This document shows, one piece after another, positions 1 through 25,981 of a stretch of DNA of 25,981 nucleotides; positions within the stretch are counted from its first letter, which is position 1; every line of letters starts with the position of its first letter. This stretch comes from a virus. The notes below the pieces were generated by a model, which saw only the letters and a program-made list of their open reading frames with translations, had not been told where the DNA came from and did not search any database. The stretch spans positions 1 through 25,981 of the IMG/VR virus record IMGVR_UViG_3300046167_000150; one strand, given 5' to 3'. A program made the position numbers and the translations under genes.

Positions 1-18
1 ATGTACTGACATACTCAT
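1..18 (-). CDS. Possible start of a gene running off the left edge
   Basis: Downstream of the gene ending at 27 an ATG occurs on the minus strand at 16-18, followed by four or five open codons (MSMSVH) before the window ends. Too little is visible to identify a product or to be sure it is a gene. It is worth recording because it is in the frame reached by a -1 slip on the G8 run at 32-39 of the upstream gene. Confidence 0.2.
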
Positions 19-26
19 TATACTTT

Positions 27-257
27 TTATGCCCCCCCCTTTATATTATTTTTACTATCTATATAATCATTAGTAACGGTCATCAACTCCTCTTGTAAGT
101 CTGCTAGTTGTTTCTTTAGTAGTAACTCGTTTAGTTCTACTCCTTGCAGTCCTTGTTGCATTGTCTTTATTAATGATTGTTGTAGCTTAATTAGTTGCTC
201 TTGCTTGTCTATTATTCTTTTAGCTTCGTCGAATAAGTCTAGTAGTTCGCTTGTCAT
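27..257 (-). CDS. Small coiled-coil hypothetical protein, 76 aa
   Basis: I do not recognise a family. The protein is highly charged and Leu/Gln-rich across residues 1-60, with heptad-like spacing of Leu/Ile that suggests one long amphipathic helix or coiled coil; no membrane segment or catalytic motif is seen. It overlaps the end of the methyltransferase gene by four bases (ATGA arrangement), so it is translated as part of the same operon. Its 3' end is odd: the coding strand has eight consecutive G residues (positions 32-39) just before the stop, giving a Lys-Gly-Gly-Ala C-terminus. Such a run is slippery for ribosomes and polymerases, so the true C-terminus may differ. In this operon position it might be a nucleoid- or terminase-associated accessory protein, but nothing in the sequence shows that. 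Confidence 0.65.
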   Translation of the reverse strand: MTSELLDLFDEAKRIIDKQEQLIKLQQSLIKTMQQGLQGVELNELLLKKQLADLQEELMTVTNDYIDSKNNIKGGA

Positions 258-1015
258 TGTTCTAATATATTTAATTGTTTGTTGTATTCTTTTATTCTTT
301 TTTTAGATAAGTTATAAGCATTTACATCAATGTCTATTCCGATAAAGTTTCTGTTATTTTTTTTACAAGCTATACCAGTTTGTCCAGTTCCCATAAACAT
401 ATCTAATACTGTGTCTTGCTCATTAGTAGATAACAACATACAAGTTTCTGGTATTTCTAAAGGAAATCCACTATGTCCATATTTACATTCTAGTTCCTTT
501 CTACCAAAATTAGTATTAGTCTTATTGCCACTATTAAAAGGAATTTCCCATACATTTCCAACGTTCTTAGTTTTAAAAATATGTGGATTTATTTTGTAAG
601 CTGACTCTTTATTGAGATTAATATTGTTGCTTGTATGTCTTAACATAAATATATATTCGCATTGATTAGTTAGCTGTCTATTAGTGTTGGCTGGTTGCTG
701 ATTATATCTGTACCAGATAATAGTATCGTGTAACTTAAACATCAGTTGCTCTGTGGCTATTTCCATTATTTCAAAAGCTCTCGTTGTTATTTCACTATCA
801 TTTATTACATTTAAATAAAAAGTTCCATCTAGTTTTAATATTCTTTTACACTCTTTGAGCCATTTATTACACCATCTTAAATACTGAGCGTAAGAATTAA
901 AATAAGCCTCATAAGCAAATCCTTTCCAATAAGGAGGAGATGTTATTATGCAGTCTATTGAATTGTCATCAATATCATTTAAAGCAGATAAACAATCACT
1001 ATTAATTAATTTCAT
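254..1015 (-). CDS. Orphan DNA methyltransferase (N4-C/N6-A type)
   Basis: DNA amino-methyltransferase of the N6_N4_Mtase (PF01555) fold, transferring a methyl group from S-adenosylmethionine to the exocyclic amine of cytosine or adenine. The catalytic motif IV is TSPPYW at residues 25-30, close to the N-terminus. The SAM-binding motif I, DMFMGTGQTG (about 205-214), lies near the C-terminus after the signature FP..IPE segment (about 184-190). This order, with the target-recognition region in between (about 60-180), is typical of the beta group. SPPY is common in N4-cytosine enzymes but also in some adenine enzymes, so the methylated base cannot be assigned. There is no restriction endonuclease partner; the adjacent HNH gene is more like a small phage HNH protein. 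The most likely role is protecting phage DNA against host restriction. It overlaps both neighbours by four bases. Confidence 0.93.
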   Translation of the reverse strand: MKLINSDCLSALNDIDDNSIDCIITSPPYWKGFAYEAYFNSYAQYLRWCNKWLKECKRILKLDGTFYLNVINDSEITTRAFEIMEIATEQLMFKLHDTIIWYRYNQQPANTNRQLTNQCEYIFMLRHTSNNINLNKESAYKINPHIFKTKNVGNVWEIPFNSGNKTNTNFGRKELECKYGHSGFPLEIPETCMLLSTNEQDTVLDMFMGTGQTGIACKKNNRNFIGIDIDVNAYNLSKKRIKEYNKQLNILEQ

Positions 1016-1299
1016 TGTTCTCTGTTGTTTAGTTTATCTAATTCAAATTGTAAATGATTTATAGCCTTCTGTATGCAATCGTATGGACTATCGTGCTTGT
1101 AACTACTTCTAAGTAGATAGGTTACTGCTGTGCCAACGTTGAAGCTTAAATCCCAGTCCTCAACTACTTTCCTTGCCTCATATCCATAAGTATTGCCAAT
1201 GTAATAGTTTGGTATTGGATTATTCTTTAAGTCTTGTATAACTTCTTTAGCCTCATCTCTGTTCCTTGTATAATCGTAATAGTATCTACTCTTTGCCAT
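1012..1299 (-). CDS. DUF3310 family protein
   Basis: A 95-residue protein matching the layout of DUF3310 (PF11753), a small domain widespread in phages and also found in the T7 gp1.7 nucleotide kinase. Diagnostic stretches are the tyrosine-rich motif followed by YEARKVVEDWDLSFNVGTAV (about 40-59), then YLLRSSYK (about 61-68) and a C-terminal helix with the KAINHL pattern (about 78-83). Biochemical function of the stand-alone domain is not established; a link to nucleotide metabolism is only suggested by the T7 case. The N-terminus is rich in Tyr and Arg. The gene overlaps the HNH gene by 14 bases and the methyltransferase gene by four, so it belongs to the tightly packed DNA-metabolism end of the early operon. 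Confidence 0.8.
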   Translation of the reverse strand: MAKSRYYYDYTRNRDEAKEVIQDLKNNPIPNYYIGNTYGYEARKVVEDWDLSFNVGTAVTYLLRSSYKHDSPYDCIQKAINHLQFELDKLNNREQ

Positions 1300-1627
1300 T
1301 TCTTTTACGTTTTGCTTTTGCCCACGCTGTTTTCTGATTGTGATGTGGTAGACATAAAGTCTGTAGATTGTCTTGGTTTAATCTATCTCCACCGTCTTTA
1401 ATCTCTATTATGTGGTCAATGATTATCTTATCTTTATAGTTTACTTTGCCTTCTTCTGTACACCATCTGCAATGTGGCTCTCGTTCTATATGCCACTTTC
1501 TAAGCTGTCTCCAAGCTCTACTATTATAAAAGTCATAGTTTTCGCTCTTATGCTTCTCAGTAAAGCCAGTAGTCTTTTTACTACTTGCTATCCATTTTTT
1601 TTTCTTTCCTTTTGGTAGACTTGGCAT
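1286..1627 (-). CDS. HNH endonuclease
   Basis: Small HNH nuclease (PF01844 type), 113 aa. Visible elements: a basic Lys-rich N-terminus (residues 6-27); the FYNSRAWRQLR segment (about 33-43) typical of phage HNH proteins; a zinc-binding CRWC (53-56); the catalytic DH pair in IIDHI (70-73) with the following GGD turn (79-81); NLQTLC (87-92) and the closing HH (95-96). In cos-type phages such proteins usually sit beside the small terminase and help genome packaging. Here it sits at the end of the early operon; if the genome is circular or terminally redundant, this end could be close upstream of terS, but the window does not prove that. Alternatives are a homing-type nuclease or recombination nuclease. 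Start codon shares one base with the upstream stop at 1627. Confidence 0.92.
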   Translation of the reverse strand: MPSLPKGKKKKWIASSKKTTGFTEKHKSENYDFYNSRAWRQLRKWHIEREPHCRWCTEEGKVNYKDKIIIDHIIEIKDGGDRLNQDNLQTLCLPHHNQKTAWAKAKRKRNGKE

Positions 1628-1821
1628 TAGTTTAAAAATTGTTCATTCTCATCTATATCTGGTAGCTTATACTCTATAGATATTATTGGTGGTATACCGT
1701 TATTGTTTATCCAATCCTCTAAAGAGTCTATTAGTTCGTCTATTGCTCTTTCCTTAGCATCGTCTAATAACTCTGTATCGTCTACTCTAACCTCTATGCT
1801 AACCGATGCTACTATCTTCAT
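1627..1821 (-). CDS. Small acidic hypothetical protein, 64 aa
   Basis: No family recognised. The sequence begins with a beta-like segment (MKIVASVSIEVRV), followed by an acidic helix (residues about 14-38) and a short hydrophobic strand around PPIISIEYKL (about 44-53). Net charge is strongly negative. One-base TAATG junctions at both ends (shared base 1821 with the small HTH gene upstream and 1627 with the HNH gene downstream) argue that it is truly translated within the operon. No catalytic motif, signal peptide or membrane segment is visible. Confidence 0.75.
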   Translation of the reverse strand: MKIVASVSIEVRVDDTELLDDAKERAIDELIDSLEDWINNNGIPPIISIEYKLPDIDENEQFLN

Positions 1822-1952
1822 TAGTTTAATGTTAGTTTAAATAAGTATAATGTTCTTGCGCTTATTCCAAGAGCTTTAGCAGCCTCCTCAACATTTTTAA
1901 AGTGTCGCAATGCTTTTAACATTTGTTTCTCTCGCATCTCTTTAATTGTCAT
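1821..1952 (-). CDS. Small helix-turn-helix protein, 43 aa
   Basis: A short gene: ATG at 1952, stop at 1821-1823. The 43-residue product is almost entirely a DNA-binding helix pair; VEEAAKALGISARTLYLF (about residues 22-39) has the A-x-x-L-G-I-S-x-x-T-L pattern of Fis-type/HTH_8 domains. The upstream part (MTIKEMREKQMLKAL) predicts a helix, as in the family. Fis-like domains usually dimerise and bend DNA or act as transcription regulators. A stand-alone copy this small could control early-to-late switching, but that is inference. It shares its last base with the start of the next gene (TAATG) and its first bases overlap the end of the small membrane ORF upstream. Confidence 0.7.
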   Translation of the reverse strand: MTIKEMREKQMLKALRHFKNVEEAAKALGISARTLYLFKLTLN

Positions 1953-2082
1953 TTCTTTTATTTTCTTCTGCTACAAATCCCACTATAAAAAAGTGTAAGA
2001 ATATTACTACAAATATAGGTAAACAACTGACTATAACTAATAGTGCTAATAGTGTTCTAAATATGCTGCTTAAAATCTTCAA
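1942..2082 (-). CDS. Putative small membrane protein, 46 aa, TTG start
   Basis: A 46-codon open frame that fills the otherwise empty gap between two genes. The product has a short basic N-terminus (MKILSSIFRT), a long hydrophobic stretch at about residues 10-37 that could form one or two membrane segments with a Pro near position 22, and a charged C-terminus (AEENKRNDN). The only in-frame start before a stop is TTG at 2080-2082, which lowers confidence, but positive-inside topology and placement make a real inner-membrane peptide plausible. It overlaps the preceding gene by 26 bases and the following HTH gene by 11. No function is assigned; superinfection exclusion peptides often look like this, which is only a general possibility. 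Confidence 0.45.
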   Translation of the reverse strand: MKILSSIFRTLLALLVIVSCLPIFVVIFLHFFIVGFVAEENKRNDN

Positions 2083-2278
2083 TGCTTAAATATGTTTTAG
2101 CTTGGTATCTGTTTGCGTTATCCTCTATTCTTTTTTCTTCTACTCTATAGTCCTCTCTATGTCCAAACATTAGCTGAAATCCTATGTCTGTTTTAATTTT
2201 TTTGGGCAATACTAACTCTAGTCCGTTCTTCGTTCTCTTCCATATCTCTTGATGCCTGGTCGCCCTATTATTGCTCAA
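2057..2278 (-). CDS. Small basic hypothetical protein, 73 aa
   Basis: Unrecognised. The product is polar and positively charged in its first half (MSNNRATRHQEIWKRTKNG), has a central LPKKIKTD stretch, and a helical C-terminal half rich in Glu/Arg. There are no cysteines, membrane segments or recognisable motifs. The start overlaps the end of the upstream gene by 11 bases and the gene continues without a gap into the next frames, consistent with operon translation. A nucleic-acid-binding role would fit the charge and the neighbours (NinG, HTH, HNH), but this is weak inference. Confidence 0.6.
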   Translation of the reverse strand: MSNNRATRHQEIWKRTKNGLELVLPKKIKTDIGFQLMFGHREDYRVEEKRIEDNANRYQAKTYLSIEDFKQHI

Positions 2279-2633
2279 GTGTTGTCTTATACTTATTTAT
2301 TATCCTTTCCATCTGTGACTCATACCATATAGGAAAATCGTAAGCTTGTTCGCTTTGCTCCCATACTCTATATAGTACAGCTCTTAATCTTTGTGATGCT
2401 GTTTTAGTCTTACCTACTTCAAAGTCTGTAGTAAACTTCTCAACCTCTTCAACCTCTGCCTTGCTTATATCGTCAGAGCTTATTAGAACCATTCCAGGAG
2501 ACTTACGTAAGCTAAACACCCTCATCATTGTCTCTTCTGGTAGCTCTTGTGTATGTATGTTAATACTAAGAGTTCCGTCTGCTAGAGTGCTTACTTTGTT
2601 CACTCCTCCCTCGAATATTACTGTCTTTTTCAT
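2268..2633 (-). CDS. Hypothetical protein in recombination cluster, 121 aa
   Basis: I choose the ATG at 2633 (MKKTVIFEGG) as the start; the frame can be extended only by a TTG at 2660. Residues 1-50 look like a compact beta-rich domain (TVIFEGG, LSINIHT, MVLIS). The C-terminal third contains ASQRLRAVLYRVWEQ (about residues 81-95) and a following helix with FPIWYESQMERIINKYK. This SQRLR..LY..WEQ segment followed by a helix recurs, as I remember, in phage proteins of Bacteroidota located next to NinG-like genes, but I cannot name a characterised family. It overlaps the next gene by 11 bases. Position suggests a role in DNA metabolism; function is unknown. Confidence 0.75.
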   Translation of the reverse strand: MKKTVIFEGGVNKVSTLADGTLSINIHTQELPEETMMRVFSLRKSPGMVLISSDDISKAEVEEVEKFTTDFEVGKTKTASQRLRAVLYRVWEQSEQAYDFPIWYESQMERIINKYKTTLEQ

Positions 2634-2701
2634 TATTGTAAATATATAAAATTGATTCAATTTCCCAATCTTTTGGGTTTAAAGTTTTAAACAATCGATT
2701 G

Positions 2702-3091
2702 TTAATCCAGCTCTCTAATCTTTTGTTTGTATCGTTCGATTGCTTCTTCATAGTCTATTCTGTTTAGTTTTACTATTGTCTTTGCTCTTTGTTCTAACTC
2801 CTCTGCTGTGCCATCTCCAAACCTATCGTCTAAGTATAAGCCGAACTTATATTGCTCTCCTTGTCTAAACATATTGCACTTAACGCATTGGACTTGTACG
2901 TTTACCTCATCCCAACGAGTAGAGTGGTGGCTTCTACTTTGAAAGTGTCCAGCTTGTTGTTCTTTCCAATGTTTCTCTACTCCACAAGTGAAGCACTTAA
3001 CTCTACCTAAGTGGTCTGCATTTCTACGTCTTATGTACTGACTAAACAATACATCTAGCTTTTTCTTTAGTTTACTTATTGTTGTTGGCAT
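2702..3091 (-). CDS. ninG: NinG/Rap-like recombination protein
   Basis: Member of the lambda NinG (Rap) family (PF05766), structure-specific nucleases that act on recombination intermediates and promote Red- or RecF-type exchange. Diagnostic features in the 129 residues: KKKLDVLFSQYIRRRNAD (9-26), zinc ligands CFTCG (33-37), AGHFQSRSHHSTRWDE (47-62) with the conserved His residues, then VQCVKCNMFRQGEQ (67-80) carrying the second Cys pair, and YKFGLYLDDRFG (81-92). Length is shorter than lambda NinG (about 200 aa), lacking extra N-terminal sequence, as seen in many Bacteroidota phages. It overlaps the 140-aa gene upstream by 20 bases. A 68-base stretch separates it from the next chosen start. 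Confidence 0.9.
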   Translation of the reverse strand: MPTTISKLKKKLDVLFSQYIRRRNADHLGRVKCFTCGVEKHWKEQQAGHFQSRSHHSTRWDEVNVQVQCVKCNMFRQGEQYKFGLYLDDRFGDGTAEELEQRAKTIVKLNRIDYEEAIERYKQKIRELD

Positions 3092-3494
3092 TGCCTATTT
3101 TTTTTATTTCTCTCTTATCAATAACCTTGCTAAATGACTCAACACGCTTTTTATAGACTTCATATTGGTCTATTTGATTAGTCTGTTTTTTTAATGCTTT
3201 AGTCATTTTATAACTTCTTAAAGCCTCGTTCCACGTTGGAACATTAACAAAGTGTGGTCCATCGTTCTCTCTTATGTGTTTATTAAGAGCAAACTTTACC
3301 TCATCTAATTCCATAGAGCCATAGTTAGTAGCTAAGTCATTACAAAATAGATTAGTCATCTGTACTACTATCTCAGCTTCTGGAGCTTGTCCTAGCTGTA
3401 CGTAGAGCGTAGCTATTATTTCATAGCATTCTCTTTTTAGTTCTTTTATATCATTGGCATATAAATACCAAACTTGTTTACTTTTGTCTTTCAT
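3072..3494 (-). CDS. Hypothetical replication-region protein, 140 aa
   Basis: No confident family. The middle (about residues 37-95) is helical with the pattern APEAEIVVQMTNLFCNDLAT ... ELDEVKFALNKHIREN and then FVNVPTWNEALRSYK. Comparable helical segments occur in proteins beside phage replication initiators, some of which act as helicase-recruiting factors, but I cannot show that here: no Walker A motif is present, so it is not a DnaC-type loader. The C-terminus is very basic and ends in NANNNK. It overlaps the small 55-aa gene upstream by 17 bases and ninG downstream by 20 bases. Confidence 0.75.
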   Translation of the reverse strand: MKDKSKQVWYLYANDIKELKRECYEIIATLYVQLGQAPEAEIVVQMTNLFCNDLATNYGSMELDEVKFALNKHIRENDGPHFVNVPTWNEALRSYKMTKALKKQTNQIDQYEVYKKRVESFSKVIDKREIKKIGNANNNK

Positions 3495-3645
3495 CTTTAG
3501 TTTGTTGTATGTGTTTCCATCCAGTTATTAAATAGTGACAATCCCAAGTTATTTTGTTTCTATATTTATTGTCAGTTTTGTAAATCTTGAACATATTTTT
3601 GACTGTTACGTCTTTACGTTCTTTAATATCTAAGTAATTAATCAT
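3478..3645 (-). CDS. Small Trp-containing hypothetical protein, 55 aa
   Basis: A short gene that accounts for a 143-base gap: ATG at 3645, stop at 3478-3480. The product begins MINYLDIKERKDVTVKNMF and continues with a basic stretch and the segment ITWDCHYLITGWKHIQQ (about residues 33-49), with two Trp and a Cys/His. The N-terminal part resembles a small phosphate-contact or winged-helix-like fold only in length and charge; no family is recognised. It overlaps its upstream neighbour by eight bases and its downstream neighbour by 17, the same tight packing as the rest of the operon, and codon use looks coding. Confidence 0.6.
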   Translation of the reverse strand: MINYLDIKERKDVTVKNMFKIYKTDNKYRNKITWDCHYLITGWKHIQQTKDERQK

Positions 3646-3886
3646 TAACTTGCTTTTTTACTTCTATTAGTACTTCCATAAGGCTGTCATATATCAGCTC
3701 TAATTCCTTACTACCCTCTGTCCATTGTAGTATCTCTCTCTCATATTGTGCTGCTACTTTTAAAAGTCTATTAAACTTTAATTTTACTATTCCAGAGTGT
3801 GAGCCTTTCAAGTTGTATAATTGCTCATTAAAGCACCTAAAGGTAGCAATTAATAGATTTAGTTCTGCTGTTTGTTCTTTAGTCAT
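3638..3886 (-). CDS. Helical hypothetical protein, 82 aa
   Basis: Unrecognised, almost entirely alpha-helical by composition: MTKEQTAELNLLIATFRCFN, a short loop around KGSHSG (about 28-33), then two further helices rich in Leu/Glu/Lys. The layout suggests a three-helix bundle or coiled coil. It has no membrane segment and no metal site. It overlaps the replication initiator gene by eight bases, so both are probably translated from the same transcript. It could be a small partner of the initiator, but there is no direct evidence. Confidence 0.7.
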   Translation of the reverse strand: MTKEQTAELNLLIATFRCFNEQLYNLKGSHSGIVKLKFNRLLKVAAQYEREILQWTEGSKELELIYDSLMEVLIEVKKQVND

Positions 3887-4583
3887 TGTGTTCTTTGTTT
3901 ATCATTTCTAGTCCTTTGTGATAGTTAGATAGTATCTTTTGGACTTTGGTTTGTTTTTCTGTTTTAAGCTCAAACAATCCCTTCCAGCCATTCTCGATAG
4001 ACTGCTGGATAATTTGCGCTTGGTTTTCTTTGTTGTTGTTGGAGATTCTTAATAGCTTAGAAATGGCAGCAGCTTCTCCTAATGGTTTATAAGTAGTTCT
4101 AAATTGCTCTTTCCTAAATTCTTTCCATAAATTCCAAGCATCTAAATTCAATTCAAAAGGATAATCCCCTTCTGTTTTAGTATTATTAGTATTTAGTTTA
4201 TTTAAGTATTTAGTATTATTAGTATTTAGTAGTGGTCGATTTTCTACATCTAATTTTTCTATATCTAACTTTTCTATTTCTTGAAAATCGGTATGTGGTT
4301 TTTCAAAGACTATATAATCCCAGCTAACTATCTTACCTTTCTCTCTTATTTGCTCTCGTTTCATATAACCGTTAGATGTCAGTTCCTTAAACGCTGAGTA
4401 AATTGCAGCCTTGCCGTCTGTATGCCATTTCTCGACCTCCTCAACGTACAACTTCCAATCGTTAGGCAAAGCCAAGAGATGACATAGCAATCCCTTAGCT
4501 TTTAACGATAAGTCCTTGTTAAATATAAACTCATTGTTAATAGTTGTATAGTTAGTAGACTTTTCTACTCTAATTCTTCTCAT
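3879..4583 (-). CDS. Winged-helix replication initiator (lambda O-like)
   Basis: Two-part protein of 234 aa. Residues about 10-95 form a winged-helix domain: INNEFIFNKDLSLKAKGLLC (15-34), LALPNDWKLYVEEV (37-50), then the recognition-helix region DGKAAIYSAFKELTSNGY (56-73) and the wing KGKIVSWDY (82-90). Residues about 97-138 are a low-complexity linker with repeats (EKLDIEKLD; LNTNNTK twice). The C-terminal domain contains LNLDAWNLWKEFRKEQF (145-161) and IIQQSIENGWKGLFEL (191-206), a pattern frequent in phage replication proteins of Bacteroidota. By analogy with lambda O and related initiators it should bind the origin and recruit the host helicase. The linker-encoding DNA carries direct repeats, listed separately, which could be the origin itself. 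No ATPase motif, so it is not a loader. Assignment to replication initiation is confident; the partner is unknown. Confidence 0.82.
   Translation of the reverse strand: MRRIRVEKSTNYTTINNEFIFNKDLSLKAKGLLCHLLALPNDWKLYVEEVEKWHTDGKAAIYSAFKELTSNGYMKREQIREKGKIVSWDYIVFEKPHTDFQEIEKLDIEKLDVENRPLLNTNNTKYLNKLNTNNTKTEGDYPFELNLDAWNLWKEFRKEQFRTTYKPLGEAAAISKLLRISNNNKENQAQIIQQSIENGWKGLFELKTEKQTKVQKILSNYHKGLEMINKEHND
4178..4230. repeat. 20-bp direct repeats inside initiator gene (candidate ori)
   Basis: A perfect 20-bp sequence, tagtattattagtatttagt, occurs at 4178-4197 and again at 4211-4230, offset by 33 bp (three helical turns and eleven codons). It encodes the repeated LNTNNTK of the linker. The surroundings are extremely A+T-rich. 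In lambdoid phages the origin iterons lie in the middle of gene O, between the DNA-binding and helicase-binding domains; the position here is equivalent. Protein-level linker duplication is the alternative explanation. Confidence 0.5.
4248..4277. repeat. 15-bp tandem repeat next to the 20-bp repeats
   Basis: Two adjacent 15-bp copies, atctaatttttctat and atctaacttttctat, differ by one base and lie at 4248-4262 and 4263-4277. They encode the EKLDIEKLD part of the same linker. Together with the 20-bp repeats they form a 100-bp repetitive A+T-rich block, which would suit an origin unwinding region; this remains inference. Confidence 0.4.
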
Positions 4584-4798
4584 TGTTCTAATTTGTATTG
4601 AGCATAGTGAACTGGTTCTCCAAACTTATTCTCGCTGTGTAATATAGTAGTCTCAATATTATTACCAGCTTCTTTTAAATCAAAGATTACTGCTGCTAAT
4701 CGCATTATGCTATAGTCAAAGAATGCTTGTACTGGTGTTATTGGTCCAATCTCTTTAAGATGTCTTAATACTTTCTGTTTCTGTGATAATTTCTTCAT
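4580..4798 (-). CDS. Helix-turn-helix protein (HTH_39-like), 72 aa
   Basis: A small winged-helix protein. MKKLSQKQKVLRHLKEIGPI (1-20) is the first helix pair; TPVQAFFDYSIMRLAAVIFD (21-40) is the second helix and recognition helix; the C-terminal part with NKFGEPVHYAQYKL (57-70) forms the wing. This fits the phage HTH_39 type (PF14090), found beside replication initiators. It probably binds DNA near the origin or regulates the operon. It overlaps the initiator gene by four bases (ATGA) and the DnaA-like gene by 44 bases. The assignment of the fold is good; the target is unknown. Confidence 0.82.
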   Translation of the reverse strand: MKKLSQKQKVLRHLKEIGPITPVQAFFDYSIMRLAAVIFDLKEAGNNIETTILHSENKFGEPVHYAQYKLEQ

Positions 4799-5189
4799 TG
4801 TTATAAAATTTATTTAGTTTTTCTTTTAATTCTATTTTTGATTCTTGGTTAGCTTTCAATCGCTGTATAACCTCTACAAGTTCCTCAACCTCAACTACAT
4901 TTAAATCACTTTTTACCAGTTGCAATATAGTATTATATTTTTTAAAGTAATAGCTATCAGATTCTAGTAAAGTTCTATTGAGCTTGTAATGGTGCATAAC
5001 CGTAGCGTGATTAATTTTAAAATGCTTTGCTATGTGTAAGTAAGGCATTCTAAGAACGTCTTTAATAATAGAGTAAGCCATTCTTTTTATATCGATTATA
5101 TGTCTCTCTCTTGACTTGCTTTTAAAGTCTTTAACAGATATATTACCGATATAACAAGCTGTGTCTATTATGTGATTTATTTTATCCAT
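4755..5189 (-). CDS. Stand-alone DnaA domain IV-like protein
   Basis: I choose the ATG at 5189; the frame can be extended one codon to a TTG. The first 70 residues match the DnaA C-terminal DNA-binding domain (Bac_DnaA_C, PF08299): VKDFKSKSRERHIIDIKRMA (about 19-38) corresponds to the basic loop and first helix, and INHATVMHHYK (about 59-69) to the DnaA signature (in DnaA, DHSTVLHA). The AAA+ ATPase domain is absent; instead there is a C-terminal coiled-coil-like tail (about 75-144) with many Glu and Lys. It could mark phage DNA at DnaA-box-like sites, compete with host DnaA, or regulate transcription. The neighbours (initiator, HTH protein, SSB-like protein) place it in replication. Recognition of the domain is strong; the role is inferred. 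Confidence 0.82.
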   Translation of the reverse strand: MDKINHIIDTACYIGNISVKDFKSKSRERHIIDIKRMAYSIIKDVLRMPYLHIAKHFKINHATVMHHYKLNRTLLESDSYYFKKYNTILQLVKSDLNVVEVEELVEVIQRLKANQESKIELKEKLNKFYNNEEIITETESIKTS

Positions 5190-5370
5190 CAAATTCTACT
5201 TTTACTCGTTCATAAATTATTGGAGCTAAGTCTTTTAGCTCTCTCAGCTTCTTTCTTGATTCTCTCCTTGCTTCGTCTTTCCTAGTCTTACTGATGTCTG
5301 TACCAGTAGCCTCGTTGATTATCAAGTGAGAATCTTTTAAAATCTTGTCTATTCGTTCTTTTTTAGTCAT
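5182..5370 (-). CDS. Small charged helical protein, 62 aa
   Basis: Unrecognised. Composition is mostly Lys, Arg, Glu and Asp. A first helix (MTKKERIDKILKDSHLIIN) is followed by a polar linker (EATGTDIS) and a second, strongly charged helix (about 27-47). No motif or membrane segment. It overlaps the DnaA-like gene by eight bases and the upstream gene by eight, so it is embedded in the replication operon. A small nucleic-acid-binding or adaptor protein is possible but not shown. Confidence 0.65.
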   Translation of the reverse strand: MTKKERIDKILKDSHLIINEATGTDISKTRKDEARRESRKKLRELKDLAPIIYERVKVEFDG

Positions 5371-5635
5371 CTTTTATATTCTTTAAAAAGTAATAATAAT
5401 CTTGTAAGTCAGAGCATTCTTGCTGTCTTTTGATTATTGCTCCAATATGTTTATCTCCTACGTTAATATACCAGTCAGCTAATTTAACTTCAAAGTGGTC
5501 ATCGTGTTCAATGAGCTTTGTAGCTTTCTTGTTTAGATGTATCCAACCTTTACGTCTTAATCTGAAGCAGTAGGCTGTATCGTAGTCATATATTTCTTCT
5601 CGTGATTCTTTACTAAAAAGGTAAGTCGTTTCCAT
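5363..5635 (-). CDS. Hypothetical protein, 90 aa
   Basis: No family recognised. METTYLFSKESREEIYDYDT forms the N-terminus; the centre has RLRRKGWIHLNKKATKLIEH (about 25-44) and a beta-like part VKLADWYINVGDKHIGAII. The aromatic-rich end (LQDYYYFLKN) is notable. Two ATG codons are available: 5659 and 5635. I prefer 5635, which has an A-run directly upstream and a shorter overlap (23 bases) with the SSB-like gene, but the longer 98-aa form cannot be excluded. It lies between the SSB-like and DnaA-like genes. Confidence 0.65.
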   Translation of the reverse strand: METTYLFSKESREEIYDYDTAYCFRLRRKGWIHLNKKATKLIEHDDHFEVKLADWYINVGDKHIGAIIKRQQECSDLQDYYYFLKNIKDD

Positions 5636-6047
5636 TTTTTGTTGATTTAGGTTTAACATCGTTTAATACATATTCTTTAAATGCGTCAGCTATTTCTATA
5701 ATCTTAGGAATATCAGCCTCTCCGACTATGTTACAAGCGTTTGTCAAAGCGTTCTGCTTAATTATATACTCTTGTGTCTTATTATCCTTAGGAGCTGGTG
5801 TATAGCTTTTGCCTCCACCTTGAAAAGTTGATGCTGGTTTAATCTTGTTAATTGTAGTACCGTTGTACTCTCTTGTCGTTACTTCTATTTCTACTTCTTG
5901 ACCTTCTACAAATTTGTTTTGTGTTTCAGTCTTAGATAGGTATTCGCCTACATAGTTATTTTCAAACTCTACAAGCCACTTGTAGAAGTGTCCGTATTGC
6001 GACTCAAAAGAGCCATCTGATTTTACTGTTTTTACTACTTTTTTCAT
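5613..6047 (-). CDS. SSB-like OB-fold protein with acidic C-terminal tip
   Basis: Residues about 1-72 have the alternating beta pattern of an OB fold: YKWLVEFENNYVGEY (22-36), GQEVEIEVTTREYNGTTINK (49-68). A Gly/Pro-rich linker follows (75-87), then a helical region (about 90-130) and a flexible C-terminus ending in GNDLPF. That tip resembles the D-D-D-I/L-P-F tail by which bacterial SSB proteins bind replication and repair partners. I infer a single-stranded DNA-binding protein acting in phage replication, divergent from canonical SSB because its OB part is shorter and a helical domain is inserted before the tail. The gene lies early in the operon, ahead of the initiator. A DNA-binding function rests on fold appearance and the tail, not on a named family match. 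Confidence 0.65.
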   Translation of the reverse strand: MKKVVKTVKSDGSFESQYGHFYKWLVEFENNYVGEYLSKTETQNKFVEGQEVEIEVTTREYNGTTINKIKPASTFQGGGKSYTPAPKDNKTQEYIIKQNALTNACNIVGEADIPKIIEIADAFKEYVLNDVKPKSTKNGNDLPF

Positions 6048-6061
6048 AATATTTATTGATT

Positions 6062-6292
6062 TTAATTAGTTCCGTATTTAATGTAAAAAACTACCATAGT
6101 GATAAATGAGCCAGTGTAAAGGCTTAATACCTCTGTGTAGTATGTTGGTATGAAATTTAATAGAAGTAGCGTTAGAAACGCTAAAACCATTAAATAAGAG
6201 CATAATTGAGTTAGTGTAAAGCTAAAGAATTGAACTTGTGTTCCAAGCTCTAATTTAGCATCTAAGTAATTTGGTTTGTGTAAATCGTTCAT
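6062..6292 (-). CDS. Small two-span membrane protein, 76 aa
   Basis: Two hydrophobic segments are clear: about residues 23-48 (ending in LTLLLLNFIP) and about 52-71 (TEVLSLYTGSFITMVVFY). The N-terminus (MNDLHKPNYLDAKLELG) is polar, and a short YIKYGTN tail follows the second span, suggesting both ends on the cytoplasmic side. No family is recognised. It is expressed early in the operon, so a role in modifying the host envelope, for example superinfection exclusion, is possible but unproven. Confidence 0.7.
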   Translation of the reverse strand: MNDLHKPNYLDAKLELGTQVQFFSFTLTQLCSYLMVLAFLTLLLLNFIPTYYTEVLSLYTGSFITMVVFYIKYGTN

Positions 6293-6294
6293 TG

Positions 6295-6501
6295 TTAGTT
6301 GTTTAAGTTATTTGCGTGTTCTACGCAAGTTTTTTTATTTTTATATATTTTATGACTAAAACTTTTTGAATGTGATTTATTAAAATGGTCTTGTATTATT
6401 AATACCCATTCTTTTTGAATAAATTGATAAATAATATTAAAAGTATATCTGTCATTTTTTGCCTCATAATGTCCAGAAAATCTTTTTTTAAACTTTAACA
6501 T
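6295..6501 (-). CDS. Small basic hypothetical protein, 68 aa
   Basis: Unrecognised. A very basic N-terminus (MLKFKKRFSGHYEAKNDRY) leads into a strand-rich middle with FNIIYQFIQKEWVLIIQDHF (about 21-40), then a Lys/Ser/His-rich stretch and a C-terminal helix. There are no clear catalytic residues. It lies directly downstream of the terminator at 6515-6537 and so depends on read-through, or on a promoter I cannot see. Confidence 0.65.
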   Translation of the reverse strand: MLKFKKRFSGHYEAKNDRYTFNIIYQFIQKEWVLIIQDHFNKSHSKSFSHKIYKNKKTCVEHANNLNN

Positions 6502-6514
6502 TGTTAGTTGTTTT

Positions 6515-6537
6515 AAAAAGGGGAGATTGCTCTCCCC
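6515..6537 (-). terminator. Intrinsic terminator after first early gene
   Basis: On the minus strand GGGGAGA-GCAA-TCTCCCC (6520-6537) forms a perfect 7-bp GC-rich stem with a 4-base loop, directly followed by five T residues (6515-6519). It lies seven bases after the stop of the first early gene, so it should cap that short transcript or act as an attenuator ahead of the replication genes. Confidence 0.85.
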
Positions 6538-6544
6538 ATTGTTG

Positions 6545-6739
6545 TTATTTTATTTTTAATGACATCAAGTCTGTATAATTAGCAGTAATAAATAAGTGAG
6601 TTCCTAATGGTAATTTTAAATCTGTAATTACTTTATTCATATCTAAACCTTCAGAATTTAAAGTTTGTAAACCTTTTACTAATTTTAAAAGCTTTGGGTT
6701 TTTATTTAATGTTTGAGTTAATTTTATTTGATTTGTCAT
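6545..6739 (-). CDS. First early gene, small hypothetical protein, 64 aa
   Basis: The start is set at the ATG at 6739 (MTNQIKLTQTLNKN); the frame could be read from 6811, but that would begin upstream of the promoter at 6769-6800, so the longer form is excluded. The 64-aa product is Leu/Lys-rich with two helices (about 6-28 and 31-45) and a beta-like end GTHLFITANYTDLMSLKIK. No family is recognised. Because it has its own strong promoter and is immediately followed by a terminator, it is likely to be the most highly expressed early product, which is typical of host-takeover proteins, but nothing shows its target. Confidence 0.65.
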   Translation of the reverse strand: MTNQIKLTQTLNKNPKLLKLVKGLQTLNSEGLDMNKVITDLKLPLGTHLFITANYTDLMSLKIK

Positions 6740-6768
6740 TGTTTTGTGTTTTAGTTTGTTTGTTGGTA

Positions 6769-6800
6769 CAAATATATAACCATTTTTTATTCTGTGCAAA
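6769..6800 (-). promoter_or_regulatory. Bacteroidota-type promoter for the early operon
   Basis: On the minus strand TTTG (6797-6800) is followed by exactly 20 bases and then TATATTTG (6769-6776). This matches the primary-sigma consensus of Bacteroidota, TTTG-N19-21-TAnnTTTG. The predicted transcription start near 6762 leaves a leader of about 20 bases, rich in A and C, before the ATG at 6739. The region is the only substantial intergenic space in the window. Confidence 0.85.
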
Positions 6801-6875
6801 CTTTTACACAAAAAAAGTGTATTTATTTTAGTTTACTAGAGTAAAAAAATGTTAAAGTTTTTCAAATATAGGCAT

Positions 6876-6905
6876 AAAAAAAAGGGATAGACGTTAATCT
6901 ACCCC
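6876..6905 (-). terminator. Strong intrinsic terminator of the late operon
   Basis: The minus strand has GGGGTAGA-TTAACG-TCTATCCC followed by eight T residues (6876-6883). The stem is 8 bp with one G-U pair. It lies about 60 bases downstream of the metallophosphoesterase stop and insulates the early promoter from late transcription. Confidence 0.88.
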
Positions 6906-6923
6906 CTAAAACAAACCAAATAC

Positions 6924-6941
6924 GAGGGTAACAACTCCCTC
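6924..6941 (-). terminator. Accessory hairpin ahead of the late terminator
   Basis: GAGGG-N8-CCCTC on the minus strand forms a 5-bp stem. There is no T-run after it, so alone it would not terminate; it may protect the 3' end of the late mRNA from exonucleases or aid the following terminator. Confidence 0.4.
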
Positions 6942-6967
6942 TGATTTTAAACAAGTTCGCAAATATA

Positions 6968-8023
6968 TTAAAAAATATGAGTTAAGTGTGCTATTTGTCC
7001 GTATTCATTGTGTATAAAGCCTTCTACAGCTTTAATACTACCAGTATATCCCTTTTGATAGTGCCAAGCATCAGAGCCACTTGGAGAGCGTAAAAATTCA
7101 CAAGTTACACCGATATTGTCAAAGCTAGTCATAAACTTGTAGCGTTGCTTATGGTGTAAGTGATGTAAATACCAGTAACGATACTTAGTTTCTGCCCACA
7201 TCTTTGGCTCTTCTTGAGCCATTAATAAAGGCAATGAAGGCAACTTAGCTCCATCCCCGTGAGTTAATCCTATTAGACTATTCTTATACTTATAGTACTT
7301 TCTGTGTATTGGGTCAGCATCTACGCTTACAGCTTCTGTATTTCTATACCAAGCCTTGAGAGCGTGTGCTAAATGGAAGCCACTCATATAGTCGTGGTTA
7401 CTCATAGAATGAACACAATCGACTGGTGCTAACTGCATCAACATCTCTACTACCTCAACGTAAAGCTCTAAAGCCTCTGTAAAGTGTTTATACCATTTGC
7501 CGTCTTTATCTTGTGGAGTTCCTTTTGTAGTGTTTCCTTGTACGTTGTCTGTGTGTAGTATATCATTCCCTATGCAGAATAAAATACGCTCTACATTAAA
7601 TGATTCTGCGTTCCTTAGAATACCCTTAACTCCTTCTCTAACTCTGTTCTTAGCTATTTCTATATTGTATTCGTCTCCAGTTTCTGTAGCATCGGCATAC
7701 TTGCCTATGTGAACGTCTGCTGGATTAATTATAAGTAAGTGACCATCTTGTCTAGTAGGATAATCAATGGAGGGATATTTAGGAGAGTATTGTGAGATAA
7801 GCTCCTCAATAGATTGTAAAAAGTCATCTTTAGTGAATTCATTAGGTTTAGCAAATATTGAGAACTTTTGGCTTTTATACCAATAATGAGAAACAGAGCC
7901 GACATCTATACCAGCCTCGTTACATTCGTCAGCTAATAGAGATTGCCTCTCTTTGTCTTTTCTATATTCGTCTATCAATTGCCATTCATCTGTTTTAAGT
8001 CTATATCTCTTTTCCTTTGTCAT
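6968..8023 (-). CDS. Calcineurin-like metallophosphoesterase, 351 aa
   Basis: All blocks of the two-metal phosphoesterase fold are visible: D-x-H in PADVHIGKY (D103, H105), GND (152-154) for the usual GD, SNHD (208-211) for GNHD, H255 in THGDG, and HHLHH (287-291) for GH-x-H. The N-terminal about 90 residues (MTKEKRYRLKTDEWQL...) are extra and include an HTH-like or helical stretch. Enzymes of this fold cleave phosphomonoesters or diesters, including nucleic acids and cyclic nucleotides. It is the last gene of the late operon, overlaps the holin gene by four bases (ATGA) and is followed by the terminator. A role in DNA processing or in countering nucleotide-based host signalling could be considered, but the sequence does not decide. 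Family call is confident, function is not. Confidence 0.88.
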   Translation of the reverse strand: MTKEKRYRLKTDEWQLIDEYRKDKERQSLLADECNEAGIDVGSVSHYWYKSQKFSIFAKPNEFTKDDFLQSIEELISQYSPKYPSIDYPTRQDGHLLIINPADVHIGKYADATETGDEYNIEIAKNRVREGVKGILRNAESFNVERILFCIGNDILHTDNVQGNTTKGTPQDKDGKWYKHFTEALELYVEVVEMLMQLAPVDCVHSMSNHDYMSGFHLAHALKAWYRNTEAVSVDADPIHRKYYKYKNSLIGLTHGDGAKLPSLPLLMAQEEPKMWAETKYRYWYLHHLHHKQRYKFMTSFDNIGVTCEFLRSPSGSDAWHYQKGYTGSIKAVEGFIHNEYGQIAHLTHIF

Positions 8024-8403
8024 TTATTTTTTATTTTTTCCAACCCACGACTTCCAAAATAAGCTCCAATCGTTATAGTTAAAATTGCAGTAATTGTGCT
8101 TTTCCATTCGTCATCTACTACAAAATTAATAACTCCAGCGTCTATAAATATAAGCAAAGTTGTCGAAACTACAAGCCAAGCTAAGACTAATGGTCTTATG
8201 TTTCTAGGTAGCCAACTAGATTGTAAGTTATCTGACTCCCATCTTTTAGTAACTTCTTGCTCTATTAAAGCCTCTTGCTCTTGAATAATCTTTTGCAGTT
8301 CGTTTTTTAACTGCATTTTTTCTTCTGTGCTTGTGATACATTCGTCAATGATTGTATCAGCTTTACCTAATAAGTTGCCAAGTATGTTTCCTAGTATAGC
8401 CAT
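8020..8403 (-). CDS. Holin of the GTA 3TM-like type, 127 aa
   Basis: Pattern of the 3TM holin superfamily (GTA_holin_3TM, PF11351): an N-terminal MAILGNILGNLLGKADTIID with amphipathic character, a charged helix (about 24-58), a Trp-containing segment (WESDNLQSSWLPRNIRPLVL), then two membrane spans at about 70-90 (including AWLVVSTTLLIFIDAG) and 101-118, and a basic C-terminus (EKIKNK). Holins assemble in the inner membrane and set the time of lysis. It follows the endolysin gene with a 13-base overlap, which supports the lysis role. Confidence 0.8.
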   Translation of the reverse strand: MAILGNILGNLLGKADTIIDECITSTEEKMQLKNELQKIIQEQEALIEQEVTKRWESDNLQSSWLPRNIRPLVLAWLVVSTTLLIFIDAGVINFVVDDEWKSTITAILTITIGAYFGSRGLEKIKNK

Positions 8404-8798
8404 ATAGCGTCAGTCTTTTGTGAGTCGTCAGTATGTATAAATGATTTTGCAATGCCAAGTCTCCTTGTTAATCCAACCTCAGCTAAAGCTCTTATAATCT
8501 TTTGTCTATTTATGCTATTATCACAAGCTATATCTACTGCTTTGCAAGGTATCAATGTATGTGCTGAATCTTGTACTCCTCCAACATCTAAATTATGTTG
8601 TGGACTTCTATAACCACTTGTAATGAAAAAAGGAATACCAGCTATTGCTCTAGCTTTATCTAATTTTTTTAAGAATTTAGGGCACATATTATTAACTCCT
8701 GGTAAGTCTGGAGATTCAAACTCACTTAGCTTAAAGTGTTTAAGAGCCATTTCTTCTTCTACTTTATTTAGACTTTTTCTCCACGTTTTTAGATTCAT
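8391..8798 (-). CDS. Endolysin, peptidase M15 family
   Basis: Zinc peptidase of the M15_3 type (PF08291), which cleaves peptide cross-bridges of peptidoglycan. The segment FFITSGYRSPQHN (57-69) is diagnostic; zinc ligands are H80 (in DSAHT), D89 (in KAVDI) and H122 (in FIHTD). The product lacks a signal peptide, so the holin must release it. Two starts are possible: 8798, giving 135 aa and a 35-base overlap with the upstream membrane gene, or 8750 (MALKHFKLSEF), giving 119 aa, close to the usual family start. I list the long form since its ATG also has an A-rich leader. Short length indicates a single catalytic domain without a wall-binding part, typical for Gram-negative hosts. Confidence 0.9.
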   Translation of the reverse strand: MNLKTWRKSLNKVEEEMALKHFKLSEFESPDLPGVNNMCPKFLKKLDKARAIAGIPFFITSGYRSPQHNLDVGGVQDSAHTLIPCKAVDIACDNSINRQKIIRALAEVGLTRRLGIAKSFIHTDDSQKTDAIWLY

Positions 8799-8967
8799 TG
8801 TTTTTTCTTCGTTTACGGTTATAAATAATCTTGTCAGTTGTATATATAATAGACAATAATAATACAGCTATCTTTAATATTACCTCAACATCAGCTAAAG
8901 TAGCGAAAGTAAATGTAGTGGTATTAAGTAATAATACGTCTGATGTTTCTTTTAATAGATTTTTCAT
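8764..8967 (-). CDS. Small membrane protein upstream of endolysin, 67 aa
   Basis: A single clear membrane span at about residues 26-46 (LADVEVILKIAVLLLSIIYTT) preceded by a polar, Thr-rich N-terminus and followed by a very basic tail (KIIYNRKRRKNN...EKKSK). This N-out, C-in layout and the position directly before the endolysin suggest a second holin, antiholin or pinholin. No lipobox is seen, so it is not an o-spanin. It is the first gene of the lysis cassette. Confidence 0.65.
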   Translation of the reverse strand: MKNLLKETSDVLLLNTTTFTFATLADVEVILKIAVLLLSIIYTTDKIIYNRKRRKNNESKNVEKKSK

Positions 8968-8978
8968 TGTTTTATTTG

Positions 8979-9806
8979 TTAAGCATCGTAATAGCTAAAG
9001 ATTAATGTTATTTGTCCGTAGTGCTTAGTACTACTAACTTGGCTACTGCCACTTTTTTTGAATGATAAAATTATAGCTGAATCTTCTGTTAATCTATCAG
9101 CAACAAAGTTTTCTACATAATGCACATAGTTAGAGTCATTTTGAGCTATAAACTCTTGTGAGTCTATTATATTAATAGTAGATGCTGTATTAGAATTTTT
9201 GTTTATGCTTTTTTTCCATACTGATAATGTCCAATCTTCATTAGTTCCTCCATCGCTAGAAGTAGTGTAAATTATACGTTCTAGTACTGGCTTAAAACTT
9301 GGAACATTCATAACACTAAAAGAACTTGCAAAGTCGTTAGCATAAGCTGTAGAGTCTGTCAATGTAACTCCACTATTTATAGTAAATTGAGATGGAGCTG
9401 AAGGGTCTAAAAGTAAATCGTTATTATGAGCGTTACCAGTTTCAAAGATTTGAAAACTTTTAGTATAGAATCTTTTGTTAGCAAAAGAAACTAAATCGAA
9501 ATTATTAAAGTAAATATTAGTCTTTGCTGGTATATCAAATGTAGGAACAAAGCTCTCAGTGACTATAGTAGTATCAGCAGTATCTAAGTCATCTTCTAAG
9601 GTAACTGCTAGTGTATTGTTAGTGAATCTAGGCTTAACTAAAACTCTAGCTCCTTTTGGAATAAATGGACCAGCGTAAGGATATATCGTAATTCTTGTAT
9701 TAGTTGAGCCACTAGAAATAGCAACGCTAGATTGAGCAAAAACAAGTTGCCCTCTTTCAGCATAAATCTCTTGGAGCATTCCACTATATTGGTCAATGTT
9801 TGCCAT
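8979..9806 (-). CDS. Distal tail structural protein, 275 aa
   Basis: No named family. The composition (rich in Ser, Thr, Asn, Phe, few Cys) and continuous beta-strand patterns such as FIPKGARVLVKPRF (about 47-60) and IILSFKKSGSS, ending in GQITLIFSYYDA, are typical of structural or receptor-binding proteins. It is the last structural gene after the tail-tip gene and before lysis, where receptor-binding or tail-fibre proteins normally lie. The start shares a base with the upstream stop at 9806 (TAATG). I infer a virion tail-tip component, possibly a receptor-binding protein; there is no collagen-like, LamG or intramolecular chaperone motif. Confidence 0.6.
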   Translation of the reverse strand: MANIDQYSGMLQEIYAERGQLVFAQSSVAISSGSTNTRITIYPYAGPFIPKGARVLVKPRFTNNTLAVTLEDDLDTADTTIVTESFVPTFDIPAKTNIYFNNFDLVSFANKRFYTKSFQIFETGNAHNNDLLLDPSAPSQFTINSGVTLTDSTAYANDFASSFSVMNVPSFKPVLERIIYTTSSDGGTNEDWTLSVWKKSINKNSNTASTINIIDSQEFIAQNDSNYVHYVENFVADRLTEDSAIILSFKKSGSSQVSSTKHYGQITLIFSYYDA

Positions 9807-12133
9807 TATTTAACTTTTGGTGGTTTATTATTTATAATATTTTTATTTGTCAATACGTTTGCATTTTCAGCAGCGTGATTTGTAAAGTTGCCAACTAAAT
9901 GACTACCATCTTTATCTAAATCATTAAAGTCAATCTCTACCCATTCGCCCATAAAATAACCAGTAGTAGCTGTATATTCTCCACCTAGACAAACAAAATA
10001 TCTTTCAGAACCCTCTACAGTATCTTTTAATAAATATCCAAACTCCCAAGGGTCTAAGCTAAGAACATCAGTCTCTCTTACTAGCCTGGTGTCCATCTTC
10101 ATTCTATAATTCTTCTGCATTGCAATTAATGTAGATGCTTTTAAACTTGGTAAATGAACAGCAGACATACCAGTAGTATCATTAATGTATGTCCAGCTAG
10201 GTGTGAAAGCGTTCAAGTAATTGTTCTCTTGAAATGTATTAGAGTCTTTTATATAAATTAAATTGTCAGCTATCGAAGCATTAGGAAAGAATTGCTCTAC
10301 AAAATTAATTGAGTCAATAACTTCTTCTCCACTTTCTACTATAGTTCCAGCATCTTCATTAATATATTCATAAGCTACAAAGCTAGGAGTCTCCCCATCT
10401 ACATATATTTGACAAGATGCAACTGGTAAGTCTAAAGGAGAATCATAATTAGTATAGTTAGGGTGTGCTGTAGATGTTATATCTCCCTCTATTTGACTTG
10501 TTATATTAACTAATACAGAAGGAGCAGCATTACCATCAGCATCATATTGATAGGCATATACATAATAGTACTGTGTATAGGCATAATACTGAATAAGTCC
10601 ACTCACTGGACATACTGCCATATCATCACTCGTTGGCGCGCCATAACTAACCGTCTCGTAGTTACTATAGTTTTGACCGTTAATTAATGTAAACTCGCCT
10701 TGTGTAGTTACTGGAGCTTCTGTAGTATCCCAAGTATAAACATTATTCACTGGGTCAAATTTCAAATAATAGTCTTGAGTATCGTTTTTGATTCTTATAA
10801 TTAATAAAGTTCTAGCTGCAAAATCATTATACAAATCCCATTCAGAAGCATCAAAGGAATTAACTACATGTTCTGAGGATTGGTTAAATATAAAAGTCAT
10901 ATTTTGTCCAGTCTCTACAGCTAAGAATGTTTGTTTATATTCATTTGCTGCTGGTGTTGAATCTGTAGTTAATGTGTACTCTGTAAAAGTATGCCAAGCA
11001 CTTTGTAATTGATTGCCTGGAAAGTTGATTTGATTAGCTATACCTTGACCACCATCTAAATAAGTAAAGTCTAAAGGTGTTGCCTCACTTACTCCAGCTA
11101 TATTGTAAATCAATCTCTTAATAATTCTACTAAAATTGAATTTAGTTAATGACCTCTTGTTACTTTGTGAGCTTAAACTTTTTAAATAGTTTACCGTTCC
11201 ACTTGCAGCAGTACCACCTTTAGAATAATATCCGTATGTAGTAGCAGAGTCATCTTGCCATACTTCAAACGTTGATAATTGTACTATGTGAAATGCTCCC
11301 TCTTGTTGATGTATTCTAGCATTAAGATAAAAAAGTATTTTATTTAATACATCGTAGCAAGTCATATATTTTATAGCTCCTCCAGGTGTGCTTGGTCTTT
11401 GATAGAATGCGCTAGATTTACAGATAATAATATTAGAGCAATCATTATATCCTTGAGCTTCTGTGACATTCGTTTTGCTACTCCACCAATTACCAGCAAA
11501 TAGATATAAAAAGTCAGTTGCAACATTATCAGTGAATACCTCAGTGATAGGATTTTGGTTTAATATCCCTAAAATAATTGATTGAAAGGTATAGTATCCT
11601 CCTTCAAAATCTCCGTTACTATCAGCTACTTTTATAGTTGCATCAGTTTCATTAGTTCGCTCATTATAGATATTAGATATTTCATTGATTTGCTTAGATT
11701 TTAAAAGCTCTAATCCATCAATCGCTCTTAGCTTTATTATTTGAGGATAGTCTATATCTTCCATAATAGACTCATTCATGATAATTACACCAGTCCAAAA
11801 TCTACCTACTGGAGATACTGATTCAAAATCTACTTCAGTACCAGCATTATTCATATAGATTCTAGCTATATACTTACCCTCTTGTTGAGACATTATATCT
11901 AAGATTCTATTTCTGTCATCGTTATCTCTTAAAACAAACTCAAAGGTTATTTCTGATGAATGTATTGCAGTGTCTACTTTCTCTCCTCTTCCTTTATAAG
12001 ATAATTTAAAACCATCTCCACCTACATTGAACTCACTAATAGAGCCTACATAATTATCTTTCAATATATGTAACTCGTAATAGATGCCGTTGTCATCTTT
12101 AAACTTTGCTCTATTTGTAATTTCGTACGCCAT
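9806..12133 (-). CDS. Tail-tip / baseplate hub protein, 775 aa
   Basis: The first gene after the tape measure, the place of distal-tail/hub (Dit/Tal-like) proteins in siphoviruses. The N-terminal ~150 residues have a Dit-like strand pattern (ITNRAKFKDDNGIYYELHIL; SSEITFEFVLRDNDDR), leading to a region where IIKLRAIDGLELLK (about 131-144) resembles hub proteins of Bacteroidota phages. The remainder is beta-rich with many Tyr, Asn and Thr (YYYVYAYQYDADGN in the middle) and ends in a basic NNKPPKVK tail. No peptidase or lysozyme motif is visible. The gene contains an isolated GGCGCGCC site at 10635-10642. It shares single bases with both neighbours. Role as tail tip is inferred mainly from position and size. 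Confidence 0.7.
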   Translation of the reverse strand: MAYEITNRAKFKDDNGIYYELHILKDNYVGSISEFNVGGDGFKLSYKGRGEKVDTAIHSSEITFEFVLRDNDDRNRILDIMSQQEGKYIARIYMNNAGTEVDFESVSPVGRFWTGVIIMNESIMEDIDYPQIIKLRAIDGLELLKSKQINEISNIYNERTNETDATIKVADSNGDFEGGYYTFQSIILGILNQNPITEVFTDNVATDFLYLFAGNWWSSKTNVTEAQGYNDCSNIIICKSSAFYQRPSTPGGAIKYMTCYDVLNKILFYLNARIHQQEGAFHIVQLSTFEVWQDDSATTYGYYSKGGTAASGTVNYLKSLSSQSNKRSLTKFNFSRIIKRLIYNIAGVSEATPLDFTYLDGGQGIANQINFPGNQLQSAWHTFTEYTLTTDSTPAANEYKQTFLAVETGQNMTFIFNQSSEHVVNSFDASEWDLYNDFAARTLLIIRIKNDTQDYYLKFDPVNNVYTWDTTEAPVTTQGEFTLINGQNYSNYETVSYGAPTSDDMAVCPVSGLIQYYAYTQYYYVYAYQYDADGNAAPSVLVNITSQIEGDITSTAHPNYTNYDSPLDLPVASCQIYVDGETPSFVAYEYINEDAGTIVESGEEVIDSINFVEQFFPNASIADNLIYIKDSNTFQENNYLNAFTPSWTYINDTTGMSAVHLPSLKASTLIAMQKNYRMKMDTRLVRETDVLSLDPWEFGYLLKDTVEGSERYFVCLGGEYTATTGYFMGEWVEIDFNDLDKDGSHLVGNFTNHAAENANVLTNKNIINNKPPKVK

Positions 12134-14055
12134 TAATAACTATTTTTTCTTCGTGAGTATCTGTCGTTTGATAAGAATATATCCTCTCCACTTATCATTC
12201 CTTGTACTTGTACCGTTTGCCCTCCTATCATATCTTTTAACTTATTCAATGGAGCAATTACTTCTGGATTGGTATTAGCTCCAGCATACTCTCCCATAAG
12301 TCCTACAGTTGGTCCAGATACAATACCACCATCGGCAAAGGCTGGTAATGGTGTAGATGCAATTGTACCTATCTGAACAGCTCCTAAAGCTCCAGTAGCT
12401 ATTGCTAAAGGTAAATTCGGTAAGGATTTAACAACTGCTGCTGCTGTGTTTACAATAGCCTCAAATATGGCAACTGCTTTAGCACGTCTAGCTCTTTTCT
12501 TTTCTAACTCTGCTTTTTTCTTTTCGAACTTTTCGTCTGATTTTGCAATCATTTTATTTTTTTCTTCCTCAGAAATAGCCATTGCCATTATATTATCTAC
12601 CTCTGTTTTTCTTACTAACTCTAATTCTGTTAGTTGCTTTTGGTGCATTTGTGAGAATAGATTACTAACGCTTGCTATTACCGTAGAAACACTATTAAGT
12701 GTATTCATTAAAGTAGCAGTAAACTCTTCTCCAAATCTATTAAAAGCATCATTAAAGTTTTCAAGACCATCTGGCTCTATTGCTGCTACAGCTTCTAGTT
12801 TTTTAGGAATGTCTCCAAATCCTTTTTCTTGTGCTAGTGGTCCAACCTTTTTACCAGTTATAGTTGTTCTACTTGGTGGAGCTACTCCTCCTTGTTGTGT
12901 TTTATTAAGATTTTGTAGAGATGTATTTAATTTATCTACAGCATCTTTATTGGAGTCTATCTCTTTAGTTGAGTCTTTTAGCTTTTTTTCTTGCTCGTCT
13001 AATGATTCTCCAACCTCATCTATTACTGCAAAGTAAGCTTGATACTTAGGAGAGATTGCACTTAATGCTCCTAGCACTACTTTAGCTATGAACTTTCCAA
13101 CCTTACCCATCTGTAAAGCCGTTTTAATAAACTTCTCTGTGTCTAGTATAGCAAAGCCCATTATACCAACTAAAGCCGTTGCAGCAGCTCCAGCTAATCC
13201 AGTTGCTAAAGTTAATGTACCTAAAGCTTTGGCTAATGATGAAATAACAGTTACAATTTTACCTAATACAATCAAAGCTGGTCCAATCAATGCAGCGTAT
13301 TTAGCAAATTGTACTATGTTCTCTTTTTGTGCTGGTGTTAAGTTTCTTAGTCTTTCAGCTAATCCTTGCAATGACCTTTTTAATGGCTCTATATTATCAA
13401 GAATTAATTTACCAAACTCCTCAGAAACATCTCCAAGTTCATTCTTTAGTTGTGTAAATGGTCCTAATCCCTCTTTAGCTATTGCCTTAGCTTGTCCTTG
13501 AAATTTGCTAGTTAAAGTTTCAGTAAGTTTTACAGCTTTTTCTTGTGCTGTCATTGCTGGATTTAATCCAGTGTCAAAGTATCTTTTAAGAGCATCAGTA
13601 GAAGTTCCTATAGTTTTACCTACTAATGAAGCTGCTGTCGCTAAATCAACTTTCATACCAGTAGCAAAATCTTGCAAGGCTGGAGTAATCATTAAAATCT
13701 GATTCTCTGTTAATCCTAATTGAGATAATAAAGCTTGAGCCTCAATAGTAGCCTCATCGCCAAATAATGTTTCTTTTTGTAATTCTCTTGCTTGTTTAGC
13801 TAACCTTGCAAAAGCCTCTTCATTACCTTTAAGAGATGTTCTTAACTTAGTTTCAGCTTTTACTTGGTCATCAAAAGCCTTAACACTAGCTGCACCAAAA
13901 GCTAAAATAGGTAGAGTTAAATTACGACTTAAGTTCTGTCCAGTCTTTTGTAAGTTTTTACCAAACTTTTTCATAGACCTTGTAGCCTTTTTTAGACTAC
14001 TCTGAAATTGCTTATCGTTTAATGATAATTTTACGCTTAATGTTTTCTCAGCCAT
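12133..14055 (-). CDS. Tape measure protein, 640 aa
   Basis: Scaffold that sets tail length and enters the cell during DNA injection. N-terminal KLSLNDKQFQSSLKKATRSM (9-28) and the FGKNLQKTGQNLSRNLTLPI stretch (31-50) are typical of phage tail tape measures. The middle (about 255-330) has long hydrophobic segments rich in Ala, Gly, Leu and Ile (ALIGPALIVLGKIVTVISSL; GLAGAAATALVGIMGFAIL), compatible with membrane insertion. Coiled coils occupy about 350-390 and 465-530. A conserved C-terminal piece contains FADGGIVSGPTVGLMGEYAG (about 576-595), frequent in tape measures of Bacteroidota phages. At about 0.15 nm per residue the length predicts a tail near 95 nm. The gene overlaps the chaperone extension by eight bases. 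Confidence 0.93.
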   Translation of the reverse strand: MAEKTLSVKLSLNDKQFQSSLKKATRSMKKFGKNLQKTGQNLSRNLTLPILAFGAASVKAFDDQVKAETKLRTSLKGNEEAFARLAKQARELQKETLFGDEATIEAQALLSQLGLTENQILMITPALQDFATGMKVDLATAASLVGKTIGTSTDALKRYFDTGLNPAMTAQEKAVKLTETLTSKFQGQAKAIAKEGLGPFTQLKNELGDVSEEFGKLILDNIEPLKRSLQGLAERLRNLTPAQKENIVQFAKYAALIGPALIVLGKIVTVISSLAKALGTLTLATGLAGAAATALVGIMGFAILDTEKFIKTALQMGKVGKFIAKVVLGALSAISPKYQAYFAVIDEVGESLDEQEKKLKDSTKEIDSNKDAVDKLNTSLQNLNKTQQGGVAPPSRTTITGKKVGPLAQEKGFGDIPKKLEAVAAIEPDGLENFNDAFNRFGEEFTATLMNTLNSVSTVIASVSNLFSQMHQKQLTELELVRKTEVDNIMAMAISEEEKNKMIAKSDEKFEKKKAELEKKRARRAKAVAIFEAIVNTAAAVVKSLPNLPLAIATGALGAVQIGTIASTPLPAFADGGIVSGPTVGLMGEYAGANTNPEVIAPLNKLKDMIGGQTVQVQGMISGEDIFLSNDRYSRRKNSY

Positions 14056-14410
14056 TGTCTTTATTTAGCAATTCGTATTTCTTTTTAATATATTCTGCTC
14101 TTTTCTTTTGTTTCTTAATGTCGGTCTTAACTTTCTTTTTCTCCCAATCAAACTTCATCAGCTTTTGTGGTGTTAGGTTTTGCCCTTTCTTTGTATGTGG
14201 CTGTAAATTAACACAAGCCAACCATCGCACTCTCTCCCACTCCCATTGCTGCTCTTTCTCTACTCTATCATTGAAGCCTTTCTGCATACAGATAAACTCA
14301 TGAAAGGTTAGACTCCAAAAGTCTTTAGGTAGTAATCCGAAGCCATAACCAATAGCTTCTAAACTATCCCAAGTTACTTCTTTTTCTTCGCTCCTTTCGG
14401 AGCTTTCACG
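14048..14410 (-). CDS. Tail assembly chaperone, -1 frameshift extension
   Basis: This frame is reached by a -1 shift at GGGAAAC (14410-14416) in the preceding gene. It then reads without a stop for 120 codons to 14048. After a charged linker it contains TWDSLEAIGYGFGLLPKDFW (about residues 13-32 of the extension) and SLTFHEFICMQKGF, the typical T-domain of siphovirus chaperones, followed by EWERVRWLACV and a very basic end. The fusion would be about 224 aa. An ATG at 14287 exists inside the frame, but starting there would lose the conserved DFW...EF region, so I consider the frameshift product the real gene. In lambda the corresponding gpGT binds the tape measure and tail-tube subunits during tail assembly. 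Confidence 0.88.
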   Translation of the reverse strand, partial: RESSERSEEKEVTWDSLEAIGYGFGLLPKDFWSLTFHEFICMQKGFNDRVEKEQQWEWERVRWLACVNLQPHTKKGQNLTPQKLMKFDWEKKKVKTDIKKQKKRAEYIKKKYELLNKDNG

Positions 14411-14721
14411 TTTCCCTCTGTCTCAAATTTAGCAGAGAATTGATTAGAGAATATCTCTAGCACTTTATTTAGTGCCTCAAAATCTTCATCTAGCAAGTCA
14501 GCGACATCATCAACACTTAAAGAACATTCTTGTCCACTTACTCGTGAACCATCTTTTATTCCGTTTAGGATTAGATAACAAGCATCGTCTAAGCTCATAC
14601 CGTCTCCTAGCTTATCTAAGTCAGCTAAACTTCTTCCAGTATCTTTACAGAATAATCTCAATGAGTTCATTCCAAATCTTACTGGGTAATCTTTACCGTT
14701 TATTATTACAATTTCGTACAT
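14374..14721 (-). CDS. Tail assembly chaperone, zero-frame product
   Basis: The 115-aa G-like product of the chaperone pair. YEIVIINGKDYPVRFGMNSL (2-21) and LFCKDTGRSLADLDKL are the usual beginning; LILNGIKDGSR (about 51-61) and the acidic DDVADLLDEDFEALNKVLEI (about 71-90) follow. The protein ends in a basic GAKKKK, encoded in the hairpin and linker region downstream of the slip site. Most ribosomes should stop here and a minority shift into the extension. It lies between the major tail protein and the tape measure, the invariant position of this gene pair in long-tailed phages. Confidence 0.9.
   Translation of the reverse strand: MYEIVIINGKDYPVRFGMNSLRLFCKDTGRSLADLDKLGDGMSLDDACYLILNGIKDGSRVSGQECSLSVDDVADLLDEDFEALNKVLEIFSNQFSAKFETEGNVKAPKGAKKKK
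14390..14416 (-). promoter_or_regulatory. Programmed -1 frameshift signal (GGGAAAC + stem-loop)
   Basis: In the zero frame the heptamer reads G-GGA-AAC (14410-14416), a canonical X-XXY-YYZ slippery site. After a six-base spacer a perfect hairpin GCTCC-GAAA-GGAGC (14390-14403) with a stable GNRA tetraloop follows. The zero-frame stop lies 33 bases after the heptamer. All elements match the known architecture of -1 frameshifting in tail chaperone genes. Confidence 0.93.
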
Positions 14722-14747
14722 ATCTTTGTTAGTTTAAGTTATTGCTA

Positions 14748-14779
14748 GTTGGGAGACGTGCCGTAGCACAATCCCCAAC
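14748..14779 (-). other. Stem-loop between major tail protein and chaperone genes
   Basis: In the 72-base gap the minus strand can fold: an outer stem GTTGGG/CCCAAC and an inner stem GTGC/GCAC with a small loop. No T-run follows, so it is not a standard terminator. It may stabilise the highly needed tail-protein mRNA or partly attenuate transcription into the chaperone gene. Confidence 0.45.
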
Positions 14780-14793
14780 CAACAAAGAAATTA

Positions 14794-15231
14794 TTATGCT
14801 ATATCATTTTGAGTCAATGCTCCAGTTCCCTCTATCGAAACAGAGTAAGTTGGTGCATCTTCAGTTCCTCCAGAAACCTCTAGAGAAGTAATAAAGCCAG
14901 AGCCACTATAAGTATAGTCTCCAGTTGTCGTACTTGCTAAACCAAAAGTAAATGTTACAGCAGTTCTGCCAAACATTTGGTCAAATAACTCATCTACTTC
15001 TGTGTCAGTACCAGCAGAGTTGAAATCCATAAGACCATCAGCACTAAGGCTAAAAGACTTTTGACCACCTAGCAAATCTCTAAAACCACTAGAGTCTTTA
15101 TTTGAGATGTCTATTGTATCTACATTCATTGAAATTGAAACATTCTGAGAGTGCATCAACTTTTCTTCTGTGCCACCACTCGCTTGGTTTAGCACTTTTA
15201 GGATTAAATCCGTTCCATTAAAAATTGCCAT
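14794..15231 (-). CDS. Major tail (tube) protein, 145 aa
   Basis: Tail-tube subunit of the TP901-1-like type (Phage_tail_2, PF06199). It starts MAIFNGTDLILKVLN and carries QNVSISMNVDTIDISNKDSS (about 29-48), a hallmark of the family: strands followed by a T-I-D-x-S/T turn. FRDLLGGQKSFSLSADGL (about 50-67) forms the next strands; the C-terminal part GSGFITSLEVSGGTEDAPTY and SVSIEGTGAL completes the fold. It lies between the tail terminator and the chaperone genes as expected. A T-rich stretch and the hairpin at 14748-14779 separate it from the chaperone. Confidence 0.92.
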   Translation of the reverse strand: MAIFNGTDLILKVLNQASGGTEEKLMHSQNVSISMNVDTIDISNKDSSGFRDLLGGQKSFSLSADGLMDFNSAGTDTEVDELFDQMFGRTAVTFTFGLASTTTGDYTYSGSGFITSLEVSGGTEDAPTYSVSIEGTGALTQNDIA

Positions 15232-15255
15232 TTTCTTTTTATTTTAAATTTATAA

Positions 15256-15423
15256 TTAGCTAATATCTAAATCTTCTTTTTTAGATTTCTTTTTTGTCGG
15301 CTTAGAGATAACGTCATTTTTTCTAAAAAACTCTTTTACCTTTCTGCTAACATTATAAGTTTCTCCTTCTTTATACTCAAAGCCTCGAAACTCAATATCT
15401 TTTTTTATTTTAATTTTATACAT
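15256..15423 (-). CDS. Small basic protein in tail cluster, 55 aa
   Basis: A short gene that accounts for the 194-base gap between tail terminator and tail tube genes: ATG at 15423, stop at 15256-15258. The product starts MYKIKIKKDIEFRGFEYKEG, continues with ETYNVSRKVKEFFRKNDVIS (21-40) and ends in a Lys-rich tail. A short beta-hairpin followed by a helix, as in small phage proteins found next to tail terminators, seems likely. The two-base gap to the tail terminator gene suggests co-translation. No function is known. Confidence 0.72.
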   Translation of the reverse strand: MYKIKIKKDIEFRGFEYKEGETYNVSRKVKEFFRKNDVISKPTKKKSKKEDLDIS

Positions 15424-15425
15424 AT

Positions 15426-15842
15426 CTATCTATTTATGTTAAATCTGTAATCTTGTGCTATACCATATAAACCAATACTACCAGCAGAATCATCGTATAG
15501 CTCGTTCTGGTCTTGATAAAATATCTTGTCTACTACTACACCACTATAAGTACCACTAACATAATCTAAAGCTGTACGAATATGACCAGCTAAAGTTACT
15601 AAGTCAGCATAGTTGTTATGGTAAAAGCTTATCTGTACTCTTACATAGTCGTACTCACTTACTCCGTTCTTAGTGTTGTTAGGCTCATCTCCAAACATCT
15701 GATAAGTAATATATGGTAACTTAACGTCTGTAGGAAAATTGTAACGACTAGGAAATATTCTTAAATTACCGTCAGTAGTAACTAAAGGAGCTACGTTTGA
15801 ATCGTTGCTAAGTATGTTGTATATTACTTTACCTATCTCCAT
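15426..15842 (-). CDS. Tail terminator protein (DUF3168 family)
   Basis: Protein of 138 aa that closes the head-proximal end of the tail tube. Family features (PF11367): an N-terminal helix (MEIGKVIYNILSNDSNV), the RIFPSRYNFPTDVKLPYITY segment (about 28-47), the strand block YDYVRVQISFYHNNYADLVT (about 64-83), and a helix LAGHIRTALDYVSG followed by two strands. Its position between the gp10-like protein and the tail tube is the conserved one. It shares one base with its upstream neighbour at 15842. Confidence 0.88.
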   Translation of the reverse strand: MEIGKVIYNILSNDSNVAPLVTTDGNLRIFPSRYNFPTDVKLPYITYQMFGDEPNNTKNGVSEYDYVRVQISFYHNNYADLVTLAGHIRTALDYVSGTYSGVVVDKIFYQDQNELYDDSAGSIGLYGIAQDYRFNINR

Positions 15843-16321
15843 TACTTCATTCTTTTGTCAATGAGTTTTTTTATTTCTCCTATAACACTATTGATAGCTG
15901 TGTTACCTTTACTAGCAGCAGTCTTATCTAACATTCTTAGTCCAGGAATACCTCTAAATCCATACTCTAAGAAATAGAAATAAAATCCAGACTTTTCTTT
16001 ACTAGCAAATGATTTTTTAACTCTTGGTCCTACATATACTGTTGGTGGTTTGCCTTTTACATTCTTTCCGTTGATTATAGCTAAAGACTTTTTAAGCTGT
16101 TTAGATTCAACTGGAACAATAGATTTAAGCTCTTGCAGTATTGGCTTAGATGCTTTGCGCATTCCTTGCCTTAGTAGTGTCTTGTTTTTACTGTCAGACA
16201 TATTAAGACTCTCTAAGTCCTTAATCAAAGACTTGAGTTCTTTCTCATCAATAGTAGCTGTAACAAAACCAGCGTGACCACCTTGATTACCTCTTAATAT
16301 TTTACTTGTTCCTATTGCCAT
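15842..16321 (-). CDS. HK97 gp10-like head-tail/tail completion protein
   Basis: Match to the HK97-gp10_like pattern (PF04883): KELKSLIKDLESL (27-39), RQGMRKASKPILQELKSIVP (51-70), then SKQLKKSLAI, YVGPRVKKS (about 95-103) and FYFLEYGFRG (115-124), a typical motif of this family with aromatic residues and a Gly. A C-terminal basic helix closes the protein. It acts at the neck, between head closure and tail terminator. The first ~20 residues (MAIGTSKILRGNQGGHAGFV) are an unusual extension. It shares a base with both neighbours. Confidence 0.88.
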   Translation of the reverse strand: MAIGTSKILRGNQGGHAGFVTATIDEKELKSLIKDLESLNMSDSKNKTLLRQGMRKASKPILQELKSIVPVESKQLKKSLAIINGKNVKGKPPTVYVGPRVKKSFASKEKSGFYFYFLEYGFRGIPGLRMLDKTAASKGNTAINSVIGEIKKLIDKRMK

Positions 16322-16530
16322 TATTGCTCTGGAAAAGGGTTAATACCGTTATCTATTAATATGTTTATCCAATCTATTTCCTTAGTGTATAAATCTACAT
16401 TGTCCCACTTAGTCTCTAAGCATTGATAAGTCTCTAGCACTCCATACGATACTATCGCATTACTATCGTTCCAAACGATGTAGTAACTCTTTACCTCTGG
16501 GTAACATATTTCTGTTAGTCTTAAACTCAT
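16321..16530 (-). CDS. Small hypothetical protein of the neck cluster, 69 aa
   Basis: An acidic 69-aa product with unusual Trp and Tyr content: YPEVKSYYIVWNDSNAIVSY (10-29), then GVLETYQCLETKWDN and EIDWINILIDNGINPFPEQ. It looks like a small beta domain. It sits between the LamG-like protein and the gp10-like protein with one-base overlaps on both sides (16321 and 16530), so its translation is probably coupled to the former. A chaperone or attachment factor for the LamG-like protein is one possibility, without direct evidence. Confidence 0.7.
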   Translation of the reverse strand: MSLRLTEICYPEVKSYYIVWNDSNAIVSYGVLETYQCLETKWDNVDLYTKEIDWINILIDNGINPFPEQ

Positions 16531-18194
16531 CAGCCAGTTAAATTATTTAGTTCGTCATCACTTAAAGCCTCATTAAATACTGCTAGTGCTTTGACTTTAC
16601 CTCTAAAGTAATTAGAATTTGAACCACTACCAAACTCTAAATTATCTAAACTAGAATAATCAAAAACAAAATTATTGAAAGCAGAGTTGGTTATTTGGCT
16701 ACCATTTACAAAAAGTTTATTTTGACCACTTTTATATAGTATAGCTATTTTATTGAATGCAGCAGTATCAACTCCTCCTTGTGATTGGTCTAAAGCAGTT
16801 AATACTGCTTGTGAAGGTGTTTCTGTTGTATCTTTTATTTGTACTAAAATATCGCCATCTACATTACAAAAAATTAAAACTCTATTATTAGTAGTTCCAT
16901 CACTTATAGCAATTTGATTACTTGATGCTTTATCATCTTCTGATAACATAGCTATCTCTGCATATAACACACCCTCTGTTGAGTTTATTAATTCAGCACT
17001 ACCAGCACCAGTTGCAGTCTCTGTAGCTCTTGTCTCTTGACTTCCAGTTAGTGTTGGTATGTACGATGTAGCGTAGGGTAGTTCTTCTAGTTGTGCGCCC
17101 CATAAAAAACATACATTTACTGCTGCGCTAGATTGATAACTAGGGTATCTACCTGAGTTTGTATTGTTAGTTGTTAAAACCTCATAAGTAGTAGTAACAC
17201 TTGCTGATGCAGTACAAGTTATAGAGCATCTATACCAACCATTTCCATAATCTATTATATCAGCAGTTGTAGAAGTGCCTTCATTTCCTACTACACCATT
17301 GTTTAAATCAAAATTAGCATAACTTTCAGCATCGAAAGCAGAAGTGGAAAACATTAATTGAAACCAATCGTTTTCATTTTTTTTTGCAAATATAGAATAG
17401 GTATAAGTATCTCCTGAAACAAAATTAAATAAATTATATAATCTGTGTCTTGTTGATGATGAATCTATACCAATAGAAAGAAGATTTGCTTCTATTGAAC
17501 CATTTGGAGAAATACCTTGATTTAATCCTATACTTAACGCTACTAATCCTGCCCACTGACTAAAATCCTCACTATAAGGAACAAGATTAGTAGAAGTAGG
17601 CTCTAACAATATATGACCATTATCTCCATTACTATCATAGCTTATTCTTGGAATGTTGTTGGTGTCTATTACTTCTTTGACTGATACGTTGTCTATTGAG
17701 CCTACAAATGAATTTCCTTGAAAGAAAATGTACCTTGTTGTATTACTTGCATCTGTTTGTAAATAAAATATATTTGAACCATTTGTAAAAGCAGTTGATG
17801 GTGTTGTATTTCCTAATCTAACTGTACCTCCTCCACTTGTTATACTTGCATCAAATGTTACTTTATAGGTTTTACCATCAACATAAGAAACAGATGTCTG
17901 ATAAAGTAAACCCGTACCATTTGAATTAGCAGACCCATTAGCAATAGTCCAATTTGTTTGTTTTTCCCAATCACTATCTGTATCAAAATCTCCGTTAGTA
18001 ACTAACTCACTACCAAGAGTTCTACCTACCATCTCGACTAAGCCACTAGAATTAACTCGACTAGCAACACTAGCTCTAGCAAAGTCAAAGTCCTCATAAG
18101 GCTCTACTACTGGTGCTACGTTGTAAAGCGTTCCAGCCTTGTAACCAGTAGGAGTTAAGATAATACTTGCTTTATTTAATAGTCCGTCTGCCAT
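16530..18194 (-). CDS. LamG/carbohydrate-binding-like virion protein, 554 aa
   Basis: A large Ser/Thr/Asn-rich protein inserted in the neck gene cluster. Residues about 36-60 (FARASVASRVNSSGLVEMVG) form a module common in phage surface proteins. Then follows a CBM_4_9-like jelly roll: ELVTNGDFDTDSDWEKQTNW (about 63-82) to FVGSIDNVSVKEV (about 163-175). A second, similar part starts near LLEPTSTNLVPYSEDFSQWA (about 196-215). The C-terminal ~150 residues look like a concanavalin/LamG fold (PF13385-like), with ILYKSGQNKLFVNGSQI, FRGKVKALAVFNEALSDDEL at the end. Jelly rolls of this type bind sugars. It should be displayed on the capsid or neck and could adhere to polysaccharide or host cells. It shares one base with the fusion gene upstream. 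Confidence 0.78.
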   Translation of the reverse strand: MADGLLNKASIILTPTGYKAGTLYNVAPVVEPYEDFDFARASVASRVNSSGLVEMVGRTLGSELVTNGDFDTDSDWEKQTNWTIANGSANSNGTGLLYQTSVSYVDGKTYKVTFDASITSGGGTVRLGNTTPSTAFTNGSNIFYLQTDASNTTRYIFFQGNSFVGSIDNVSVKEVIDTNNIPRISYDSNGDNGHILLEPTSTNLVPYSEDFSQWAGLVALSIGLNQGISPNGSIEANLLSIGIDSSSTRHRLYNLFNFVSGDTYTYSIFAKKNENDWFQLMFSTSAFDAESYANFDLNNGVVGNEGTSTTADIIDYGNGWYRCSITCTASASVTTTYEVLTTNNTNSGRYPSYQSSAAVNVCFLWGAQLEELPYATSYIPTLTGSQETRATETATGAGSAELINSTEGVLYAEIAMLSEDDKASSNQIAISDGTTNNRVLIFCNVDGDILVQIKDTTETPSQAVLTALDQSQGGVDTAAFNKIAILYKSGQNKLFVNGSQITNSAFNNFVFDYSSLDNLEFGSGSNSNYFRGKVKALAVFNEALSDDELNNLTG

Positions 18195-19600
18195 TAGCTT
18201 ATATCGTTTAAGTCTTGTAAGAATTGCTGACTAGCTGTAGTGTTCTCTACTACTCCTCCAGCAGCTACTACTCTTGTTGTTAGTATGCTTATGTAATCGG
18301 CTGGTGTTGGGTCAAATATACCACCATCAACAATAGTCCAACCATCGTCCTCTATTAAGCTAAATCGTGCAGCATAAGCTGACTCTGTAAATTGTGAGCC
18401 TCCGAAGTTTATACTAATATCGTTATCGTGTCCTCCAGATTGCCAAGCTATTAGCGTTGCATCGTAGTTAGAAGTGCTTAGACCACTAGCGTTCTGCATA
18501 AAGTTAGTAAAGTTAGAGACGTTACCTATATTCCACGCTGCTAAAGATTGGTCGAATAGGTCGCAGTTGTATAGCATAAAGCTCATATTTTCTACATTAG
18601 AAGTGTCCCAACTATATATGTCTCCGTTAAATTGGGTGGCTTCAAAGAATAAACCAAACATATTCTCACAATTTGATGTGTCCCAAGAGTTTAAGTCTTG
18701 GTCATAACTTGTGCAATTAGCAAACAAATAAGTCATATCAGTGATATTACTTACGTTCCAATTATCTAAAGACTTATTAAATGTTGAGCAATCTAAAAAG
18801 CATCTGTTAGTATTTGTTACTGTACTTATATCCCAATTACCAATCGCTCCATTAAAGTTAGTACAACCTCTAAACATATTTGAAAACGATGAACTAGAAA
18901 CAGTAGGAGCATCTGTAGCACTAGCATCTAAATTAGTACACCCTCTAAATGCAGCATAAGTAGATAAGTCTAAGACTCCCCATTGTTTTACGTCAAGCAT
19001 TTTAAGCCTATCTCCAGAAGCATTAAATTGCCAACCTTGTAATGTTCCCTCAATACTTATTTCGTATTGACCAGCACTACTATATGTGTGTGTAACCTCT
19101 GCTTGATTGTAACTTGTTATTGTATCGCTTGAGCCATCTCCCCAATTTACTGTAGCATTATAACTACCACTACTAACCAATGGCATCATAAACTGAGTGT
19201 TCAAGCTAGAGCCACTAGAAGTGTTCTCTGTGTCAATAGTAAATACAAATTGATTAGGAGCTGTTTGTGATAAGTCTACTACGTCATTCTTCTCTAATAG
19301 AAGCACCATAGCATCTTTACGACCTACTTGCTTTATGCTCTTGATAGAATAATTAGTAGAGCCATTAGAGATAAAGTACTGAGGAGAAACTCCAATGTTA
19401 GTTCTGTATCTTATTAAGCACTCTATACGCTCATCATTGATTAAGGCATCAGCATCGAAGTTAGTGTTGCCACCTTTGAAGTCAAAGTCTGCGTAGATGG
19501 TAACGTAACTATTATCAGATACTACTCTCTCGCCATAAGCGTTAGTAGAGTAAGTCTGTGTATATAGTTTTAACTTTCTATCTAGTTTGCCTATTATCAT
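18194..19600 (-). CDS. Head-closure protein fused to PKD-like and DUF285 repeats
   Basis: Residues 1-105 look like a head-tail joining protein (Phage_H_T_join, PF05521): KLDRKLKLYTQTYSTNAYGE (5-24), a DFDFKGG segment and DERIECLIRYRTNIG (56-70). Such proteins are normally about 110 aa. Here the frame continues: about 115-190 is PKD-like, with VNWGDGSSDTI (151-161) and VTHTYSSAGQYEISIEG (169-185). Residues about 195-385 hold at least five repeats of about 25 aa, each with the pattern W-D/N-x-S-N-V/I-x-x-M...F-x-x-C (e.g. NWNVSNITDMTYLFANC at 280-296). This is the DUF285/BspA-like type (PF03382) of leucine-rich-like surface repeats. The last ~40 residues (PADYISILTTRVVAAGGVVE) resemble small linkers before phage surface domains. 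The neck ring would thereby carry a projecting adhesin-like arm. Confidence 0.85.
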   Translation of the reverse strand: MIIGKLDRKLKLYTQTYSTNAYGERVVSDNSYVTIYADFDFKGGNTNFDADALINDERIECLIRYRTNIGVSPQYFISNGSTNYSIKSIKQVGRKDAMVLLLEKNDVVDLSQTAPNQFVFTIDTENTSSGSSLNTQFMMPLVSSGSYNATVNWGDGSSDTITSYNQAEVTHTYSSAGQYEISIEGTLQGWQFNASGDRLKMLDVKQWGVLDLSTYAAFRGCTNLDASATDAPTVSSSSFSNMFRGCTNFNGAIGNWDISTVTNTNRCFLDCSTFNKSLDNWNVSNITDMTYLFANCTSYDQDLNSWDTSNCENMFGLFFEATQFNGDIYSWDTSNVENMSFMLYNCDLFDQSLAAWNIGNVSNFTNFMQNASGLSTSNYDATLIAWQSGGHDNDISINFGGSQFTESAYAARFSLIEDDGWTIVDGGIFDPTPADYISILTTRVVAAGGVVENTTASQQFLQDLNDIS

Positions 19601-20226
19601 AGTTCAAGCAATCGGTAAGGAGTTAATAAGTGGTCTACCATTAAAGGCAATTCACTTGCAATAGTTCCAGTAACAACATCTTGTCTGTTTTCATAGTAAC
19701 GACCAACGATGATATAAATAGCTTGTACTATTGGAGCTGGAACGTCACTAGCTGTTCCACCTACTATAAACTCAACCTCTACAGCGTTTGGTCTTTCGTA
19801 AGTGTTTGGAAAGTCTCCATTCTCCGATTCATATATCCTTCCTGGTCTTACCTTAGTATCTACATCGTAATTAGATGCTGCTAAGGTTTGTAATGTATTG
19901 TCGGCATCGTAATACTTAATGTGAGTAACACTAGCAACATCTCCTACTTGTAAGTCAATGTAAGGAGGAAACTCATCGTAAAAAATATTGTACGTCTGAG
20001 TCATTAATCTACGTCTAGTGAACTCTTCTACAACTTGCGTAGCAACATTAATCAAAGACGTAATATAAGTATTGTCATCGTCATAGTCTGAGTCTATTCT
20101 TAAAAATGCTTTAGCCTCTGATAATGATATTACCGTAGACGTTGGAGCAGTCTTTAGAACTAACTTACCATAAGGCACATAGTCAGAGCCTCTTAATGTG
20201 TTAAAGTTGTAGTTATAGTATTCCAT
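19597..20226 (-). CDS. Head-tail connector (gp6-like adaptor), 209 aa
   Basis: Adaptor protein that binds under the portal. The core follows the Phage_connect_1 / gp6-like family (PF05135): SLSEAKAFLRIDSDYDDDNT (35-54), YITSLINVATQVVEEFTRRR (55-74), LMTQTYNIFYDEFPP (75-89), and a long loop with strands, then VPAPIVQAIYIIVGRYYENR (about 164-183). The order after the major capsid gene is usual. The gene is separated from the capsid gene by a terminator-like hairpin, so its expression should be lower than that of capsid. It overlaps the head-closure gene by four bases. Confidence 0.88.
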   Translation of the reverse strand: MEYYNYNFNTLRGSDYVPYGKLVLKTAPTSTVISLSEAKAFLRIDSDYDDDNTYITSLINVATQVVEEFTRRRLMTQTYNIFYDEFPPYIDLQVGDVASVTHIKYYDADNTLQTLAASNYDVDTKVRPGRIYESENGDFPNTYERPNAVEVEFIVGGTASDVPAPIVQAIYIIVGRYYENRQDVVTGTIASELPLMVDHLLTPYRLLEL

Positions 20227-20227
20227 T

Positions 20228-20264
20228 TTAAAAAATTAATGGAGAGAGTGTTTCCACTCCCTCC
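20228..20264 (-). terminator. Terminator/attenuator after the major capsid gene
   Basis: The minus strand has GGAGGGAGTG-GAAA-CACTCTCTCC (20241-20264), a 10-bp stem with one G-U pair and a GNRA loop, followed by an ATTAATTTTTT tract. It lies 15 bases after the capsid stop. It should lower expression of connector and later genes relative to capsid protein, a common arrangement. Confidence 0.85.
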
Positions 20265-20279
20265 GTTAAAATAAACAAA

Positions 20280-21485
20280 TTATGCTTCAATCAATTTAAC
20301 AAAAGCAGTATCATTTTGTACACAGTCTCCGTCTACTAAAGAAGTCAAGATGTATCTTGGCTCACCAGTAGCAGCTCCACTGTATATATCATAAATAACG
20401 TCTAAACCACCGAACTGGGCGATGTGACATTTTGAGAAGTCTGCGAATAGAGCATGGTCTTTACCAGCAACTCCACCGTTACCTACGTTAGGAGATACGA
20501 AAGAGAAGTACCCGTTAAGCTCTTTTCTAGCGTTATCATAAATAGGAGAAACATTAGAAACTTGAGCTAATCCTTTTACTGTAGCGTAAGCAGATGGGTT
20601 CAATAAATAAGCCATTCTAGCTCCGTTTATTTGTACGCCATTAGCTATTAAGTCAGTTTCCATCTCTAACCAATCAGCAGCAGTAACCGTAGTTGGTCCA
20701 GTAGCAGCGTCAGCGAAGATAGAAGTAGGAGCGTTAGATACGTCACTAGTTCCTAATAAAGCAGCTTCTAAAGTAGCAGCAACAGATGCAGCCATATTTC
20801 TTCTTAATGCAGCCTCGATAGAAGCATTTTGAGCGATAGCCTCAGCAGAAACATTAACAATAGAGATAAGTTTCTTAGGCTCTAAAGTAACGCTAGAAGC
20901 AGTACCATTAGCAGCTGGAGCAGAGCCACCAGTCTCAGCAACGAAGCCAGAGTTGATAGCACTAAATACTGGGAACTTCATATTGTCTACACCAGAGTAG
21001 AAATTAGCACCAGCAGAAGCTAAAACTAAGTTTGCTTCTAGTTGGTCAGTCCAAGCCATAACCTCAGTAGCGTTACCAGCAGCAGTAGCTACAGCAGCAC
21101 GAGTTAGGATTGAAGATGGTATAGCAATACCTTTGAATGATTGACCAGTGTAACGAGCCTCGTTTCTTGCTTCTTGGTCCATCTCTTTTACAAGACCTTC
21201 TAAACGACCAGTTGCAGCTTGATTCATAGCATCTTGGAAAGAATAGTCTCTCACTTCGCTAGGAGTGTTTTCTGTTACTTCTTTAACAGCTTTAGTAGCT
21301 TGAAGTTTTTCAAAAGATTCAGCTCTTACAGCCATCTTGTTTAACTCCTCAACTTTTTCATTTAAAGAGTCAAAGTTGCTTTGCTCATCAGAAGATAAGT
21401 CACGACCTTCAGCAGATGCTACAAGTCCTTCCATCTTTTCGATAACCTCAGCTCTTTCCTCTTTGTAAGATTTTGAGTTTTTCAT
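20280..21485 (-). CDS. Major capsid protein, HK97 fold, 401 aa
   Basis: Phage_capsid family (PF05065). Residues 1-~100 form the charged, coiled-coil delta domain that serves as internal scaffold and is normally removed by the prohead protease (e.g. RAEVIEKMEGLVASAEGRDL, 10-29). The mature part begins near the FKGIAIPSSILTRAA stretch (about 117-131). MKFPVFSAINSGFVAETGGS (about 168-187) corresponds to the N-arm/E-loop region, followed by KKLISIVNVSAEAIAQN (about 203-219), and the A-domain at the C-terminus with YIL TSLVDGDCVQNDTAFVKL (about 377-397). It has its own attenuator downstream and is likely the most abundant virion protein. A scaffold gene is absent, in keeping with the delta domain. 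Confidence 0.95.
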   Translation of the reverse strand: MKNSKSYKEERAEVIEKMEGLVASAEGRDLSSDEQSNFDSLNEKVEELNKMAVRAESFEKLQATKAVKEVTENTPSEVRDYSFQDAMNQAATGRLEGLVKEMDQEARNEARYTGQSFKGIAIPSSILTRAAVATAAGNATEVMAWTDQLEANLVLASAGANFYSGVDNMKFPVFSAINSGFVAETGGSAPAANGTASSVTLEPKKLISIVNVSAEAIAQNASIEAALRRNMAASVAATLEAALLGTSDVSNAPTSIFADAATGPTTVTAADWLEMETDLIANGVQINGARMAYLLNPSAYATVKGLAQVSNVSPIYDNARKELNGYFSFVSPNVGNGGVAGKDHALFADFSKCHIAQFGGLDVIYDIYSGAATGEPRYILTSLVDGDCVQNDTAFVKLIEA

Positions 21486-21502
21486 TTTATAGAAAATTAA
21501 TA

Positions 21503-22339
21503 TTAATATTTATTTTTTAAGATTTTTAAACGCATTTCATTGAGGGAGCGCTGTTTCAAATCTTCTTCTTCTTTTATACCCTCTAATTTTTCAGCCTCTA
21601 AACTTTCTTCTAGTTTTTTAGCTTCTTCTTTTTCTTGCCATTGTTCCATAGAACGTAAAGCAACAGAGCTACTAGCAGCATCATAAGCTGGATATGTTAC
21701 ACTCGATACATCGTAAAGCCTAGATACTTTGTTAATCGTTCTGTAGTTAGTTCCGTCTTTTACCTCCCAAGAGTCATCCTCTACAATAAATGCAAAGCTA
21801 GACTGGTTAATAGTACCGTCTTTTAGTAACTCGATTAAGTCTCTTGAAGTTGATACATTAGGATTTAATTTAGCTTCGTACTTTAGACCTCTCTCATCAA
21901 CAGATAGTCTTAGCGTTCCGTTAGTAGTTCTAGCTAGTGGTAAGCCATCGTGATTAATTAAGAAACGTACATCGTCCTCTAAACGTCCTTCAAAAGCACC
22001 AGGAGCTATAAACTCTCTAAAGCCTCCTAAGTCATTTGACTCACTATTAAAGACTGCACCGTAGCCTACTACTACTGGATTCTCTCCGTCCATTCTTAGC
22101 TCTAAGTCTTGAACATTAAATGTTCTTACTTCTTTATTTTTCATATCTATAAATTTTTCTTCTTTACCTATTTCTTTTATCTTTCTTTTAGTCCAAGCAA
22201 AGCCTACATCTCCACCCCATAATGCCCAAGCTATTCTACCAGCAGATGGATAACCTTCGTCTCCACTATAAAAGCCTTGTCCTTCTTTGTCTACTTCGTG
22301 TCTACTAAAATAAGAGTACATTCTCTTTATTGATTTCAA
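21503..22339 (-). CDS. Prohead protease (S78) with C-terminal part of an extra module
   Basis: The HK97 prohead protease (Peptidase_S78, PF04586) matures the capsid. The protease domain starts at about residue 66 (MKNKEVRTFNVQDLELR) and has VVVGYGAVFNS (89-99), the catalytic His in FLINHDG (H130), the catalytic Ser in NQSSFAF (S181), and DVSSVTYPAYDA (210-221). A charged helical tail follows. Ahead of it, residues 4-50 (IKRMYSYFSRHEVDKEG, GYPSAGRIAWALWGGD) are a conserved phage module that normally continues from ARDIKNRVNLS, now encoded in another frame upstream. The first codon is TTG at 22337-22339, two codons after a stop, so it is not a credible natural start. An ATG at 22144 could start the protease alone. 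See the frameshift finding. Confidence 0.9.
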   Translation of the reverse strand: MKSIKRMYSYFSRHEVDKEGQGFYSGDEGYPSAGRIAWALWGGDVGFAWTKRKIKEIGKEEKFIDMKNKEVRTFNVQDLELRMDGENPVVVGYGAVFNSESNDLGGFREFIAPGAFEGRLEDDVRFLINHDGLPLARTTNGTLRLSVDERGLKYEAKLNPNVSTSRDLIELLKDGTINQSSFAFIVEDDSWEVKDGTNYRTINKVSRLYDVSSVTYPAYDAASSSVALRSMEQWQEKEEAKKLEESLEAEKLEGIKEEEDLKQRSLNEMRLKILKNKY

Positions 22340-22625
22340 TACTTAGATTTACTCTGTTCTTAATATCTCTAGCTCTTGCAACTCCTACCTCTGTACCTCC
22401 ACGTCCAAACTCCTCACGCCATTCTAAGCCTTGTGAAGCTTCGTCTGCCATCTCTTGAGTTGGCTTAGTGTTTATATCCTCTAACGCTCTTTCCTCTTCT
22501 AATTGTAAAGAACAGATTGCTAACCTTTGGTCATCTTCATACTCCTCTACCATAGTATCATCAGCCATACATCTTTCGATGAACTCCTCGTTAGTCTCGT
22601 CTATATTTTTAGTAGGTATCGGCAT
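22305..22625 (-). CDS. N-terminal module of the protease gene (broken by frameshift)
   Basis: Open frame of 106 aa, continuous with the portal stop (adjacent TAG-ATG at 22625-22628). It contains FIERCMADDTMVEEYEDDQR (15-34) and LAIC (35-38), a Cys-containing motif common at the start of phage structural genes between portal and protease. It continues with GLEWREEFGRGGTEVGVARA (66-85) and RDIKNRVNLSIE (86-97). From there the homologous continuation SIKRMYSYF is found in the next frame, so the last nine residues (INKENVLLF) are an out-of-frame tail. With one A removed from the AAA at 22334-22336 both frames would join into about 373 aa. Role is unknown; the position suggests a capsid assembly factor. 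Confidence 0.75.
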   Translation of the reverse strand: MPIPTKNIDETNEEFIERCMADDTMVEEYEDDQRLAICSLQLEEERALEDINTKPTQEMADEASQGLEWREEFGRGGTEVGVARARDIKNRVNLSIEINKENVLLF

Positions 22626-23333
22626 CTATTCTTTGTCCTCCTCTTCTATGTCTCCAACTGGAGCAAAGTTTAACGGCATAAATAACTGGTCGCCCTCTGG
22701 TCCTACTCTATTCAAGTCCTCCATTCGTCTAATCTCATTAATAGACAAAGCACCTATACTAGCCATCTCTCTGTAATAGGTAGCACGTGAGGAACTATCT
22801 CCTCTTAGTAAAGCATTAGCATCTAGCTTAATAGTAAACGAGCCAAACTCTGTTTCTCTAAATAGCTTTCTGTTAAGCTCTTGCTCTACCATTACCATAT
22901 AAGGCATTAGCGTAAATCTTACAAAGTCTATACTCAAAGCCTCAATACTTGAATAGTTAGCAGCTTTCTCTAAGTGACCTATTAAAGATAATGGCACTTT
23001 AAATATTCTAGCTACTTCCTCAATCTGAAATCTACGAGTCTCTAAAAGCTGATACTTATTAGCATCAATATTAGTTTGCTCAAATGTCATACCCTCCTCT
23101 AAGATAGCAGTCTTACCAGCTACAAACGAGCCACTATAGTTCTGATTCCAACTATTTTTAAGTCTTGCTACAGCTTCTTTACTTAGTTTGCCTGGATGTT
23201 TAATTACTCCACCAACTTGAGCAGAGTTACCAAGATAACTATTTGCTGTATCGTTAGCAGCTATAGAAGTAGCTATTGTAGTGTTCTGAGCTTTCAATAC
23301 GCTAACTCCCTCACAACCATTAAACGATAAGTT
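22626..23333 (-). CDS. Portal protein, C-terminal part
   Basis: C-terminal 235 residues of an HK97-type portal (Phage_portal, PF04860). It starts in the conserved NLSFNGCEGVSVLKAQNT, continues with QVGGVIKHPGKLSKEAVARL and KTAILEEGMTFEQTNIDANK, then FQIEEVARIFKVPLSLIGHL and the tail-side ERK-type element VEQELNRKLF. No ATG lies near the beginning; the first usable start in this frame would be a TTG at 23295-23297, in the middle of a conserved stretch, so the piece is not an independent gene. It continues the frame of the N-terminal part after a one-base shift. Together they give about 396 aa, the normal length for this family. The portal dodecamer is the DNA gate of the head. Confidence 0.93.
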   Translation of the reverse strand, partial: NLSFNGCEGVSVLKAQNTTIATSIAANDTANSYLGNSAQVGGVIKHPGKLSKEAVARLKNSWNQNYSGSFVAGKTAILEEGMTFEQTNIDANKYQLLETRRFQIEEVARIFKVPLSLIGHLEKAANYSSIEALSIDFVRFTLMPYMVMVEQELNRKLFRETEFGSFTIKLDANALLRGDSSSRATYYREMASIGALSINEIRRMEDLNRVGPEGDQLFMPLNFAPVGDIEEEDKE

Positions 23334-23815
23334 AAAAAGTGTAACATATCTTCCTTCATTACTCCTATCTCATAGTCTTTAATGTCGTAGTATATTTGTC
23401 CTTCGTGCTTTATTACTTTAACATCTTCTGGATTGATAGGAATAAGAGAGATTGGTCTTGCGTTGCTATCTCTCTCAATATAAAAATACGCATTCCCCTC
23501 TAGCAATAAGTTAGTCATTAGAGTATCTAGGAATGTGTATGGTGTCATATACTCGTTAGGATTACGAGCTAGTAGTCGGTAGATTGGATGGCTAACGTCA
23601 GTTATTTTGTCGTCATCCTCCTCGACTCTGTAAACTTTTATGGGTAGACTTGCTATTGATTCGCTGATAACTCTAACACACGCAAAGACTGCGCTGAATG
23701 TTAAAGATGTATCTCTAGTTACTGCTGTTCTGTTGGCTGCACCATAGCCACCGAAAACTGCCTTTAAAAAATTATCGCCCCTCTTCTCAGAACGCAAGAA
23801 GTCAAATAGTCCCAT
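23294..23815 (-). CDS. Portal protein, N-terminal part
   Basis: The first 160 residues are portal sequence: MGLFDFLRSEKRGDNFLK, then SLTFSAVFACVRVISESIAS (about 37-56), LPIKVYRVEEDDD, HPIYRLLARNPNEYMTPYTF (about 76-95), LDTLMTNLLLEGNAYFYIER (96-115) and the strand after PISLIPINPEDVKV; MKEDMLHF (153-160) introduces the hinge of the portal. The following 13 residues (LTYRLMVVRELAY) do not fit the family; the correct continuation NLSFNGCEGV is found one base back. The break is at the five-T run on the coding strand, positions 23334-23338. Start ATG at 23815 lies 42 bases after the terminase stop. Confidence 0.93.
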   Translation of the reverse strand: MGLFDFLRSEKRGDNFLKAVFGGYGAANRTAVTRDTSLTFSAVFACVRVISESIASLPIKVYRVEEDDDKITDVSHPIYRLLARNPNEYMTPYTFLDTLMTNLLLEGNAYFYIERDSNARPISLIPINPEDVKVIKHEGQIYYDIKDYEIGVMKEDMLHFLTYRLMVVRELAY

Positions 23816-23833
23816 AAAATTGTAATTACATTA

Positions 23834-23862
23834 CAAAGATAAGAGAAATCGCAAAAGTCAAA
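23834..23862 (-). promoter_or_regulatory. Weak candidate promoter before the portal gene
   Basis: The minus strand has TTTG (23859-23862) followed by 17 bases and TATCTTTG (23834-23841), which fits the Bacteroidota -7 box, but the spacing is two to four bases shorter than usual. Immediately downstream an inverted repeat TTGTAAT-GTA-ATTACAA (23820-23836) overlaps the box, and could be an operator. It may be chance in an A+T-rich gap of 42 bases. Confidence 0.25.
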
Positions 23863-25426
23863 TCCATACAATACCTTTATCATCATAGGTAGAAGTGTCG
23901 CTACTATCGTCATTCATATAACATCCTAGAGCCATAACAAGTGCAACCATTCCATCAATCTTCTCAGTTGATTTACTCTTATCCATTTTGATGTTTCCAG
24001 CTGGGTCTGTTTTCATAGCTAAGTTAGAACACATCCACCTCAACACTTTGTTACCAGCGTGGTTAATCTGTTTGCCAAGTACTAGCTTCTCAAGTTCTTT
24101 AGTTGGTGCTGACATACTAGCAAAGCCTTGTCCGTAACTTTCCATAGGTAATCCATCCTCTGTTAAATCAATCACTAACTGACTTGAGTTCCATCTATCG
24201 TAGGCAATAGACTTGATGTTTACAACCTCAGCTACTTCTTTAATTTTTTTCTTGATGTAATTGTAATCGGTGACATCGCCATCTGTGAGTTCCATTAGTC
24301 TCTCTTTCTCCCAACCTATGTAGTCTACTTGGTCTCTTCTACTTCTTATAAAAGCATTTTCTTTAGGAGCAAAGAAGTAAGGTATTACCGTAAACCTATC
24401 ATCCTCTGGAATGATTAAAAGAAATGCGCTGATGTCTCTAACCGAAGCTAAATCTAATCCAGCGTAAGCAGTCATACCTTTATAATCTTCTAAGTTAATT
24501 GGAGCTTTATTGCACTCCATCCATTGCTGGTCACTAAGCCACTTACTAGCTGAACTCATCCATTGGTTGAGGTGTAGCATTCTAAAAGTGTTCTCATAGC
24601 TAGGTAGCTTGATGGCTTTCTCTTGTTCTCTTTTGAGATAGTCTAATTTAACTACTCCACTATCAAGACCAGGATTAGCAATCTTCAAAGCCTCCTCACT
24701 TGTCCAATCTGTTTCTAAATCACAAGCATATTTAACATAGTAGAAACTCGAATCGTCTATGATTTGTTCAGCCACTTTCCTTCCGTATTCTTCTGTCTTG
24801 TAACATATCGACTCTCTATTATATCCAGCAGTAGTAATTGCTATTGTCATTGGCTGACGTCTACTACCTACCGATGTTGTTAGAGCATCCCATAAGCTAG
24901 AATCTTTCTGAACGAAAAACTCATCCATACAAATAAAACTGGCGTTGTATCCAAACTTACTAGAAGCCTCAGAACTGATAGCCTTAAATGCTGAGTTGCT
25001 TTTCTCGTGTATAATAGAGTTCTTAAATACTTTCAGATTCTTGTTTAGTTGATTGTCAGCTCTAACCATTCCACTAGCTACGTCAAATATAATTCCAGCT
25101 TGTTGTCTATCTCCAGCAGCAATATAACATTCAGCAGATGGCTCGTTGTCGGCTAGTAACATATACAAAGCTATTGCACTTATTAAAGTAGACTTACCGT
25201 TCTTTCTTGGTAGACAAATGTAAGCAGTTCTAAATCTCCTTAGTCCACTATCTCTATACTTCCAACCAAATAAATCTCTTACAATTGTTTTTTGAAATGG
25301 CTCTAACTTAAATGGCTGACCTCCTAACTCTCCTTTGATGTGCTTGATGTGATTCTCTATAAAGTAGACTACTCTATCGGCTGCCTTGTCATCAAAGTAA
25401 AAAGTCTTGTCCTCTTTAAGTTTCAT
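23858..25426 (-). CDS. terL: Terminase large subunit, 522 aa
   Basis: ATPase-nuclease motor that packages DNA (Terminase_1, PF03354). Walker A-like LPRKNGKST at 72-80; Walker B FICMDE at 164-169 with the catalytic Glu; coupling motif TTAGYN (198-203). The C-terminal nuclease has GLDLASVRD (323-331, first Asp D325), IAYDRW (407-412, D410) and the final acidic residue in KIDGMVALVMALG (489-501, D491). All catalytic residues are intact and length is normal. It shares one base with the small subunit stop at 25426. This family is often linked with cohesive-end (HK97-like) packaging, which agrees with the presence of an HNH protein, but the packaging mode is not shown here. Confidence 0.97.
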   Translation of the reverse strand: MKLKEDKTFYFDDKAADRVVYFIENHIKHIKGELGGQPFKLEPFQKTIVRDLFGWKYRDSGLRRFRTAYICLPRKNGKSTLISAIALYMLLADNEPSAECYIAAGDRQQAGIIFDVASGMVRADNQLNKNLKVFKNSIIHEKSNSAFKAISSEASSKFGYNASFICMDEFFVQKDSSLWDALTTSVGSRRQPMTIAITTAGYNRESICYKTEEYGRKVAEQIIDDSSFYYVKYACDLETDWTSEEALKIANPGLDSGVVKLDYLKREQEKAIKLPSYENTFRMLHLNQWMSSASKWLSDQQWMECNKAPINLEDYKGMTAYAGLDLASVRDISAFLLIIPEDDRFTVIPYFFAPKENAFIRSRRDQVDYIGWEKERLMELTDGDVTDYNYIKKKIKEVAEVVNIKSIAYDRWNSSQLVIDLTEDGLPMESYGQGFASMSAPTKELEKLVLGKQINHAGNKVLRWMCSNLAMKTDPAGNIKMDKSKSTEKIDGMVALVMALGCYMNDDSSDTSTYDDKGIVWI

Positions 25427-25899
25427 TAGTCAAAGAAATTAAAATCGTCAGTCCTCTCCTCATCTTGCTCTGGCATACTAAGAGATGCTCTGCTGCTGGG
25501 AGTAAATCCAAATTGCGTAGCAATTTTCATTGCATTCTGTAAAGCGTTTTGCATTACTTTATATTTAGGAGCAATCTTACTAGACCTCAACCGACCATCT
25601 TTGTCAACGGTCTGCTCTGTAAAGTTGCCTTGTAACTCTTGAGCTATCTCTCTGTAAATCCCTATCTCATTACAATAAGCTGCTAAGATTGATAAGTCAG
25701 TTAGATGTAACATCTTAATATTGGCTAGTTCGTTAGTAACTAAGTCCCATTCGTCTGCACCTTGTTTATTGAGAAAGGAGGGAGCCGAAGGCATTGAGAC
25801 AACTGCCGAAGTCTCCATCTCGTTTCCCACTAGTCGAGACTTTTCAATAGTACCTTTTAGCTCCTTTACTTTTGTTGGTATTTTTTTTCTCCCTCTCAT
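25426..25899 (-). CDS. terS: Terminase small subunit, P27 family
   Basis: DNA-recognition subunit of the packaging motor, P27 type (Terminase_4, PF05119). MRGRKKIPTKVKELKGT (1-17) is the characteristic start, followed by APSFLNKQGADEWDLVTNEL (about 39-58), LTDLSILAAYCNEIGIYREI (66-85), and SSKIAPKYKVMQNALQNAMK (about 105-124), then FGFTPSSRASL (130-140), the typical end of P27 proteins. The acidic tail ends in DDFNFFD. It is the first gene of the late region in this window; its promoter must lie further upstream, since the 82 bases to the window edge have no recognisable promoter. Confidence 0.93.
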   Translation of the reverse strand: MRGRKKIPTKVKELKGTIEKSRLVGNEMETSAVVSMPSAPSFLNKQGADEWDLVTNELANIKMLHLTDLSILAAYCNEIGIYREIAQELQGNFTEQTVDKDGRLRSSKIAPKYKVMQNALQNAMKIATQFGFTPSSRASLSMPEQDEERTDDFNFFD

Positions 25900-25981
25900 T
25901 AACTGAACTTAAACTGGTTTTAGTTTGGTATATCTATACCCACACGATTTAGATTTAATTTTGCGTAAGAAAAATGAAAGC
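25900..25981. other. Upstream region of terS, no feature recognised
   Basis: Short A+T-rich sequence to the window edge. I see neither a gene, nor a TAnnTTTG box on the minus strand, nor a hairpin with T-run. A direct terminal repeat shared with the left end of the window is not apparent. Confidence 0.5.

Follow-up and report, generated by a model that had tools for sequence, protein, structure and literature searches.

A probable lambda G/GT-type −1 frameshift in the putative tail assembly chaperone gene of a marine phage clade

A pair of overlapping reading frames in a viral genome, here referred to as G and T, is almost certainly a programmed −1 frameshift of the lambda G/GT type, through which one gene would give rise to two tail assembly chaperones. 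The window, that is, the whole stretch of DNA that was analysed, is the single IMG/VR viral contig IMGVR_UViG_3300046167_000150, which is 25,981 bases long, has a GC content of 34%, and carries nearly all of its genes on the minus strand. The reading is based on a slippery heptamer that is conserved throughout the clade, a downstream stem with compensatory base changes, selection acting on the T frame ahead of its lone possible start codon, and the gene order tail tube – G/T – tape measure.

Gene layout and family assignment

The features of the region, listed in the direction of transcription, are as follows:

14794 to 15231, minus strand: major tail (tube) protein, the upstream neighbour (Pfam Phage_tail_2, 1.5e-17; phrog_1407 major tail protein)
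14374 to 14721, minus strand: gene G, the zero-frame ORF, putative tail assembly chaperone of 115 aa
14410 to 14416, minus strand: slippery heptamer G_GGA_AAC in zero-frame register, comprising the third base of E102 followed by G103 and N104
14404 to 14409, minus strand: spacer GUGAAA, 6 nt, a stem distance shared by every listed relative with G_GGA_AAC
14390 to 14403, minus strand: candidate stimulatory hairpin GCUCC-GAAA-GGAGC, from folding and base-pair covariation
14048 to 14410, minus strand: T domain, 120 aa in the −1 frame, 41 of which a conventional start would miss
14285 to 14287, minus strand: the sole possible T start codon, ATG, at residue 42 of T and inside predicted helix 36 to 72
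12133 to 14055, minus strand: tape measure protein, the downstream neighbour (phrog_1533 tape measure, 3e-28)

The tape measure ATG and the T stop overlap by 8 nt. The G-T fusion, computed from the −1 frame, which is open from 14410 to its stop at 14048, comprises 104 + 120 = 224 aa. The positions that the sequence-only reading had assigned to the G ORF, heptamer, spacer, hairpin, and T frame are all correct on the minus strand, and the two products that it proposed, of 115 and about 224 aa, agree with the lengths of the ORF and the −1 frame. Its remark that a gene caller would list an ORF from 14287 and lose the conserved beginning also holds: read from its conventional start, the T ORF (14287 to 14048) is 79 aa long and lacks the conserved W..LEA.GYG.GLLP.DFW.LTFHEF stretch.

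In the proposed mechanism, most ribosomes would complete gene G and produce the 115-aa protein. A minority would pause at the GCUCC-GAAA-GGAGC hairpin with GGA in the P site and AAC in the A site, whereupon both tRNAs would re-pair one base back, G_GGA_AAC becoming GGG_AAA, and the ribosome would continue in the T frame to make the 224-aa G-T fusion (...FETEGN-RESSER...). The slippage itself, its efficiency, and the exact junction residue are inferred. By analogy with lambda, G would coat the tape measure protein, the tail tube protein would be recruited by the T part of G-T, and neither chaperone would be present in the virion.

Gene order and weak family matches together support a putative function as tail assembly chaperones. 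G matches the phrog_2115 tail protein (E 2.9e-5), and the T part of the fusion matches phrog_16333 (E 1.1e-16). Pfam Phage_TAC_6 (PF09550) matches 21 of the 23 T-frame family members, with a best value of 3.6e-7; the window T itself scores 17.2 bits against this family (E 0.0072), under the curated cut-off of 23.4 bits. Among the members of the G family, Phage_TAC_12 is found in 8 of 23 and Phage_TAC_11 in 2 of 23 (distant G members). The window G matched no family in Pfam, neither G nor T matched in NCBIfam, and tblastn of G against named phages returned no match. When a structural model of G was compared with solved structures, the HK97 tail assembly chaperone (2ob9) ranked top, with a weak similarity (Z 5.0, rmsd 4.0 over 83 residues); PDB sequence searches and Foldseek with G and T gave nothing significant.

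Elsewhere in the window, two further genes were noted for their domains. The product of the gene at 18194 to 19600 (minus strand) joins a Phage_HCP head completion domain (residues 1 to 96) to a PKD domain and to DUF285 (BspA-like) repeats, and on the basis of this fusion the head-tail connector seems to be extended by an adhesin-like part. The gene at 16530 to 18194 (minus strand), located among the neck genes between those for head completion and tail completion, encodes a LamG/concanavalin A-like domain protein.

Slippery heptamer and downstream hairpin

Searches with G recovered GGGAAAC at the same position and in the same register in 80 of 80 loci, a count in which one of the six search peptides spans the heptamer codons at the protein level. 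Queries built from the T domain and from the tape measure are independent of the heptamer bases, and with these GGGAAAC was found in all 186 loci having the T motif. With more distant loci added, the window clade comprises 113 distinct 200-nt segments, of which 112 retain in-frame G_GGA_AAC; the lone exception (L347) has A_AAA_AAG instead. Moreover, the codons GAG-GGA-AAC show zero synonymous variation in 87 distinct G genes, all of which start with ATG and are open, while synonymous heterozygosity is 0.3 to 0.5 at seven of the other eight Gly codons in the same genes. The T frame places its own constraint on the final base of AAC, and the frozen-codon evidence therefore comes mainly from GAG and GGA.

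The pairing of heptamer and hairpin exceeds what chance would give. Among 259 heptamers of the form XXX-YYY-Z, counted on both strands and in any frame, this one alone is followed, at a spacing of 4 to 9, by a perfect stem of 5 bp that has four or more G/C; codon-shuffled copies of the strand contained 0.03 such heptamer-stem pairs on average. The 61-nt stretch folds at −10 kcal/mol (z −1.58). Because this raw stability is not exceptional, the case for the hairpin rests on its position and on covariation. In the relatives the position of the stem is fixed and its sequence varies: GCUCC pairs with GGAGC or GGGGC, GCCAC with GUGGC, GCCGC with GCGGC, and GGGAG with CUCCC. One further variant, GCCAC/GGGGC (3 loci), has one mismatch. 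In L347, a GGGAGC/GCUCCC stem is kept 5 nt past A_AAA_AAG. A search of Rfam matched no family. Stimulatory RNA elements past the shift site are frequent in frameshifts of the lambda type, although not every case has one.

The loops of the relatives range from 4 to 13 nt, and because of this variation a MAFFT alignment that included the loops misplaced the 3′ arms; covariation was for this reason counted on the arms only. In the arms-only alignment of 13 distinct versions, in which removal of the loops and choice of the 3′ arm as the best partner favor structure, both partners change in four of the five base pairs, 98.5% of cells are paired (matched by 0 of 500 shuffles), and the covariation score is 0.515 vs 0.121 in shuffles. 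Pairing falls to 38 to 58% when the stem partners are slid out of register. Despite the selection of the 3′ arm, the register of the stem and its four different complementary forms are evident on simple inspection. The sequence-only reading had named an alignment of related phages as one check of the programmed −1 frameshift that it proposed, and in the relatives compared both elements are conserved, the heptamer almost without exception and the stem with compensatory changes in four of five pairs.

Two other candidate elements were considered and rejected. G_AAA_AAG, a further slippery sequence close to the end of G, is missing from many relatives. A Shine-Dalgarno-like GGAGGG lies over the heptamer in many relatives (ACGGAGGGAAAC); as a stimulator it was set aside, as it is missing in the window (ACAGAGGG) and overlaps the shift site rather than sitting 10 to 14 nt upstream.

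Coding in the T frame and alternative explanations

Between the G stop and the ATG at 14287, T is the sole frame that can code. From the conserved Trp to this ATG, pN/pS is 0.225 in the T frame vs 0.80 and 1.68 in the other two; these ratios show purifying selection on T ahead of its lone possible start codon. The conserved T core begins 28 codons before this ATG. Of the 89 distinct T sequences, 34 have no ATG, GTG, or TTG ahead of the conserved WERVRW, and because no start codon precedes the core, independent initiation of T is excluded in these relatives. The earlier suggestion that the −1 frame restores the conserved T domain of the chaperone is borne out by the start-codon, selection, and helix data, which indicate that T can be complete only via the shift.

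These observations bear directly on the view that T is a separate gene, expressed from the ATG at 14287 by reinitiation or internal entry, with an overlap that reflects mere compact packing. The window does contain that ATG and a 79-aa ORF after it, and phrog_16333 still matches the short form. However, such a start would leave out a conserved core that is under purifying selection; the ATG falls in the middle of a helix (residues 36 to 72 of T) that is confidently predicted in the structure model; it is replaced by a Thr or Ile codon in many relatives; and the hairpin is conserved by compensation. We consider a separate T gene very improbable in the window, and, judged by the codons present, it is already refuted for the relatives that have no start codon before WERVRW. 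An equally low probability is given to transcriptional slippage, in which RNA polymerase stuttering on a homopolymer, rather than ribosomal slippage, would provide access to the T frame. Distant relatives with runs of A7 to A9 at the junction are where polymerase slippage could contribute; in the window overlap, however, the longest run is A5, GGGAAAC is not a homopolymer, and a covarying RNA stem at a fixed spacing of 6 nt fits a stimulator that acts on the ribosome.

Least probable of all is that a sequencing or assembly error, or gene decay, split one chaperone gene into two frames. One contig alone would be insufficient to exclude this, but the same split occurs at the same codon in more than 100 distinct segments, which come from numerous metagenomes assembled independently, by which the explanation is already refuted. 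Ribosomal −1 slippage at G_GGA_AAC is thus the reading that we retain.

Distant relatives, known systems, and the host

The G/−1/T arrangement recurs at A_AAA_AAR in distant relatives, which include Cellulophaga phage phi39:1 and two contigs, one from Bacteroidales and one from Pirellulaceae; a heptamer of this type is present in 40 of 41 distinct distant segments. Used as a single protein, T matched none of the genome contigs; used as an alignment, it gave three distant matches, two with A_AAA_AAA and one ended by the contig end. In one distant relative (L271) the overlap has no X_XXY_YYZ heptamer in register, and this locus may rely on a different site, or it may be damaged. Runs of A7 to A9 appear as shift sites in L216, L111, L114 and relatives, and at positions 3090 to 3110 of L133. 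No strong downstream stem was found for the distant chaperones with A7 to A9 runs, and transcriptional slippage could contribute at these sites.

In phage phi39:1, gp19 and gp20 (L133, 2744 to 3470) resemble a G/T frameshift pair at A_AAA_AAA. They share with the window the G/−1/T organisation before a related tape measure, and their T-domain motif can be aligned; they differ in the shift site, which is A_AAA_AAA and not G_GGA_AAC. The two are deposited as separate hypothetical proteins with no fusion annotated, and they are absent from the MS/MS-annotated structural proteins of this phage.

The lambda G/GT frameshift and its wide conservation are established (PMC5009743), and the window resembles lambda in that the pair lies between the tail tube and tape measure genes and the −1 shift is predicted close to the end of G. 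As in lambda, a small G would be accompanied by a G-T fusion, at a heptamer of the G_GGA_AA- type. The lambda heptamer ends in G, whereas that of the window ends in C. Further differences are that the window T belongs to another family (Phage_TAC_6-like/phrog_16333) and that the window clade keeps a compact covarying hairpin 6 nt downstream. G_GGA_AAC itself has been predicted earlier in tail chaperone genes of Burkholderia phage KL1, with a predicted downstream stem-loop (PMC3483164), Caulobacter phage Colossus (PMC3556154), and the haloarchaeal virus HCTV-1 (PMC5009743). These are single-genome predictions from other hosts, in contrast to the present comparison of site and stem across a large clade. 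The sequence-only reading had called the signal unusually complete; its completeness stands, but the emphasis on unusualness is only modestly justified, because other phages are already on record with this heptamer, in some cases together with a predicted stem-loop. For the window clade, no description of G_GGA_AAC was found in the literature searched, in which coverage of subscription journals is limited. The G/T pair is an unusually well-supported new example of a known mechanism.

A Shine-Dalgarno motif is found at 0 of the 31 gene starts in the window, where the leaders are A-rich, and the tape measure matches that of Cellulophaga phage phi39:1, among others. Both observations make a Bacteroidota host plausible; they are consistent with the earlier presumption of a Bacteroidota phage and fall short of proving it. 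The assignment is held at this strength because no close prophage of the window was found among genome contigs, with T either as a single protein or as an alignment. In Bacteroidota, Shine-Dalgarno recognition is largely off, and Flavobacterium ribosomes barely use the Shine-Dalgarno sequence yet retain the prfB +1 frameshift (PMC8710568). If the host does belong to the Bacteroidota, the G/T site would be a ready test of hairpin-driven stimulation.

With this large marine phage clade, a stem 6 nt past a slippery site gains clean support from covariation; such an element is usually just predicted from single genomes. Gene callers would trim T by 41 residues, and the phi39:1 pair was deposited as two unconnected genes; the annotation of these phages therefore misses the fusion protein. 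Tentatively, and with rather less confidence than in the frameshift itself, we suggest that tail-chaperone frameshifting in this clade might depend on the hairpin, without an upstream Shine-Dalgarno stimulator where host ribosomes ignore it, and that the clade might swap whole heptamers (G_GGA_AAC/A_AAA_AAG) and stems at a spacing of 5 to 6 nt. If true, these phages would provide a natural series for the trade-off between heptamer and stem strength at a constant product ratio.
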